DNA of 64,000 bases from Deltaproteobacteria bacterium (GTDB taxonomy: Bacteria > Desulfobacterota > GWC2-55-46), in assembly GCA_016219015.1 (NCBI GenBank), contig JACRCL010000029.1, positions 1 through 64,000 on the forward strand, in the 5' to 3' direction. The position numbers were made by a program, and so were the translations under genes. A model generated the notes under the pieces. That model ran no database searches. It saw nothing but the letters and a program-made list of their open reading frames with translations, and was not told where the DNA came from. Of this stretch, positions 1 to 64,000 are shown piece by piece. How positions within the stretch are numbered: the stretch's first letter is position 1; every line of letters begins with the position of its first letter.

Positions 1-142
1 ATGCCTCTAAAAATTAGGAATTTTTTCTGAGATCAAGGAAGGGCGGAAATAAAAAGCGCAGCATATATGGGAATATGTGAGCATTTTTATTTTTGCCCTG
101 ACACAGAGATCAGGAAAAAGAACAATTTTTAGAGGTAGCCTT
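1..142 (+). repeat. MITE-like palindromic element, copy 1 (left end cut by window)
   Basis: First of four copies of a roughly 150 bp element (others near 3.1, 15.0 and 31.4 kb). Terminal inverted repeats read CCTCTAAAAATTAGG on the left and CAATTTTTAGAGG on the right; an inner arm GGGCGGAAATAAAAA faces TTTTTATTTTTGCCC, imperfect in this copy. The extreme left end is missing because the window starts inside it. It sits directly upstream of the oxidoreductase gene that starts at 179. It contains no protein-coding gene I can support. Confidence 0.85.
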
Positions 143-178
143 GAAAAATAACGGCCTTCGGGCCTGATGAGGTATACG

Positions 179-1111
179 ATGGCTACACTCAAAGAACTCT
201 CGAAAAGGGACGAGCTCCTCTCCGGCGGCCACCGGCTCTGCGCCGGCTGCGGCATACCGCCGATAGTGAGGCTCGTCTTACGGTCCGCGAACGGCCCGGT
301 CGTTGCCACGGCCGCCACCGGCTGCCTCGAGGTCGGCACTACGATATACCCCTACACCGCGTGGAGGATACCGTGGATACACTCCGCCTTCGAGAACGCC
401 GCCGCCACGATAAGCGGGGTGGAGTCGGCATACAGGGCGTTCAAGAAAAAGGGCAGGATCCCGGAAGGCAGGGAGATAAAGTTCGTGGCCTTCGGGGGCG
501 ACGGCGGCACGTACGACATAGGCATACAGGCCCTTTCCGGGGCCCTTGAGAGGGGCCATAATTTCCTCTACGTATGCTACGACAACGGCGCGTACATGAA
601 TACCGGCATCCAGCGCTCGAGCGCCACGCCCTACGGGGCGAACACCACGACCTCGCCGGCCGGAGAGGTTATACCCGGCAAGCAGGAGTGGCGGAAGGAC
701 TTGACCCGGATCGTGATAGCGCATAACGTCCCTTACGCGGCCCAGGCCTCCCCGAGCAACTGGGCGGACCTGTCGAAGAAGGCCGAAAAGGCCATGGGCG
801 CCAAGGGCCCGACATTCCTTAACGTAATGTCGGCCTGCCCGCTCGGCTGGTACACGAAGTCCGAGGAATCGATAAAGCTCGCGAAGCTTTCGGTAGATAC
901 CTGCTACTGGCCTCTTTACGAGGTGGAGGACGGGGTCCTGAAGGTCACGTACAAGCCCAAGGAGAAAAAGCCGCTCGAGGAGTGGTTGAAGCCTCAGGGC
1001 AGGTTCAAGCACCTCTTCAAGCCGGAGAACAGGCACATCCTCGATAAGTTCCAGGCGAGAGTAGACCTTGAATGGCAGAGGCTGCTTGACCTCGACGGCA
1101 AAAGGGTCTGA
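179..1111 (+). CDS. porB: 2-oxoacid:ferredoxin oxidoreductase (pyruvate synthase type), beta subunit
   Basis: Beta subunit of a thiamine-diphosphate-dependent, ferredoxin-linked 2-oxoacid oxidoreductase, which interconverts pyruvate (or a related 2-oxoacid) and acetyl-CoA. The N-terminus carries the Cys-rich LCAGCG motif. Around residues 105-150 lies the ThDP/Mg site GGDGGTYDIG followed by NGAYMNTG, typical of PorB; about 310 residues is the usual length. An upstream in-frame ATG exists at 167, but ATG 179 has GAGG six bases ahead and gives the usual MATLKEL-type N-terminus, so I prefer 179. The alpha and gamma subunits are not in the window and may lie upstream; copy 1 of the MITE-like repeat separates this gene from whatever precedes it. 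Substrate (pyruvate versus another 2-oxoacid) cannot be fixed from sequence alone. Confidence 0.93.
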   Translation: MATLKELSKRDELLSGGHRLCAGCGIPPIVRLVLRSANGPVVATAATGCLEVGTTIYPYTAWRIPWIHSAFENAAATISGVESAYRAFKKKGRIPEGREIKFVAFGGDGGTYDIGIQALSGALERGHNFLYVCYDNGAYMNTGIQRSSATPYGANTTTSPAGEVIPGKQEWRKDLTRIVIAHNVPYAAQASPSNWADLSKKAEKAMGAKGPTFLNVMSACPLGWYTKSEESIKLAKLSVDTCYWPLYEVEDGVLKVTYKPKEKKPLEEWLKPQGRFKHLFKPENRHILDKFQARVDLEWQRLLDLDGKRV

Positions 1112-1165
1112 TCTGAAGGGCAGGGCCGGGTACCCCGGCCCTGATTTCCCAAGGGAAGGTATCGG

Positions 1166-1648
1166 ATGGCTCAGAGCTCTTTTATAATGTACGAAGAGGA
1201 GAACCGGGAGATAAAGGCCGTCGTTGAGAGGCTTTTGCGGGACGCCAACGCCAAGTGCGTCTACCTCGTGGACAAGGACGGCCAGCTCATCTCCGCCAGC
1301 GGGGAGACCAAGAACATAGACGCCACCTCGCTCGCGTCCCTCACGGCGGGCAACATCGCCGCCACCGGGGGGCTCGCCAAGCTCATAGGCGAGAAGGAGT
1401 TCTCCATACTCTTCCACGAGGGCGAGAGGGACAACCTCCACATCTCCGTCGTGGGCCAGAGGGTTATCCTGGTGGTTATCTTCGATAAGAGGTCTTCGCT
1501 GGGGCTCGTAAGGCTCAGGGTAAAGAGGGCGAGCGAGGAGCTAAGTAAAAGCATACAGAAGCTTTTGGACAGGATGGCAGCCGGGGCCGAGAATGAAAAC
1601 CTTTTAAAAGAGATAACGGACGACGATATCGAAAGGCTCTTCCATTAA
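1166..1648 (+). CDS. Roadblock/LC7-domain protein, MglB-like
   Basis: A 160-residue cytoplasmic protein with one roadblock/LC7 fold: an N-terminal helix, a strand segment CVYLVDKDGQLIS (residues about 31-43), a long central helix, then SILFHEGERDNLHISVVG and a final strand/helix. MglB proteins of this family are GTPase-activating partners of the small GTPase MglA, which is encoded 240 bases downstream on the same strand. The tail after residue 140 is acidic and probably flexible. The start is supported by AAGGGAAGG a few bases upstream. By analogy with Myxococcus and its relatives the pair may set cell polarity or motility, but no motility genes are in the window, so the cellular output is unknown. 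A 242-base gap holding a dispersed repeat separates it from mglA. Confidence 0.85.
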   Translation: MAQSSFIMYEEENREIKAVVERLLRDANAKCVYLVDKDGQLISASGETKNIDATSLASLTAGNIAATGGLAKLIGEKEFSILFHEGERDNLHISVVGQRVILVVIFDKRSSLGLVRLRVKRASEELSKSIQKLLDRMAAGAENENLLKEITDDDIERLFH

Positions 1649-1705
1649 CCAGCGTTTACCGGACTCCCCGGCCCATTTCAGCGCCATAGCCTTTAATAAA
1701 CGTTT

Positions 1706-1821
1706 TTGAACGCACATAGCGAGCGCATTCCCCGCTGCAAGCAGCGGTGACAAGCCGAGCGAATCGAAATCTTCCTTATGTGTCGAAGACTCCCCGAAGA
1801 AAAGCTGCGGGGAGATCAACT
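1706..1821. repeat. Dispersed palindromic repeat family B, copy 1
   Basis: A 116-base element that recurs at 10081-10196 and in shortened form at 56024-56116. Its ends are TTGAA and a complementary TCAA, and it contains CACATAGCGAGCGCATT, a CCCCGCTGC/GCAGCGG hairpin and CTTATGTGTCGAAGA. CACATA and TATGTG are inverted with respect to each other. It occupies the gap between the roadblock gene and mglA. No transposase accompanies it. Confidence 0.8.
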
Positions 1822-1890
1822 CTACTGTTGCCCTGAGTAACAACGGGTATATCGGGACAAGCCAGTCTGCGGCCGGGCCGTCTATAAGAG

Positions 1891-2478
1891 ATGTCATTCA
1901 TAAACTACTCCTCAAGGGAAATCAACTGTAAGATAGTCTATTACGGCCCCGGTCTTTGCGGAAAGACCACGAACCTCCAGGTCATCTACAGGAAGACCCG
2001 GCCGGAGGCGAAGGGCAAGATGATAACGCTTGCCACGGAGACCGAAAGGACGCTCTTCTTCGACTTCCTCCCGCTCGCGCTCGGGGACATAAAGGGCTTC
2101 AAGACCCGCTTCCACCTCTATACGGTGCCGGGGCAGATATTCTACGACGCGTCGAGAAAGCTCATCCTGAAGGGAGTGGACGGCATAGTCTTCGTCGCTG
2201 ACTCCCAGGTCGAGAGGATGGACGCCAACCTGGAAAGCTTCGAGAACATGAAGATCAACCTCGATGAGCAGGGCTACAGCCTGAGCCAGATACCCTACGT
2301 GATACAGTACAATAAAAGGGACCTCCCGAACATAGTGCCCGTTGCCGAGCTTAAAAAGGTCATAAACGGGGACGGCGCGCCCGACTTCGAGGCCGTGGCA
2401 GCCAACGGGTTCGGCGTCTTCGAGACCTTGAAGGCGATAGTGAAGCTGGTGCTGATAGAGCTTAAGAAAGGCTCTTAG
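1891..2478 (+). CDS. mglA: Ras-like GTPase MglA
   Basis: A 195-residue small GTPase of the bacterial MglA family. The P-loop is GPGLCGKTT at residues 19-27, the switch region contains TVPGQIFYD (PGQ in place of DxxG, as usual in MglA), and the base-specificity motif is NKRD. The N-terminus [19 protein letters not shown] is the classic form seen in deltaproteobacteria. In better-studied relatives MglA-GTP marks the leading cell pole and controls motility machinery, with the roadblock protein MglB accelerating GTP hydrolysis; an MglB-like gene lies just upstream. Only a weak purine-rich run precedes the ATG. It is followed 52 bases later by yqeY. Confidence 0.93.
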
Positions 2479-2530
2479 CGTTTTCATACGGGCCGCCGTT
2501 CCTTCAAATATCCTCATAAGGAGAACTCAT

Positions 2531-2977
2531 GTGAGCTTACGGGACGATATCTCAAGGGACGTGACCGCTTCTTTGAAGGCGGGAGAAAAGGAGAAGCTCT
2601 CGGCGCTCCGGATGCTGCTGAGCGCCGTAAAGTACAAGGAGGTAGACCTGAGGAGGCCGCTTACGGACCCGGAGGTCCATCAGGTCGTCTCCACGCTTCT
2701 GCGCCAGAGGCAGGACTCCATCGACCAGTTCAGGAAAGGCAACAGGCTCGACCTCGCTGAAAAGGAGGAACGTGAGGCCGAGATACTCAAGGCCTACATG
2801 CCGGCCCAGCTCTCTGCCGAGGAGCTGCGGCAGATTATAAAGAAGGCGGCCTCTGAAGCGGGCGCGAAGGGCCCCGGCGACATGGGCAAGCTCATGAAGG
2901 CCGTCATGCCGCATGTCAAGGGCAAGGCCGACGGCAAGCTCGTAAACGACATAGTAAGGGAAGTCCTCGGCGGATAG
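2531..2977 (+). CDS. yqeY: GatB/YqeY domain protein
   Basis: A 148-residue protein matching the stand-alone YqeY family, which resembles the tRNA-binding tail of the amidotransferase subunit GatB. N-terminal helical half: DDISRDVTASLKAGEKEKL followed by LRMLLSAVKYKEVDLRR; C-terminal half: KAYMPAQLSAEEL and the glycine-containing GDMGKLMKAVMPHVKGKADG. The precise function is not established; it is often encoded beside rpsU, dnaG and rpoD, and here mutS2-dnaG-rpoD follow after one unrelated gene. Translation begins at GTG 2531 with AAGGAG upstream; an overlapping ATG at 2529 is out of frame. Confidence 0.9.
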   Translation: MSLRDDISRDVTASLKAGEKEKLSALRMLLSAVKYKEVDLRRPLTDPEVHQVVSTLLRQRQDSIDQFRKGNRLDLAEKEEREAEILKAYMPAQLSAEELRQIIKKAASEAGAKGPGDMGKLMKAVMPHVKGKADGKLVNDIVREVLGG

Positions 2978-2987
2978 CCTTTCGTTC

Positions 2988-3025
2988 CCCCCCCCGGCCT
3001 CAAAGGGCGCGGGGGTTTATTTTTT
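2988..3025 (+). terminator. Probable intrinsic terminator after yqeY
   Basis: C-rich arm (CCCCCGGCC) and G-rich arm (GGGCGCGGGGG) separated by a short loop, followed by a T-rich run. The stem is imperfect, so the call is moderate. Confidence 0.55.
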
Positions 3026-3065
3026 CCGGGGTCGAGCATTCTCTCGATTTTTTGGATATACTTTA

Positions 3066-3190
3066 GGCTATCACTAAAAATTAGGTATTTTTTCTGAGGT
3101 CAAGGAAGGGCGGAAATAAAAAGCGGAGCATATGTCCATTTTTATTTTCGCGCCTACGCAGAGATCAGGAAAAAGAACAATTTTTAAAAA
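3066..3190 (+). repeat. MITE-like palindromic element, copy 2 (internally shortened)
   Basis: Same element as at 1-142, in the same orientation, but lacking about 17 bases of the central segment so that GCATATG runs directly into TCCATTTTTATTTTCG. It ends ten bases before the ATG of the NIF3-family gene. The purine-rich run AAAAAGG that can serve as that gene's ribosome-binding site lies at the junction of the element's right end and the leader. Confidence 0.85.
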
Positions 3191-3199
3191 GGATAAAAG

Positions 3200-4162
3200 A
3201 TGAAGATAAAAGATATTTACGAGAAGGCCATCAAGCGGGGGATCGAGCTCGACCCGAGGGGCGCAGACGAGGTAAGGCGCGAGCTCGACAGGGAGAAAAA
3301 GGAATACGACTCCCTCAAGGAGAAGGACAGGAAGTATTTCGACACGGAGCGGCTCACAAACCCGTACTCGGACAGCCGCATACTCTGCGGCGACCCGGAG
3401 AAAGACGTCAAAAGGGTCCTCGTGGGCATAGACATGGAGATCGGCGAGGTACTCCTCGCGGACAGGCTCCGGGAGAGGGGCACGCCCATAGACCTCATCC
3501 TCTCCCACCACCCCGAGGGCACGGCAATGGCCAACCTCTATGACGTCATGGACATGCAGTCGGGGATACTCCTTAAGTACGGCGTGCCCATAAACGTGGC
3601 CGAGGACATTATGGAGGAGCGGATAAGGGAGGTCGAGCGCAGGCTGATGCCCGCCAACCACACCAGGGCCATAGACGCGGCAAGGCTCCTTGACGTCCCC
3701 ATGATGTGCCTCCATACGCCGACCGATAACGCGGTGACGGACTTCCTCCAGAGGGCGTTCGACGCGAGGAAGCCCGTCTATGTCTCGGACATAATAGACA
3801 TGCTGAAGGAGATACCCGAGTACCAGAAGGCGGCGGGCGAGACCTTCGCGCCGAAGGCCGTCTGCGGCTCCGAGAAGAGGAGGGCCGGGAAGGTCTTCGT
3901 CGATATGACGGGGGGCACCGGCGGGTCGAAGAAGGTCTATGAGAAGCTGGCCGTGGCCGGCGTCGGCACGGTCGTGGGCATGCACATAAGCGAGGACCAC
4001 AGGAAAGAGGCCGAGAAGAACCATGTGAACGTCGTCATAGCCGGCCACATATCGAGCGACACCCTCGGGGTCAACCTCGTCCTCGACCACGTGCTCGAAG
4101 GCGTGGAGGTCGTGGAGACCTCAGGGTTCAAGAGGATAGCGAGGACAGAGAGGGGACGGTAA
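3200..4162 (+). CDS. NIF3-like (DUF34/YbgI-type) dinuclear metal protein
   Basis: A 320-residue cytoplasmic protein of the NIF3 family, whose members bind two metal ions in a cavity; some have been proposed as GTP cyclohydrolase-like enzymes or metal chaperones, but no function is settled. The diagnostic metal-binding motif is LILSHHPEGTAMANL (residues about 98-112), matched near the C-terminus by VVIAGHISSDTLGVNLVLDH. The first 70 residues form a charged helical extension not found in short YbgI proteins. The start is clear: AAAAAGGATAAAAG precedes ATG. A strong terminator hairpin follows, so it is probably a single-gene unit, with the MITE-like element immediately before it. Confidence 0.82.
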   Translation: MKIKDIYEKAIKRGIELDPRGADEVRRELDREKKEYDSLKEKDRKYFDTERLTNPYSDSRILCGDPEKDVKRVLVGIDMEIGEVLLADRLRERGTPIDLILSHHPEGTAMANLYDVMDMQSGILLKYGVPINVAEDIMEERIREVERRLMPANHTRAIDAARLLDVPMMCLHTPTDNAVTDFLQRAFDARKPVYVSDIIDMLKEIPEYQKAAGETFAPKAVCGSEKRRAGKVFVDMTGGTGGSKKVYEKLAVAGVGTVVGMHISEDHRKEAEKNHVNVVIAGHISSDTLGVNLVLDHVLEGVEVVETSGFKRIARTERGR

Positions 4163-4175
4163 GTTTATTTAATTG

Positions 4176-4214
4176 AAGCGGGTCCATGTCACTGACATGG
4201 ACCCGCTTTTGTTT
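4176..4214 (+). terminator. Intrinsic terminator after NIF3-like gene
   Basis: A near-perfect 16-base inverted repeat (AAGCGGGTCCATGTCA and its complement, with a single central base) followed by TTTTGTTT. It clearly separates this gene from mutS2. Confidence 0.88.
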
Positions 4215-4226
4215 GTGAGATTATAA

Positions 4227-4251
4227 GGGTTCAGGTCAGCGGCCTGAACCC
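4227..4251 (+). other. Second hairpin in the nif3-mutS2 gap
   Basis: GGGTTCAGG and CCTGAACCC form a perfect 9 bp stem with a 7-base loop. It lies in the leader region of mutS2 or acts as a back-up terminator; only A-rich sequence follows rather than a T-run. Confidence 0.55.
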
Positions 4252-4305
4252 GCATAATAAAAATTTCCCTTTAATATCCTCCCTCCCGCCTGCTATCATA
4301 TAACC

Positions 4306-6636
4306 ATGGATAATACTACTTTAGAGACCCTCGAATACGGCGCGGTATTGAACGAGCTTGCCGCCTTTACGGTCACAGCCCCCGGAAAAGATGTGGCCGC
4401 GGCGCTGCGGCCCCTGGCCTCCGTCCGCTCCATAGAGGAATCCTTCAAGGAGTATTCGGAGGTAAACGAGCTGATAAAATCAGGCAGGCTCCCGCTCGGC
4501 GGCGTAAGCGACCTGAAGGAGCTTCTCTCAAGGCTCGGCCCCGGGGGCGCGTACCTGCTGCCCGAAGAGCTTATGCTCGTAAGGAGCAATTTAGCCGCCT
4601 CGATCCAGATGAGGGCGCTTCTTGGCCCGTCTTTCTCCCGCTCATACCCGCTGCTGAATGAGAAGATAGGGGCTATCTCCGACCAGAGGGGGCTGCACTC
4701 CGAGCTTGCGCGGATAATAGACGACAGGGGCGAGATAAGGGACAACGCCTCGAGCGGGCTCTACCGCGTAAGGAAGGAGATAAAGGGCAGCAAGGAGCGG
4801 GCGCGTTCGATAATCGAGGCCATCTCGACCGATAAAAAGGTAAAGGAGATGCTCCAGGAGGATATCATCACCATAAGGGACGACCGCTACGTGCTCTCTA
4901 TAAAGGCCGGGATGCACGCGGACTTCAGCGGCGTCATACACGGCCGCTCCGGGAGCGGGGCGACCTTCTTCATCGAGCCGCTTGAGCTGGTCGAGCTGAA
5001 TAACAGGGTCGCGGTATTAAAGAAGGAAGAGAGGGCCGAGGAGATAGAGGTGTTGAAGGAGGCCTCAAGGGGCGTTTTAGGACAGAAAGACCTCATCATA
5101 ACCGACCAGACCACGATAGGCTCGCTCGACTGCGTCCAGGCGAAGGCGCTCCTTGCGAGGGAGCTTAAGGCGATAGTCCCGGCGATAAAGGGCGAAGGCG
5201 ACGTGAGGCTGAAGAACGCCAGGCACCCGCTCCTGATATTGAAGGAGCTTAAGGGCAACGGCAGGGCGGTGCCGATAGACATGATCATCCCCGAAGGCTG
5301 CCGGGTGCTCGTTATCTCCGGGGCGAATACCGGCGGCAAGACAGTGGCTCTGAAGACCCTCGGCCTCCTCACCCTCATGGCCCTCTCCGGAATCCCGGTG
5401 CCCGTAGACGAGAATAGCGAGGTAGTCGCTTTCGGCTCGATATTCTCCGACATAGGGGACAGGCAGGACATAGTGGCATCGCTTAGCACCTTCTCGGCCC
5501 ACATAAAGAGGATACGCGAGTTCCTTGACCTGGCAAGGCAGGGCTCCCTTGTGCTCATAGACGAGATCGGCGCGGGCACCGACCCTTCGGAGGGAGGGGC
5601 GCTTGCGCTGGCGGCGCTCGAGACTTTCAGGCAGAAGGGCGCGGTAGCGGTCATAACGACGCACCTTAACTTATTAAAGGCCCACGCCCAGACAGACCCA
5701 GCCTACCTGAACGTATCCGTGGAGTTCGACGAATCCACCCTGAAGCCGCTCTACGCGCTCCATTACGGGCTGCCCGGCGCGAGCCTCGGGCTGTCCATAG
5801 CCCTGAGCCTCGGCATGCCGCCGGAGCTTATCGAAAGCGCGAGGAGGAAGATAAGCGAGAAGGAGGGGGCGTTCATCGAGTCGATCAGGCTCCTCGAAGA
5901 TGAAAAGGACGAGGTGAGAAGGCTCAAGGAAAGATTATCCGCCCTTGAAAAGGGTAGGGCGGAGGCCGTAGCCAAACTCAGGGAAAAACGAGAGGTAATC
6001 GTAGAGAGGGCGAAGGCGAAGATAGAGTCGATAGTAGCAAAGGCCAAAGAGGATATAAGAAAAAAGGTCGAGAGGCTCCGGGAAGAGGGCTTGAAGGTGC
6101 CTTCGGCCCTTCCCGGCAGGCTTGCCGGAGAGGTGGACGAGGCCGGGGCAAGGGTGATGGAAAGGCTCCTGCCCGAAGCCGAAAGGTACGTCCCTTCGGT
6201 CAACGACAAGGTCGCCATAGCCGGGTCGAACTCAAAGGGCGTGGTGCTGAGCGTTGATAACGAAGGCAAAAAGGCCGAGCTCATGGTCGGCAGCCTCAAG
6301 GTCTGGGTAGCGTGGGATAAATTGAGGAAAAGGGGAGGCAACGACGCTAAGAAGCCGTCATCGCCCCCCGCGCAAATAAAGGCCGACATCGAGGCCGCGG
6401 CTTCGATAAATATAATAGGCATGCGGGCCGAGGAGGCCATACCGCTCGTCACAAGGTTCCTCGACAACGCCCACGCAAGCGGGCTTTCAAGCGTGGAGAT
6501 AATCCACGGCATAGGCACCGGAAGGCTGGCGAAGGTAGTCGAGGAATACTTAAGCAAAAGCGGGATAGTGAAAGGCTTCCACCACGGGGACCCGATGAGG
6601 GGCGGAGGAGGCGTCACCATAGCCGAGCTTAAATGA
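4306..6636 (+). CDS. mutS2: MutS2 family ATPase/endonuclease
   Basis: A 776-residue MutS paralogue. The N-terminal half has MutS lever/clamp-like domains without a mismatch-recognition domain. The ATPase core has Walker A ISGANTGGKTVALKTLG (residues about 339-355), Walker B LVLIDEIGAGTDPSEGG and the H-loop ITTHLN. A long charged coiled coil (about 515-610) follows, and the C-terminus is a Smr nuclease-type domain with INIIGMRAEEA and HGIGTGRL. MutS2 acts on branched DNA and suppresses homologous recombination in some bacteria, and resolves collided ribosomes in others; which applies here is unknown. It is followed 91 bases later by dnaG in the same direction. Confidence 0.95.
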   Translation: MDNTTLETLEYGAVLNELAAFTVTAPGKDVAAALRPLASVRSIEESFKEYSEVNELIKSGRLPLGGVSDLKELLSRLGPGGAYLLPEELMLVRSNLAASIQMRALLGPSFSRSYPLLNEKIGAISDQRGLHSELARIIDDRGEIRDNASSGLYRVRKEIKGSKERARSIIEAISTDKKVKEMLQEDIITIRDDRYVLSIKAGMHADFSGVIHGRSGSGATFFIEPLELVELNNRVAVLKKEERAEEIEVLKEASRGVLGQKDLIITDQTTIGSLDCVQAKALLARELKAIVPAIKGEGDVRLKNARHPLLILKELKGNGRAVPIDMIIPEGCRVLVISGANTGGKTVALKTLGLLTLMALSGIPVPVDENSEVVAFGSIFSDIGDRQDIVASLSTFSAHIKRIREFLDLARQGSLVLIDEIGAGTDPSEGGALALAALETFRQKGAVAVITTHLNLLKAHAQTDPAYLNVSVEFDESTLKPLYALHYGLPGASLGLSIALSLGMPPELIESARRKISEKEGAFIESIRLLEDEKDEVRRLKERLSALEKGRAEAVAKLREKREVIVERAKAKIESIVAKAKEDIRKKVERLREEGLKVPSALPGRLAGEVDEAGARVMERLLPEAERYVPSVNDKVAIAGSNSKGVVLSVDNEGKKAELMVGSLKVWVAWDKLRKRGGNDAKKPSSPPAQIKADIEAAASINIIGMRAEEAIPLVTRFLDNAHASGLSSVEIIHGIGTGRLAKVVEEYLSKSGIVKGFHHGDPMRGGGGVTIAELK

Positions 6637-6727
6637 ATGGAATATTCCTTCGCGTAGTAATATAATGTAGCGGGATGAGGTTTTTTGCTCCCCTGATGTT
6701 GTTGTCCCCCGACCAAGGCCAGTCACG

Positions 6728-8458
6728 ATGATACCCAAAGAGAAGATAGAGGAAGTAAGGGACCGCGTAAGCATCGTACAGGTCATCTCCGAGTATGTGC
6801 CCTTGACCAAGAGGGGGCAGAACCACACGGGCCTCTGCCCCTTCCATTCCGAAAAAACACCCTCCTTTACCGTAAGCGAAGAGAAAAAGATATATTATTG
6901 CTTCGGCTGCAACGCCACCGGCAACGCGATAACATTCGTGATGAAAAAAGAGGGCCTCGAGTTCCCCGAGGCTGTAAGGTCGCTCGCGAGAAGATGGGGG
7001 ATAGACATACCCGAGTCCGTAAAGGCCGGCCCTGACCCGAGGGAGGCGGTCTTCCACGCGCTGAAGGCCGCGGCCGAGTTCTTCTATAAGGAGCTGAGGG
7101 CGCAGAGCGGCGCGGCGGCTCGCGCTTACTTCAAGGGCAGGGGTTTTGACGAGGAGATCGCGAACAGGTTCAACGTCGGGTTCGCCCCGGGCAAATGGGA
7201 CGGGCTCACGGCCTACCTCAAGAAAAAGGGCGTCCCCACGGAAGCCGCCCTGGACGCCGGTCTGATAATAAAAGGCGAGAAGGGCATCTACGACAGGTTC
7301 AGGAACAGGATAATATTCCCGATAACGGACATCAAGGGCAGGGTCATAGGGTTCGGCGGCAGGGCGCTCGACAACTCGATGCCGAAGTACCTGAACTCCC
7401 CGGAGTCGGCGGTATTCAAAAAGGGCGAGACCTTCTACGGCTTTTTTCAGGCCAAGCAGCCTATAATGAAGGAAGGCTTTGCCGTTATCGTGGAGGGGTA
7501 CTTCGACCTCCTCGCGCTCCATAAACACGGCTTTACCAACATCATCGCCACCATGGGCACGGCCTTAACGCCTCAGCACCTGCGTGTATTGAAGCCTTTC
7601 TGCGGCTCCATCTACTCGCTCTTCGACTCGGACCAGGCCGGGAAGAACGCGGCCATAAGGGGACTGAGCCTCTTCCTCGCCGAGGAGATGGCCTGCAGGG
7701 CCGTCCTCCTGCCCCAGGGCAAGGACCCGGACGAGTTCCTCAGGCTGTCGGGCCCGGACGGGATGAAAAAGGCGATAGAGTCCGCGGAGCCGCTCATGGA
7801 GTTTTTTTTGAAAGAGCTTGAGAATAAGGTCAAGCTCTCGTCCCCCGAGGGCAAGAAGAAATACTTCGATACCGCGATGGAGTATCTTTTAAAGGTCAGG
7901 AACGTCGCCGAGAGGGGGCACTACGCGTCGATCGTGGCCGCGGCCCTCGGTATGTCCCCCGGCGCCATATACGAGGCGTTGAAGATGCCTTTAGGCGAAG
8001 GCGCGGGCCCGGTCAAGACCGGGGTCCTGGAGGCGAAAGGCTCCAACCTCATGGAATTGACCATCCTGAGGGTAATACTTAAGCACCCGGAGCTTTTCAG
8101 CGATAAGATAAAGACGGCCATAGAGGTCTTCATCGACCCTGTTTTCAGAAAGATTGGCCTTCTTCTGGCAGGCAATTGCGAAAAGGGGCTTAAAAACGAC
8201 CCTGCGGCCCTCCTGGGAGAGCTTAAAGACGAGGACGCGGGCGCAATCGCGGCCCTGCTTTTCAGGGAGGACGACGGTTTTGTGGAGGACCCCGGGAAAA
8301 TGCTCGAGGATAGTTTGAAAAGGGTCCTGAATAGAGGTAGAATTAAGGAAACGACACAGGAGATGATAAGGATGCTCGAAGAGACCGGCAGGGACGAGGT
8401 CGCCTCTTTGATAAAGAAGAGGTTCGAGGCAGGGCCGGCGGGCAAAGGCAAGGTTTAG
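6728..8458 (+). CDS. dnaG: DNA primase
   Basis: A 576-residue replication primase that synthesises RNA primers at the fork. The N-terminal zinc finger is C37-x2-H40 with C58-x2-C61 (CPFH ... YYCFGC). The catalytic TOPRIM region contains [16 protein letters not shown] and [11 protein letters not shown], and the RNA-polymerase-like basic region ([17 protein letters not shown]) lies between them. The C-terminal 150 residues are the variable helicase-interaction domain. It sits 14 bases upstream of rpoD and downstream of mutS2, the macromolecular-synthesis arrangement seen in many deltaproteobacteria. Confidence 0.97.
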
Positions 8459-8472
8459 CGCCGTCTAACAGT

Positions 8473-9984
8473 ATGCGGAAAGCGGAAGCAAAAATGGAAG
8501 ACCTCAAGGACATGGCCGAAGAGGGCGAGCACGCGGGCGAAGACCTCGATATCGACGTGGACGACGTGCGTCTAAGCCCGGAGCCGGAAGAGCCTCAGCC
8601 TGAAGAGGCGCAGCCCGGGGCCGGGATATCGGACCCCGTTAAGGCCTACCTGAAGGAGATGGGCTCCGTATTCCTCCTTACGAGGGAAGGCGAGATAGAC
8701 CTCGCAAAAAAGATCGAAGAGGGCAAGATCGCCATCACGAGGGATCTCCTTAAATCAGCGGTCATCCCCGAGGAGCTTCAGGGGCTTAAACACAGGCTTG
8801 CTGAAAGAAAGGGGTCTGAAGGAGTCCTCGGCTACGACGACGACGAGGGCTTCATAAGCGAGGACGAGGAGGACCTGAAGGGCGTCATCGAGCATATAGA
8901 GCAGGCGTTGAAGGTCTTGAACAAGACCGCCTCAAGGAACAGGAACGGACAGAAGTTCGAAGACGAGCTCATACCGCTCCTTACGGCCATAGACAAGAAG
9001 GCCGGCATCTACGAAAGGGTCATAGAAGGGCTTAAAAAACGCGAGCAGGAATGGAGGAGGCTCAAGAGGAAGAAGGCCTCCCTGGAAAAATCCCTCCTTG
9101 ACGCCGTCAAAAAGCACCCCCGGAACGACGGGGACGGCCAGGCCCCTGAGCTTGAATCGATAGATTCCGCGATAGACGCGCTCTCCTCGAAGCTCGGGCT
9201 CGATTACGACGGGCTTACGGCCCTCATCAGGAACATCGGGGCCTGGGAGGCGCAGATAGACGATGCCAAGGAGAAGCTCATAAAGGCGAACCTCCGGCTC
9301 GTGGTGAGCATCGCGCGCAGGTACACTAACAGGGGATTGCAGTTCCTCGACCTCATACAGGAGGGGAACATCGGCCTCATGAGGGCAGTGGAGAAGTTCG
9401 AGTACCAGAGGGGCTACAAGTTCTCCACCTACGCCACATGGTGGATAAGGCAGGCGATATCCCGCTCCATCGCCGATCAGGCAAGGACTATCCGCATACC
9501 CGTGCACATGATAGAGACGATAAACAAGCTCGTGCGCATCTCCCATTACATTGTCCAGGAGAACGGAAGGGAACCGGCCCCGGAGGAGCTTGCCGAGAAG
9601 ATGGGGCTCCCGGTCGATAAGGTCAGGAAGATAATGAAGATAGCGAAGGAGCCTATCTCCCTGGACACGCCCGTAGGCGAGGACGGCGACAGCATGCTCG
9701 GGGACTTCATCGAGGACAAGGAAGCAACGGTGCCGCACGACGAGATAGTCTTCAACGACTTGACGGGCCACATGAACGAGGTGCTCTCCACCTTATCGCC
9801 GCGCGAGGAGAAGGTTTTGAGGATGAGGTTCGGCATAGGCGAGGTCAAGGACCATACGCTTGAGGAGGTGGGCGCCTTCTTCAATGTAACGCGCGAAAGG
9901 ATAAGGCAGATAGAGGCAAAGGCCCTGAGGAAGCTCCGCCACCCCAAACGCTGCAAGAAGCTCAAATCGTTCTCGGATAAGTAG
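8473..9984 (+). CDS. rpoD: RNA polymerase primary sigma factor
   Basis: A 503-residue sigma-70 group 1 factor. An acidic N-terminus is followed by region 1.2 ([23 protein letters not shown], quoted in part), a charged non-conserved insert, and regions 2.1-2.4 with [34 protein letters not shown] and [12 protein letters not shown]. Region 3 begins at [13 protein letters not shown], and region 4.2 carries the -35-reading helix [17 protein letters not shown]. The longest frame starts at ATG 8473; the in-frame ATG at 8494 has a GGAAG-like site just upstream and is an alternative. Consensus-like TTGACT/TATAAT sites elsewhere in the window fit a standard primary sigma factor. Confidence 0.96.
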
Positions 9985-10080
9985 GCTTATTGTTTCAAAG
10001 TCAGGAAACCGCGCAGCAAGGTGTAAAAACAGGCATTCAAAAGCGGTTTTTTCGCGTCATCTTTAATTTTCTTTGACACT

Positions 10081-10196
10081 TTGAACACGCATAGCGAGCG
10101 CATTCCCCGCTGCTTGCAGCGGGGTTTAGCGAGCGAATCGGAATCGAAATTTTCCTTATGTGTCGAAGATTCCCCGCTGCTGCGGGGAGATTCAAC
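10081..10196. repeat. Dispersed palindromic repeat family B, copy 2
   Basis: The best-preserved copy: 116 bases, starting TTGAACACGCATAGCGAG and ending GGGGAGATTCAAC. Internal pairs CCCCGCTGC/GCAGCGGGG and CCCCGC/GCGGGG give it extensive self-complementarity. It lies between rpoD and the cytochrome promoter. Confidence 0.85.
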
Positions 10197-10272
10197 TATC
10201 GGATTTTAAAGCATTTTTCTTAAATAGTAAGTTTCAATTGCCCTTCTGGATTAAAATAAGCTAAATTCTTTC

Positions 10273-10300
10273 TTGACTTATTTTAATCCTGAAGTATAAT
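10273..10300 (+). promoter_or_regulatory. Sigma-70 promoter of the cytochrome transcript
   Basis: TTGACT at 10273-10278 and a perfect TATAAT at 10295-10300, separated by 16 bases. Transcription would start near 10307, giving a leader of about 135 bases before the cytochrome start codon. Confidence 0.85.
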
Positions 10301-10306
10301 GACAAC

Positions 10307-10402
10307 AATATTACAAGGCCTCTGGCTCAAGACGGGCTACGGAGGCCGGGCGATGGATGCCAACGGTACAACGCGTTCGTTGTATTGCTGGCGTTTTTTT
10401 TT
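10307..10402 (+). promoter_or_regulatory. Structured leader ending in an intrinsic terminator (candidate attenuator or riboswitch)
   Basis: Between the promoter and the cytochrome gene the transcript can form GGCCTCT/GGAGGCC (outer stem around 10317-10347) and then a terminator hairpin GCCAACGGTACAACG (10359-10373) with CGTTGTATTGCTGGC (10378-10392): 15 positions with two wobbles and one mismatch, followed by G and nine T. A terminator inside the leader of a gene normally means regulated read-through. I looked for the GEMM (cyclic-dinucleotide) aptamer, common before deltaproteobacterial cytochromes, but its 5' half is absent, so no known class is assigned. Confidence 0.7.
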
Positions 10403-10441
10403 GGCAGTAATAAAAAATAGTTTTATTACAGTGAGGTTCCG

Positions 10442-11449
10442 ATGAAAAAAATTATTGTCGGGCTCGTTGCCGCAGCATCCGTCGCGCTGTTAGCCGCAGG
10501 CCCCGCCATGGCCGCAAGCATAAGCAGCTATCCCGCTGGCGCTGTCGCCGGGGGCATAGTAGGCTCGAGGCACAACATGGGCTCCCTGGGCCGGGTCGTG
10601 ACGACCAACAATACTTCCGAGATATGCGTATTCTGCCATACCCCGCACTTTACCAACACTGCTAACGACTTAAAGCCGATGTGGAACAGGGGCACCGCGG
10701 CGCCCACGTCCTTCACCGCGTACGGCACGACGATAGGCGGGACGACCATAGTCAATACAGACATCGGCTCCACGACGCTCGCCTGCCTCAGCTGCCACGA
10801 CGGCGTGACTTCATTCGACAACATCGTGAACGCGCCCGGCAAGGACGGCATCACCTCCGGCGGCTCGAACTACGGCTGGAGGTTCAAGATGCCCGTAGGC
10901 GGCCTTCTCGGCACCACGGTAGACCATTTTGATTCAAGCAGCAGCGGCCCCTGCTACACCTGCCACGTGACATTCTACGGCGATACCTCGAACCCGGCTG
11001 CGAGGCTCACCATCGGGCTCGACCTCTCAAACGACCACCCGGTATCAGTGCCCTACAACGGCGCCGCGAGCCCCACGGACTTTACAGGGTCGAGGGCGTC
11101 CTTAAGGCCGACAAATACGACGATAGCCAGCGTAGACCTGACCACCAACCTGGCGGCCAACGCGCCGACGGTCTTCGGCGGCAACCTCGCGCAGAACCGC
11201 TGGGCCGTAAAGGGTGTCGTCTCCGACTCGGCGACGATCTCCGACCTTCTCAGGAACGGCAGGGTCGAGTGCACGTCGTGCCACGACCCCCACTTCAGGA
11301 ACCTGAGCTGGGACGAGGCTGAGCCCACATGGACCAACGGCATCATGACCTACTGCGCCACGGGAGAAGACTGCACGGACGGCAACTTCCTGAGGAGGGT
11401 AGGCGGCAACACCGGTTCAGGGGTCTGCAGGACCTGCCACGCGAAGTAA
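10442..11449 (+). CDS. Exported multihaem c-type cytochrome (five CXXCH)
   Basis: A 335-residue periplasmic or outer-surface electron carrier. Residues 1-25 are a Sec signal peptide (KKIIVGLVAAASVALLAAG, then AMA-A). Five haem attachment motifs are visible: CVFCH, CLSCH, CYTCH, CTSCH and, at the very C-terminus, CRTCH. The HNMGSLG and NDHPVS segments probably supply distal His ligands as in doubled-CXXCH cytochromes. An extra pair of Cys in YCATGEDC could form a disulfide. No partner oxidase, porin or maturation gene lies nearby. The gene has its own promoter, a leader with a terminator, a short palindrome just before the ribosome-binding site (GTAATAAAA/TTTTATTAC) and a perfect terminator after it, so it looks like an individually regulated single-gene unit. 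The redox partner is unknown. Confidence 0.92.
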   Translation: MKKIIVGLVAAASVALLAAGPAMAASISSYPAGAVAGGIVGSRHNMGSLGRVVTTNNTSEICVFCHTPHFTNTANDLKPMWNRGTAAPTSFTAYGTTIGGTTIVNTDIGSTTLACLSCHDGVTSFDNIVNAPGKDGITSGGSNYGWRFKMPVGGLLGTTVDHFDSSSSGPCYTCHVTFYGDTSNPAARLTIGLDLSNDHPVSVPYNGAASPTDFTGSRASLRPTNTTIASVDLTTNLAANAPTVFGGNLAQNRWAVKGVVSDSATISDLLRNGRVECTSCHDPHFRNLSWDEAEPTWTNGIMTYCATGEDCTDGNFLRRVGGNTGSGVCRTCHAK

Positions 11450-11476
11450 GGCATAGACAGGATTCAAAAATATACA

Positions 11477-11508
11477 GGCGGCAGCTTAATAAGCTGCCGC
11501 CTTTTTTT
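11477..11508 (+). terminator. Intrinsic terminator after the cytochrome gene
   Basis: Perfect stem GGCGGCAGCTT/AAGCTGCCGCC with a short AATA-type loop, followed by seven T. Confidence 0.93.
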
Positions 11509-11610
11509 ATTCTCTTCAAGGTTGATAACGCAACTGAAATGCCGCGAAGGTCTAACTCGTGGATTATCTGTGCTTGGTGAAAAGCGCGTGAAAACGGCGT
11601 GGGGGGGGGC

Positions 11611-12090
11611 CTACCTGGCGGGCTGAACGGCTTCAGGGGCGGCTTCCTCTTCGGCAGGCGTTTCCGCCGCCTTGCCGAGCATGAGCTGTATCCTGTTCTG
11701 CATCTCCATGAGCTTTATCATCATCTCGTTGGCCTGGGTACCTTTTACATTGGCAAAGACGACCATCTTGAGCTCGGCCATGTCCCTCAATAACGCGTCA
11801 AGGTCGGATTTGAGCCGGTGGAACCTTATCTGGGACTTCTCGTGCTCTTTCTGCAGGTCCATGTACTTTGCCGTGAGCTCATTGAGAGACCTGCCCCGGT
11901 CCTGCACCTTCTGCTCGAGCTTCGCTATCGCCTCGTTCTTCTCCCTCCGCTCGGTGTCCAGCGTCCTCATGACCGACGCCATGTTCGCCTCGTATGCGCG
12001 GCGCGAGATGCAGCCCGGCATGACGGAGGACGCGAGGAGCCCCGCGACAAGGGCATAGGTCATTTTTCTTTTTGCGAAGGAGTTTGTCAT
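11611..12090 (-). CDS. Coiled-coil lipoprotein of unknown function
   Basis: A 159-residue protein that I do not recognise as a named family. The N-terminus is a lipoprotein signal (basic KRK, hydrophobic stretch, then SSVMPGC at residues about 21-27, with the Cys as the acylated residue). Residues 30-120 are heptad-rich and predicted to form a long coiled coil (EAIAKLEQKVQDRGRSL, quoted in part), and the tail is Glu/Ala/Pro-rich. This layout resembles small envelope spacers that tether or organise the outer membrane, but no specific role can be given. GGAGG lies 11 bases upstream of the ATG. It is transcribed convergently with the cytochrome gene and shares the gap after that gene's terminator. 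Confidence 0.78.
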   Translation of the reverse strand: MTNSFAKRKMTYALVAGLLASSVMPGCISRRAYEANMASVMRTLDTERREKNEAIAKLEQKVQDRGRSLNELTAKYMDLQKEHEKSQIRFHRLKSDLDALLRDMAELKMVVFANVKGTQANEMMIKLMEMQNRIQLMLGKAAETPAEEEAAPEAVQPAR

Positions 12091-12327
12091 GGGAATGAAG
12101 GCCTCCGAAACCGCCGGTAACCGGCTGACGGCCCCGGAGAAGAATGATAGCAGATTTCAACGCTTTTTGGAATAGGAAATCTCTCCCCTGTCCGCCCTTA
12201 GCAGGCCCCATGCGGTATCAATGCGTCGCCGAGGTCTCGTTCAGGGCCTGCCGCAGTTTGCTTTCCCAGCCGCCGACAGCCGGCCCGGGAGGCCGCTCAG
12301 GGGATTGCGCACGCCATGCATTTTCAT

Positions 12328-12355
12328 TTGACTTATTGGCGCTTTTTGGTATAAT
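12328..12355 (+). promoter_or_regulatory. Sigma-70 promoter of rpsU
   Basis: TTGACT at 12328-12333 and TATAAT at 12350-12355 with 16 bases between them, the same arrangement as the cytochrome promoter. The start point would be near 12362, leaving a leader of about 117 bases. Confidence 0.85.
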
Positions 12356-12361
12356 CGAACA

Positions 12362-12478
12362 CTTAACGGCAGGTGAAGGCAGCGTATTACCGGATGGTCC
12401 GAAGTACCCTTAACCTGCTGGCGGGCGGACTTCATGCCTATTAAAAAACACTTTTTATCGTAGAGGGGGTGTTCACTT
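12362..12478 (+). promoter_or_regulatory. Structured rpsU leader, possible autoregulatory element
   Basis: The leader can fold GCAGGTGAAGG against CCTTAACCTGC (11 positions, one mismatch) around an inner hairpin CGGATGGTCCG. Ribosomal-protein leaders often bind their own product; whether this one binds S21 is inference. The remainder of the 388-base gap between the lipoprotein gene and rpsU (12091-12327) shows only GC-rich sequence with no gene or clear repeat. Confidence 0.45.
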
Positions 12479-12685
12479 TTGTCAGAGGTTAAGGTTTACG
12501 ACGACCAGCTCGAGAAGGCGCTTAAGATCCTCAAGCGTAAGCTCGCTCAGGACGGGACCTTCAAAGAGATCAAGAAGAGAAGGTTTTATGAGAAGCCGAG
12601 CGTGAAGAAGAAGAGGAAGCGCCAGGAGGCGGCAAAACGCCGCGCCAAGGCTTCAAAGAAGAGCGCCAGAAGGGTGCAGGAATAA
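12479..12685 (+). CDS. rpsU: 30S ribosomal protein S21
   Basis: A 68-residue, highly basic protein. The N-terminal part VKVYDDQLEKALKILKRKL matches S21 and the C-terminal 35 residues are Lys/Arg-rich helix (KKRKRQEAAKRRAKA). S21 sits on the platform of the small subunit near the anti-Shine-Dalgarno region and helps initiation. The start codon is TTG at 12479; no ATG or GTG fits, and GAGGGGGTG lies seven bases before it. The gene has its own promoter and terminator. Confidence 0.95.
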   Translation: MSEVKVYDDQLEKALKILKRKLAQDGTFKEIKKRRFYEKPSVKKKRKRQEAAKRRAKASKKSARRVQE

Positions 12686-12712
12686 GAACACCCCAAAATG
12701 CAAAGGCTGCAA

Positions 12713-12748
12713 ATGGCTGCGCGGGCAAACCGCGCAGCCATTTTTTTT
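12713..12748 (+). terminator. Intrinsic terminator after rpsU
   Basis: Perfect 12 bp stem ATGGCTGCGCGG/CCGCGCAGCCAT with a 5-base loop and eight T. Confidence 0.93.
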
Positions 12749-12754
12749 GTCCAT

Positions 12755-12802
12755 CAGCAGGCTGCTCAAAAAAGTCCATCTGCTTCGTGAGCAGCCTTTT
12801 CG
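12755..12802. repeat. Short copy of dispersed palindrome family C
   Basis: GCAGGCTGCTCAAAAAAGT and the complementary right end GAGCAGCC with most of the middle missing. Longer copies lie at 33883-34003, 59320-59560 and 61855-62041. Confidence 0.75.
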
Positions 12803-12843
12803 AATTTTGGGTTTTTCAGCAATATGTCAGAGGCTCTCCGCCC

Positions 12844-14826
<1,983 letters not shown>

Positions 14827-14913
14827 ATTTCCTCCAGGTCTGAAGCCAAACGATGGATGTTGTCTTTATAGAAGATAACCCAACGGAAAAAGGCTGTCAA
14901 GGAGCCGTAAGCC

Positions 14914-15063
14914 TTAAGGCTGCTTCTAAAAATTAGATATTTTTTCTGAGGTCAAGGAAGGGTGGAAATAAAAAGCGCAGCATATATGAGAATATGTGAG
15001 CATTTTAATTTCCACCCTGACGCAGAGATCAGGAAAAAGAGCAATTTTTAGAAGTAGCCTTAA
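14914..15063 (+). repeat. MITE-like palindromic element, copy 3
   Basis: About 150 bases bounded by TTAAGGC and GCCTTAA, suggesting a TA target. Relative to copies 1 and 4, the inner arm has changed from GGGCGG to GGGTGG while the opposite arm has changed from CCGCCC to CCACCC. In the terminal repeat CTCT has changed to TTCT with AGAG becoming AGAA. The stems are therefore kept by paired changes. It lies upstream of hisS in the same orientation as the other copies. Confidence 0.88.
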
Positions 15064-15177
15064 ATCAGTAAATTTTTCAGCCGCTTGCTTGCATAATGGG
15101 CATGGATGTGTTAAAAATTTTGAGATGCGCGGCTCATCATTGGGAAAAACCTATTATAATGGAGAAGGCCACTTCGA

Positions 15178-16419
15178 ATGGAAATAACGGCTGTAAGGGG
15201 TTTTAACGACGTCCTGCCCGGCGATACCGAGGTCTGGAGGCATATAGAGGACAACGCCTTCAGGGTATTCTCCTCATACGGGTTCTCGGAGATAAAGGTC
15301 CCGATAGCCGAGAAGACCGAGCTCTTCCTTCGCTCGATAGGCGCCACGACGGATATAGTCGAAAAGGAGATGTACACCTTTACCGACCGCCACGGGGACT
15401 CTCTGACGCTCCGGCCCGAGGGCACCGCGCCGGTGGTAAGGGCCTATATAGAGCATAAGCTCTACACCAACCCGGTAAGCAAGCTCTATTACTCGGGCCC
15501 GATGTTCCGCTACGAAAGGCCGCAGAAGGGCAGGTACCGCCAGTTCTACCAGATAGGCGCGGAGATACTCGGCGACCCGAGCCCGCGCGCGGACGCCGAG
15601 GCCCTGCAGATGCTCATGCGCCTCTTCGAGGAGATAAACGTAAGGGGAGCGGAGCTGAACATAAACTCCCTCGGTGACGCGCACTGCAGGCCGGCCTACA
15701 AGGAAAGGCTTAAAAATTATCTCTCAGGGGTGAAAGACAGGCTCTGCGACAACTGCCTGAGGAGGATAGACGCCAACCCGCTCCGGGCGCTTGACTGCAA
15801 GAGCCCCGGCTGCATCGAGGCAACGCATGACGCGCCGTCTATCGTGGAATCCCTCTGCGCGCCCTGCGCCGTCCATTTCGACAAGGTAAGGGAGCACCTC
15901 GGGTTATCTGGCATAGAGGCCACGGTGAACCCGAGGATGGTCAGGGGGCTCGACTACTACACGAGGACGACGTTCGAGATAACCTCCGCGGGCCTCGGCT
16001 CGCAGAACGCCATAGCCGCGGGCGGGAGGTACGACGGGCTGGTCGAGGAGCTCGGCGGGCCTGCGACGCCGTGCTTCGGCTTCGCCATAGGCATCGAGAG
16101 GGTCGCCCTCATCATAAAGGAGGGCGGCGTATACAGAAAGCCGCTCGCGGTCTTCATCGCCCTCGGGGCAGAGGCGGAGAAGAAGGGGATAGAGCTGCTG
16201 AAGGCATGGAGGGACAGGGGCATAAGGATAGTGGAGGACTTCTCGGACGGCTCGTTGAAGAGCAGGATGAAGAGGGCCGACAGGGCCGGGGCGCGGTACG
16301 CCGTGATACTCGGCGAAGACGAGCTCAAGAGCGGGACGGTAACGGTAAAGGACATGAAATCAGCCGGTCAGGAGAAGGTCGCGTGGGACCTCGCACCTGA
16401 CAGGATAGCGATAGGATAG
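15178..16419 (+). CDS. hisS: Histidyl-tRNA synthetase
   Basis: A 413-residue class II aminoacyl-tRNA synthetase. Motif 1 lies near ITAVRGFNDVLPGD, motif 2 is YYSGPMFRYERPQKGRYRQF (residues about 103-122), the histidine-specific motif is RGLDYYTRTTFEI and motif 3 is FGFAIGIERV. The C-terminal anticodon-binding domain is present. The length is typical of bacterial HisRS. AAGG lies nine bases before the ATG. The next gene follows within 10 bases. Confidence 0.97.
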   Translation: MEITAVRGFNDVLPGDTEVWRHIEDNAFRVFSSYGFSEIKVPIAEKTELFLRSIGATTDIVEKEMYTFTDRHGDSLTLRPEGTAPVVRAYIEHKLYTNPVSKLYYSGPMFRYERPQKGRYRQFYQIGAEILGDPSPRADAEALQMLMRLFEEINVRGAELNINSLGDAHCRPAYKERLKNYLSGVKDRLCDNCLRRIDANPLRALDCKSPGCIEATHDAPSIVESLCAPCAVHFDKVREHLGLSGIEATVNPRMVRGLDYYTRTTFEITSAGLGSQNAIAAGGRYDGLVEELGGPATPCFGFAIGIERVALIIKEGGVYRKPLAVFIALGAEAEKKGIELLKAWRDRGIRIVEDFSDGSLKSRMKRADRAGARYAVILGEDELKSGTVTVKDMKSAGQEKVAWDLAPDRIAIG

Positions 16420-16427
16420 GGGTGGGG

Positions 16428-16688
16428 ATGCAATACTACCAGGACTCGTTCGTCATATTCGGCGCCTTCGCCCTCTTCATCGTGATGGCCATAGGGGTCA
16501 TCCTCGTATTATGGATAGCCATGCCCTTTTCGATATTCGGCACGAAGAGGCTCCTGAAGAAGCTTATAGAGGAGCAGGAGAGGACGAACGCGCTCCTGCG
16601 CTCCATGGCCGAGCAGGGAAGAAGGCAGGAGGCCTTTAAAGAAAAAGCAGCAGCCGCCGAAGAGGAAGGGGGAGGGGATGCGCGATGA
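16428..16688 (+). CDS. Small single-pass membrane protein with coiled-coil tail
   Basis: An 86-residue protein not assigned to a family. Residues about 7-32 form one hydrophobic membrane segment (FVIFGAFALFIVMAIGVILV, quoted in part), and the remaining 50 residues are charged and helical (LLKKLIEEQERTNALLRSM), ending in an Ala/Glu/Gly-rich tail. GGGGTGGGG stands immediately before ATG 16428; an in-frame GTG six bases earlier is less likely. It is closely linked to hisS upstream and to the secretion-type ATPase downstream. The topology resembles small accessory proteins of envelope machines, but there is no basis for a specific role. Confidence 0.7.
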   Translation: MQYYQDSFVIFGAFALFIVMAIGVILVLWIAMPFSIFGTKRLLKKLIEEQERTNALLRSMAEQGRRQEAFKEKAAAAEEEGGGDAR

Positions 16689-16773
16689 TTATAGCCTGAA
16701 AACCCTTTCCCCGCGTTTTATCCTCCCCTTAAAAGCTTGTCTTACCGCTCATATTATGGAACGGCCCTGAACG

Positions 16774-18570
16774 ATGACTGAAAAAAAAGCCCTTACGATA
16801 GAATATGTAGCCGGACTTCTCAAGAAAAACGGGCTCCTCACCGAGGCCCAGGAGCGGGAGATACTCATAAAAGGCGAGGCCCAGAAGGCACGCCTCAAGA
16901 AATCCCAGGAGTCGTTCTATTCCTCGAAGAGGCTCCATACGATGACTGACGCCGTATCCCCGGCAGAGGTCATAGCCTCTTTCGGCCTGCCGCTCAGCTC
17001 GGACCAGAGAAAGTCCCTTACCGAGGACGTCATAACCGAGGCCATAGCCAAAGAGGTGGGCCTGCCCTACATCAAGATAGACCCATTGAAGCTCAACCTC
17101 GACCTCGTCACCTCGCACATACCGAGGCCTTTCGCGCAGAGGTACCTCGTGGTCCCCATAGAGGAGAAGGGCGGGGTCGTGACCCTTGCCGTGGCCGACC
17201 CGTTCAACCTCGAGGCCGTGGAGAACCTCAAATCGACCCGTAAGATGAAGCTCACGCTCGTCCTGAGCTCCAAATCGGACATCCTGAAGATAGTAAGGGA
17301 GTTCTACGGGTTCAGGTACTCGGTCGGCGCGGCCGAGAAGGAGTTCGCCCAGTCGATAGAGCTCGGGAACCTCGAGCAGTACGTCAGGCTCAAGGGGGCC
17401 GTGGAGCTCGACGCCACCGACCAGCACATCGTGAACGCCGTCGAGTACCTCCTCCACTACGCCTACGACCAGAGGGCGAGCGACATACACATAGAGCCCA
17501 AGAGGGACAGGTCCCTCGTGAGGCTCCGCATAGACGGCGTCCTCCATTACATACACACTATCCCGAAGGCCGTCCACGCGTCGATAATATCGAGGATAAA
17601 GATGCTATCGAGGATGGACATAGCCGAGAAGAGAAAACCCCAGGACGGCAGGATAAAGACTGCGTTCAAGGACAGGGAGATGGAGCTGAGGGTCTCCACC
17701 CTCCCGACGGTCTTCGGCGAGAAGGTCGTGATAAGGATATTCGACCCGGAGATACTCTTCCAGCAGGTGAGCGGGCTCGGCTTTTCCCCGAGGGAGCTTG
17801 AGACCTTCAACTCGTTCCTCAAGAGGTCCTACGGCATACTGCTCGTAACCGGCCCCACGGGGAGCGGGAAGACGACGACGCTTTATTCCGCGCTGAAGTC
17901 CCTTTCGTCGCCCGAGGTGAACATAATAACCATAGAAGACCCTATAGAGATGATAGTCGAGGAGTTCAACCAGGTGGGCGTCCAGCCCCAGATAGGCGTG
18001 GACTTCGCCGGGAGCCTCCGGACGATCCTCCGGCAGGACCCGGACATAATAATGGTGGGCGAGATAAGGGACAGGGAGACGGCGGATAACGCCGTGCAGG
18101 CCGCGCTTACCGGCCACCTCGTCTTCTCCACGCTCCATACGAACGACGCGCCTTCGTCGGTGACGAGGCTCATGGACCTCGGGGTGCCGCCTTTCCTCAT
18201 AAACTCGACCGTCGTCGGCATACTCGCCCAGAGGCTCGTAAGGAAGACATGCGCCAGCTGCAGGAAGCCGCGCCTGCTTACGCCCGACGAGGTGGAGAGC
18301 CTCGGCCTCAAGGACAGGGAAAAGGAGTACAAGGTCTGGTTCGGCGAGGGGTGCGTGGAGTGCAGGGGCACCGGCTACAAGGGCCGCACCGGGGTCTTCG
18401 AGATAATGGAGTTCTCTGACAAGGTCAAGGCGATAGTGGCCCGGACGTCGGACTCGACCCTGATACAGAAGACCGCGAGGGCCGAGGGCATGTCGTCTCT
18501 AAGGGAGTCGGCGGTAAGGAAGATGCTACAGGGCGTTACCACGTACGAGGAAGTAGTATCGGTCACGTAG
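16774..18570 (+). CDS. GspE/PilB-type secretion or pilus assembly ATPase
   Basis: A 598-residue type II/IV secretion ATPase. The N-terminal GspE_N-like region (about 55-170) precedes the motor domain with the Walker A motif GPTGSGKTTTLYSALK near residue 360, the Asp box ITIEDPIE, Walker B PDIIMVGEIRD and the His box TGHLVFSTLHTNDA. A tetracysteine zinc element CASC ... CVEC is placed as in GspE/PilB. Such ATPases power assembly of type IV pili or type II pseudopili at the inner membrane. No pilC, pilM-Q or gsp genes are in the window, so it is an orphan here, and PilB versus GspE cannot be decided. Its stop is four bases from the engB start. Confidence 0.92.
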   Translation: MTEKKALTIEYVAGLLKKNGLLTEAQEREILIKGEAQKARLKKSQESFYSSKRLHTMTDAVSPAEVIASFGLPLSSDQRKSLTEDVITEAIAKEVGLPYIKIDPLKLNLDLVTSHIPRPFAQRYLVVPIEEKGGVVTLAVADPFNLEAVENLKSTRKMKLTLVLSSKSDILKIVREFYGFRYSVGAAEKEFAQSIELGNLEQYVRLKGAVELDATDQHIVNAVEYLLHYAYDQRASDIHIEPKRDRSLVRLRIDGVLHYIHTIPKAVHASIISRIKMLSRMDIAEKRKPQDGRIKTAFKDREMELRVSTLPTVFGEKVVIRIFDPEILFQQVSGLGFSPRELETFNSFLKRSYGILLVTGPTGSGKTTTLYSALKSLSSPEVNIITIEDPIEMIVEEFNQVGVQPQIGVDFAGSLRTILRQDPDIIMVGEIRDRETADNAVQAALTGHLVFSTLHTNDAPSSVTRLMDLGVPPFLINSTVVGILAQRLVRKTCASCRKPRLLTPDEVESLGLKDREKEYKVWFGEGCVECRGTGYKGRTGVFEIMEFSDKVKAIVARTSDSTLIQKTARAEGMSSLRESAVRKMLQGVTTYEEVVSVT

Positions 18571-18573
18571 AAG

Positions 18574-19164
18574 ATGAAGATAACCTCCGCAGAATTCACC
18601 GCGAGCGCGGTAAACAGCAGAAGCTTCCCGAAAGACGGCCTCCCGGAAGTAGCCCTCATCGGGAGATCGAACGTCGGAAAATCCTCGCTCATAAACACCT
18701 TCACCAACAGGAAGATCGCCAAGACGAGCTCCACACCGGGAAAGACGCGCACCATAAACTTCTACAGGATAAACAATTCCTTCTACATCGTGGACCTCCC
18801 GGGCTTCGGATACGCGAAGGTGCCCGCGTCCGAAAAAAAGACCTGGGAGAGGATGACCGGGGATTATTTCAGGGACCGCGCGGACAGGGGGCTTTTGAGG
18901 GGCGCGCTCATCATACTCGACCCGAGGAGGGAGGCCGGGGAGGTCGAGGAGAACATCTACCGCTGGATAGAGGGGCTCGGCGCGCGGGCCATAACCGTAT
19001 TCACGAAATCCGACAAGCTCTCCCGGAACAAGATCTCATCAGGGATAGCCAAAATAAAAAGGAGCATCCCCGTAGGGGGCCATGTCATATTCTCTTCGTT
19101 GAACGGCGAGGGCAGGGACGCGCTCGGCAAAAGTATAAGGGAGCTGCTTGAGGGCGGCCCGTGA
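18574..19164 (+). CDS. engB: Ribosome-biogenesis GTPase EngB (YsxC/YihA)
   Basis: A 196-residue GTPase needed for late 50S subunit assembly. G1 is GRSNVGKSSLI, the G2 Thr lies in SSTPGKTRTINFY, G3 is DLPGFG, G4 is TKSDK and the G5-like region is FSSLNGEG. The hallmark insert VPASEKKTWERMTGDYF follows G3. Length is typical. It starts four bases after the upstream ATPase gene, suggesting co-transcription. Confidence 0.95.
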   Translation: MKITSAEFTASAVNSRSFPKDGLPEVALIGRSNVGKSSLINTFTNRKIAKTSSTPGKTRTINFYRINNSFYIVDLPGFGYAKVPASEKKTWERMTGDYFRDRADRGLLRGALIILDPRREAGEVEENIYRWIEGLGARAITVFTKSDKLSRNKISSGIAKIKRSIPVGGHVIFSSLNGEGRDALGKSIRELLEGGP

Positions 19165-19269
19165 CGCTTGTCACTGACCCATCCTTCGCCTTCGGGTAAA
19201 TATAATAGGGGGGGTTTTAGCATTTTGTTTAGTTGAAAGGCCCCGTTTTCACAGGTATTTAAATTCCGC

Positions 19270-19298
19270 TTGACAAAACTATCCAAAGGGGATTAATT
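19270..19298 (+). promoter_or_regulatory. Promoter-like site immediately before the CpoB-like gene
   Basis: TTGACA (19270-19275), 17 bases, then TTAATT (19293-19298). Transcription would begin around 19305, only about two bases before the start codon at 19307, so the mRNA could be nearly leaderless. Confidence 0.55.
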
Positions 19299-19306
19299 TT
19301 CTGGAG

Positions 19307-20101
19307 ATGAAAATAAGACCGCTTATCCTGTTCCCCCTTATCGCGCTCTCCTTCTCCGGCTGCGCCTCGATGAACGAAAGGGAAAGGGCCGTGGACCAGC
19401 TCACGAGGCAGGTCGCCGAATTGAAGGCCTCGGTCGAGGAAAAGGGCGCCAGGCTCGACGACCTGAGCAACAAGTTCTCCCTCCTCCATGAGAAGATCGA
19501 GGCCTCGAACGCGGCTATCGGGAAGATATCTACTGTGCCTGATGAGCCCCCCGCCGGGCTCGCCGTAGTGCCGCTAAATGAAGATGGGGAGGCCAGGGCA
19601 CGGAGAAGGTATCTCCCCGCAAAGCTCGAAAGGCCTGCTGAAAAGGCACCCCCAACGTCCGCGCCGGCATTGGCGAATAATGCCGGCATCGCGGCCAGGG
19701 CCGATACGCCGGTGACCCTCTATAACAGGGGGCAGGACCTCTTCATATCAGGCAGGTATGACGAGGCCCGCAGGGCCTTCCTCGCGCTCGTGAAGGACTT
19801 CCCCGGCGACAACCTCGCCGACAACGCCCTTTACTGGGTAGGCGAGTCCTATTATTCGGAGAAGGATTACGGGACGGCCCTTTTGAAGTTCAAGGAGGCG
19901 GCCGACAGGTACCCCGAGGGGAACAAGGCCCCTGACGCGCTCCTCAAGGTCGGCTTCACATGTATCGAGATAAACAGGCCCGAGGACGCGAAAGACGCGC
20001 TCCAGGGCCTTGTAAGGAAGTATCCGGATTCAGAGGCCGCCATCAAGGCAAAAAAGGCGCTCGATAAGCTCTCGGGCGCAAAAAAGGAAGGGTCGAGATG
20101 A
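19307..20101 (+). CDS. ybgF: CpoB/YbgF-like TPR lipoprotein
   Basis: A 264-residue envelope protein. The N-terminal lipobox LSFSGCAS (Cys near residue 18) predicts acylation, which differs from enterobacterial CpoB, a soluble periplasmic protein. Residues 22-70 are a coiled coil (the trimerisation region), then comes an Ala/Pro-rich linker, and from about 140 onwards three TPR-like repeats begin at LYNRGQDLFISGRYDEARRAF, quoted in part, with ADNALYWVGESYYSEKDY and PDALLKVGFTCIEI. CpoB links Tol-Pal constriction to peptidoglycan synthesis; no tol or pal genes are adjacent. Only GGAG directly abutting the ATG is seen as a ribosome-binding site. Its stop overlaps the next start (ATGA). Confidence 0.85.
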   Translation: MKIRPLILFPLIALSFSGCASMNERERAVDQLTRQVAELKASVEEKGARLDDLSNKFSLLHEKIEASNAAIGKISTVPDEPPAGLAVVPLNEDGEARARRRYLPAKLERPAEKAPPTSAPALANNAGIAARADTPVTLYNRGQDLFISGRYDEARRAFLALVKDFPGDNLADNALYWVGESYYSEKDYGTALLKFKEAADRYPEGNKAPDALLKVGFTCIEINRPEDAKDALQGLVRKYPDSEAAIKAKKALDKLSGAKKEGSR

Positions 20102-21303
20102 AAAGAAAACTGTTCGCGCTTCTGTTTTCGCTTTCACTTTTAGCTCCAATGAGCCTGATGGCCGACGAGGTCGCTGTCCCCCGGGAAGACGCCGGGGAAA
20201 ACGCGCAGGCCCGGCCTGAGGCGCAGGCGGAAGAGGCCGCCCCCGCGATGCCGCCGGAGGTGACCGGGGCCGCCCCGGCAAGCGAGGCAAAGCCCAAAGA
20301 GGAAGAGGTCCACTATTACACGATAGTCCCCCACGACACCCTCTGGGACATCTCGGGCCGGTTCCTCAAGAACCCTTTCAAGTGGCCGAGGATATGGAAG
20401 ATCAACCCGTACATAAAGAACCCGGACCTCATCTACCCGGGCAACGTCGTCAAGATAACCCCGAACGGGATGGAGATAATAAGCAAAAAAGAGGCTGAGG
20501 CCGAGATGGGGAAGCTGCCCACGGTGAGCCTCGAGCCTGAAGAGGAAAAGGTAGTCGTCCTCGAGCCCGAGAAAAAAGAGGAGGCCGCTCCAGCCCCCCC
20601 GCCGACGCCCGAAAAGCCCAAGGCAAGCTACACATCGATAGAGAGAAGGGGGTTCATAGCCGGCAAGGAGCTTGAGTCCGCCGGTGCGCTGGTCGGCGCG
20701 AAAGAAGTGAAGGACCTCATGAGCGAAGGGGATGATGTCTTCATCTCGTTCAAGGACAAGTCCGCCGTAAAGCCCGGCGACAGCTTCTCGATATTCAGCG
20801 TGGGGCAGCCGATAAAGCACCCGGTGACGGGCGCCCGGATAGGCAACGCCATAGAAACACTCGGGAGCGTCATTGTCACGGCCGTGAACGACGTCGTGGA
20901 GGGCAGGATAAATACCTCTTACAGGGAGATAGAGGCTGGCGCGAGGGTCATGGAATTAAGGCCGCGCGTCACGGAGGTCGAGATAACGGCGCCTGAAACG
21001 GACGTGAAGGGCTTTATCGTAGCCGCGGTGGAAGGCAAGGAAAACCTCTCCAAGGGGGATATCGCGTATATAGACAGGGGCAGCCGTGACGGATTGAAGA
21101 AAGGCAATATCATGCGCATATTCAGGGAGGCCGGGAAAGTGCCTGACCCGGTCAACAGGGGCAAGTCCCTGAGCCTGCCGCCGATCGAGCTCGGCACCCT
21201 CGTGGTCATAGACACGGATGATAGCACCTCGTCCTGCGTAGTCGTAAAAAGCCTCAAGCCCATCGTCTGGGGCGACAAGGTCGCTACCGTCGCAGCGCAT
21301 TGA
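20098..21303 (+). CDS. Exported LysM-domain protein
   Basis: A 401-residue secreted protein with a signal peptide (residues 1-22, ending LMADE) and a Glu/Ala/Pro-rich linker. One LysM domain lies at about 76-122, beginning YYTIVPHDTLWDISGRFLK and ending DLIYPGNVVKI. The LysM fold binds peptidoglycan glycan strands. The C-terminal 200 residues are beta-rich repeats resembling the SAF-like or flagellar basal-body-like segments often seen behind LysM in deltaproteobacteria (for example KPGDSFSIFSV and SKGDIAYIDRG). The start overlaps the stop of the CpoB-like gene, so the two form one operon, and dprA-topA follow. Likely a cell-wall-anchored envelope protein; its exact role is unknown. Confidence 0.87.
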   Translation: MKRKLFALLFSLSLLAPMSLMADEVAVPREDAGENAQARPEAQAEEAAPAMPPEVTGAAPASEAKPKEEEVHYYTIVPHDTLWDISGRFLKNPFKWPRIWKINPYIKNPDLIYPGNVVKITPNGMEIISKKEAEAEMGKLPTVSLEPEEEKVVVLEPEKKEEAAPAPPPTPEKPKASYTSIERRGFIAGKELESAGALVGAKEVKDLMSEGDDVFISFKDKSAVKPGDSFSIFSVGQPIKHPVTGARIGNAIETLGSVIVTAVNDVVEGRINTSYREIEAGARVMELRPRVTEVEITAPETDVKGFIVAAVEGKENLSKGDIAYIDRGSRDGLKKGNIMRIFREAGKVPDPVNRGKSLSLPPIELGTLVVIDTDDSTSSCVVVKSLKPIVWGDKVATVAAH

Positions 21304-21332
21304 CCCGGTAAAACAGCTTCGTTATCACTTCA

Positions 21333-21364
21333 GGGGATGGCAATACGGCCATCCCCTTCTATTG
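21333..21364 (+). terminator. Probable terminator after the LysM gene
   Basis: Perfect stem GGGGATGGC/GCCATCCCC with a short loop, followed by TTCTATTG; the T-run is short. Confidence 0.65.
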
Positions 21365-21388
21365 TAAGCTAAGGGTTTTTCCCGGACA

Positions 21389-22465
21389 TTGGTGGAAAGT
21401 GAAAGCCTGAAATACTGGCTCGCTCTTGGCAGGCTCAAGGGCATAGAGCGGGCCTTAAGCGGCGTCCTCAACAAGTTCGGCTCGCCCGAGGCCGTCTTCA
21501 AGGAGAATAAAAAAGCCCTCGAGGCGTTCTCTGCGGATTTCGCCAGGTCGGTTGCCGCGTTCGAGGACTGGAAGCCGGTCGACAAGGAACTGGCGCTTAT
21601 CGAGAAACAAGGCGTATCGGTCATCACCTTCGACAGCCCACAGTACCCGGCCCTCCTTAAAGAGATATTCGACCCGCCGTGCATCCTGTACGCGAAGGGG
21701 AGGATATCGTTCGAGGGGCCAACTGTAGCCATCGTGGGCACGAGGCACCCGACGCATTACGGGCTCAGGATGGCGGAGACCATAGCGAGGGACCTGGGCG
21801 GCATGGGCGCAACTATCGTGAGCGGCATGGCCCGGGGCTGCGACATGGCCGCCCACAAAGGGGCGCTCTCTTCCGGCGGGTTCACGATAGCCGTGCTCGG
21901 CACGGGCGTCGATACGCCGTACCCGAGGGAGAATACGAAGCTGTACGAGGAGATAGCGGCAAAAGGGCTCGTCGTCTCTGAGTTCCCGCTCGGCACGCCG
22001 CCGCAGCCGTATAACTTCCCGAGGAGGAACAGGATTATAAGCGGGCTCTCCGAAGGCGTTCTTGTGGTAGAGGCTCCATTGAGGAGCGGGTCTTTGATGA
22101 CCGCCAATCTCGCGCTCGAACAGAACAGGGAAGTGTTCGCTATCCCCGGCCCCGTTACCTCGCCGAAGAGCATGGGCGCGAACAAGCTCCTTAAAGAAGG
22201 GGCAAGGCTCGTCGAGGGCGCCGAAGACATAACAACGGCGCTCGGGTTGAAATTCGTGCCGGGCAAAAGCGCCCAGGCGGCGCCTGAGCTTGGAAAGGAA
22301 GAGAGGCTCGTCTGGGACTGCCTCAATGACGGGCCGGTCCACATAGACTGGATAGCCGAGAAGGCCGGAATTCAGGCCGGGAAGGCCTCAGCGCTCCTGC
22401 TCGAAATGGAATTGAAGGGCCTTGTCGAGCAGAAGCCGGGCAAGCGCTTCTTGAGGAGGTTCTGA
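21389..22465 (+). CDS. dprA: DNA-processing protein DprA (Smf)
   Basis: A 358-residue protein that protects incoming single-stranded DNA and loads RecA during natural transformation. A helical N-terminal domain is followed by the Rossmann-like core VAIVGTRHPTHYGLRMAE, SGMARGCDMAAHKGAL and VLGTGVDTPYPREN, then NRIISGLSEGVLVVEAP and SLMTANLALEQNREVFAIPG. A C-terminal winged-helix segment (about 290-358) is present. The longest frame begins at TTG 21389 with a GTG directly after it at 21392; neither has a strong ribosome-binding site, so the start is uncertain by a codon. topA follows, a pairing common in bacteria. Confidence 0.95.
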   Translation: MVESESLKYWLALGRLKGIERALSGVLNKFGSPEAVFKENKKALEAFSADFARSVAAFEDWKPVDKELALIEKQGVSVITFDSPQYPALLKEIFDPPCILYAKGRISFEGPTVAIVGTRHPTHYGLRMAETIARDLGGMGATIVSGMARGCDMAAHKGALSSGGFTIAVLGTGVDTPYPRENTKLYEEIAAKGLVVSEFPLGTPPQPYNFPRRNRIISGLSEGVLVVEAPLRSGSLMTANLALEQNREVFAIPGPVTSPKSMGANKLLKEGARLVEGAEDITTALGLKFVPGKSAQAAPELGKEERLVWDCLNDGPVHIDWIAEKAGIQAGKASALLLEMELKGLVEQKPGKRFLRRF

Positions 22466-22493
22466 AAAAGCCATAAAAAAGCGGCGGGATTGT

Positions 22494-22560
22494 GTTATAA
22501 TTTCCCATCGGCCCGCGAGCCCCGCATATCGTTCCCTGGGTTCTCGCGCCGGGCCGTTGG
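22494..22560 (+). promoter_or_regulatory. Possible topA promoter -10 and leader hairpin
   Basis: TATAAT sits at about 22496, without an obvious -35. Downstream, GGCCCGCGAG pairs with CTCGCGCCGGGCC around a loop of about 23 bases, giving a strong GC hairpin in the topA leader. No T-run follows at once, so it is not a plain terminator. Confidence 0.45.
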
Positions 22561-22638
22561 CCCCGGCGACAGGCTTCAAAACCTCTGTGCGTTTTTTGTC
22601 AAAATAATGCTGCCTTAAAAAAACATGTTAGGATAGGT

Positions 22639-24771
22639 ATGGCAAAATCACTCGTAATAGTAGAATCGCCCGCCAAGGCTAAGACGATAAACAAGTTCCT
22701 CGGCAAGGACTTCACCGTGCTCGCCTCCATCGGCCACATAAAGGACCTGCCCAAGAGCAAGCTCGGGGTCGAGATAGAAAACGACTTCGAGCCCCACTAC
22801 GAGGCAATAAAGGGCAAGGCCGCCACCATAAGGGAGCTAAAGAAGGCCGGCAAGGCGGCCGAGAGGATATACCTCGCCCCGGACCCCGACAGGGAGGGCG
22901 AGGCCATCGCCTGGCATATAGCCGAGGAGATAGACAAGAAGAAAGAAAAGACGCTGAGGGTCCTCTTTAACGAGATAACCGAGAAGGCCGTAAGGGAGGC
23001 GATAGAGCACCCCACCGAGCTCGACCAGAACAAGTTCGAGGCCCAGCAGGCCCGCAGGATCCTCGACCGCCTCGTCGGCTACCAGGTAAGCCCGATACTC
23101 TGGGACAAGGTAAGAAGGGGCCTGAGCGCCGGGAGAGTCCAGTCCGTGGCGGTGAGGCTCATATGCGAGAGGGAAAGGGAGATACAGGCCTTTACACCCG
23201 TCGAGTACTGGTCGATGACCGCGGAGCTCGAGGGTAAAACCGGCGAGCCGTTCAAGGCCAGGCTCGTAAAAAAAGGCAATGATAAGGTCGAGCTCAATAA
23301 CGAAACGGACGCGAAGGCGGCCTTGAAGGCGCTCGAAGGCGCGGAGTGGAGGGTCTCCGAGGTCGAGACAAAGGAGACAAAAAGGAACCCGGCGGCCCCG
23401 TTCACCACGAGCAAGCTCCAGCAGGAGGCCTCCCGCAAGCTCGGCTACACCGCGAAAAAGACGATGATGCTCGCCCAGCAGCTCTACGAAGGAGTCGAGG
23501 TAGGGGAAGAAGGCTCCGCGGGCCTCATCTCCTACATGAGGACCGATTCGACTCGGATATCGAACGAGGCTATAGCCGCGGCCCGCGTCCTCATAGAGGA
23601 GAAGTACGGACCCCGGTACCTGCCCGCCAAGCCCAATGTCTATAAGACCAAGAAGAAGGCCCAGGACGCGCACGAGGCCATAAGGCCGACGTACTTCCAG
23701 TACACGCCCGAGGCCGTTAAGACGCACCTCTCCAAGGACCAGTTCAGGCTCTACCAGCTTATATGGAACAGGTTCATCGCCTGCCAGATGGCCCCGGCCA
23801 TAATCGACCAGACAAGGGCGCAGATAAAGGCCGCGGACTTCACCTTCTCGGCCTCGGGCTCGACCGTCAAGTTCCCCGGCTTTACGGCCGTCTACATGGA
23901 AGGCAAGGACGTGGAGGAGGAGAAAGAGGAGAAACTCCCGCCGCTTTCTCCGAACGAGGCGTTGAAGCTCCTCGGTCTTACCCCGGCCCAGCACTTCACC
24001 CAGCCGCCCCCGAGGTTCACGGAGGCCTCCCTTGTAAAGGAGCTCGAGGAAAAGGGCATAGGCAGGCCCTCGACCTACGCCGCTATTATTTCCACCATCC
24101 AGGACAGGGAGTACGTGGTAAAGGACAAGACGCAGTTGAAGCCCACGGAGCTCGGCTTCCTCGTAACGGACCTCCTGATAAGCTCCTTCCCGGAGATACT
24201 CGACGTCGAGTTCACGGCCCGCATGGAAGAGGAGCTCGACATGATAGAGGAAGGGACGATGCAGTGGAAGAAGACCATGCACGAGTTCTGGGGGCCTTTC
24301 AAGGAGAGCATCGAGAAGGCGAAGAAGGACATGAAGAACGTCAAGGCCGAGGAGGTCGCGACCGACATCTCCTGCGAGAAGTGCGGCAAGACCATGGTCA
24401 TAAAATGGGGGAGGAAGGGCAAGTTCCTCGCCTGCTCCGGCTACCCGGAGTGCAAGAACACGAAGGACTTCACCACCGACGAGCACGGCAAAGTGACGGC
24501 CGTGGAGCGCGCCGCCGAGACGACGGACACCCCCTGCCCCAAGTGCGGCAAGCAGATGGTCGTCAAGAGCGGCAGGTTCGGCAAGTTCCTCGCCTGCTCG
24601 GACTACCCGGACTGCAAGACAACCCTGCCGTACTCGACCGGCATACCGTGCCCGAACGGGGACGGCGGCACGCTCGTGGAGAGGCGGACCAAGAAGGGGA
24701 GGATGTTTTTCAGCTGCTCGAAATACCCGGACTGCAAGTACGCCACCTGGGAGCTGCCCAAGACGGGTTGA
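22639..24771 (+). CDS. topA: DNA topoisomerase I
   Basis: A 710-residue type IA topoisomerase that relaxes negative supercoils. The TOPRIM domain begins VIVESPAKAKTINKFLG and includes APDPDREGEAIAWH. The catalytic Tyr lies in ISYMRTDSTRIS (near residue 298). The C-terminus carries three zinc-ribbon units: CEKC ... CSGYPEC, CPKC ... CSDYPDC and a third, CPNGDGG ... CSKYPDC, in which the first Cys pair is degenerate. A start at ATG 22639 with AGGATAGG upstream is clear. It lies downstream of dprA in the same direction. Confidence 0.97.
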   Translation: MAKSLVIVESPAKAKTINKFLGKDFTVLASIGHIKDLPKSKLGVEIENDFEPHYEAIKGKAATIRELKKAGKAAERIYLAPDPDREGEAIAWHIAEEIDKKKEKTLRVLFNEITEKAVREAIEHPTELDQNKFEAQQARRILDRLVGYQVSPILWDKVRRGLSAGRVQSVAVRLICEREREIQAFTPVEYWSMTAELEGKTGEPFKARLVKKGNDKVELNNETDAKAALKALEGAEWRVSEVETKETKRNPAAPFTTSKLQQEASRKLGYTAKKTMMLAQQLYEGVEVGEEGSAGLISYMRTDSTRISNEAIAAARVLIEEKYGPRYLPAKPNVYKTKKKAQDAHEAIRPTYFQYTPEAVKTHLSKDQFRLYQLIWNRFIACQMAPAIIDQTRAQIKAADFTFSASGSTVKFPGFTAVYMEGKDVEEEKEEKLPPLSPNEALKLLGLTPAQHFTQPPPRFTEASLVKELEEKGIGRPSTYAAIISTIQDREYVVKDKTQLKPTELGFLVTDLLISSFPEILDVEFTARMEEELDMIEEGTMQWKKTMHEFWGPFKESIEKAKKDMKNVKAEEVATDISCEKCGKTMVIKWGRKGKFLACSGYPECKNTKDFTTDEHGKVTAVERAAETTDTPCPKCGKQMVVKSGRFGKFLACSDYPDCKTTLPYSTGIPCPNGDGGTLVERRTKKGRMFFSCSKYPDCKYATWELPKTG

Positions 24772-24968
24772 CCTCGGAGGCTACTCCGGATATAATGTCA
24801 TTGTCTATCGCCTGACCCGGCCCGCAGCGGCCGCAGGCCGCTCTTCAGCGAACCACACCGCGAAACCCCGGCTTTCGCCGGAACTGCCTTTTTTCAAACC
24901 TCAGTCTACTCATCCTTCGGCTTCATTCTCAGTAAAGGCGGCTTCCCAACCCTAAATAAAGGTGGCGC

Positions 24969-25718
24969 ATGATCACAAAGGACTCAAAGAGCGTACTGGT
25001 CGCTGACGACAGTATCTTCTTCAGGACCAAGCTGAGCGACATCCTCGTCGAGGCCGGGCACAAGGTCAGGTTCGCCAGGGACGGCAGGGAGGTCTTAAGC
25101 GAGATAAAGATAGACTCCAACGGCATAGACCTCCTCGTCCTCGACCTCCAGATGCCCGACATAGACGGCTTCGGGGTATTGAAGTGGCTCGAGGAGAACG
25201 GCTTCAAGGGGAAGTTCCCGGTCCTCGTCATAACCGGCGCCTACGAGCCCGCCGATGTGATAGAGAAGCTCCGGGGGCTGGGCGCGAGCGGGCTCATGAC
25301 AAAGGGCTACACGCCCGAGCAGATAGTCTTCAGGGTGAACAGGCTCCTGTTCCCGGAAAAGGCGGCCAGGGGCACGATGCCGAGGGAGAGGGTGCCGGTA
25401 TCCATCCCGGTGGACTTCATAATAGGGGACCTGTCGCGCACCGGCTTTCTCCTTAACTTAAGCGAGACGGGCACGTTCCTCCACACAAAGGAGGACCTCC
25501 TTACCGGCGCGATGCTCAGGCTGAAGTTCACGCTCCCCGGGGGAGATAAGCTCATAGAGGCGAAGGGGATCGTGAAGTGGTCTACCGCGGAGGTGGCGAG
25601 CAAGACGCTTTTCGGCGGCTACGGGATAATGTTCACCACCGTCTCGGACGAGGACGGCAGGCTCCTTAAAGAGTTCATAGCCTCAGAGACAAAGAGGCTC
25701 GGCCTCCAGCACGATTGA
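24969..25718 (+). CDS. Response-regulator receiver fused to a PilZ domain
   Basis: A 249-residue cytoplasmic signalling protein. Residues 8-125 form a receiver domain: acidic pair at DD 13-14, phospho-acceptor Asp59 in LVLDLQMPD, Thr/Ser in ITGAY and Lys in MTKGY. Residues 135-245 form a PilZ-like domain with PRERVPVSIPVDF and NLSETG, matching the RxxxR and D/NxSxxG c-di-GMP motifs imperfectly (the Arg motif is atypical). The architecture suggests that phosphorylation and c-di-GMP inputs meet in one protein with no DNA-binding output. No histidine kinase is adjacent. AAAGGTGG precedes the ATG. Ligand binding is inferred, not shown. Confidence 0.85.
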   Translation: MITKDSKSVLVADDSIFFRTKLSDILVEAGHKVRFARDGREVLSEIKIDSNGIDLLVLDLQMPDIDGFGVLKWLEENGFKGKFPVLVITGAYEPADVIEKLRGLGASGLMTKGYTPEQIVFRVNRLLFPEKAARGTMPRERVPVSIPVDFIIGDLSRTGFLLNLSETGTFLHTKEDLLTGAMLRLKFTLPGGDKLIEAKGIVKWSTAEVASKTLFGGYGIMFTTVSDEDGRLLKEFIASETKRLGLQHD

Positions 25719-25735
25719 TCTTGACCGTTTTTTTG

Positions 25736-26227
25736 TCAGGCCCTGCGGGGTTTCAGGTAGTAGGAAAAGGCGGCGAGTATCACGCCAACGGTTATCGCCG
25801 AGTCTGCCACGTTGAACGCGGGCCAGTGGTAAGCCCCGATATGGAAGTCGAGGAAGTCCACGACCTCGCCGAACCTTACCCTGTCTATGAGGTTGCCTAC
25901 CGCCCCTCCGGCTATCAGGGAGAGGCTGAAAGAAGTGAGCCTGTCCTTTGACTCCCTTACAAGAAAGCCGATGACAGCGAGCGCCGCCACCGAGACCCCC
26001 GCAAGGATGACCCTCCTTAAGCTCCCGCCCTCGTTCAGTATCCCGAAGGCCGCTCCCGGGTTTTTGAGGTAGACGATGTTGAAGACGCCGGGGACGGCCT
26101 CTATTACCTGGTTGGGCCAAAGGCGGGCCGCTATATAGGCCTTTGTAGCCTGGTCCGCTATAATGACGGAGGCCGCGGTGATAAAAAATATCCTGACGTT
26201 CCTGATTATCTGAGCGCCTCCACGCAC
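25736..26227 (-). CDS. lspA: Lipoprotein signal peptidase (signal peptidase II)
   Basis: An inner-membrane aspartyl protease that removes lipoprotein signal peptides; several lipoproteins in this window would be substrates. Four membrane helices are visible, with the conserved blocks [35 protein letters not shown] (catalytic Asp) and FNVADSAI (second catalytic Asp). Start choice is a problem: ATG 26296 and GTG 26227 lie inside ileS without ribosome-binding sites and add unusual residues. The family-like N-terminus ([19 protein letters not shown]) begins at ATA 26209, which overlaps the ileS stop and has GGAGG seven bases upstream. I list the GTG frame, but the true start may be the AUA codon. 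It is translationally coupled to ileS. Confidence 0.92.
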
Positions 26228-29004
26228 CTGTCGCAGACTGTGGGGTGGGCCGCGTCCTTGCCCACGAACGCGCTGTAATGCCAGCACCGCTCGCATTTGC
26301 CGTCTTCGGCGCGGACGACCGCGACCCTGAGGCCGGGGACCTCTTTCGATTCGTAGACGACCCCATTCTCCGGCGCATTCGAGTCCGCTACCTTAAGCCC
26401 CGATACTATCAGGACCTCCTCTAAAGCCTTTTCCTCTTCTTTAAGGAGCCCTTCGAGCTCCTTGGGCGGCGTCAGGACGACCATCGCGTCGAGCGGGTGT
26501 CCGATGAGCTTCTGCTGCCTCGCGGCTTCGAGGGCCTTTGAGGCCTCGCCCTTTATCGTAAGGAGCGTATCCCACTTCTTTTCGAGGCCGTCGTCCACCC
26601 ATCCGGGGTTTACAACCGGCATGGCCGATAAGTGTACGCTCTCCGCTTTTTTGCCCGGCAAGAACGACCACGCCTCCTCGGAGGTGAATACGAGTACCGG
26701 GGCCGTGAGCCTCACGAGGTGGTCGATGACGTGGTAGATGGTCGTCTGTGCCGCCCTCCTGCCCGTGGAGCCCGCCCTGTACGTGTAGAGCCTGTCCTTC
26801 AATATGTCGAGGTAGAAGGCGCTGAGATCGACCGTGCAGAAGTTGTGCACGGAATGGTATATGGCGTGGAACTCGAAGGTCCTGTATGAGTCGAGGACCC
26901 TGTTGGTCAGCTTCATCAGCCTGTGCAGCGTCAGCCTGTCGAGCTCCTCCAGATCGCCGTATTCGACCGCGTCCTTTTGAGGGTCGAAGTCGTAGAGGTT
27001 GCCGAGGATGAACCTGAAGGTGTTCCTTATCCTCCTGTAGGCCTCGGAGAGCCTTTTCAGTATCTCCTCCGATATCCTCACGTCCTCCCTGTAGTCCTCG
27101 CCGCAGACCCAGAGCCTCAGGACCTCGGCCCCGTACTTCCCTATGACCTCCTGCGGGGCTATCACGTTGCCCAGCGACTTGCTCATCTTTCTGCCCTCGC
27201 CGTCAACGACAAAGCCGTGGGTGAGGACTGCCTTGTACGGAGGAGTCGCCCTCGTCCCTTCTGAGGCGAGCAGAGACGAGTGGAACCAGCCCCTGTGCTG
27301 GTCGCTCCCTTCGAGGTAGAGCTCAGCCGGGAACTTGAGGTTCGGCCTCTTTTCGAGCACAGCCGCGAAGCTGACGCCGGAATCGAACCATACGTCGAGT
27401 ATGTCCTCTTCCTTGCCGAGGTCCTGTGATTCGCACTTCGGGCATTTGACGCCTTTAGCGAGCTCGTCCACGCCTTTCTCGAACCATACGTCCGCGCCGT
27501 CTTTTGCGAACTCCTCCACGAGCCTGTCTATCAGCCCCTTGTCGAGGAAGGAGGTATTGCACGCCTTGCAGTGCAGCGCCGGGATGGGCACGCCCCAGAC
27601 CCTCTGCCTGGAGAGGCACCAGTCGGGCCTGTTCAGCACCATGTTGTAGATGCGGTCCTTGCCCCATGACGGTATCCACTCGACCTTTTTGTCTATGGCC
27701 TCAAGGGCCTTTTTCCGCAGGTCACCGGCCTCCATCGAGGCGAACCACTGCTCGGTGGCCCTGAATATGATCGGAGATTTGCACCTCCAGCAGTGGGGGT
27801 ACGAGTGCCTTATGTCCTGCTTCAGCAGGAGCCTGTCCTTCTCCTTGAGTAACGCTATGACGCCCTCGTTCGCCTTGAAGACGAACTGCCCCTCGAACTC
27901 CGGCACCGCCTTGGTGAACCTGCCGGAGTCGTCTACCGGGTTGTATATGTCGAGGCCGTACTTCAGGCCGAGCTCGTAGTCCTCCTGCCCGTGCCCCGGC
28001 GCGATGTGGACGCAGCCCGTGCCCGCGTCGAGGGTCACGTGCCCGCCCGGCAGCAGCACCGAGTCCCTTTCCAGGAACGGGTGCTTCGCCTTGAGCCCTT
28101 TAATGTCCCTGTAGAAGAAGGTCTTCAATACCTTTATCTCTTCTTTTTTCCAGCCGAGCTTGTTCGACACGTCCTCAAGGAGCCCGCTCGCCACTATGTA
28201 GCTCGCTCCATTGATCGACACGAGCGAGTATTCGAGCTCCGGGTGGAGGGCTACGGCGAGGTTGGCGGGCAGCGTCCACGGGGTCGTAGTCCAGATGACG
28301 ACGAACGCCTGCGAATCCGGGACCTTCACGTTGAGCCTCTTTTCAAGCTCGCGCGGGTCCATCTCGAACTTCACGTATATCGAAGGTGAGGTCTTGTCCG
28401 CGTACTCCACCTCGGCCTCGGCAAGCGCCGTCCTGCAGGACGAGCACCAGTGGACGGGCTTTTTCCCCTTGTAGACGAGCCCGTTCTCGAAGAACCTGCC
28501 CAGCTCCTTCAATATCGAGGCCTGATAGCCGAACTCCATCGTAAGGTACGGCTTGTCCCACTGCCCGAAGACCCCGAGCCTTTTGAAGTCCTCCCTCTGG
28601 ATGCCGACGAACCTGGAGGCGTACTCCCTGCACCTCTTCCTTACCTCGGCCTTCGACATACCCTGCTTTTTCTGCCCCAGCTCCTTTTCCACCTGCAGCT
28701 CTATCGGCAGGCCGTGGCAGTCCCAGCCGGGGACGTAATCCGTGGCAAAGCCGGACATGGACCTGGACTTAACGATAAAGTCCTTCAGTATCTTATTGAG
28801 GGCGTGGCCTATGTGGATGTTCCCGTTGGCGTAAGGCGGGCCGTCGTGGAGGATGTACTTCTCCCTGCCCCTGCCATTGGACATTATCTTTTCATAAAGC
28901 CCGGAGTCCTCCCAGGCCTTAAGCATCTCGGGCTCCTTTTTGGGGAGCTCCGCCTTCATCTGGAAATCGGTCTTCGGGAGGTTAAGGGTGGATTTGTAGT
29001 CCAT
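26206..29004 (-). CDS. ileS: Isoleucyl-tRNA synthetase
   Basis: A 932-residue class I synthetase. It has [20 protein letters not shown] (HIGH motif, near residue 60), the large CP1 editing insert with [15 protein letters not shown], and KMSKSLGN (KMSKS motif). The C-terminal zinc finger reads [10 protein letters not shown] and CDRC, typical of bacterial IleRS type 1. Length is standard. AAGGAG lies 13 bases upstream of the ATG. lspA overlaps the stop codon, a widespread ileS-lspA arrangement. Confidence 0.97.
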
Positions 29005-29193
29005 TTAATTAATGTTGCTCCTTTTCAAGGCGCGTCTTTTTATTATATAGAATGCTCATTAATAACACAAGGGAGCCGGGAATTAAAAGATTTTTTTAGG
29101 GATACGGGGCGCTTGCGGGGCAACTGGCGAGGTTTACACAACGTTCTTTTCATGGTATTTTTTAAGGTATATGGAAGGGGCTTTGGCAATGTA

Positions 29194-31197
29194 ATGGACA
29201 GGCAAACACCTTACAGGATAAAGACGGACTTCATCCCGAGGGGCGACCAGCCCAGGGCCATAGAGACGCTCGCGGAAGGGATAAGGAGGGGCGAAGAGCA
29301 CCAGATACTCCTCGGCGTCACGGGCTCGGGCAAGACCTTCACGATGGCGAAGGTCATCGAGGAGATCGGCAGGCCCGCGCTCATAATAGCGCCCAACAAG
29401 ACGCTGGCGGCCCAGCTATACGCCGAGATGAGGGACCTATTCCCCGATAACGCCGTGGAGTACTTCGTATCCTACTACGATTACTACCAGCCGGAGGCGT
29501 ATGTGCCGACGACCGACACCTTTATCGAGAAGGACGCCTCCATCAACGACGAGATAGACAAGCTGAGGCACTCGGCGACCCACTCGCTGCTTACCCGGAA
29601 GGACGTGATAATAGTGGCGTCGGTCTCCTGCATATACGGCATAGGCTCGCCGGACGACTACGGCTCGATGCACGTCTACGCGGAGCGGGGCATGGAGACC
29701 GACAGGAACAGCGTATTGAAGAGGCTCGTGGAGATACAGTACGCGAGGGACGACTTCGACTTCCACAGGGGCACGTTCAGGGTGAGGGGCGACATAGTCG
29801 ACGTCTTCCCGGCCTACGAGACCGATACCGCCCTGCGGCTGGAGTTCTTCGGGGACACGATAGAGTCGATAACCGAGATAGACCCGATGAGGGGAAAGCC
29901 CCTCCGAAGGGTGGAAAAGGCGCTCATCCACCCGGCGAGCCATTACGTCACCACCAGGGAGAACCTCAAGAAGGCCGCGTCTTCCATCAGGGAGGAGCTG
30001 CGGGAGAGGCTAAAGGAGCTTAAAGGCCGGAACAAGCTACTTGAGGCGCAGAGGCTCGAGCAGAGGGCGCTTTTTGACCTCGAGTTCCTCGAGGAGATGG
30101 GCTACTGCCCCGGAATAGAGAACTACTCGAGGCACATCTCCGGGAGGCTGCCGGGCGAGCCGCCCTATACCCTTATAGACTACTTCCCGGAGGACTTTCT
30201 CCTTTTCATAGACGAAAGCCACATAACGATACCCCAGCTCAACGGCATGTACCACGGCGACCGTTCTCGGAAGGAAACGCTCATCGACTACGGCTTCAGG
30301 CTCCCCTCGGCGCTCGATAACCGCCCGCTCAAGTTCGAGGAGTTTGAAAAGAGGGTATACAAGACCATATACGTCTCCGCCACGCCGGGCCCGTACGAGC
30401 ACGGGAAGGCAGGCAGCAGGATAGCCGAGCAGATAATCAGGCCCACGGGCCTCATGGACCCGGAGATAGAGGTGAGGCCAGCCTCGACCCAGGTAGACGA
30501 CCTCCTCGGCGAGATAAAAAAGAGGGTAAAAAAAGGCGAGAGGGTGCTTGTCACCACCCTTACCAAGAGGATGGCCGAGGACCTGACGCAGTACTACGCG
30601 GAGCTTGGGGTGAGGGTCAAGTACCTCCATTCCGACGTCGAGACGTTAGAGAGGATAGAGATAATAAGGGACCTGAGGCTCGGGGGTTTCGACGTGCTCA
30701 TAGGCATAAACCTGCTGAGGGAGGGGCTCGACATACCCGAGGTGTCGCTCGTGGCCATACTCGACGCGGACAAGGAGGGGTTCCTCCGCTCTGAGCGCTC
30801 GCTCATCCAGACATGCGGGAGGGCGGCCCGGAACATAAACGGCCACGTGATAATGTACGCGGACACTGTGACGCTCTCCATGCGGGCCGCCATGGGCGAG
30901 ACCGACAGGAGACGCGAGCTGCAATCAGAGTATAACAGCAGCAACAACATCACCCCGGAGACCATCAAGAGCAGGATAAAGGACGTCCTTGGCTCGATAT
31001 ACGAGAGCGACTACTATACCGTGGCTGTGGCGAAGGAGAAGGAAGAGGAGTATATCCCGCCGCACGAGATACCCCGGCTATTGAAGTCCTTGAGGAAAGA
31101 GATGGAAAAGGCCGCCAAAAAGCTCGACTTCGAGAAGGCCGCCGGGCTGAGGGACAGGATAAAGGAGCTGGAGGATAGGGAGCTTGCGCTCGGCTGA
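29194..31197 (+). CDS. uvrB: Excinuclease ABC subunit B
   Basis: A 667-residue nucleotide-excision-repair helicase-like protein that receives damaged DNA from UvrA and recruits UvrC. Walker A is [17 protein letters not shown]; the beta-hairpin region has [21 protein letters not shown]; helicase motifs [16 protein letters not shown] and [19 protein letters not shown] follow; and the C-terminal UVR motif is [19 protein letters not shown]. The open frame extends upstream to 28450, but that part is antisense to ileS and is not UvrB-like. ATG 29194 gives the normal N-terminus [20 protein letters not shown]. The GGAAGGGG upstream is rather distant. Confidence 0.97.
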
Positions 31198-31298
31198 CGT
31201 GACAACCGGCTCTCCCTGACGTCCATGGCCTCTCCTTCCGGGCCAGTTCATCTCGCCCTTGATACTCGTCTTTTAAAAAGATACAATTAGGTTTTATC

Positions 31299-31447
31299 TA
31301 AGGCTGCCTCTAAAAATCAGGTATTTTTTCTGAGGTCAAGGAAGGGCGGAAATAAAAAGCGGAGCATATATGGTAATATGTGAGCATTTTTATTTCCGCC
31401 CTGACACAGAGATCAGGAAAAAGAACAATTTTTAGAGGTAGCCTTAA
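31299..31447 (+). repeat. MITE-like palindromic element, copy 4 (best preserved)
   Basis: 149 bases bounded by TAAGGC and GCCTTA, with terminal inverted repeats CTGCCTCTAAAAAT/ATTTTTAGAGGTAG and a perfect 15-base inner arm GGGCGGAAATAAAAA/TTTTTATTTCCGCCC. TA at each flank suggests insertion at a TA dinucleotide, as for IS630/mariner-type elements. It ends 13 bases before the metH start, and the metH ribosome-binding site follows directly. Confidence 0.9.
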
Positions 31448-31460
31448 ACGGAGGATATAG

Positions 31461-33878
31461 ATGCCTGACTTCCTTTCAGCGCTTAAGAAAAGGCCGCTCC
31501 TTTTTGACGGGGCCACGGGGACGATGCTCCAGAGGCTGGGGCTCAAGCCCGGCGGCTGCCCGGACGAGCTCTGCCTCAAGGACCCCGGGATGGTCAAAAA
31601 GGTGCACAGGGCCTACGTCGAGGCAGGCTCCGACATAGTGACCACGAACACCTTCGGGGCGAACAGGGTAAAGCTCAGGGAATATTCGCTCGACGGACGG
31701 CTCAAGGAGATAAACGTCGCGGCCGCGAAGTGCGCGAGGCAGGCCTGCAATGATAAGTTCGTGGCGGGCGGGCTCGGCCCGACCGGGAGGTTCATCGAGC
31801 CGGTGGGCGACATGGACTTCGACGAGGCCGTAGGCGTCTTTTCAGAGCAGGCATCCGCCTTGAAAGAGGGCGGGGCCGACCTCATCATCATAGAGACGAT
31901 GATGGACATAAGGGAGATGAAGGCGGCGATAATAGGCGCGAAGGCCTCGGGCCTGCCCGTCGCCGCCACCATGACCTTCGACGAGACCATGAGGACCGTG
32001 CTCGGCACGCCGCCGGAGGCGTTCGCAATAATGGCAGAGGGGCTCGGGGCCGACGTGATAGGCGCGAACTGCTCTCTCGGCATAGAGGGGATATACAAAG
32101 CGATACTTGCGATGAGCAGGGTCGCGTCCACCCCGTTCATAGCCCAGCCGAACGCCGGTATACCCGTATTGAAGGGGAGCGAGACGGTCTTCCCGGCCTC
32201 TCCGGACGAGATGGCCGCGTTCGTCCCCAAGCTCGTCGAGGCGGGGGTGCGGGTGCTCGGCGGGTGCTGCGGGACTACCCCTGAGCATATAAATAAGATG
32301 GGCTCCGTATTCAAAGGGCTCAAGCCCGTATCGTGTAAGGAAGGCGGGTTTACGGCCCTGTCATCAAGGACTTCTTTTACGCTGTTCGGCGGCGGGCTTC
32401 CGGCCATAGTGGTTGGCGAGCGGATAAACCCGACCGGGAGGAAGGCCCTTGCGCAGGAGATAAAAGAGGGCAAGACCGCCGGCATAAGGGCTGAGGCGAG
32501 AAAGCAAGCCGAGGCCGGTGCGCACGCGCTCGACGTGAACGTCGGCGTGCCGGGCACCGACGAGCCGCCCGCCATGAAGAGGGCCGTCTTCGCGGTGAAC
32601 GAGAACACGGCCCTGCCGGTGGTGATCGACTCTTCCGATATCGCCGCTCTGGAGGCCGGGCTCAAGGCGGCTGATGGGAAGCCCCTTATAAACTCCGTAA
32701 GCGGCGAGGAGAAAAAGCTCGCCTCGGTCCTCCCGCTCGCCAGGAAATACGGGGCCGCCGTGCTCGGCCTCGCGCTCGACGACTCCGGCATACCGGATAC
32801 GGCCGAGGGCAGGCTTAAGGTAGCCGAGAAGATACTCTCCCGCGCGCTCAAGGCGGGGATAAGGAAAGAGGACGTCCTCATAGACTGCCTCGCCATGACG
32901 GTCAGCGCCGCGCCCGAGAGCGCGCTTGAGACCTTAAGGGCGATAAGGCTCGTAAAGGAGAGGCTCGGGCTTTCGACCATACTCGGGGTGAGCAACATCT
33001 CCTTCGGCCTGCCCGCGAGGGAGGTCATAAACGCGAACTTCCTCACAATGGCCCTTGCCGCGGGGCTCGACGCCGCGATAATAAACCCCGAGAACAAGGC
33101 TATGATGGACGCGTACCACGCGTCGCTCGTCTTGATGAACAGGGACCTCCGCGCCGAGAGGTACATAAAGAGGCACCAGCTTTTAGAACCCGCCCGGAAA
33201 CCCGCTGAGCAGGCCGAGACGAAGGCCGAGGTAAAGTCCATAGGCGACCGGATAAGGAAGGCCGTTATAGAAGGCGACGAGGAGAACATAGTCGGGCTCG
33301 TGGAGCAGGGATTAAAAGAGGGGTGGGACCCGGTAAAGATAAGCAACTCCGGCCTTGTGCCGGGCCTCGAAGAGGTCGGCAGGCTCTTCGCTTCGAACAG
33401 GTATTATCTCCCGCAGGTCATGCTCTCAGCGGAGACGATGAAAAAGGCCTTCGCCCGGCTCAAAAAGGAGCTGAAAGGTAAAACCGGCCCCGGCCTCGGC
33501 AAGGTCCTCCTGGCCACCGTAGAGGGCGACATACACGATATCGGGAAGAACATAGTGGCGACGCTCCTTGAGAACCACGGCTTCGAGGTCATAGACCTCG
33601 GGAAGAACGTGCCCGCGGAAAAGATAATAGAGGAGGCCGAGCGGAACAAGGTCGATATAGTAGGCCTTTCGGCCCTTATGACAACTACCGTCCTTGAGAT
33701 GGACAAGGTGATTAAAAGGCTCAGGGAGCGCGGGATAAAGGCCATGACCATAGTCGGCGGCGCGGTGGTCACAAAGGAGTTCTCCGAGAATATCGGGGCC
33801 GATGAGTACGGCGGCGACGCGCTTTCGGCCATAGAGAAGATGAAGAGGATGGTTAGGGAGAAGGCGCCGGCCTCTTAG
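31461..33878 (+). CDS. metH: Cobalamin-dependent methionine synthase lacking the reactivation domain
   Basis: An 805-residue cytoplasmic enzyme that transfers methyl from methyltetrahydrofolate through cobalamin to homocysteine. Domain order: homocysteine-binding domain (1-290) with Zn ligands in GANCSLG and GGCCGTTPEH; pterin-binding domain (about 305-560) starting VVGERINPTGRKALAQEI; and B12 cap and Rossmann domains (about 590-800) with the axial-His motif GDIHDIGKN. The protein stops at the end of the B12 domain. The roughly 330-residue AdoMet-dependent reactivation domain of E. coli MetH is absent, so a separate reactivating protein is expected. GGAGG precedes ATG. It is a single gene behind MITE-like copy 4. 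Confidence 0.95.
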   Translation: MPDFLSALKKRPLLFDGATGTMLQRLGLKPGGCPDELCLKDPGMVKKVHRAYVEAGSDIVTTNTFGANRVKLREYSLDGRLKEINVAAAKCARQACNDKFVAGGLGPTGRFIEPVGDMDFDEAVGVFSEQASALKEGGADLIIIETMMDIREMKAAIIGAKASGLPVAATMTFDETMRTVLGTPPEAFAIMAEGLGADVIGANCSLGIEGIYKAILAMSRVASTPFIAQPNAGIPVLKGSETVFPASPDEMAAFVPKLVEAGVRVLGGCCGTTPEHINKMGSVFKGLKPVSCKEGGFTALSSRTSFTLFGGGLPAIVVGERINPTGRKALAQEIKEGKTAGIRAEARKQAEAGAHALDVNVGVPGTDEPPAMKRAVFAVNENTALPVVIDSSDIAALEAGLKAADGKPLINSVSGEEKKLASVLPLARKYGAAVLGLALDDSGIPDTAEGRLKVAEKILSRALKAGIRKEDVLIDCLAMTVSAAPESALETLRAIRLVKERLGLSTILGVSNISFGLPAREVINANFLTMALAAGLDAAIINPENKAMMDAYHASLVLMNRDLRAERYIKRHQLLEPARKPAEQAETKAEVKSIGDRIRKAVIEGDEENIVGLVEQGLKEGWDPVKISNSGLVPGLEEVGRLFASNRYYLPQVMLSAETMKKAFARLKKELKGKTGPGLGKVLLATVEGDIHDIGKNIVATLLENHGFEVIDLGKNVPAEKIIEEAERNKVDIVGLSALMTTTVLEMDKVIKRLRERGIKAMTIVGGAVVTKEFSENIGADEYGGDALSAIEKMKRMVREKAPAS

Positions 33879-33882
33879 TCGG

Positions 33883-34003
33883 CTTCTCAAAAAGTCCATC
33901 TGCTTTGTTGTCTTCGTCACTCGGTCATTGCGACGTACGAAAAAAGTACGTCTCATTCCTCGCTCCTCGCCGCCTCGCATCTGGAGCTTTTTGAGAAGCC
34001 TTA
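33883..34003. repeat. Dispersed palindrome family C, full-length copy
   Basis: About 120 bases bounded by GGCTTCTCAAAAAGTCCATC on the left and CTGGAGCTTTTTGAGAAGCC on the right, enclosing GACGTACGAAAAAAGTACGTC-like inner arms. In this copy the terminal stem uses GGCTTCTC/GAGAAGCC where the others have GGCTGCTC/GAGCAGCC, again a paired change. Confidence 0.85.
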
Positions 34004-34018
34004 ACGCCGTCTTATCCG

Positions 34019-34050
34019 CTCCCCTCCTCTGGAGGGGAGTCTTATTTTTT
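34019..34050 (+). terminator. Terminator-like hairpin that also covers the rlmD ribosome-binding site
   Basis: CTCCCCTCC (34019-34027) pairs perfectly with GGAGGGGAG (34031-34039), followed by TCTTATTTTTTT. The G-rich arm is the only Shine-Dalgarno-like sequence for the gene starting at 34052. The site can therefore end the upstream transcript or restrain rlmD translation. Confidence 0.7.
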
Positions 34051-34051
34051 T

Positions 34052-35335
34052 ATGGAAGCTAACGTAAAGATAACCTCCCTCGCCTTCGGCAGCAGGGGGA
34101 TAGGAAGGATCGACGGCAAGGTCGTATTCGTCCCCTTTGCCGCGCCCGGCGACGAGGTTAAGGTCGAGGTCACCTCCGAGAAGAAGGGCTTCTCCGAGGG
34201 CGTCATCAAAGAGCTCCTGACCCCTTCGCCCATAAGGAAACCACCTGAATGCGTCTACTTCGGGGTATGCGGCGGGTGCAGCCTCCAGCACATCGGGTAT
34301 AATCATCAGGTCGAGTGGAAGCAGAGGATATTCGAGGAGAGCTTAAGGAGGATCGGCGGGGTCGGATTTGCCGGTTTCGACTCTCCCGTCCCTTCGCCGA
34401 AGGAGTTCAATTACCGCTCAAGGGCGGGCTTCCATGTCGAAGGCCGCAGGTGGGGGTTTTTCGAGGCGCGGTCACACAGGGTGGTCGAGATAGAAGAGTG
34501 TCCGCTCCTCGACCAGGTCATTAACTCGGTTTACAAAACTATAAGGGAGAGGTTCTCGGGCGAAGACCTCCGCCCCCTCTACTCGGTCGAAATAGGCGTA
34601 AGCGCCCTTGAGAAAAAGGCGGCGGCCGCCTTTTACGTAAGCGAGGATACAGGGCTCCCCTGGAAGGAGCTCCTGACCGGGGCGGGGCTGAAGGGGTTCG
34701 AGGTGCGGCTCTCGCCGTCAAAAAAGGGTAAAGGAAAAAGGATAATCGCCGAAGATGATAGTAGGCTCTCATACGGGGCAGGGGGGTGTAACATCGTAGC
34801 GCCCGTGAGCGTATTTTCGCAGACGAACCCCCTCCAGAACGGGAACCTGCTCGACAAGGTCCTCGAATACGCGGGCCTTACCGGGAAAGAGGACGTGCTC
34901 GACCTTTTTTGCGGGGCTGGCAATCTTACGCTCCCGCTTGCTAAAAAGGCGGGGCAGGTCCTTGGGATAGAGGCGGACAAGGAGGCCGTAAAGGCCGCGA
35001 AAAATAACGCTTTATTTAATAACGCGGAGAACGCGGACTTCATTTGCGAGGACTCTTTCGGCTGGCTTAACCGGAGCTTTAAAGCCCTTGAAAGGCGCAC
35101 GCCCGATGTGGTAGTATTAGACCCGCCGCGGGGTGGCGAGCCTCAAGCCGCGAAGGCCCTTTCAGGGTTAAGGCCGAAAAGGATCATTTACGTCTCCTGC
35201 AACCCTCCCACCCTTGCAAGGGATATTTCGCTGCTTTCCGGCTGCGGGTACAGGGTATACAGGGCCGCGCTCATCGACATGTTCCCCCAGACATTCCATA
35301 TCGAAGGCGTTTTAGGACTGGAGTTAGCAGGCTGA
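34052..35335 (+). CDS. rlmD: 23S rRNA (uracil-5-)-methyltransferase, RlmD/RumA type
   Basis: A 427-residue class I SAM-dependent RNA methyltransferase. The N-terminal TRAM domain contains GRIDGKVVFVPFAAPGD. An iron-sulfur cluster is suggested by CVYFGVCGGCSLQH plus a later Cys (EECPLL). The SAM motif is VLDLFCGAGNLTLPLA, the N/DPPR motif is VVLDPPRGG and the catalytic Cys lies in IIYVSCNPPTLARD. Specificity (U1939, U747 or tRNA U54) cannot be told from sequence alone. The ribosome-binding site lies inside a strong hairpin. Confidence 0.9.
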   Translation: MEANVKITSLAFGSRGIGRIDGKVVFVPFAAPGDEVKVEVTSEKKGFSEGVIKELLTPSPIRKPPECVYFGVCGGCSLQHIGYNHQVEWKQRIFEESLRRIGGVGFAGFDSPVPSPKEFNYRSRAGFHVEGRRWGFFEARSHRVVEIEECPLLDQVINSVYKTIRERFSGEDLRPLYSVEIGVSALEKKAAAAFYVSEDTGLPWKELLTGAGLKGFEVRLSPSKKGKGKRIIAEDDSRLSYGAGGCNIVAPVSVFSQTNPLQNGNLLDKVLEYAGLTGKEDVLDLFCGAGNLTLPLAKKAGQVLGIEADKEAVKAAKNNALFNNAENADFICEDSFGWLNRSFKALERRTPDVVVLDPPRGGEPQAAKALSGLRPKRIIYVSCNPPTLARDISLLSGCGYRVYRAALIDMFPQTFHIEGVLGLELAG

Positions 35336-35369
35336 AGGCCGGCTGAACGGCTTTTTTAAGGAGAAACAG

Positions 35370-35861
35370 ATGCACGAGCTCCCCATAGTAAAACAGCTCA
35401 CGGAAGAGCTTCAGAAGGTCGAGAAGGAACTGAGGATAGACGTGCCCAAGGAGCTTCGGAAGGCCGCGGCGCACGGGGACCTGCGCGAGAACGCCGAGTA
35501 CGAGGCCGCCAAGCAGAGGCAGTCTTTCCTCCAGGCCAGGGTCGCCCACCTGACGGCGCGGATAAATACGCTTGCCTCGCTTAAATTAGACAACATCCCT
35601 AAGGACTCTGTCGGCTTCGGCTCAAGGATCCACCTCGAGGACGCCAATACCGGCGAGGAGGTCGTCTTCGAGCTGGTCACGCCCGAGGAGGTCGACGCGA
35701 GGAACGGGAAGATATCCGTAAGCTCGCCAATCGGCAAGGCGCTCCTCAACAAGTCCGAGGGCGACGAGCTTTCCATAACCTTGCCTTCCGGCGTAAAAGA
35801 GTACGCCGTAAAAGAGGTCTACACCCTCCACGACCTCTTCTTCAGGAAATCCGACAAATAA
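35370..35861 (+). CDS. greA: Transcript cleavage/elongation factor GreA
   Basis: A 163-residue GreA/GreB family protein. The N-terminal coiled coil reaches into the RNA polymerase secondary channel with acidic tip residues in AAHGDLRENAEYEAAKQRQ, and the C-terminal FKBP-like domain begins near residue 85 (VGFGSRIHLEDANTGEEV). It rescues backtracked polymerase by stimulating RNA cleavage. AAGGAG precedes the ATG. It is probably co-transcribed with rlmD upstream, 34 bases away. Confidence 0.94.
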   Translation: MHELPIVKQLTEELQKVEKELRIDVPKELRKAAAHGDLRENAEYEAAKQRQSFLQARVAHLTARINTLASLKLDNIPKDSVGFGSRIHLEDANTGEEVVFELVTPEEVDARNGKISVSSPIGKALLNKSEGDELSITLPSGVKEYAVKEVYTLHDLFFRKSDK

Positions 35862-35905
35862 CCGCACTGAACCTCGCGCTGCGCGCGCGCCAAAAAGGAG
35901 GCGGC

Positions 35906-36466
35906 TTGTACGGAACGATAATCGTATTGGCAATAATAGCGGTAATCGCGCTCTGGGCGATACTCGCCTATAACGGCCTCGTCACTCTCAAGAACCAGGT
36001 GGAGAACGCCTGGCGCCAGATAGACGTCCAGCTCAAAAGGCGCCACGACCTCATCCCCAACCTCGTCAATACCGTAAAGGGCGCGATGGAGTTCGAGAGG
36101 GACACCTTGAACAGGGTGATAGAGGCGCGCTCAAAGGCCATGGGCGCGGGCTCCATCGGCGAGAAGGGCGCGGCCGAGGGGATGCTGACGCAGGCTTTGG
36201 GGAAACTCTTCGCGCTCGTGGAGAACTACCCGGACCTGAAGAGCAACAGGAACATACTCCAGCTTCAGGAAGAGCTTACCTCGACGGAGAACCGCATAGG
36301 TTTCGCCCGCCAGTTCTATAACGACCTCGTCGCGAAGTTCAACATAAAACAGTCGGTATTCCCGGCCGTGCTCATAGCCTCGGCACTGGGCTTCAGGAAG
36401 GCTGACTACTTCCAGGCCGAGGCCGCCGAGAAACAGGTACCCAAAGTCGACCTCGGCATGAAATAG
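35906..36466 (+). CDS. lemA: LemA family membrane protein
   Basis: A 186-residue protein with one N-terminal membrane helix (residues 3-24) followed by the family signature YNGLVTLKNQVENAWRQIDV and KRRHDLIPNLVNTVKG. The rest is an antiparallel helical bundle with LTSTENRIGFARQFYNDLV. The function is unresolved; it is often encoded beside HtpX-like proteases, as here. The start is TTG 35906 preceded by AGGAGG. Confidence 0.9.
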   Translation: MYGTIIVLAIIAVIALWAILAYNGLVTLKNQVENAWRQIDVQLKRRHDLIPNLVNTVKGAMEFERDTLNRVIEARSKAMGAGSIGEKGAAEGMLTQALGKLFALVENYPDLKSNRNILQLQEELTSTENRIGFARQFYNDLVAKFNIKQSVFPAVLIASALGFRKADYFQAEAAEKQVPKVDLGMK

Positions 36467-36483
36467 GCTCACGAACCCCGGCC

Positions 36484-37440
36484 ATGACGGACATATACTC
36501 CCAGCAGGCAAGGAACCGGAGGATAACGGCGCTCCTCATGCTGGGTTTTTTTATTTTCGTGGTCCTCATCGGGGTCTCCGTCGATATCTACACCTACGGG
36601 ACCATCGACTTAAAGAGGCTCCCGGTTGCCACTGTTTTAGCCGTCTCGTTCGCCTCCGTCAACGGTTTCGTCTCTTACTACTACGGAAGCTCAATAGTGC
36701 TCCGCTCCCTCGGCGCCGAAAGTCTCAGGTTCGAGGACCCCGCCCACAAAAGGCTCCATAACATAGTGACCGAGATGGCGCTCGCCTCGGGTCTCCCGAT
36801 GCCGAAGATATGCGTACTTCCCGACCCCGCGCCCAACGCGTTCGCCACGGGCAGGGGCCCCGAAGACTCGGTCGTGGGCGTGACCCAGGGCCTGCTCGAC
36901 ACGATGAACAGGGAGGAGCTTCAGGCCGTTGTGGCCCATGAGATGGGGCACATAAAGTCCCGCGACATACTTACGATGACGGTCGTCACCGTCCTCGTGG
37001 GCACTGTAGCCATATTGACGGACTGGGCCGTAAGGACATGGAGGTACGGCGGCATAAGGCCGAGGAGGAATCTTAAAGACCGTGGCATGCATCCGCTGGC
37101 GCTGCTTGTAATCGCGCTCTTCGTCGTGCTCTCGCCTTTTGTGTCGAGGATAATCGCCATGGCAGTATCGAGGAGCAGGGAGTACCAGGCTGACGCGAGC
37201 AGCGCGGAGTTTACCCGCAACCCGCTCGCCCTCGCCTCTGCCCTTGAAAAGATCGCCACTGCCACCTCCCCATTGAGGACAGCGCGCAGGGGCACGGCGC
37301 ACCTTTTCATAAGCGACCCGCTAAAGAGGAAGCTCGACGAGAAGGAGGGGCTCTTCGCGGACGTGCTTTCCACCCACCCGCCGGTAAAGGAGCGGATAGA
37401 GAGGCTTAGGAAGATGGGCTACGCCGGAGGCAAGGCTTAG
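36484..37440 (+). CDS. M48 family (HtpX-like) membrane metalloprotease
   Basis: A 318-residue inner-membrane zinc protease. Two N-terminal helices (about 15-35 and 48-66) precede the catalytic domain with HEMGH at residues 152-156. Two more membrane segments follow (about 165-185 and 208-228), and SREYQAD supplies the third zinc ligand. HtpX-like enzymes degrade misfolded membrane proteins. It lies 17 bases after lemA and abuts the zinc-ribbon gene (stop and start adjacent), so the three form one operon. Confidence 0.92.
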   Translation: MTDIYSQQARNRRITALLMLGFFIFVVLIGVSVDIYTYGTIDLKRLPVATVLAVSFASVNGFVSYYYGSSIVLRSLGAESLRFEDPAHKRLHNIVTEMALASGLPMPKICVLPDPAPNAFATGRGPEDSVVGVTQGLLDTMNREELQAVVAHEMGHIKSRDILTMTVVTVLVGTVAILTDWAVRTWRYGGIRPRRNLKDRGMHPLALLVIALFVVLSPFVSRIIAMAVSRSREYQADASSAEFTRNPLALASALEKIATATSPLRTARRGTAHLFISDPLKRKLDEKEGLFADVLSTHPPVKERIERLRKMGYAGGKA

Positions 37441-38037
37441 ATGGACAAGGCGGCTGAGGAAAGGGGGCTCTCCTGCCCGGAATGCGGGGGCAAGCTCAAA
37501 GAGGTCTACGCGGAGGCCACGTACGGCAGGTTCCTCCTGCTCGACCAGTGCCGGGCGTGCGGAGGGGTCTGGTTCGATAAATGGGAGCTATACTTCGTAA
37601 AGGCTGAGTCGATAAAGGCACTGGAAGAGGTCGACCTCAATGCGCTCGTCTCCCCGGTAGCCGGAAGCGCCGGGTCGGACAAATGTCCAAAGTGCAACGT
37701 AGACCTCATACCATTTAATGCCCCGCTCCTTCCCAAGGACGCTTCGATAAAAAGGTGTCAGAGGTGCAGCGGCCTGTGGCTCAACCGCGGGGAGCTTGGT
37801 AAATACGCGAGACACAGGGAGTCTTTCAAGAAGGAAAACGGGCTATACAGGCCGGGTCTTGAAACGCTCAAGCACCTCCAGAAGGAGCTTGACGTATCGA
37901 ACATCTCGGCCCCGTCTACCCTCGATACCCTCCAGGCTACCAGCCTCGACGAGCCGCCCATAGAGCCGAAAGAGCTGGCCAAAGACGTCGGTTTCCTCGT
38001 CCTGCAGGCCCTTCTAAGACTTGTATTTAAATTTTAA
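37441..38037 (+). CDS. Protein with two TFIIB-type zinc ribbons
   Basis: A 198-residue soluble protein with two zf-TFIIB units: CPECGGKLKEV ... CRACGGVWFDKWEL (residues about 12-56) and CPKCNVDLIPF ... CQRCSGLWLNRGEL (about 81-116). The C-terminal 80 residues are helical, ending in a short hydrophobic stretch FLVLQALLRLVF that might be membrane-associated. The ATG follows the preceding stop codon directly. Operon membership with lemA and the M48 protease suggests a quality-control or membrane-linked role, but this is inference. Confidence 0.8.
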   Translation: MDKAAEERGLSCPECGGKLKEVYAEATYGRFLLLDQCRACGGVWFDKWELYFVKAESIKALEEVDLNALVSPVAGSAGSDKCPKCNVDLIPFNAPLLPKDASIKRCQRCSGLWLNRGELGKYARHRESFKKENGLYRPGLETLKHLQKELDVSNISAPSTLDTLQATSLDEPPIEPKELAKDVGFLVLQALLRLVFKF

Positions 38038-38077
38038 GGGTTTTATGGTATATACACTCTCCGAAGGGGGGGCGGGC

Positions 38078-38434
38078 ATGCAGATAATACTCTTCCTGAT
38101 TTTGGGCCTCGCGGCAGGGGTCGTAAGCGGGCTCGTGGGCATAGGCGGCGGGATAATCGTAGTGCCGGCGCTCGTCTTCCTTTTCGGTTTTTCACAGCAC
38201 GGGGCGCAGGGCACGACGCTTGCCATGATGGTCCCGCCCATAGGCATACTCGCGGCGTGGACATACTACTCGCAGGGCTATGTGGATATCAAGGTAGCGG
38301 GGCTCCTGTGCGCGGGGTTCATCTTCGGTGGGCTCCTGGGCGCAAGGCTCGCGGTGTCGCTCTCGAACCCCATACTGGAGAAGGTCTTCGGGGCGGCGCT
38401 GTTGGTAGTATCCTTACGAATGCTCCTGAGATAG
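38078..38434 (+). CDS. Half-size TauE/SafE family membrane protein
   Basis: A 119-residue, four-helix membrane protein corresponding to one of the two repeats of TauE/SafE anion exporters. The signature LGLAAGVVSGLVGIGGGIIVVPAL is present in the first half (quoted here across two motifs, GLVGIGGG and VPAL), and FGGLLGARLAVSL lies in the third helix. Full-length relatives have about 250 residues, so this one probably dimerises. GGGGGGCGGGC precedes ATG 38078; longer in-frame starts overlap the zinc-ribbon gene. The exported substrate is unknown. Confidence 0.82.
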   Translation: MQIILFLILGLAAGVVSGLVGIGGGIIVVPALVFLFGFSQHGAQGTTLAMMVPPIGILAAWTYYSQGYVDIKVAGLLCAGFIFGGLLGARLAVSLSNPILEKVFGAALLVVSLRMLLR

Positions 38435-38438
38435 ATTA

Positions 38439-38558
38439 CGAACGTAATAAATGACTTTAATACTTCGTTGTACTCCTCGGAAAATCCTCGACGTACAAAA
38501 AAGTACGCCTGCGGTTTTCCTCGTCGTCCGCCTCGTCTAAAGCCATTTCTTACGTTCG
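38439..38558. repeat. Dispersed palindrome family D, uninterrupted copy
   Basis: 120 bases with ends CGAACGTAATAAATGACTTTA and TAAAGCCATTTCTTACGTTCG (inverted, quoted in part as CGAACGTAA/TTACGTTCG). The centre reads GACGTACAAAAAAGTACGCC. A second copy at 45190-45459 has another repeat inserted at this centre. Confidence 0.85.
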
Positions 38559-38637
38559 TAGGGTGTTTTAGTTTGTATTAGCCTCATAGGTCTTCAAACA
38601 AAAAAAGCCGCACGGCGGCAGGAAAGGAGTTTTGAAA

Positions 38638-39408
38638 ATGCGCTTTGGAAGATCGATAATGGCAATAGCGCTGAGCGTAGGCATGGGCCTTTGCTTCTCT
38701 TACGCTAACGCGAGCGAGACGGGCCACCCGCACTGGACTTACGAGGGGGAGCACGGCCCCGAGCACTGGGGCAAGATGTCCGAGGAGTTCAAGGCCTGCG
38801 GAGAGGGCAAGCAGCAGTCGCCCATCGACATATCGGGGGCTGAGAACCTCGACCTGCCTGACATCGAGTTCAACTACAAGCCCACCCAGCTCAACATCCT
38901 CAATAACGGCCACACGGTGCAGGTAGTCTACGACAAGGGGAGCTCCATAAAGGTCGACGGCCAGGACTACCAGCTCGTGCAGTTCCACTTCCATACCCCG
39001 AGCGAGCACACGATAGGCGGCAAGTCCTTCGGCAACGAGATCCACCTGGTACACAAGAACGACAAGGGCGAGCTCGCGGTAGTAGGCGTGCTCATAGAGA
39101 AAGGCAATGAGAACCCCGCTTTCAACGAGATATGGGCCAACCTGCCGCAGAAGGCCGACGAGAAGAAGGAAGTAAAGGTTACTGTCAACGCCGAGAGCCT
39201 CCTGCCCGCGACAAGGTCGTTCTACAGGTACAGCGGCTCCCTTACGACCCCTCCGTGCAGCGAGAGCGTGAAGTGGATAGTGCTGAAGACACCGGTACCG
39301 ATGTCCGAGGCGCAGATAAACAGGATACAGGCGATAATGAAGCACAATAACAGGCCTGTACAGCCCCTCAACGAGCGCAAGGTAACCGTCGATACGGCAA
39401 CTCACTGA
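38638..39408 (+). CDS. Alpha-type carbonic anhydrase, exported
   Basis: A 256-residue periplasmic zinc enzyme converting CO2 to bicarbonate. The signal peptide occupies about residues 1-24 (ending SYANA). Zinc His ligands lie in QFHFHTPSEHTIGG and NEIHLVH. The N-terminal WTYEGEHGPEHWGKM, GKQQSPIDI and the C-terminal GSLTTPPCSESVKWIVL are classic alpha-class signatures; the pair of conserved Cys could form the usual disulfide. TTG 38632 is the longest start, but ATG 38638 has AAAGGAG at better spacing. A terminator follows, so it is a single-gene unit. Confidence 0.95.
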   Translation: MRFGRSIMAIALSVGMGLCFSYANASETGHPHWTYEGEHGPEHWGKMSEEFKACGEGKQQSPIDISGAENLDLPDIEFNYKPTQLNILNNGHTVQVVYDKGSSIKVDGQDYQLVQFHFHTPSEHTIGGKSFGNEIHLVHKNDKGELAVVGVLIEKGNENPAFNEIWANLPQKADEKKEVKVTVNAESLLPATRSFYRYSGSLTTPPCSESVKWIVLKTPVPMSEAQINRIQAIMKHNNRPVQPLNERKVTVDTATH

Positions 39409-39420
39409 CACGTCACAGGA

Positions 39421-39460
39421 AAGCCCCCCGCCCTTTTGAGGGCGGGGGGCTTTTTATTTT
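39421..39460 (+). terminator. Intrinsic terminator after carbonic anhydrase
   Basis: AAGCCCCCCGCCC pairs with GGGCGGGGGGCTT around a short loop, followed by TTTTATTTTT. Confidence 0.93.
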
Positions 39461-39495
39461 TCCGTTCCCCAATTAAATGCTTAGGGGCAGCGGCG

Positions 39496-40617
39496 TTATT
39501 TTCCGAGCCCGGATTTGAACTCGAGCGTCTTCATTATGTCCCTTCTCGAGATTATGCCGACCAGCCGGCCGTTCTCCACTACCGGGAACCTGCCGTGGTT
39601 GAAGCCGACCATCTTGTTTAGCGCGTCCATCGCGGTGTCCTCGGGCTTCAATATGTCGTCAGGCCCGAGCTTCTCCATCACGTCGCTTACCCTGACCTTG
39701 CCCCACCTCTCCTTCTCCACCGCCCTTACGTCATTCAGCGTAAGGAGGCCCGAAACGTGGTTGTCCGATGTCACCGGGAAGCTTATGAAGTGATATTTGA
39801 AGAAGAAGTTCTCGACCGCCTCGTTCACGGTGCTCTCCCCGCCTATGGTGACCACGCCCCTCGACATGAGGTCCTTTACTTTAAGCCCTTCGAGCGCCTT
39901 TTTCAGGACCACCTGCTGGTAGCCCGACTCGGCGGCCTGCTGGACGAACACGCCTATGAGGACCGACCAGAGCCCGCCCGTGAAGTTGCCCATGAATATC
40001 TGGAGGAAGCCCATTATGATGAGGAATATGGCGAAGCCCTTGCCGATGCGGCTGGCTATCCTTGTGGCCGCGCCTATATCGCCCGTGCGCGCCCACCAGA
40101 TGGCCCTTAAGACCCTGCCCCCGTCGAGCGGGAAACCGGGTATCATGTTGAAGATTATAAGCACCAGGTTTATGAGCGCGAGGTACGATAGTATCGCGTG
40201 GGGTATCGGGTATATCTCGCCGTTTACAAGCTGTGAAGCCGCCCAGAAGATAACGGCCAGGACGCCGCTTGCGAGCGGCCCGGCTATCGCTATCTTAAGC
40301 TCCGACATCGCGTCCTCGGGCTCCTTCGTAAGCTGCGCCACGCCGCCGAAGATGAAGAGCGTTATCTCCTTTATGTCGAGGCCGATCCTGTTGGCGGTAT
40401 AGGAGTGGGAAATCTCGTGTATGAGGACGCAGGCGAATAGCAGGATGGCCGATACGACGCCCATCAGTATGTATACGCCCCTGTCGAGGCCGGGGCTCCT
40501 GAACGGGAAATACCCGAACGCGAGAGACCACGCGAAGAGCACGAAGACTATGAACCACGTATAGTCTATCGAGATCTGTATGCCAAGCACCTTGAAGAGC
40601 CTTATGCCCCTTGCCAT
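39496..40617 (-). CDS. Site-2-type M50 membrane metalloprotease with C-terminal CBS domains
   Basis: A 373-residue integral-membrane zinc protease of the SpoIVFB-like class. Zinc motif HEISH is at residues 67-71 in the second helix, and the second catalytic element is [16 protein letters not shown]. Six membrane segments span about 15-230. Residues 245-370 form a CBS pair ([14 protein letters not shown] and [19 protein letters not shown]), which may sense adenine nucleotides. Such enzymes cleave membrane-embedded regulators; no anti-sigma factor is nearby. GGAAGGGG lies seven bases before the ATG. Confidence 0.92.
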
Positions 40618-40735
40618 GTTAAAGCCCCTTCCTATTAAATTCTATCAGAGGCATGGGCCCACCGCAACCGGGCTTGATTATGCGCGCCCGGCTTGCTACT
40701 ATTGGTTAACAGGCCGCTCAGAAACTATTTTTCAG

Positions 40736-40828
40736 CCCGTCATTCTGAGCGTAGCGAAGAATCCCTGAGCTAATGAAATCAACAAGTTTCGAGATTCTTC
40801 GTCGCCTTCGTCTCCTCAGAATGACAAC
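40736..40828. repeat. Dispersed palindrome family E, copy 1
   Basis: GTCATTCTGAGCGTAGCGAAGAATC and a complementary right arm GATTCTTCGTCGCC ... CAGAATGAC (quoted in parts). Related copies lie at 59600-59795, with a fragment at 62843-62877. The rest of the gap 40618-40928 holds no gene that I can support. Confidence 0.75.
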
Positions 40829-40928
40829 TTTTGGGACTTTTCCCGCGTCCTATTAAATCTTGTATTTATCCGAACAGCGGATAGAATCTATATATGATTC
40901 TAAAGGAATTTATGAAAGGCGCGCGCAT

Positions 40929-41876
40929 ATGAAGACAAAAGTCCATTTCCTGCCATTTCTTGCGCTTTTTGCGTTTTTGCTTATTGCTTCGGGGGCGTAT
41001 GCCGCTACCGTCGAGAGGCTCGCCGAGGGCGTTTACGCCTTCATAGGCAAGGACGGCTCGACGAACTCCGGTTTTATCGTGGGCGACGAAGGGGTCATCG
41101 TAATAGATTCCCAGGGCCCGAAGGAGCTTGTCGGGGAGCTTAGAGAGAAGATTAAAGAGGTCACTCCCAGGCCCGTGATATACGTGATAAACACCCACTA
41201 CCACGGCGACCATACCTTCGGGAACCAGTATTTCAATGAGGCGCGCGCCATTATAGCGCACGAGAACACGAGGAAAGCCTTGATGGAAAGGGACAGGGCG
41301 CACAGGGAGAGGTTCAGGAAGTTCTTCGGCGAAGAGAGCCTTTTGGGTTTCAACCTCACGCCGCCCACGCTCACTTTTACGGACAGGCTTACGCTATGGA
41401 GCGGGGGTAGGAGGGTGGATCTCATATACGCCGGGGGCCCCGCGCATACCGACGGCGACATATTCGTATACCTGCCTGCCGAGAGGGTCGTCTTCGCGGG
41501 CGACCTCTTGTATAAGGGGAGACTCCCGCTCCTGAATGACGGCGACACCGCCGGTGCGGTCGCGGCCCTGCAGGGGCTCATAAACAAAGACGCCGTTGTA
41601 TATGTGCCGGGCCACGGCCCGCTTGCCGAAAAAAAGGACGCCGTTGAATACATGGCCTATCTGAACGACCTGAGGGCCGAGGTCGGAAGGCTCATGAAAG
41701 AGGGCAGGGCACTTGAGGAAATCAAAAGGGAGATAAGACTCCCGAAGTACGGCGGCTGGTTCAAGTATTCCGAATGGCTGCCCGCCAACGCCGAAAAGGT
41801 CTACTCGGAGATGCTGCAGGCCGAAGAGATGAACAGGTACATCCCCGGCGGCGAGCGCACGCCCTTGAGGAAATGA
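40929..41876 (+). CDS. Exported metallo-beta-lactamase-fold hydrolase
   Basis: A 315-residue periplasmic MBL-fold protein. A signal peptide occupies residues 1-25 (ending SGAYAA). The zinc site is THYHGDHTFGN with further ligands in GGPAHTDGDIF, FAGDLLYKG and VYVPGHGPL. It resembles SoxH-like or quinoprotein-relay MBL hydrolases and subclass-B-like proteins rather than proven beta-lactamases, so no substrate is assigned. The frame opens at 40860, but ATG 40929 begins a clean signal peptide with AAAGG upstream. It overlaps the next ABC gene by ATGA, suggesting coupling. Confidence 0.86.
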   Translation: MKTKVHFLPFLALFAFLLIASGAYAATVERLAEGVYAFIGKDGSTNSGFIVGDEGVIVIDSQGPKELVGELREKIKEVTPRPVIYVINTHYHGDHTFGNQYFNEARAIIAHENTRKALMERDRAHRERFRKFFGEESLLGFNLTPPTLTFTDRLTLWSGGRRVDLIYAGGPAHTDGDIFVYLPAERVVFAGDLLYKGRLPLLNDGDTAGAVAALQGLINKDAVVYVPGHGPLAEKKDAVEYMAYLNDLRAEVGRLMKEGRALEEIKREIRLPKYGGWFKYSEWLPANAEKVYSEMLQAEEMNRYIPGGERTPLRK

Positions 41877-42598
41877 ACGCCATAGCCGAGGTACTCGGGC
41901 TTACAAAGCTCTTCGGACACGTAAGGGCCGTGGACGACGTATCGTTCAAGATGTACGAGGGCGAGATACTCGGACTCATAGGGCCGAACGGCGCGGGGAA
42001 GACTACGACGCTGCAGATGCTCCTCGGGCTTACAACGCCCACAAGCGGGGAGATAAGGATATTCGGGCTCGAGCTCGGCTCGAACCGCGAAGAGATACTG
42101 GCCTCCGTGAACTTCTCCTCATCATACATATCGCTGCCGTATTCGCTTACCGTGCGCGAGAACCTGATGGTATTCGCGAGGCTCTACGGGGTAAAAAGGC
42201 CCAAGGACAGGATAGACGAGCTCCTGAGGATATTTGAGATAGAAGGGCTCAAGAATACCCCCGCGCGGAGGCTCTCCTCGGGCCAGATAACGAGGGTCTG
42301 CCTCTGCAAGGCCCTCCTTAACAGCCCGCGCATACTCTTCCTCGACGAGCCAACTGCGAGCCTCGACCCGGACATAGCCGACAAGACGAGGAAGCTCCTT
42401 AAAAAGATAAAAGACGAAAAAGGATTATCGATCCTCTACACCTCCCACAACATGAAGGAGATGGAGGAGATGAGCGACAGGATCATATTCATGGACAGGG
42501 GCAGGGTCATAGCGGCCGGAAGGCCGGAAGACATTAAAAAGGAGTTCAAGGGAGAGGACCTCGAGGAGGTCTTCCTGAAGATTGCGAGGCCCCGTTAA
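41873..42598 (+). CDS. ABC transporter ATP-binding protein
   Basis: A 241-residue ATPase subunit of an ABC-2 type exporter. Walker A is GPNGAGKTTTLQM, the Q-loop region SSSYISLPYSLTVRENL, the signature motif RLSSGQITRV (SGQ in place of SGGQ), Walker B RILFLDEPTASLDPD and the H-loop YTSHNMKEME. The start overlaps the stop of the MBL gene (ATGA); the longer frame inside that gene is not needed. The permease gene follows within 25 bases. The substrate is unknown. Confidence 0.93.
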   Translation: MNAIAEVLGLTKLFGHVRAVDDVSFKMYEGEILGLIGPNGAGKTTTLQMLLGLTTPTSGEIRIFGLELGSNREEILASVNFSSSYISLPYSLTVRENLMVFARLYGVKRPKDRIDELLRIFEIEGLKNTPARRLSSGQITRVCLCKALLNSPRILFLDEPTASLDPDIADKTRKLLKKIKDEKGLSILYTSHNMKEMEEMSDRIIFMDRGRVIAAGRPEDIKKEFKGEDLEEVFLKIARPR

Positions 42599-42620
42599 GG
42601 CTCGCGCGGGAAAAGACGCC

Positions 42621-43406
42621 ATGAAGTTATCAAGGATATTCGCCTACACCGAGCGCCACCTCTACCTCTACAAGAGGAGCCTGCCGAGGCTCATGGAGGT
42701 CTTCTACTGGCCGGTATTGGACCTCGTAGTCTGGGGCTTCGTGAGCATCTACCTTACGAGGGGCACCCCGAGGGACTTCATAACTCTCTTCATAGGCGCG
42801 CTCATACTCTGGGACATACTCTTCAGGAGCCAGCAGGGGATTTCGGTATCTTTCCTCGAGGACGTCTGGTCGCGTAACCTCCTTAACATATTCGTAAGCC
42901 CCCTGAGCCCCGCCGAGTACATAGCCTCGCTCCTTTTCCTCAGCGTCATAAAGCTCCTGCTCACGTCCACCGTGATGGTGACGCTCGCGTACGTGCTCTA
43001 CTCGTTCGACATATTCCTGCTCGGCTTCCCTCTCATACCGCTCGTATTGAACCTCATAGTCATGGGCTGGTCGATAGGCATCATAACCACGGCCCTCATA
43101 ATGAGGTTCGGGCAGGAGGCAGAGGTGCTTGCCTGGGGCATAGCCCTCCTATTCCAGCCCGTCTCCGCGGTCTTCTACCCGGTATCGGTCCTGCCCGGCT
43201 TCCTCAAACAGGTCGCGTTCTTCATACCCTCGGCCCACGTCTTCGAGGGAATGAGGCAGGTCATATCGAAAGGGGCCTTCCCCGTGGAGGACCTCGTCTG
43301 GGCGGCCGGGCTCAATATCGCGTATATGACCGCGTCGCTTCTTTTCTACGGCTGGAACTTCAAGGTCGTCAAGAAGAAAGGCCTGCTGGCCAAGGTGGGG
43401 GAATAA
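42621..43406 (+). CDS. ABC-2 type transporter permease
   Basis: A 261-residue permease with six membrane helices (first about 22-42, last about 225-245) and the ABC-2 family loop RSQQGISVSFLEDVWSRN followed by SPLSPAEYI. Near the end, VSVLPGFLKQVAFFIPSAH and FEGMR match family positions. ATG 42621 is chosen because the upstream frame overlaps the ATPase gene. With the ATPase it would form an export system; co-transcription with an exported MBL hydrolase is suggestive but not proof of a shared task. Confidence 0.9.
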   Translation: MKLSRIFAYTERHLYLYKRSLPRLMEVFYWPVLDLVVWGFVSIYLTRGTPRDFITLFIGALILWDILFRSQQGISVSFLEDVWSRNLLNIFVSPLSPAEYIASLLFLSVIKLLLTSTVMVTLAYVLYSFDIFLLGFPLIPLVLNLIVMGWSIGIITTALIMRFGQEAEVLAWGIALLFQPVSAVFYPVSVLPGFLKQVAFFIPSAHVFEGMRQVISKGAFPVEDLVWAAGLNIAYMTASLLFYGWNFKVVKKKGLLAKVGE

Positions 43407-43413
43407 AAAAAAG

Positions 43414-43443
43414 AAAAGGCGTTTTAAAAAACACGCCTTTTCT
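43414..43443 (+). terminator. Terminator after the ABC transporter genes
   Basis: AAAAGGCGT pairs with ACGCCTTTT; the A-run on the left and T-run on the right allow it to work on both strands, serving the convergent rhodanese gene as well. Confidence 0.85.
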
Positions 43444-43494
43444 CCTTAAGGGAAGACAGATTGATATCCGCAAGTTCCCTTTATGGGCTCACTC

Positions 43495-43842
43495 TCAGGC
43501 CGCTGCCTCTTTGTATGCCTCGCCTTCAAGGCAATAACCGGCTTTTTTCCATTCCTCTATTCCGCCCTCGAACACCCTTATGTCCCTGTACCCGATCGCT
43601 TCAAGCTTGGTTGCCGCCGAAAGGCTCGCCGTGCATCCGGGGCCGGAGCAGTGCAGTATCACTGTCTCGCCCCTGTTCAGCAGCCCCGGTCCCTCTATGG
43701 CAATCTCCTGCACCGGTATGTTGATAGAGCCGCATATATGCTCTTTCTCATAGCTGGAGCCGTCAAGCACGTTCACAAGCACAAAGCTCTGGCCGCTGTC
43801 CATCATCCCCTTCAGTTCCTCTGTGCTTATGTTCCTTATCAT
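43495..43842 (-). CDS. Single-domain rhodanese-like protein with active-site Cys
   Basis: A 115-residue sulfurtransferase-fold protein. VLVNVLDGSSYEKEHICGSINIP is the usual CH2A-like region (quoted across motifs NVLD and HICGSINIP), and the catalytic loop begins at Cys65 in VILHCSGPGCTAS. The Arg usual in the loop is missing and a second Cys (70) is present. FEGGIEEWKKAG closes the domain. It probably carries persulfide sulfur, but loop chemistry is atypical. GGAGG lies nine bases upstream of the ATG. A paralogue without the Cys lies 250 bases upstream. Confidence 0.88.
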   Translation of the reverse strand: MIRNISTEELKGMMDSGQSFVLVNVLDGSSYEKEHICGSINIPVQEIAIEGPGLLNRGETVILHCSGPGCTASLSAATKLEAIGYRDIRVFEGGIEEWKKAGYCLEGEAYKEAAA

Positions 43843-43866
43843 GGCCTCTGACCTCCGTATTTATCG

Positions 43867-43885
43867 ATTTTGATTATCAAAATCA
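43867..43885. promoter_or_regulatory. Perfect palindrome upstream of the rhodanese gene (operator candidate)
   Basis: GATTTTGATTATCAAAATC is a perfect 9-1-9 palindrome lying 25 bases before the rhodanese start codon. It does not fit FNR spacing. A repressor-binding site is a reasonable guess only. Confidence 0.4.
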
Positions 43886-43934
43886 CCTATTTAAGTATAG
43901 CCCTCAACCGTCCTGGAGTCAAGAAGGGGGAGCT

Positions 43935-43972
43935 GAAAATTCTCCGCCATAAATGACGGAGAATTTTGATGG
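43935..43972. other. Hairpin in the gap between the two rhodanese genes
   Basis: AAAATTCTCCG and CGGAGAATTTT form an 11 bp perfect stem around a 10-base loop. For the upstream minus-strand rhodanese gene it could act as a terminator (the T-run is part of the stem). Confidence 0.5.
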
Positions 43973-44094
43973 TACGGAATATCATTTTTATTTGCCAGCC
44001 TGACCCGCCGCTGAAGCGACGGGATTGCGGCTGGCATACCCATTCAACTTATACGAATAGGGACCGGCAGGTAACGCAGGCTGAAAAAAACGCC

Positions 44095-44559
44095 TCAGGC
44101 GGCCTTTTTAACCTCCTGGGGCCTGCCTTCGAGGCATTCGCGGGCGGCCCTCCATTCGTTCAGGCCGCCTTTGTACCTGAGGACGTAATGGTAGTTCAGC
44201 GTGATGAATTTGTCGGCGGCTACGGCGCTGGAGGCGTCGCCGGCCCCCTTGCCGTAGACGACTACAAGCTCGTCGCGGCCTATGAGGTTAAGGGCGTCCT
44301 CCTCGACCCGAGCCACGGGTATGTTGATGGAGCCGCATATATGCCCGGCCTCGAAGCCGTCCCTGTCCATGACGGCCACGAGCCTGAAGGCGCGGCCCTT
44401 GTCGATCAGGGACTTGATCTCGTTTTTCGTAATGGAGGCGTGCATCTCTATTAGCTGGCCCGCGAATATCGCAACATCGTTAAGTTTATTGAAATCCCCG
44501 GCCGCAACCGGCCTGTCGGAGTACCACCTGAAGTCCTCGCCTCTATCCGGCCTTTCCAT
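44095..44559 (-). CDS. Rhodanese-like protein lacking the catalytic Cys
   Basis: A 154-residue paralogue of the adjacent rhodanese, with an extra 40-residue N-terminus. It keeps HICGSINIPVARVEEDALNLIG and YKGGLNEWRAARECLEG, so the fold is intact. At the position of the active-site Cys it has Gly103 (VVVYGKGAGDASS), so it cannot form the enzyme persulfide by the standard mechanism. It may be a binding or regulatory partner. AGGAGG lies just before the ATG. Identity to the active neighbour is strongest in the second half, suggesting duplication and divergence. Confidence 0.8.
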   Translation of the reverse strand: MERPDRGEDFRWYSDRPVAAGDFNKLNDVAIFAGQLIEMHASITKNEIKSLIDKGRAFRLVAVMDRDGFEAGHICGSINIPVARVEEDALNLIGRDELVVVYGKGAGDASSAVAADKFITLNYHYVLRYKGGLNEWRAARECLEGRPQEVKKAA

Positions 44560-44644
44560 GATGCCCTCCTGAAAATGAAAGTCAATTCCATAAATAGATT
44601 ATCGCGCCGCTCGTCATTACTGTCAAGGGGGCCGTCAAGCGGGT

Positions 44645-45178
44645 TTAGGGGAGGAGTCTTTCGAGGGTGCTTTTGTAGACCCCATAATCGCGGTCCGAGA
44701 AGAGTACGAAACGGACGAGGGTTATGCCTTTGTTCGAGCGGAGGAACCCGATTACGGTATTGAGGGCTATCTCGGAGGCCTCTTCTACGGGGTAACCGTA
44801 GGCGCCGGTGCTTATGGAGGGGAACGAGACGCTCTTGAGGTTGTTTTTCAGAGCAAGCTCAAGGGACGCGTTGTAAGCCGAGGCTAAAAGCTCCGGCTCC
44901 CTGTGGCGGCCGTCCCTGTATACCGGGCCGACGGTATGGATGACGCGCCTGGCCTTGAGGTCCCCGGCGGTCGTGATGACGGCTTCGCCCGTGGGGCAGC
45001 CCCCGATCTTCCTGCACTCATCCATTATAGACGGCCCCCCGGCCCTGTGTATGGCTCCGTCCACGCCGCCCCCGCCCGCGAGCCTGGAGTTCGCGGCGTT
45101 CACAATGGCATCGGTCTCCTCGACAGTTATGTCGCCGCGAACAAGGGAAAGAGTAGCGCCGTCTATTTTTTTATCCAT
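44645..45178 (-). CDS. Macro-domain protein (ADP-ribose-type hydrolase)
   Basis: A 177-residue macro domain of the MacroD/YmdB class. Visible are LVRGDITVEETDAIVNAAN, GGGGVDGAIHRAGG (substrate-binding Gly-rich loop with the conserved Asn-Asp pattern) and FPSISTGAYGYP. Such enzymes remove ADP-ribose from proteins or hydrolyse O-acetyl-ADP-ribose. An in-frame extension to 45364 exists, but it is translated repeat sequence and is rejected; ATG 45178 gives the normal N-terminus, although no clear ribosome-binding site precedes it. Confidence 0.9.
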   Translation of the reverse strand: MDKKIDGATLSLVRGDITVEETDAIVNAANSRLAGGGGVDGAIHRAGGPSIMDECRKIGGCPTGEAVITTAGDLKARRVIHTVGPVYRDGRHREPELLASAYNASLELALKNNLKSVSFPSISTGAYGYPVEEASEIALNTVIGFLRSNKGITLVRFVLFSDRDYGVYKSTLERLLP

Positions 45179-45189
45179 CAGGTCTACCG

Positions 45190-45459
45190 CGAACGCAATA
45201 AATGTCTTTATACTTTGTTGTCCTCCTCGGAAAATCCTCGACGTACTATCATATTGAAAAAGTCCATCCATGGCTTTTTCAACAACGACTTGGCCGGAAT
45301 GAATCCGTCCAAGTCTCACAAATTGCCCGGCTTTTAAAGCCTCGCAATTTGGCAATCCATCCATGGATTGCTTAGCAGGCTGTTTTCAACAGCCTGCTAA
45401 GAAGTACGCCTGCGGTTTTCCTCGTCGGCCGCCTCGTCTAAAGCCATTTTTTGCGTTCG
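45190..45459. repeat. Palindrome family D copy interrupted by a family F element
   Basis: The outer part (CGAACGCAATAAATG ... GCGTTCG) matches the element at 38439-38558. Between GACGTAC (to 45246) and GTACGCC (from 45404) lies an insert of about 155 bases, which is family F and is related in inverted orientation to 46610-46790. The outer copy has C/G where the other has T/A in its terminal stem (CGAACGC/GCGTTCG versus CGAACGT/ACGTTCG), a paired change. Confidence 0.85.
45247..45403 (-). repeat. Family F repeat inserted inside a family D repeat
   Basis: Read on the minus strand it holds AGCAGGCTGTTGAAAACAGCC, quoted in part, then stems CAATCCAT/ATGGATTG, CAAATTGC/GCAATTTG and ACTTGG/CCAAGT. 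The related plus-strand element at 46610-46790 has GCTTGG/CCAAGC for the last stem. Confidence 0.8.
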
Positions 45460-45478
45460 TTTAAATTAGTACTGTGGC

Positions 45479-46039
45479 CTATTTTGTAGCCGTTATCCTG
45501 TAATGCGACGGGTTCATGGAAGACCCCTTGATCGACGAAAACCCGGCGCGATGGAGAAGACCTATGCAGTCCGCCTCCGTCAGCCGCTCCTCCACGGGCG
45601 GGCCCTTCTCTTCCTTTATCTTCTTCCAGTCTATTATGAGGACAGTCCCGCCCGGCTTCAAAACCCTCTTCACCTCCTTGATGAAAAGGGCCTTGTCCTC
45701 TGTCTCATGGAGGACATAGGCTATAAGGGCGAAGTCGAGCCTGTTGTCGTCCATGGGGAAAGAGTGCTCGCCCGACCTCTTGGGTATTACGTTGGGGGGC
45801 AGTCCTCTGCCCGCAAGCCTTTCGAGCATCTCTTCCTGCGTGTCGAGGGCGTAGACAAGGCCTCCGGGGCCGACTATCCCTGAAGCCGGTATGGTGAAAA
45901 AGCCCGGCCCGCAGCCTATGTCCGCCATGTAGCCGCCCTCTTTAAGCCCCGCGTCCCGCAGGACCGCCTCGGGCTGTATCTGGCTCCGCCTCTCTTCGCT
46001 TATTAGGCGCTCTATGCGCTGTGGGTCAAATTTGTGCAT
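45479..46039 (-). CDS. Class I SAM-dependent methyltransferase
   Basis: A 186-residue soluble methyltransferase resembling the UbiE/Methyltransf_11 group. Motif I is ADIGCGPGFFTIPA (residues about 39-52), the acidic residue after strand 2 lies in VYALDTQEEML, motif II is FALIAYVLHETED and the post-II region is VLKPGGTVLIIDWKK. The substrate is unknown. It begins 20 bases after the CopD-like gene on the same strand, so the two are probably co-transcribed. Confidence 0.88.
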   Translation of the reverse strand: MHKFDPQRIERLISEERRSQIQPEAVLRDAGLKEGGYMADIGCGPGFFTIPASGIVGPGGLVYALDTQEEMLERLAGRGLPPNVIPKRSGEHSFPMDDNRLDFALIAYVLHETEDKALFIKEVKRVLKPGGTVLIIDWKKIKEEKGPPVEERLTEADCIGLLHRAGFSSIKGSSMNPSHYRITATK

Positions 46040-46059
46040 ATGTTATTATGCATACGTTA

Positions 46060-46530
46060 TTATATGCCGCCCGCCCTCAGGAAGACCGCGAACAGCACTA
46101 TCAGCAGGGCTATGATAAGGTTCGTCCTGCCGAATATCCGGGCTATGGAAGAGAACCTGGCGGAGCCGCGCGCCTTCGGCCCGAGCCAGAAGTCATGGAC
46201 CAGGCTGCTCAATACTATCAAAGCCACGAGCGACAGCTTGATGGCGAGCGTCCTGCCGAAACCGGTGGAGTGGAGGGACGGGCTTACTATCCCGCCAGGC
46301 GGTATGCCATAGAGGAAATACAGTATTATTGGGCCCGAGACAAGGAGCGTTATTATCGCCACCCACCCCCAGAACCTGTACTGCTTCCCGACCACCTGGT
46401 ATATCTTCGCCCTGTCCGCGGGGTCCGGGAGCGATTTAAGGTATGGGGCGACCACGGCGACGAGGAAAAGCATCCCCCCCACCCAGAAGATCGCGGAGAT
46501 GATATGAAGGAAAAGAGCGAGTCTGAGCAT
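46060..46530 (-). CDS. CopD-like four-helix membrane protein
   Basis: A 156-residue integral-membrane protein with four hydrophobic helices. The N-terminal HIISAIFWVGGMLFLV with His and Trp resembles the CopD/DUF4149-type fold, which may bind haem or copper. A further His lies in the third helix region (SLVHDFWLGP). Its role in copper handling is only suggested by the family. AAGGAGG lies 11 bases upstream of the ATG. Confidence 0.72.
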   Translation of the reverse strand: MLRLALFLHIISAIFWVGGMLFLVAVVAPYLKSLPDPADRAKIYQVVGKQYRFWGWVAIITLLVSGPIILYFLYGIPPGGIVSPSLHSTGFGRTLAIKLSLVALIVLSSLVHDFWLGPKARGSARFSSIARIFGRTNLIIALLIVLFAVFLRAGGI

Positions 46531-46603
46531 TACAAATAAGCCCTCCTTTTTGGATCACGACAAGGCCCATTATATAGCAGTAAGGGGGCGCTTTATATGA
46601 CGT

Positions 46604-46790
46604 AAATCAGTTGCCCCAACGGGCCTTTATCAGGTTGCGGAAAAACGCAACCTGATATGCAATCCATGGAAGGATTGCCAAATTGCGAGACAAGAAAGTC
46701 GAGCAATTTGTGAGGCTTGGTCGAATTTAGTCGGCCAAGCCGTGGCTGAAAAGTCCAGGATGGATTTTTCAGCCCTGTTAATGGAGCATT
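46604..46790 (+). repeat. Family F repeat, divergent plus-strand copy
   Basis: It contains CAACGGGCC, a perfect ATCAGGTTGCG/CGCAACCTGAT hairpin, then CAATCCATGGAAGGATTG, CAAATTGC/GCAATTTG and GCTTGG/CCAAGC in the same order as the insert at 45247-45403. The arms differ in sequence from that copy but stay complementary. Confidence 0.78.
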
Positions 46791-46804
46791 ATAAGGCATT
46801 TCGG

Positions 46805-47404
46805 CTAAAGGAGCAACCCCTCGATCCCCCGGCGTATCATCATGACCGCTATGGCCGCGAGCAGGAGCGAAATCACCTTCGATATGCCCATCGCGCCCTT
46901 TTCCCCTATGCGGCTGACTATCGCCTCGGACGAGAGCAGGATAAGCCAGACTATGAAGAGGTTTACTATGAGCGCGGCAAGGGTGGGCACAAACCCGTAA
47001 AGGTCGCTCAGCATCAGGAGCGTCGTAAGAGCCGCGGGCCCGGCTATGAGCGGTGTGCCTATCGGGACTATGCCGACGCCGCTGGTAGGGGCCTCCATCG
47101 AGGTCCCCCGCGCCGCGTAGACTATGTCGGCGATGGCGATGGATAAGAGGATAAGGCCGCCCGCTATCTGGAAATCAGAGATGGTGATGCCCAGCACTAT
47201 GAACATCCCCTTGCCGAGGAGGAGGAAGGCGAGCGTTATCGCCGCCGCGGTCAGTATGGAGTAGAAGAGAACGTACCGCTTCTCCGAGGGGGCCAGCGGC
47301 CGTGTCATCGACAGGTAAATGGGGAGTATCCCTATCGGCTCCATGGCCACGAAAAGGGGTATGAAGGTAAGGATTAAACTTTCGAGGAAACGGGAAGTGT
47401 CCAT
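46805..47404 (-). CDS. MarC family integral membrane protein
   Basis: A 199-residue protein with six membrane helices. Conserved family stretches are FIPLFVAMEPIGILPIYLS near the N-terminus, GGLILLSIAIADI and GIVPIGTPLIAGPAALTTLLML. MarC proteins were once linked to multiple antibiotic resistance, but that role has been withdrawn; the function is unknown. It follows rtcA by 41 bases on the same strand. Confidence 0.9.
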   Translation of the reverse strand: MDTSRFLESLILTFIPLFVAMEPIGILPIYLSMTRPLAPSEKRYVLFYSILTAAAITLAFLLLGKGMFIVLGITISDFQIAGGLILLSIAIADIVYAARGTSMEAPTSGVGIVPIGTPLIAGPAALTTLLMLSDLYGFVPTLAALIVNLFIVWLILLSSEAIVSRIGEKGAMGISKVISLLLAAIAVMMIRRGIEGLLL

Positions 47405-47445
47405 AGGTCGGTCCGTCCCTTCACATGACCGGCGCTCAGCCGGAC

Positions 47446-48510
47446 TTACACATAACCGCAGCCTTCTACTACAAGGGTACAGGGGGCTGGTACAGTTCCC
47501 CCGGCAAGCGTGAACTTCACGGGGAGGAACTTCTCTATGACGTGTATGTTCGTCTTAAGGTGGCCGGTCGCTTCTTCTATGGTGACAGAGGACAGGCCCC
47601 TTGCCAGGGCCATGTATATGGCCAGCTGGTCGGCCAGGTGCCTTTCGACAGTACCTTTGCCTTCGATAAAATGCAAGAGTTTTTCAGCGGCCTCGCCTCC
47701 GACGGCCTCGGCCCTCTTGCCCCTTGCCCCGAGCGCGGAAAACCCGGCCACGGACTTTTCAAACCTTGTCAGGATGAATAGATAAGTGCCGCGGCCCTCC
47801 GAAGGGGGCTGTATCACCCTGACAGAGGGCTCAACTGGAAGGTCTTTGAGGGCCGCCAGAGCCCCTGAAAGCTGCCTTTCCGCTATCGAAACCGGGAGGT
47901 TCGAGGCCGCGGAGGTGATGGACACCTCCTGCAGCCTGCCCCGCGTCTTCAGGTCAAGCGGCTTCAACGGTCTGGCCGAAGGCCTGATATCAGCCTCTAT
48001 TTCGCCTTTACCGATAGGGTAATAGCCAGCGACAGGGTTGCTTAATTCCGCCTCCACACCCATCCGCCTTATCGAAGGGAGGAATACGTATTCGATGTAA
48101 TCCGCCGTGGGCGACCACTCGACGTGCGTGCCGCCCCTTATCTTCAGGCGGGAAGCGAGGCCCGCGAAGGACAGAGGCGGCAGTACCGTCTGAAAGACAA
48201 GGCTTGCGGACCCTGCGCTCGCCTTCTGTTCCCCGACGTCAAAGGAGTAGTCCCCCGGCCTTATCGGGCCGGGTATGAAGACAAGGTCCGTGGAATTCAG
48301 GCTACAGCCTCTTACCTCGGCGCCGGTTATGGCCGCGGCCACCTTCACGCTCAAGAGGTGCTGGGGCTTGAGCCCCGGGTCTTTCCTGCCGGCCCTTATC
48401 CTGAAGGCGCTGAACGCGAGCCCGGTAAGGCAGGACAGCGCCAGGGCCGTACGGAGTATCTGCCCCCCTCCCTCGCCGTAGCTCCCGTCGATCTCGACGG
48501 GCGCGACTAT
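47446..48510 (-). CDS. rtcA: RNA 3'-terminal phosphate cyclase, no canonical start codon
   Basis: An enzyme that converts RNA 3'-phosphates to 2',3'-cyclic phosphates with ATP through a covalent His-AMP. The N-terminal region encodes EIDGSYGEGGGQILRTALAL and IRAGRKDPGLKPQHL, family hallmarks; the central part has IRGGTHVEWSPTADY and the C-terminal nucleophile motif is RHLADQLAIYMALA. The first ATG/GTG/TTG in frame is TTG 48354, which would cut off the GEGGGQ region. Reading back, the only near-start is ATA at 48510, whose last two bases overlap the TAG stop of the gene upstream. From there the product is 354 residues, normal for RtcA. Possibilities are AUA initiation, a start codon lost by mutation, or a sequence error. 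No rtcB or rtcR is in the window. Confidence 0.87.
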   Translation of the reverse strand: MVAPVEIDGSYGEGGGQILRTALALSCLTGLAFSAFRIRAGRKDPGLKPQHLLSVKVAAAITGAEVRGCSLNSTDLVFIPGPIRPGDYSFDVGEQKASAGSASLVFQTVLPPLSFAGLASRLKIRGGTHVEWSPTADYIEYVFLPSIRRMGVEAELSNPVAGYYPIGKGEIEADIRPSARPLKPLDLKTRGRLQEVSITSAASNLPVSIAERQLSGALAALKDLPVEPSVRVIQPPSEGRGTYLFILTRFEKSVAGFSALGARGKRAEAVGGEAAEKLLHFIEGKGTVERHLADQLAIYMALARGLSSVTIEEATGHLKTNIHVIEKFLPVKFTLAGGTVPAPCTLVVEGCGYV

Positions 48511-48815
48511 GTCTTTATCTTCTTTCCCAACCGCTTCTCCACGCTCTTGAGCTTTTCGGTCAGGCGGTCGAGGGGCTTGCCGGGCCGCAAATCTATCTGT
48601 ATGCTCGCATGGAGCCTCGGGGCCTTTTTCATCACTTCCTCATGGCACTTCTTTATGAGCCCCATGCAGTCGTCCCAGCCGCCCTCGATGACGGTGCCCA
48701 TGGCGTTCGCCCTGTAAGGGACGCCGCTCTCATCCACTATCTTCAACACGCTCGCGATGGCGTCCCCGAGGCTCTCGCCGGAGCCGACAGGTATTATGCT
48801 GAACTCGACTAACAT
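48507..48815 (-). CDS. MTH1187-family (thiamine-binding-like) protein
   Basis: A 102-residue ferredoxin-like-fold protein of the MTH1187/YkoF-related family. MLVEFSIIPVGSGESLGDAI begins the domain, followed by GTVIEGGWDDCMGLIKKCHE. Family members are small oligomers, some of which bind thiamine precursors. The longer frame starts seven codons earlier, but ATG 48815 has AAGGAGGGAG just before it. The stop overlaps the rtcA frame. Confidence 0.84.
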   Translation of the reverse strand: MLVEFSIIPVGSGESLGDAIASVLKIVDESGVPYRANAMGTVIEGGWDDCMGLIKKCHEEVMKKAPRLHASIQIDLRPGKPLDRLTEKLKSVEKRLGKKIKT

Positions 48816-48914
48816 AGCTCCCTCCTTTCCGGTCATTAAATGGACCTTCGGGCCATGCGCGCCTGAAAGACGCGGCCCCCGCGCCTTTACGCAAAAAGGC
48901 CGGGCTTTCGAAGG

Positions 48915-49925
48915 TTAGAGTTCGACCCCGTCAATGACGGAGCCGCAGTGCGGGCATCTGGATTCTGCCACAAGGTTCTTCCTTACGGTAAAGCCGTATC
49001 TCTCTATGAGGAGTCTCTTACAATTATAGCAGAAAGTCGATTCCCCCTCCTGTCCGGGCACGTTGCCGGTGTAGACGTACCTGAGCCCTTCCTCAAGGCC
49101 GATCTCCCGCGCCCTCGTTATAGTCTCAACCGGCGTGGGCGGGATGTTATTCAACTTGTACGCCGGGTGGAAGGCGCTTATGTGCCACGGCATGGACTTG
49201 TCAGTCCTGTATATCCATTTCGCTATGTCGCGGAGTTCCCCTTCGCTGTCGTTCAGGGTGGGGATGACCAGCGTCGTGACCTCGACCCAGACCCCGAGCT
49301 CCCTCATCCGCTCTATGGATTTGAGCACCGGGGCGAGGGTGGCGCCGCAGACCTTCCTGTAAAAGCCCTCGGAAAAGGCCTTTATGTCCACGTTCGCCGC
49401 GTCGAGCACGCCTTTCATCTCATCGAGGCACTCCGGCGTCATGTACCCGTTCGTGACGAAGACGTTCTTCAGCCCCCGCTCCCTGGCAAGGACGCCGGTG
49501 TCATACGCGTATTCGAAAAATATCGTAGGCTCGGTGTAGGTGTAGGAGATGGACGAGCAGCCCGCCGCAACCGCCTCGGCTACGACCTCGTCAGGGGCCG
49601 CCTCCTCGCCGAGTATCATTTTGCTGTCCCTCGGCATCTGGGATATCTCGGCGTTCTGACAGTGGAGGCACCTGAAGTTGCAGCCTACCGTTGCTATCGA
49701 ATAGGACCTCGAGGAAGGCTGGAAGTGGAAGAGCGGCTTTTTCTCTATAGGGTCGATGTGCTCGGCTATCAGGCGGCCGTAGATGTGGGTATAGAGGACC
49801 CCGCCTATGTTCTCCCTGACCCCGCAAACACCCCGCCTGCCGTCGGCTATATGGCAGCGGAACTCGCAGAGATAACAGTCGACATAGCCTTTTTCGGCGG
49901 GGTTGTAGAGCCTTGCCTCCCTCAT
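48915..49925 (-). CDS. amrS: AmmeMemoRadiSam system radical SAM enzyme
   Basis: A 336-residue radical SAM protein. The 4Fe-4S motif is CNFRCLHCQN (CxxxCxxC) around residue 82; SAM-binding segments SYTYTEPTIFFEYAYD and VFVTNGYMTPE follow. Additional Cys pairs at the N-terminus (CYLCEFRCHI, GVCG) and C-terminus (CYNCKRLL, RCPHCGS) mark the AmrS/PflA-like family, and FHPAYKLNNIPPTP is characteristic. In many genomes it pairs with Memo- and AMMECR1-domain proteins, but neither is in the window. The substrate is not established. AGGGGTG precedes the ATG. Confidence 0.92.
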   Translation of the reverse strand: MREARLYNPAEKGYVDCYLCEFRCHIADGRRGVCGVRENIGGVLYTHIYGRLIAEHIDPIEKKPLFHFQPSSRSYSIATVGCNFRCLHCQNAEISQMPRDSKMILGEEAAPDEVVAEAVAAGCSSISYTYTEPTIFFEYAYDTGVLARERGLKNVFVTNGYMTPECLDEMKGVLDAANVDIKAFSEGFYRKVCGATLAPVLKSIERMRELGVWVEVTTLVIPTLNDSEGELRDIAKWIYRTDKSMPWHISAFHPAYKLNNIPPTPVETITRAREIGLEEGLRYVYTGNVPGQEGESTFCYNCKRLLIERYGFTVRKNLVAESRCPHCGSVIDGVEL

Positions 49926-50006
49926 ATCAATGCACCCCTGGGCTGCAAACCTGTTAGACTTATTGTAATGACCCTGCGCGCGAAGGGCGAGGGCGCAGGG
50001 CGCCGC

Positions 50007-50510
50007 TTAACCGTCCCTCTTCCATATCACGCGGGCCAGCTTGGTGTCCGAGCTCCACTTGAACTCCGCCTCCGCGTGGAAGGCCTTGGAAAGTATCTGG
50101 CCTATCCTCTGGGCGAGCTTCTCGGTGGTGGTGGAGATCTCTATGAGCCCCGCCTTTTCCTTCAGGCTTATTATCCGCTCGAGCGGGTTTATGCTCAGGG
50201 CGAGGGTCTCCTTGTTCCTTATGAGGTTCAGTATCTCCTCCCTGTGCTCTTTTACGAATTCTCCTTCGACCACAAGGAAGCCCTCCGCGTAATTGTCCCT
50301 TATCTTCATGCACGCGGGGCAGAGCGTGTCCGGCTTGGCCTTTTCAAGCAGCTCGGCAGGGACAGCGTCTTTGTAGACCCATCTCTTCCCGTGGTATACG
50401 GAGCCGCATTTTTTGCATGAAGACGGGTCCTTTGGCTCTACTGCCGTAAGATAAGGGTCTTTCGCGGTATCTATAGCCTTTTTCTTGAAGAACTGCGGCC
50501 CTCGCTTCAT
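50007..50510 (-). CDS. BCAM0308/NMD3-like zinc-binding protein
   Basis: A 167-residue basic protein with an N-terminal zinc-binding region: CKKCGSVYHGKRWVYKD and CPACMKIRDNY (two CxxC pairs, residues about 32-68). The rest has an alpha/beta domain resembling NMD3-type proteins, with the typical ALSINPLERIISLKEKAGLIEIST block, quoted in parts as NPLERIISL and EISTTTEKLAQRIG. Relatives in bacteria are annotated as BCAM0308 family with no known function; an RNA or ribosome link is inference from the archaeal/eukaryal NMD3 resemblance. AGGAGG lies five bases upstream of the ATG. It is in a minus-strand run with amrS. Confidence 0.75.
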   Translation of the reverse strand: MKRGPQFFKKKAIDTAKDPYLTAVEPKDPSSCKKCGSVYHGKRWVYKDAVPAELLEKAKPDTLCPACMKIRDNYAEGFLVVEGEFVKEHREEILNLIRNKETLALSINPLERIISLKEKAGLIEISTTTEKLAQRIGQILSKAFHAEAEFKWSSDTKLARVIWKRDG

Positions 50511-50604
50511 AAGGCCCTCCTGTTTAAGAATGGAAAAATTTACGTTTATTTTTTCTTAGGGCCCTGATATCACGCAACTTGCCGCGCTTTTACAAAGGGC
50601 CTTT

Positions 50605-50702
50605 TTGCGCGCTGCCGCGCGCCACGGGGGGAAGCCACGGACACGGTGCCGGTCGCGGTATAGGTAATCCGCGCTGCCGCGCGCCACGGGGGAAGCCCCG
50701 TC
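50605..50702. repeat. Local direct repeat upstream of the NMD3-like gene run
   Basis: GCGCTGCCGCGCGCCACGGG occurs twice, about 60 bases apart, each time followed by GGAAGCC; each unit is itself rich in inverted repeats (GCGCGC). This is the whole content of the 198-base gap apart from an A/T-rich leader. Confidence 0.75.
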
Positions 50703-50708
50703 TGTTTC

Positions 50709-51758
50709 TTAAAGTATCCTCGTGACCTCGTCCCTCTCGAAAAGTCTTAGCGGCTTCAATTTTCCGCCTTCGATTATCTTAACGCCTTCTCTTTTTCGTG
50801 TGACCCTGCCTATTACGGCCGCCCTGATTCCGGCCTTATCGAGACCTTTTATCACCCTGCCCGAGTCTTCCGGGGCGACGGAGATGATAAGCGCCCCTGA
50901 GGCTATCGCCCCCATGACATCGAGCCCGAAATGAGCGCAGAGCCTCCGGGCCTCCGGAAGGACCGGTATCGAGGCCTTGTCCACCAAGACCCCGCACCCC
51001 GAGGCTATCGCAAGCTCATGGAGCCCCGTGGCGAGCCCCCCTTCCGTGGGGTCGTGCATGGCGTGTACGCGCCCCCATTTAAGGGCGGCCTTGGCGTCCT
51101 TTACGACCCCGAGCCCCGGCCTCTTTATCAAGTTTTTGCACTTTACGATAAAGGGCTTAGGGAATATCCGGGCCAGTTCCTTTTCCCTGACCCTCGCGAT
51201 AACGCTCGCCGCCTCTATGGCTATGCCCTTTGTTAATATTATATCATCTCCCGGCCTCGCGCCCGCGCCGGTGATTACCCTGTCCTCAGGCACCACCCCG
51301 AGCATCGCGCCTATGACTATTGGCCTGTCTATGCCGCGGGTGACCTCCGTATGACCTCCGCAGAGAGCTACGTCAAGGTCCCGGCAGGTCCGGTAGAGCT
51401 GCGAGAATATCCTTTTCACAAGCCCTTCGGTGGCCTTGCCTTCGGGCAGGAGTATGGTTACGAGCAGCCACCTCGGCGTGCCGCCCATGACGGCTATGTC
51501 GTTGGCGTTTATGTATACGGTATAGAACCCGATGTCGTCGGCTACGAAAGTTATCGGGTCCGTTTTCGCGGCGAGAAAGCCGCCTTTGACGTCTATAACG
51601 GCGGAATCGATGCCCACGGAAGGGCCTATGACTACGCCCTTTCCGCCTCGGGCATACCTTTTGAGGAGCCCGGCAAGGAGCCTTACAGGCAGCTTGCCCG
51701 CCTTGAACGACACCGGACTATGGGGTCTGTGGGGGCTATCCGCGCCTTTTCTCAGCAA
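50709..51758 (-). CDS. AIR-synthase/HypE-like family protein
   Basis: A 349-residue ATP-binding protein of the PurM/ThiL/SelD/HypE superfamily. The N-terminal domain has GPSVGIDSAVIDVKGG and TDPITFVADDIGFYTVYIN; the central segment NANDIAVMGGTPRWLL and CGGHTEVTRGIDRPI are diagnostic; the C-terminal domain has MHDPTEGGLATGLHELA. It lacks the C-terminal Cys of true HypE and the Sec/Cys of SelD, so it is a related enzyme of unknown substrate. The start is TTG 51758 with AGGG five bases ahead; GTG 51713 is an alternative. It follows the FBP aldolase/phosphatase gene by seven bases, so they are co-transcribed. Confidence 0.85.
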   Translation of the reverse strand: MLRKGADSPHRPHSPVSFKAGKLPVRLLAGLLKRYARGGKGVVIGPSVGIDSAVIDVKGGFLAAKTDPITFVADDIGFYTVYINANDIAVMGGTPRWLLVTILLPEGKATEGLVKRIFSQLYRTCRDLDVALCGGHTEVTRGIDRPIVIGAMLGVVPEDRVITGAGARPGDDIILTKGIAIEAASVIARVREKELARIFPKPFIVKCKNLIKRPGLGVVKDAKAALKWGRVHAMHDPTEGGLATGLHELAIASGCGVLVDKASIPVLPEARRLCAHFGLDVMGAIASGALIISVAPEDSGRVIKGLDKAGIRAAVIGRVTRKREGVKIIEGGKLKPLRLFERDEVTRIL

Positions 51759-51765
51759 ATACGCC

Positions 51766-52875
51766 CTATTCTATCTTTTTAAACTTGTCCTTGAGCTTAT
51801 CGAGGACGATGGGCATGGCTGTATATTCCATCTCGGACTGCGGCATGCGGTGGGGCTGGAAGGGGCCGTGCCTTCTCATGTAGTCCGTGACCTGGTTGGC
51901 GGTGCGGCGCGCCTCGTCGAAGCTCGGGTCGTCGAACATGTCGTGCGGGCCTATCAGGCGGCCGTCGGTGACCTGGAACCCCGCCGCTATCACCCTCGGC
52001 GGGCCGTCGAACCGTGTCGGGTTCGCCTCGTAGAAGGGCACCGGCATTAGCGGCCCGATATGCGAGCCCCTCATCCACCCTTCCACGAGGTGCGGGAAGG
52101 CGAACGCCTCCATGACCTCTCCGACCGCCGGGAAGCCCACATGGCACCTGAAGACCACGGCAGGCTCGCACCGCGCCGTTATCTTTCCGCCGACTATGTT
52201 GCACTTCTGGGACGATATGACGGCCACCGGCTCTCTGTCGGAGTTCCTGTGAACGGAGCTTATCACGTACCTCGACACCGAGCCCGCGAGCGCAAGCAGG
52301 TAGTGCATCTCCTCAGGGGACCTGAGGGTTATCTCTTTCCCCTCCTTCAGGTCCAGGATCCTGAAGGAGAAGCCGTCGAGCATGGCGGGGTCGAGTATGA
52401 GGCCCGGCGTATTGAAAGGGTCCGCGAATATCCTGTATAGAGGGAGGTTCCATACCCCCACCGAGGTCTTGTTCGCCATAAGGACGAGGACGGGCTCGCT
52501 CTTTCTTTCAATGAACTCGATCTCGGCGATACCCGGCCCCATGCGTCTGAGGCTCCCCGTGAAGACGTCCCTGACCATGCCCTTTTCGGCGGCGTAGAGC
52601 TTCAATTCCACGGCCGCCTCCTGGCACGCCTTGAATGTGTTCCACGCGAGCTCGTGCACCTCCCTGTCGTCAGGGCCGTTCTCGTGCGTCATGAGGAGCT
52701 CGATGTCGTCCCCGCAGCGTAGCACGTGAAAATCTATTATCGCGCCCTTTTCGCGGGCCCCGTAGAGCCTCTCTTTCGCCGTATCCAGTAACTCGGGGTG
52801 GATGCTGACATGTCCTACAAAACCGCCGACATCGGCGGTGGCGACGCTGAGCGTCACTTTCGGCTCTCCCGGCAT
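51766..52875 (-). CDS. Bifunctional fructose-1,6-bisphosphate aldolase/phosphatase
   Basis: A 369-residue enzyme of the FBPase class V family, which both condenses triose phosphates to FBP and dephosphorylates it, making gluconeogenesis unidirectional. Visible are TLSVATADVGGFVGHVSIHP (N-terminal metal/Schiff-base region), GDDIELLMTH, the central DPFNTPGLILDPAM, HVGFPAVGEVMEAFAFPHLVEGWMRG in motif pieces, and PPRVIAAGFQVTDG. The length is typical. It was first described in archaea and deep-branching thermophilic bacteria. ATG 52875 has AAGGAG seven bases upstream. Together with pyruvate:ferredoxin oxidoreductase it fits autotrophic or acetate-based growth, which is inference. Confidence 0.92.
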   Translation of the reverse strand: MPGEPKVTLSVATADVGGFVGHVSIHPELLDTAKERLYGAREKGAIIDFHVLRCGDDIELLMTHENGPDDREVHELAWNTFKACQEAAVELKLYAAEKGMVRDVFTGSLRRMGPGIAEIEFIERKSEPVLVLMANKTSVGVWNLPLYRIFADPFNTPGLILDPAMLDGFSFRILDLKEGKEITLRSPEEMHYLLALAGSVSRYVISSVHRNSDREPVAVISSQKCNIVGGKITARCEPAVVFRCHVGFPAVGEVMEAFAFPHLVEGWMRGSHIGPLMPVPFYEANPTRFDGPPRVIAAGFQVTDGRLIGPHDMFDDPSFDEARRTANQVTDYMRRHGPFQPHRMPQSEMEYTAMPIVLDKLKDKFKKIE

Positions 52876-53004
52876 CAATAGACTCCTTCAGATTTTTCCG
52901 CTACCGCTCTTCCCCGTTATCTCCGTTGTCAGGGCGCGCTGGCGCGCTCTCCGGGAGCAGACGAGAGACCCCTGAGGGAAAACTTTTACGCTTTTTTTCA
53001 GCCG

Positions 53005-53163
53005 AATAAACAAATTGTGCGGCAGCGCCATCACCGCCGCACAATTTTGCAGAGAAATCAAGGGCCCCCGTCATTAAAAAGGCCGGGGCCTTTGGAATGT
53101 GAAAAGATTGTTTTCACTTCGTCCGCCGGTCCCGCGGATTCTGCCGCGGGAGATGGCGGACTA
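53005..53163. other. Three consecutive hairpins between the YtxH and FBP aldolase/phosphatase genes
   Basis: AAATTGTGCGG/CCGCACAATTT (53008-53045), GTGAAAA/TTTTCAC (53099-53117) and nested GTCCGCC-CCGCGG/CCGCGG-GGCGGAC (53123-53161). At least one presumably ends the YtxH transcript. The 313-base gap holds no gene. Confidence 0.6.
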
Positions 53164-53191
53164 TGAAACTTTGATTCGGCAGGGAAGGAGG

Positions 53192-53491
53192 TTATCTTCC
53201 TCCGGCCAGCCTTTCACGCCCTTTGTTGAAAGCGTCCTTGCCGGCCTCGATAGCTGACTGGAGGTCTTCCTTTTTATCGGAGATGAACTGTTTTACCTTC
53301 TCAGTGCCGTCAGTGACCCTGTCACGGGTGTTTTCGTACCTGTCTTTCGCCCAGTCGCCTGCGTCGTCGATGCCGTCCTTTATCTTCCTCCTCGTCTCCA
53401 CGCCTGAAGCCGGTGCATACAGGAGGGCTACGCCAGCCCCGACAACTCCGCCGAGCAAAAATGCGAAGAAAGCGTTCCTGTTAGTTGCCAT
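53192..53491 (-). CDS. YtxH domain protein
   Basis: A 99-residue protein with one N-terminal membrane helix (FFAFLLGGVVGAGVALLYAP) followed by GVETRRKIKDGIDDAGDW and a repetitive amphipathic charged helix. YtxH proteins are general-stress-associated in Bacillus; the function is unknown. ATG 53491 has GGAGG eight bases upstream. The start lies inside the last codons of the DUF948 gene, so the two are translationally coupled. Confidence 0.85.
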   Translation of the reverse strand: MATNRNAFFAFLLGGVVGAGVALLYAPASGVETRRKIKDGIDDAGDWAKDRYENTRDRVTDGTEKVKQFISDKKEDLQSAIEAGKDAFNKGRERLAGGR

Positions 53492-53864
53492 CGCCTCCAC
53501 CTCCTTTTTTATCCCTGCTGAAGAACCGTTTGAACCCCTGCTCGACCCCGAAAATCAGGCTTATTATGGTGATCAAAGGGCTTTTTACATTGTCGATTAG
53601 CATGGCCATGAGGTCGGTAAGCCTTAAGACCACGTCCTTTACGCTCTTTACGACCTCCTCTATGTCCCCGGAGTGCGCCCCCGCCCCCTTTATTATGGAG
53701 TTCAGGGTCTCTACCGTCCTCTTGCTCTCTTCCGTCAGGTCCTCAAATGCCTTTATCGTCTTTTTCAGCTGGAGGAGCGTTGGTATCAATGTTATTACGA
53801 GTATAAGAAACGCCAGGGCTATGATAAGGATTGCGAACTCATACACCCCAATTGTTATAGTCAT
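53481..53864 (-). CDS. DUF948 family membrane protein
   Basis: A 127-residue protein with an N-terminal membrane helix (about 8-30) followed by a long amphipathic helix (LQLKKTIKAFEDLTEESKRT), a second weaker hydrophobic stretch SPLITIISLIFGVEQG and a Lys/Gly-rich tail. DUF948 and YtxH genes are commonly adjacent. It is probably a small envelope-stress pair; no biochemical role is known. Confidence 0.82.
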   Translation of the reverse strand: MTITIGVYEFAILIIALAFLILVITLIPTLLQLKKTIKAFEDLTEESKRTVETLNSIIKGAGAHSGDIEEVVKSVKDVVLRLTDLMAMLIDNVKSPLITIISLIFGVEQGFKRFFSRDKKGGGGDGN

Positions 53865-53997
53865 CCGCCCCTCCTGTCTTCAGTATAGCTTGTTATAAAG
53901 GTATGTCAAGTATTTAAGAGGCCTGAAATAACCAAAAAACCTTTAGATATCAATTAGTTATAAGACCAGACTCCTTTCTCACACAAAGTTTATGGTT

Positions 53998-54172
53998 TCA
54001 ACCGGCCTTGGTTGGAATGCCTTAGGGGCCGGGGCAGGCGGCGCTCAAGATGGCCGTGAAAAAGACCGTAAGGCGCGCCCCAGACAACGCACCTTAAATG
54101 CGTCTCCGGGCAGACTACGGGATTGAGCGCGGCTACTCCACTTCAAGGGATCGCCAAGACAATTTTTTTCTC
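53998..54172 (+). ncRNA. Candidate rod-shaped structured RNA (6S-like architecture)
   Basis: No reading frame covers this stretch, yet it folds well: outer CTTGG (54007)/CCAAG (54154), CCTT (54020)/AAGG (54145), an open bubble (17 bases on the left, 14 on the right), GCGCTCAA (54041)/TTGAGCGC (54123) perfect over 8 bp, CCGTA (54066)/TACGG (54116), GCCC (54077)/GGGC (54108) and an apical ACGCA/TGCGT hairpin. T-rich sequence follows at 54162. Closing stem, large central bubble and long distal arm recall 6S RNA, but I see no decisive conserved sequence. The strand is inferred from the T-run. The rest of 53865-54339 shows nothing further apart from a promoter for the next gene. Confidence 0.45.
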
Positions 54173-54305
54173 CTTTCTTTTTTTTACATAAAGCCCCTGG
54201 CTCGTCTCCCCGCGCATAGGCCCGGCCATTTTTATTATTGGTAGTAAAATGAGCCTCAGCATGGCTTTGATTATATACTAAAAGGCTTCAGGCGGGCAAT
54301 TTTAC

Positions 54306-54335
54306 TTGACATATATCATATAAAAAAGTTATCAT
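54306..54335 (+). promoter_or_regulatory. Promoter of the small glycine-zipper protein gene
   Basis: TTGACA (54306-54311), 18 bases, TATCAT (54330-54335), with a start near 54342. This lies after the first in-frame ATG at 54340 and supports initiation at 54376. Confidence 0.6.
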
Positions 54336-54375
54336 ATTTATGGCCTTTTTTTCAAAATTCAGTCCCGGAGACCAG

Positions 54376-54786
54376 ATGCAAATGATGCAAAGGCTCAAGA
54401 AGTATCTGGCTGTATTCCTCGTCTTTTCTTTCCTTTTCTCGTTCTCGGCCAGGGCAGTAATGGCGGAAGACACCATGCAGAGGACCTTGACCGACTCCCT
54501 CTACGGCGGCCTCATAGGCGCGCTCCTCGGCACCGCGGTCCTCCTGCTCACCGACAACCCCGGCGACCATATAGACTATATAGCCACGGGCGCGGGCGTA
54601 GGCATACTCGGGGGCGCGGCCTACGGGATCGCCACAAGCGGGGTCGTGGAGAGGGCGGGGGCCGAGGTGGAGGACGGCAGGGTCACATTCAACATGCCCA
54701 CGGTAAAGAAGGAAAAGGTATTCGATGAGAAGGTAAACAAGGTCGAGGAGATAGAGTCCGTAGACCTTATAAAATTAAATTTCTAA
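54376..54786 (+). CDS. Exported small protein with glycine-zipper membrane segment
   Basis: A 136-residue protein of no recognised family. The first 30 residues look like a signal peptide (YLAVFLVFSFLFSFSARA, then VMAED). A Gly-rich hydrophobic region GGLIGALLGTAVLLL and IATGAGVGILGGAAYGIA could span or insert in a membrane as a glycine zipper. The C-terminal third is charged with beta-like VTFNMPTVKKEKV. Start ATG 54376 has GGAG five bases upstream. It has its own promoter and terminator. It is possibly an envelope-stress or outer-membrane protein; the function is unknown. Confidence 0.75.
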   Translation: MQMMQRLKKYLAVFLVFSFLFSFSARAVMAEDTMQRTLTDSLYGGLIGALLGTAVLLLTDNPGDHIDYIATGAGVGILGGAAYGIATSGVVERAGAEVEDGRVTFNMPTVKKEKVFDEKVNKVEEIESVDLIKLNF

Positions 54787-54808
54787 GCTTAGAGAGTTTT
54801 CTATATTG

Positions 54809-54841
54809 CCCGGGGAGCAGCAAGCCCCCCGGGTTTTTTTT
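54809..54841 (+). terminator. Intrinsic terminator after the glycine-zipper gene
   Basis: CCCGGGG pairs with CCCCGGG-type right arm (CCCCCCGGG) around an 11-base loop, followed by seven or more T. Confidence 0.88.
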
Positions 54842-54899
54842 ATTTAGAGGCACGGAAAAGCAGAGTTTAGGCAAGGTTGGCACGCCCTGAAAATGAAAT

Positions 54900-54938
54900 G
54901 GGCCGCACCCATTCCGGGTGCGGCCCCTCTTTTCTTTT
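54900..54938. terminator. Terminator hairpin at the 3' end of argC
   Basis: GGGCCGCACCC pairs perfectly with GGGTGCGGCCC around a 5-base loop. T-rich on the plus side and reasonably T-rich on the minus side, so it can serve the minus-strand argC transcript. Confidence 0.75.
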
Positions 54939-54966
54939 AAATCAAAAATAAGCAAGCGGCCTTCCC

Positions 54967-56001
54967 CTAAACCGCCATCGGCGGGCTCTGCAACCCCGTA
55001 TCCTCCTTGAGCCCGGCCATTATGTTCATGTTCTGTACCGCCTGTCCGGACGCCCCCTTTACGAGGTTGTCTATGGCGGATACGATTATGGCCGTGCCTT
55101 TCTTCTCGTCCGCGTAGACGCCTATGTCGCAATAGTTCGAGCCCCTTACCTGGCTTATGTCCGGGAACCTGCCCGGCGGCATGAGGCGGACGAACTTCTC
55201 CTGCCCGTAGAACTCATCGTAGAGGCCGTGCAGGTCCGCGCCCGACATCATTTTTTTGAGCTTCACGTATGCGGTAGTCAATATCCCGCGCTCTACAGGT
55301 ATCAGGTGCGGGGTAAAGGTCACGGATACCCCTGCCCCGGAAAGCAGGCTAAGCTCCTGCTCTATCTCCGGGGTATGCCTGTGGCAGCCTACCTTGTAGG
55401 CCTTGAAGCCTGAGGCGACCTCCACGAAGGACGTATCGAGGTTCGCGCCCCTGCCCGCGCCCGAAACTCCGCTCTTCGAGTCGACGATTATCGAGCTTGT
55501 GTCAGCCGCTCCCGCCTTAATGAGCGGCGCGAGCGCTAATATCGCGCCGGTGGGGTAGCAGCCGGGGTTTGCCAGAAGCCTCGCGTCCTTTACCTTTGCC
55601 CTGTGCAGCTCGGGAAGGCCGTAGACAGCGTCCTTTAACAGCGCTTCGGATTTATGCTCGCCGTACCATGCCCTGTAGACAGCCGCGTCGTGAATTCTAA
55701 AGTCGGCGCTCAAGTCTATCACGCGGCAGGATTTGAGCACTTCGGGCACGACCTCCTGGGACGCGCCGTGGGGCAGGGCGCTGAAGACGAAGTCGGCCTT
55801 TATGTTCTTGAAGTCTTCAGGGGCGCTGAACTCGAGCCTGTCGTAAAAGCCGCTCAATGAAGGGAAGACCTCGGAGACCTTTTTCCCCCTGTGCTGCCTC
55901 GACGTGGCCTCAATTACGACCGTATCCGGGTGCAGTGAGAGGAGCCGCAACAGCTCAAGGCCAGTGTAGCCGCTTCCGCCAAGGATCGCCGTCTTTAACA
56001 T
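54967..56001 (-). CDS. argC: N-acetyl-gamma-glutamyl-phosphate reductase
   Basis: A 344-residue arginine-biosynthesis enzyme that reduces N-acetylglutamyl phosphate with NADPH. The N-terminal Rossmann motif is AILGGSGYTGLELLRLL; FSALPHGASQEVVPE and the catalytic Cys in ANPGCYPTGAILAL are present, as is the catalytic His region YKVGCHRHTPEIEQE. The frame extends 15 codons further, but ATG 56001 has GAGG six bases before it and is the family-like start. The rplM-rpsI-argC order is common in deltaproteobacteria; here a terminator and a family B repeat lie between rpsI and argC. Confidence 0.96.
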   Translation of the reverse strand: MLKTAILGGSGYTGLELLRLLSLHPDTVVIEATSRQHRGKKVSEVFPSLSGFYDRLEFSAPEDFKNIKADFVFSALPHGASQEVVPEVLKSCRVIDLSADFRIHDAAVYRAWYGEHKSEALLKDAVYGLPELHRAKVKDARLLANPGCYPTGAILALAPLIKAGAADTSSIIVDSKSGVSGAGRGANLDTSFVEVASGFKAYKVGCHRHTPEIEQELSLLSGAGVSVTFTPHLIPVERGILTTAYVKLKKMMSGADLHGLYDEFYGQEKFVRLMPPGRFPDISQVRGSNYCDIGVYADEKKGTAIIVSAIDNLVKGASGQAVQNMNIMAGLKEDTGLQSPPMAV

Positions 56002-56023
56002 CGCGTACCTCGATTTAAGGTTT

Positions 56024-56116
56024 TTGAACACACATAGCGAGCGCATGAACGAGCGAATCGAAATCGCAAAATTTTCGTGTCAAGATTCCCCGCGGCTTGC
56101 CGCGGGGAGCTTCAAG
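56024..56116. repeat. Dispersed palindromic repeat family B, shortened copy
   Basis: TTGAACACACATAGCGAGCG and the end GCGGGGAGCTTCAAG match the copies at 1706 and 10081, but the left CCCCGCTGC hairpin has been lost. It lies between argC and the rpsI terminator. Confidence 0.8.
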
Positions 56117-56124
56117 ACCGCAAT

Positions 56125-56155
56125 AAAAAAGGGGAAGGCCGAAGGGCCTTCCCCT
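56125..56155 (-). terminator. Intrinsic terminator after rpsI
   Basis: On the minus strand GGGGAAGGCCC/GGCCTTCCCC around a tight TTCG-like loop, followed by TTTTTTATT. Confidence 0.9.
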
Positions 56156-56178
56156 GAATAAAAAGGCAACCCAAAGGA

Positions 56179-56568
56179 TTACCTCTTTGAGAACTGGAAA
56201 CGCTTCCTCGCGCCCTTCTGTCCGTACTTCTTCCTTTCCTTCATCCTCGGGTCCCTCGTAAGGAGGCCCGCTTTCTTGAGCACGCCCCGCAGAGTCGAAT
56301 CGGACGATACCAGGGCCCTGGCGATCCCGTGCCTTACCGCGCCTGCCTGCCCGCTCTCGCCGCCGCCCGCCACGTTAGCGACGATATTGAACTTGCCCGC
56401 GGTGTTGGTTAACTCGAGGGGCTGCTTTACTATCCCCTTCAGTGTCTCGCGGCTGAAGAACTCGGCCATCGCCTTTTCGTTCACCGTTATGTCGCCGGCG
56501 CCGGGAAGGAGCCTTACCCGAGCAACCGATGTCTTGCGCCTGCCTACTGCGCTGAATACGTCCGCCAT
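56179..56568 (-). CDS. rpsI: 30S ribosomal protein S9
   Basis: A 129-residue protein: [17 protein letters not shown] at the N-terminus, [19 protein letters not shown] in the middle and the invariant C-terminal tail [18 protein letters not shown], whose last Arg reaches the P-site tRNA. It lies 80 bases downstream of rplM in the usual operon order. Confidence 0.97.
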
Positions 56569-56584
56569 TTGATATTACCCCCGT

Positions 56585-56625
56585 TAAAATTCTTTAGCAG
56601 GCTGCTTTTTGAGCAGCGCTCTTTG
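56585..56625. repeat. Short family C palindrome between rplM and rpsI
   Basis: AGCAGGCTGCTTTTTGAGCAGCGC, quoted in part, matches the ends of family C with the centre deleted. It can form the hairpin GCTGCT/AGCAGC inside the ribosomal operon. Confidence 0.6.
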
Positions 56626-56648
56626 AATTTTGAGTTTTCGGTATCCTG

Positions 56649-57080
56649 TTAGATTCTTTCGAGCCCCACCGGTACTTGCGCCTGGTGCGGGTGGGAACTG
56701 CCTGTATATACCTTCAATTTCTTGAACATGTCCCTGCCGAGCGGGCCTTTGGGGAGCATCCCCCATACCGCCTTCTTCAAGACCTCTTCGGGCCTCTCTT
56801 CGAGGAGCTTGCCCAGGGGCATGGCCTTCAAGCCATCGGGGTACATGGTGTGGTGGTAATAGAACTTGCCGGTCATCTTATTGCCGGTCACGTGGACCTT
56901 CTCGGCGTTTATGATTACCACGAAATCGCCCGTGTCTATCGAGGGGGTGAAGTCCGGCTTGTGCTTGCCCCTTAATATCGCGGCTACCCGGGAAGCGAGC
57001 CTCCCGAGGGTCTTTCCCTTGGCATCAACAAGATACCACTTCTTGGCGTTTGTGTCCTTTTTCGGAAGATATGTCTTCAT
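56649..57080 (-). CDS. rplM: 50S ribosomal protein L13
   Basis: A 143-residue protein beginning [20 protein letters not shown] and containing [39 protein letters not shown] and [20 protein letters not shown], all diagnostic. The frame extends to 57098, but ATG 57080 is the conserved start; the ribosome-binding site is weak. Confidence 0.97.
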
Positions 57081-57186
57081 TTTAGCTTGCCCCAACATTA
57101 ATTTGAATTCTCAAATTTAAATGATTTCAAAGGTTTTGTCAAGGAGTTTTTAAAATGGGCTTAAAAAGGCTTTTCAAGGGGAATAA

Positions 57187-59289
<2,103 letters not shown>

Positions 59290-59319
59290 AGAGATAACTT
59301 ATTTCCCGCCCTTTCTAAC

Positions 59320-59800
59320 TGGCTGCTGAAAAAGTCCGTCTGCTGCGTTGGCATCAAAGCTCGTCACTGCGACTACGGAGTACGGTTAATTCTTTGGCTA
59401 CTCGATGCCTTGCATCTGGAGCTTTTTGAGCAGCCTGTATAATTAAGCAGGTTTGCTGAAAAAGTCCATCTGCTTTGTTGGCATCGTCGCGCACAGCGTA
59501 CGGAGAGCATGCCTCATTCCTCGCTTCCCTATTTCAATGGGGCCTCGCATATTGAATCGTCGTTGGAGCGCGTGAGCCGAAGCCCCGAGCGGACGCGAAT
59601 GGGAAGAATCTAAGTGTGTGGACAAATCAGCAGGTTACGAGATTCTTCGGTCGCTCCTCCCTGCAGAATGACAGGGAAACATAATTAATCTTAGCCGGTC
59701 ATCCTGAGCGCAGCGAAGGATCTGATCTCAGGGATGATGAGGACAACAGGTTACGAGATTCTTCGTCGCCTTCGGCTCCTCAGAATGACGGCTTTTAGGG
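59320..59800. repeat. Mosaic of family C and family E palindromes
   Basis: The gap of 568 bases between ligA and the repressor gene is almost all repeats. A family C copy spans 59322-59440 (GGCTGCTGAAAAAGTCCGTC ... GAGCTTTTTGAGCAGCC), a second broken family C copy starts at 59450 (GCTGAAAAAGTCCATCTGC), and family E arms follow (GATTCTTCGGTCGC near 59660, GTCATCCTGAGCGCAGCGAAG at 59699, quoted in part, and CAGAATGAC near 59780). No gene is supported. Confidence 0.8.
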
Positions 59801-59857
59801 TTTTTCAGATAAGGCCGCCTGCGCGCAGCTGTGCCCCGGTTTGATTCGTTCGTCCCG

Positions 59858-60271
59858 TCAAGCGCTTCCCCTGTAAAAAGCGTCTATGCTCGTTTTTACC
59901 GCGGGTGCCGAGAATTTATCCGGGTTCCTCAGCACCCGCAGCAGCTTTCCCACATAGATTATCTCTTCAGGGTCCAAAACTGCCAGTCCGATCTCCTCTT
60001 TCCTGATCCCTTCGGCCTCTACCATCGCGATGGTGCAGATATTCCCGGATCTCAGTTCTATCGCGTCACACTGCCCGCTTATGAGCCAATCGATGGACGT
60101 CTTGTAGATCGAGGCGAACCTGAATACCCACTCGGCGGGCATTTCCCCCTTTCTCTTGAAATTAGAGAGAGCCTGCGGCGTCACCCCGAGTTTTTTAGCT
60201 AATTGTGAGCTGGATTTAAGGCTCCCCTTCTTCAGCATCCTTTTTACCAACTGATCGTAGTCCAATTTCAT
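59858..60271 (-). CDS. Phage-type helix-turn-helix repressor
   Basis: A 137-residue protein with an N-terminal CI-repressor-type HTH (SSSQLAKKLGVTPQALSNFKRKG, residues about 21-43, quoted in part) followed by IDWLISG, a signature of the bacteriophage CI repressor HTH family. The C-terminal 70 residues are not peptidase-like and may form a dimerisation region. TAGGAG lies seven bases before the ATG. It is divergent from the S24-type repressor gene 102 bases away. Together they look like the control switch of a phage or integrative element, but no integrase or structural gene is seen. Confidence 0.82.
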   Translation of the reverse strand: MKLDYDQLVKRMLKKGSLKSSSQLAKKLGVTPQALSNFKRKGEMPAEWVFRFASIYKTSIDWLISGQCDAIELRSGNICTIAMVEAEGIRKEEIGLAVLDPEEIIYVGKLLRVLRNPDKFSAPAVKTSIDAFYRGSA

Positions 60272-60373
60272 GAGTTAGCTCCTACTGAATTATTGACGAC
60301 CGGTGATTAACAATGCTAACATATTGATGAAAGTTATTTACCATTTTGCGTAAAATATGTCAAGAGAAATTAT
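60272..60373. promoter_or_regulatory. Divergent promoter/operator region between two repressor genes
   Basis: AT-rich against a GC-rich background. It contains TTGACG (60291) with an AT-rich segment 17 bases further, and a TATTTAC ... GTAAAATA imperfect inverted repeat just before the plus-strand gene, candidates for promoters and repressor sites. No footprint-level assignment is possible. Confidence 0.5.
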
Positions 60374-61066
60374 ATGGGTGATTTAAAAAAAACCACTTTG
60401 GGTGAAAGGATACGCCATATCCGCGAATCCCTCCTGAAGCTGAATCAGGGCGAATTTGCTAAGAATTTAGGCTTTTCAAGGGTTGCGACCATTAGCGATT
60501 ACGAGAAGGATAAAAGGACGCCCGATATTGCCGTATTGCGTAAAATAGCGACAATAGGTCATGTAACGCTCGAATGGCTCCTTACAGGCGAAGGCAAAAT
60601 TTCCATCTACGATATCTCGGAGCCCGTCCTTCGGCCGTTGAAGGACCCGGCCGCAGTCTATTCTCAGGACTTTACGGAGGTCAAGGTATATGATATGGCC
60701 GCTGTAGAAGGGCCGGGCAGGTTCCCCGGGGCGGAACCCGTCAGATCCATCCTCGTCCCGCGGAAAGATTATGAAAGAGGCTCCATAGCATTGAGGGTAA
60801 GGGGCAACGGCATGAGCCCCACCATCTCGGACGGGGCTATAGCCGGTATCGATGTCAGCAACAAGAGGCCGGTAAGCGGAGAGATATACGCCGTCTGGCT
60901 GGACTTCGAGGGGGTTACCATCAAGAGGTTGTTCGTCTATCCGGACAGGGTCGTCTTGAAGCCCGATAACCCGGCCTTTCCGGAGACGGCTATTTTCGTG
61001 ACCAAAAATCCGGATGAAGAGTTCATCATAGGGAAGGTGGCCTGGGTCTATCAGAGTTTTGCTTAG
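60374..61066 (+). CDS. LexA/CI-like repressor with S24 self-cleaving peptidase domain
   Basis: A 230-residue transcription regulator. The N-terminal XRE HTH spans about residues 8-70 (LNQGEFAKNLGFSRVATISDYE, quoted in part as GEFAKNLGFSRVATISDYE). The C-terminal S24 domain has nucleophile Ser148 in RGNGMSPTISDGAI and general base Lys184 in EGVTIKRLF. RecA-stimulated autocleavage, hence SOS-triggered derepression, is typical of the family. The cleavage dipeptide is not obvious: no Ala-Gly lies in the expected linker (residues 105-120), so cleavage may be at another pair or be lost. The ribosome-binding site is weak. It faces a second repressor gene. Confidence 0.85.
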   Translation: MGDLKKTTLGERIRHIRESLLKLNQGEFAKNLGFSRVATISDYEKDKRTPDIAVLRKIATIGHVTLEWLLTGEGKISIYDISEPVLRPLKDPAAVYSQDFTEVKVYDMAAVEGPGRFPGAEPVRSILVPRKDYERGSIALRVRGNGMSPTISDGAIAGIDVSNKRPVSGEIYAVWLDFEGVTIKRLFVYPDRVVLKPDNPAFPETAIFVTKNPDEEFIIGKVAWVYQSFA

Positions 61067-61164
61067 CCTCTACTGACCCCGCTGTTCCTGATGTGCTTCT
61101 ATCACAAAATGAAATATGAATGAAGAGATGCCCGGACAGGGATTGATCCCGGCTTGCCGTCAGC

Positions 61165-61347
61165 ATGGGCCGGTACGGCGCATGGGCGCTTATAGGGCTT
61201 CTCGCCGTTATCTACGCGGCCCAGTTCACAGGCGCGGTCCCTCCCAATGATATCGCCGTGGCGCTTACCGGGCTTTCACAGTGGGTATTCGTAATTTTCG
61301 GTTTCCGGGTAGACAGGGACCGGCGGGTTGTGGGAGGGCAGCCGTAG
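61165..61347 (+). CDS. Possible small membrane protein next to the repressor genes
   Basis: A 60-residue frame with two short hydrophobic segments (GAWALIGLLAVIYAAQF and LTGLSQWVFVIFGF) and a basic tail. Codon use resembles neighbouring genes, but no ribosome-binding site is visible and the family is unknown. It could be a small phage-associated membrane protein or a chance frame. Confidence 0.4.
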   Translation: MGRYGAWALIGLLAVIYAAQFTGAVPPNDIAVALTGLSQWVFVIFGFRVDRDRRVVGGQP

Positions 61348-61361
61348 ATATTCTATCCGTC

Positions 61362-61838
61362 TTACTTGAAAAACCCTTCCTTGTCATAAACGAGCGGGGC
61401 TGAGCCTTCTTTTACGACGCCGCCGTCAACCACCTCGCCAATGAAGAGCGTATGGTCTCCGGCGTCGTGGGAGGAGACGACCCTGCAGTCCATCCACGCT
61501 ATGCAGTCCTTCAATATTGGCGAGCCCGTGGCCTTCACGTCGTAATCCATTCCCGCGAACTTGTCGGTCTTCCTCCCGGTCTTCAACCCGAAGTGCTTCC
61601 CGGTCTGTATATGCTCGGGGCCGAGCACGTTCACCGCGAATACCCCGGAGTCTTTTATCATGTCGTGGGAGAACCGTGTCTTGCCTATCGACACCGTTAT
61701 GAGCGGCGGGTCGAAAGACGCCCTCGACACCCACGCGGCGGTCATGGCGTTGACCCTGTCGCCCAATTTCGTGCTGATTACGAAGACGCCGTTCAGGATA
61801 TACTTCTGCGCGTGCGAGACCTCGGGCTTTACGGACAT
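61362..61838 (-). CDS. Flavin reductase-like FMN-binding protein
   Basis: A 158-residue flavin reductase domain protein. NGVFVISTKLGDRVNAMTAAWVS is the usual N-terminal FMN-binding region, followed by PPLITVSIGKTRFSHDMIKDSGVFAVNVL in pieces, and GDHTLFIGEVVDGG near the end. Such proteins reduce or shuttle FMN for oxygenases, or act as flavoredoxins in anaerobes; flavoredoxin-like is reasonable given the context. GAAGGAG precedes the ATG by five bases. Confidence 0.88.
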   Translation of the reverse strand: MSVKPEVSHAQKYILNGVFVISTKLGDRVNAMTAAWVSRASFDPPLITVSIGKTRFSHDMIKDSGVFAVNVLGPEHIQTGKHFGLKTGRKTDKFAGMDYDVKATGSPILKDCIAWMDCRVVSSHDAGDHTLFIGEVVDGGVVKEGSAPLVYDKEGFFK

Positions 61839-61854
61839 AGACTCTCCTTCTTTA

Positions 61855-62041
61855 ACAGGCTGCTGAAAAAATCCTCAAAATCGTCATCCAGAGAATACAG
61901 CAGCGGCAAAGATGAGGCCGCTCAAAAAGCTCCAGATGCGAGGCCCTATCGAATAGGGGAGCGAGGAATGAGACGTACTCTCCTTGCGTTGTGACAAGAC
62001 GAAGACAACAAAGCAGATGGACTTTTTGAGCAGCCTGCTAA
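61855..62041. repeat. Composite family C palindrome
   Basis: CAGGCTGCTGAAAAAATCC at the left, CTCAAAAAGCTCCAGATGC at 61921 and GGACTTTTTGAGCAGCCTGC at the right. The right end supplies the stop codon of the DUF3047 gene (CTA at 62038-62040 on the plus strand). Confidence 0.78.
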
Positions 62042-62796
62042 TCCGCCCTCTTCTTCAGCACTATCCCTGAGTAATACGCAACCGCCTTTTCCTTCGTGTT
62101 GTCGGTATCGGTCATGAGGACTATGCCGGTTATCTTCGGCGGCGCGCTCTTGAAGAGCCTCCTGTAGTCCTCGTAGATATCCCGCTCCTCCCTTACCCAT
62201 CTGCCCACCAGCTCTTCCCCGCTCTCTACCGCCACCATCATGACCGTTTCGGTATAGGGGTTCGGGACGGATGCGTCCTTTTTTAGCTTGTTCGCCCAGA
62301 TGTAGTTTATCGCGTTGCCGGGCGGCTCCATGCCGAAGGCGGCGCGCGCAAGCCTCCGCTTGATCCTCTCGAAGTACGTCGCCTTCGCGGGCTCGTACTC
62401 GAACGTCACATAGACGCGGGCCGCGTAGTCGTCGCCCTCCTTGAGCGCCTCGTTCCCGTTCTTGAGCACGCCTTCCACCTTCCAGCTCCATGACAATACC
62501 GGGTACTTGGTAAGGTCCTCGTCCATATTGCCAAGCTCCCTGTAAAGGGCGGAGGCGGCCTCGACGCTGACGGCCTTCACGCAGAAGTTCTCTCCGTCCT
62601 TCTCCACCCTGTATTCCGTGTGCCTCGGCTTTCTCGGGAAGTCGAGCTCTTTCCATCCCTTGGGCAGGCCGTCGCGGATTTCGGAAAAGTCCCCGAGCAC
62701 TATCTCTTCCGCCGCGGGCAGCTTTGAGTATGCAGTTACGGAGGCGAGCAAGAGGGCGGAGAACAGGAGTGTTATGATATATCGGGTGGTCTTCAT
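62038..62796 (-). CDS. Exported DUF3047 family protein
   Basis: A 252-residue periplasmic protein. A signal peptide occupies residues 1-27 (YIITLLFSALLLASVTAYS). The body has the family pattern KGWKELDFPRKPRHTEYRV, LSWSWKVEG, DDYAARVYVTFE, NAINYIWANK and GIVLMTDTDNT. The function is unknown. The longest start is GTG 62805; ATG 62796 fits a normal signal peptide better. The last codon abuts a family C repeat, whose sequence provides the stop codon, so the C-terminus may have been set by repeat insertion. Confidence 0.85.
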   Translation of the reverse strand: MKTTRYIITLLFSALLLASVTAYSKLPAAEEIVLGDFSEIRDGLPKGWKELDFPRKPRHTEYRVEKDGENFCVKAVSVEAASALYRELGNMDEDLTKYPVLSWSWKVEGVLKNGNEALKEGDDYAARVYVTFEYEPAKATYFERIKRRLARAAFGMEPPGNAINYIWANKLKKDASVPNPYTETVMMVAVESGEELVGRWVREERDIYEDYRRLFKSAPPKITGIVLMTDTDNTKEKAVAYYSGIVLKKRAD

Positions 62797-62842
62797 TTGG
62801 GCCACGGGCTCCGTTTGAGTAAGCGGAAAAACTTTTTTAGCG

Positions 62843-62880
62843 TGTCATCCTGAGCGCAGCGAAGGATCTCAGAAGATAAA
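62843..62880. repeat. Family E palindrome fragment
   Basis: GTCATCCTGAGCGCAGCGAAG, quoted in part, matches the left arm of family E; the right arm is not seen here. Confidence 0.6.
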
Positions 62881-62954
62881 AAAACCAGTTAGAGTATTAC
62901 AGAAAAAATCGAATGGTTCAAGCGAGCTTTAAGGGGGTTGATATTTTTGGAAGA

Positions 62955-63458
62955 TTATTTGGAGTGCCGGTCGGCTACTTTGCTTGCGCCGAAGGAGTCG
63001 GGTTTTGTGACGGCCGCGTAGCCGGAGCCGTTGACCATGCCAACGACCTCTTTTACTATTTCCCTCGTGTCGCCGTTGGTCCCGACGTCGAGGTGTATCT
63101 CAACGGGCAGTTTTTTGAACCCGTTCTCGTTCAGGCGGGCCCTTACAAGGGAGGCGAGCTCTATGGACAGGGACGTCTCGTAGAATATCCTCTGCCGCAT
63201 GTTCTCTATCTTTCTTCGGTGCATCTTCTTGTAGAAGTACCTGCCGCCGTGGCCGACCTTGTGGATGATGACCGCGCTCACGAAGAGCGTGTCTGTATTG
63301 AGGAAGGAGTCCGTCCCGATGATGAGGTTGTATTTCTGGCCGCCGTTCTCGTGCATGTACTCTATCATGCGGGCGAACATCTCGTCGAAGGACATGCGGC
63401 CGAAGCTGGGGCTTGTGAACTCATCCGAGAAGGTATGTTGTTCTGCGGAAGATTGCAT
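62955..63458 (-). CDS. YkuK-like (DUF458) ribonuclease-H-fold protein
   Basis: A 167-residue soluble protein of the YkuK/DUF458 family, predicted to have an RNase H-like fold. Visible are YNLIIGTDSFLNTDTLFVSAVIIH in motif pieces (IIGTDS with the first acidic residue), EIHLDVGTNGDTREIVKEVVGMV and KPDSFGASKVADRHSK. The function is unknown in any organism to my knowledge. A longer frame to 63515 exists; ATG 63458 gives the family-like N-terminus, but neither has a good ribosome-binding site. Confidence 0.82.
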   Translation of the reverse strand: MQSSAEQHTFSDEFTSPSFGRMSFDEMFARMIEYMHENGGQKYNLIIGTDSFLNTDTLFVSAVIIHKVGHGGRYFYKKMHRRKIENMRQRIFYETSLSIELASLVRARLNENGFKKLPVEIHLDVGTNGDTREIVKEVVGMVNGSGYAAVTKPDSFGASKVADRHSK

Positions 63459-63613
63459 CCCCAAAATAGTAATACATTTCGCCTTAAAAAACAAGGCATT
63501 CGACAGTTCGGGCATAAATCACGGGGATTTCCTTAGGAAAACCGCGCATATTGTATCAGCAGGAATTTTGAATTTGAGGGTTTTAATGCCCTGCGGCTTT
63601 GCCGATTTATTTT

Positions 63614-63642
63614 AAAACTCCTCCCCCTTGATGGGGGAGGCG
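63614..63642 (-). terminator. Terminator-like hairpin after the PagL-like gene
   Basis: On the minus strand CCTCCCCCAT ... GGGGGAGG followed by AGTTTTAAAAT. Confidence 0.55.
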
Positions 63643-63700
63643 GGGTGGGGGTGAAGAGATATCATTCTCCGTCGCAGCAGATGAACTTTTTCACTGCCTG

Positions 63701-64000
63701 TCAGAACCTGTACAGCACCCCTATAAAGTTCCACCCCATGTTGTACTTGTTGTGTCCGTTGGAAAAGTGCGTGAACTGAAGCCTCAGGTGCTTGCCCGGG
63801 CTCCATGACGCGCCGAGGGAGTAGTTGAAGTGCGTGCCGTTCAGGTCGCTCCTCTCGAAGATGTAAGCGGCCCCGAGGTTGAGGTTGAGCCTCTTCTTGC
63901 CGATTATATACTCGGCCGTTATCGCGCCGTCTGGCCCTTCCGAGCCGTTCCAGTACATGAAACTTGTGCCGATCCTGTATTCCCTGAAGTCATGGCGGAG
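63701..64000 (-). CDS. PagL-like lipid A 3-O-deacylase / acyloxyacyl hydrolase (5' part outside window)
   Basis: The C-terminal 99 residues of an outer-membrane beta-barrel enzyme; the frame is open to the window edge, so the start lies beyond 64000. Alternating strands (RLNLNLGAAYIFER, HFNYSLGASWSPG) end in LRLQFTHFSNGHNKYNMGWNFIGVLYRF, given in pieces, which holds the PagL catalytic His/Ser in THFSNG and the terminal aromatic residue required for barrel assembly. It trims a 3-linked acyl chain from lipid A. The acidic member of the triad is not obvious in the usual position (Asn/Gly follow), so activity needs confirmation. Confidence 0.8.
   Translation of the reverse strand, partial: LRHDFREYRIGTSFMYWNGSEGPDGAITAEYIIGKKRLNLNLGAAYIFERSDLNGTHFNYSLGASWSPGKHLRLQFTHFSNGHNKYNMGWNFIGVLYRF

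Follow-up and report, generated by a model that had tools for sequence, protein, structure and literature searches.

The leader in front of a pentahaem cytochrome gene in the window, the stretch of 64,000 nucleotides analysed here, is a member of a conserved RNA family built around two small stem-loops, the second of which competes with an intrinsic terminator. Based on its layout and on the genes found beside its relatives, we consider it likely that this leader is an antiterminator of the ANTAR type, a reading in which ANTAR binding, the identity of the binding protein and the signal that it answers are all predicted. If so, multihaem cytochromes of an uncultured lineage, and in relatives also a diguanylate cyclase, would be governed by an RNA switch with an altered loop code, and ANTAR-type control would reach beyond nitrogen metabolism into respiration.

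Promoter, leader and terminator

The gene under the control of the leader (10442-11449, plus strand, as are all features of the locus given here) encodes an exported cytochrome of 335 aa with five CxxCH motifs, which matches the Pfam families Paired_CXXCH_1 and Cytochrome_C7; a gene for a primary-type sigma factor lies upstream on the same strand. The preliminary description of this DNA had proposed a near-consensus promoter, a leader of about 135 bases containing a GGCCTCT/GGAGGCC stem, and a terminator ending some 40 bases before the cytochrome start, and all three were recovered. A promoter scan placed a sigma-70-type promoter (TTGACT-16-TATAAT) at 10273-10300 that agrees with the consensus at 11 of 12 positions, one such promoter being found where 0.5 was expected from shuffles. 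The leader of 135 nt has a folding z of -3.6, and folding and alignment both support an outer stem, P1 (10317-10347), in which GGCCTC at 10317-10322 pairs with GAGGCC at 10342-10347. Hairpin H1 (10324-10338, GGCTC-AAGAC-GGGCT, loop type A-N-G-R-N) lies inside P1, and hairpin H2 (10349-10361, GGC-GATGGAT-GCC, loop type N-A-N-G-R-(N)-U) lies 3' of H1. By folding, the intrinsic terminator extends over 10356-10402, with a stem formed by 10356-10373 and 10378-10395 and a T-run at 10394-10402; it ends 39 nt before the cytochrome ATG at 10442, and GTGAGG at 10431-10436 is the probable ribosome-binding site. A simple terminator scan of the window did not pick up the terminator of the leader (0 found), apparently owing to a mismatch in its stem.

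The GCC at 10359-10361 belongs both to H2 and to the 5' arm of the terminator, and the two structures are therefore mutually exclusive. For the window leader, H2 alone has a computed energy of -2.2 kcal/mol, and its enforced formation costs 7.5 kcal/mol (median 6.1 over 56 leaders), which makes the terminator the default fold and implies that a trans-acting factor is needed to hold H2.

A conserved family of leaders

Genes orthologous or paralogous to the cytochrome gene were gathered from related genomes, their upstream regions were read, and the leaders were aligned by hand. We then seeded a covariance model (R1) from four other genomes, leaving the window genome out, built a structure-guided alignment (A5), and made a core-only covariance model (R3) for a wider search. 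The window leader scored 36.4 bits with R1 (genome-wide E 1.6e-4), and the model also brought up two more copies in the window genome, at G000:C27:104210 and at G000:C3:195937, each located shortly before a paralogous cytochrome gene. These copies emerge only with the covariance model, BLAST of the leader against its own genome having found no second copy by sequence. Most genomes of the uncultured 'Deltaproteobacteria' family to which the window genome belongs have the same layout in front of cytochromes orthologous or paralogous to that of the window, and in a search of 30 genomes of the family R3 gave matches in 27, at least one of which, in G010, looks like chance. In a search of the phylum (395 genomes), the matches read outside the class had no terminator and lay mostly within reading frames, so the leader family looks confined to the class. 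With tens of leaders and a working covariance model, it is a candidate for an Rfam proposal.

Two-sided change was seen at all six pairs of P1 in the cytochrome leaders, where 90.8% of cells were paired compared with 77.4% in shuffles. H1 and H2 occur as tandem stem-loops in 56 distinct leaders (99.3% of cells paired, 95.8% in shuffles), and the lower pairs of H1 covary across leaders (GC, AU, UA, GU). The invariant parts of these 56 leaders are CUC-ANGRN-GGG in H1, with its C-G closing pair, and GGC-NANGR(N)U-GCC in H2, which is followed by a T-run in the collected leaders. The preliminary description had held that cytochrome homologues without any conserved structure upstream would speak against its interpretation; the collection of homologous leaders and the covariation test that it proposed have instead revealed a structure shared among them. 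A strong terminator can stop transcription without any sensor, and the leader might thus be a constitutive attenuator with fixed read-through and no regulator, but the invariant loops and the terminator-exclusive hairpin persist from genus to genus and in front of target genes that are unrelated, and we regard this explanation as highly improbable.

Several variations on the layout were observed. Two leaders can stand in tandem before one cytochrome gene (L065 / G000:C3:195937-196059 on the minus strand; L052, 1732-1908), the first leader having its own terminator. In the variant leaders L048, L051, L053, and L055 (approximately 1870-1970), which precede paralogous cytochromes, a ACTGAAGGCGGT core lies in a longer stem and is followed by GGCGNTGATCGCC and a terminator, and the closing pair of H1 is swapped. 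In some leaders the loop type recurs in additional hairpins at variable spacing, and others are without the outer stem. A row of five paralogous cytochromes of the same family occupies G018:C53:25339-30431.

Resemblance to ANTAR targets

Known ANTAR targets consist of two small hairpins, the second overlapping a terminator, that are bound through their loops (PMC3369931; PMC8934654) and separated by a linker of about 2-25 nt (PMC8164766). The leader has the same layout and short linker as the dual-hairpin antiterminators of EutV (Enterococcus eut), NasR (Klebsiella nasF), and AmiR (Pseudomonas amiE): the tandem small stem-loops are found in the 56 leaders, the linker between H1 and H2 is 10 nt in the window and short in all aligned leaders, and the second hairpin excludes the terminator through the GCC at 10359-10361. 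The EutV site, AGC-AANGRR-GCUY (PMC3369931), has A-N-G-R in common with the loops described here, and its second hairpin likewise overlaps an intrinsic terminator. The canonical ANTAR-target loop is, however, a hexaloop with A1 and G4 (PMC3369931), whereas H1 has a pentaloop (A1, G3) and H2 a loop of 6-7 nt (A2, G4); a handful of H2 loops, AATGAT among them, do fit the A1/G4 pattern. The leader is for this reason not classed as a proven ANTAR target, though it appears to work like one. It also differs from the known targets in the covarying outer stem that encloses H1 in cytochrome leaders, a stem for which the ANTAR model offers no function and which perhaps does no more than steady H1, and in the genes controlled: nitrogen or ethanolamine genes in the known cases, and here multihaem cytochromes together with a cyclase and a PilZ protein.

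ANTAR-domain proteins are encoded in the genome, as expected of such a system, and in relatives they lie beside the target genes. Among the ORFs of the window genome are two for REC-ANTAR proteins, one at L191 1356-1973 on the plus strand and the other at L192 216-827 on the minus strand; one of the two proteins aligns with EutV from end to end (E 6.7e-39). With reference to the EutV structure solved with RNA (6WW6) and the roles assigned to its residues (PMC8934654), this protein keeps Arg168, Met172, and Arg175, while Asn173 is replaced by Asp and Arg177 by Ser. REC-ANTAR proteins also occur in class members in which no leader was detected. Their presence was considered as a predictor of the leader and rejected as non-discriminating, both types being found across the class.

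The strongest pointer to an ANTAR factor is positional: two related genera have small ANTAR genes beside the cytochromes. Each of the 13 small ANTAR-only genes listed for the relatives has a cytochrome of the same family as that of the window no more than about 1 kb away, a proximity that would be very unlikely by random placement, with the genomes being related and the independent events therefore fewer than 13. At several of these cytochromes (G016:C13, G007:C7, G006, G027:C23, and G024:C108) leaders were found independently with R3. The leaders of cytochromes beside small ANTAR genes have additional hairpins with this type of loop, which fits a portable protein site better than a single aptamer.

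No small ANTAR was found in the window genome. Those beside cytochromes in genera g6 and g7 (L183, L184, L186, L187, L188, L189, and L190) carry a CxxxC motif at the N-terminus, seen in all seven proteins whose N-termini were read, and, unlike the known ANTAR regulators, they would act without a receiver domain. The small CxxxC-ANTAR proteins are possibly redox- or metal-sensing antiterminators, and they would then represent a new antiterminator type, possibly one that reads redox state.

Under the ANTAR model, RNA polymerase starting from the promoter at 10273-10300 would make H1 and then H2. By default the terminator would win the shared GCC over H2, and transcription would halt before the cytochrome. 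Once activated, an ANTAR protein would bind the ANGR loops of H1 and H2, hold H2, and block the terminator, turning the cytochrome on. In the window genome this protein would be a REC-ANTAR response regulator activated by phosphorylation, and in related genera the small CxxxC-ANTAR proteins may also act.

The departure of the loops from the published ANTAR rule (PMC3369931), and the fact that the presence of REC-ANTAR proteins does not track the leader, would suit an antiterminator site for an RNA-binding protein other than ANTAR. We think this unlikely, as ANTAR genes are linked to the cytochromes and no other RNA-binding protein is. CsrA in particular is a poor candidate and was rejected: purine-rich hairpin loops in a 5' leader recall the CsrA/RsmA binding hairpins, but the GGA triplet is not conserved here (3/56 H1 loops and 16/56 H2 loops), and the overlap is with the terminator, not with the ribosome-binding site.

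Cyclase targets and the riboswitch alternative

Most leaders stand before cytochromes of the same family as that of the window. A second target class in relatives is formed by proteins of about 520-545 aa with the Pfam domains PocR, GAF, and GGDEF, whose leaders retain both hairpins as well as the terminator and mostly lack P1. These cyclases have a canonical active site (R-Y/F-GGEEF) and the ordinary aspartate (GHxxGD) at the position that discriminates Hypr cyclases, so that c-di-GMP would be their expected product. No orthologue of the PocR-GAF-GGDEF cyclase was seen in the window genome. One leader-like dual hairpin with a terminator precedes a PilZ-domain protein (L334, G004:C63).

Cyclase and PilZ targets would suit a c-di-GMP sensor, and to that extent count against the ANTAR reading. 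The leader would then be a novel riboswitch with a small-molecule ligand, of which c-di-GMP or some other cyclic dinucleotide is the most plausible; the loops of two near-symmetric ANGR hairpins would hold the ligand and so stabilise H2, controlling multihaem cytochromes and, in relatives, a cyclase subject to feedback. In Geobacter, riboswitches for cyclic dinucleotides are known to control cytochromes (PMC6456294), and leaders in tandem are a feature of some riboswitches. However, only the small loops and the pairs that close them are conserved; the cyclase leaders mostly lack the outer stem, linker length is free, and some leaders contain extra single hairpins of the same type; and the neighbours of the cytochromes are ANTAR genes, not genes of a ligand pathway. 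Rfam gives no match, and on balance we judge a riboswitch to be improbable. As for the preliminary description of an attenuator or riboswitch-like leader, a regulated attenuator is upheld by the conserved covarying structure, the terminator-exclusive hairpin, and the dozens of leaders. A compact sensor, which it had also suggested, is not the best reading of a core made of small, repeated ANGR hairpins, with ANTAR genes adjoining the cytochromes in related genera.

The Rfam scan that had been proposed returned no match at the gathering score for the whole window, the leader included, and only unrelated matches to the leader up to E 10. The model of the c-di-GMP-I (GEMM) riboswitch, RF01051, matched neither the window nor the leader, nor any of 20 leader loci. 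A c-di-GMP-I search of the genome itself was also empty, but the control genomes were equally silent, so that this result says little about whether the genome lacks such an RNA. The leader resembles the c-di-GMP-I/GEMM-I elements of Geobacter in preceding cytochromes in organisms filed as Deltaproteobacteria and in its link to cyclic-dinucleotide enzymes; it differs from them in having no GEMM sequence or fold by Rfam and in a two-hairpin core that is far smaller and modular. A pseudoknot between the H1 and H2 loops was sought by eye and was unsupported. Neither c-di-GMP-III/IV riboswitches nor an RNA motif linked to cytochromes turned up as the subject of a paper in the open-licence literature searched.

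Repeats around the promoter

A sigma-70-type promoter is present in 35 of the 42 cytochrome leaders of the family. In the window, a perfect inverted repeat of 13 bp (GGATTAAAATAAG / CTTATTTTAATCC, 10249-10290) flanks and overlaps the -35 box. The repeat is probably the operator of a DNA-binding regulator, which would then also act on the cytochrome promoter. The pattern TTGA-N5-10-TTAA occurs in or around the promoter spacer in 29/42 cytochrome leaders, with ATTAA repeats further up, and in only one of 13 cyclase leaders. TTAAT within the spacer is likewise shared by most of the family's cytochrome leaders, but not by the cyclase leaders. The window also contains two similar hairpin-type repeats, CCCCGCTGC...GCAGCGGGG / CCCCGCTGCTGCGGGG, at 10100-10195, in the interval that separates the sigma-factor gene from the cytochrome promoter.
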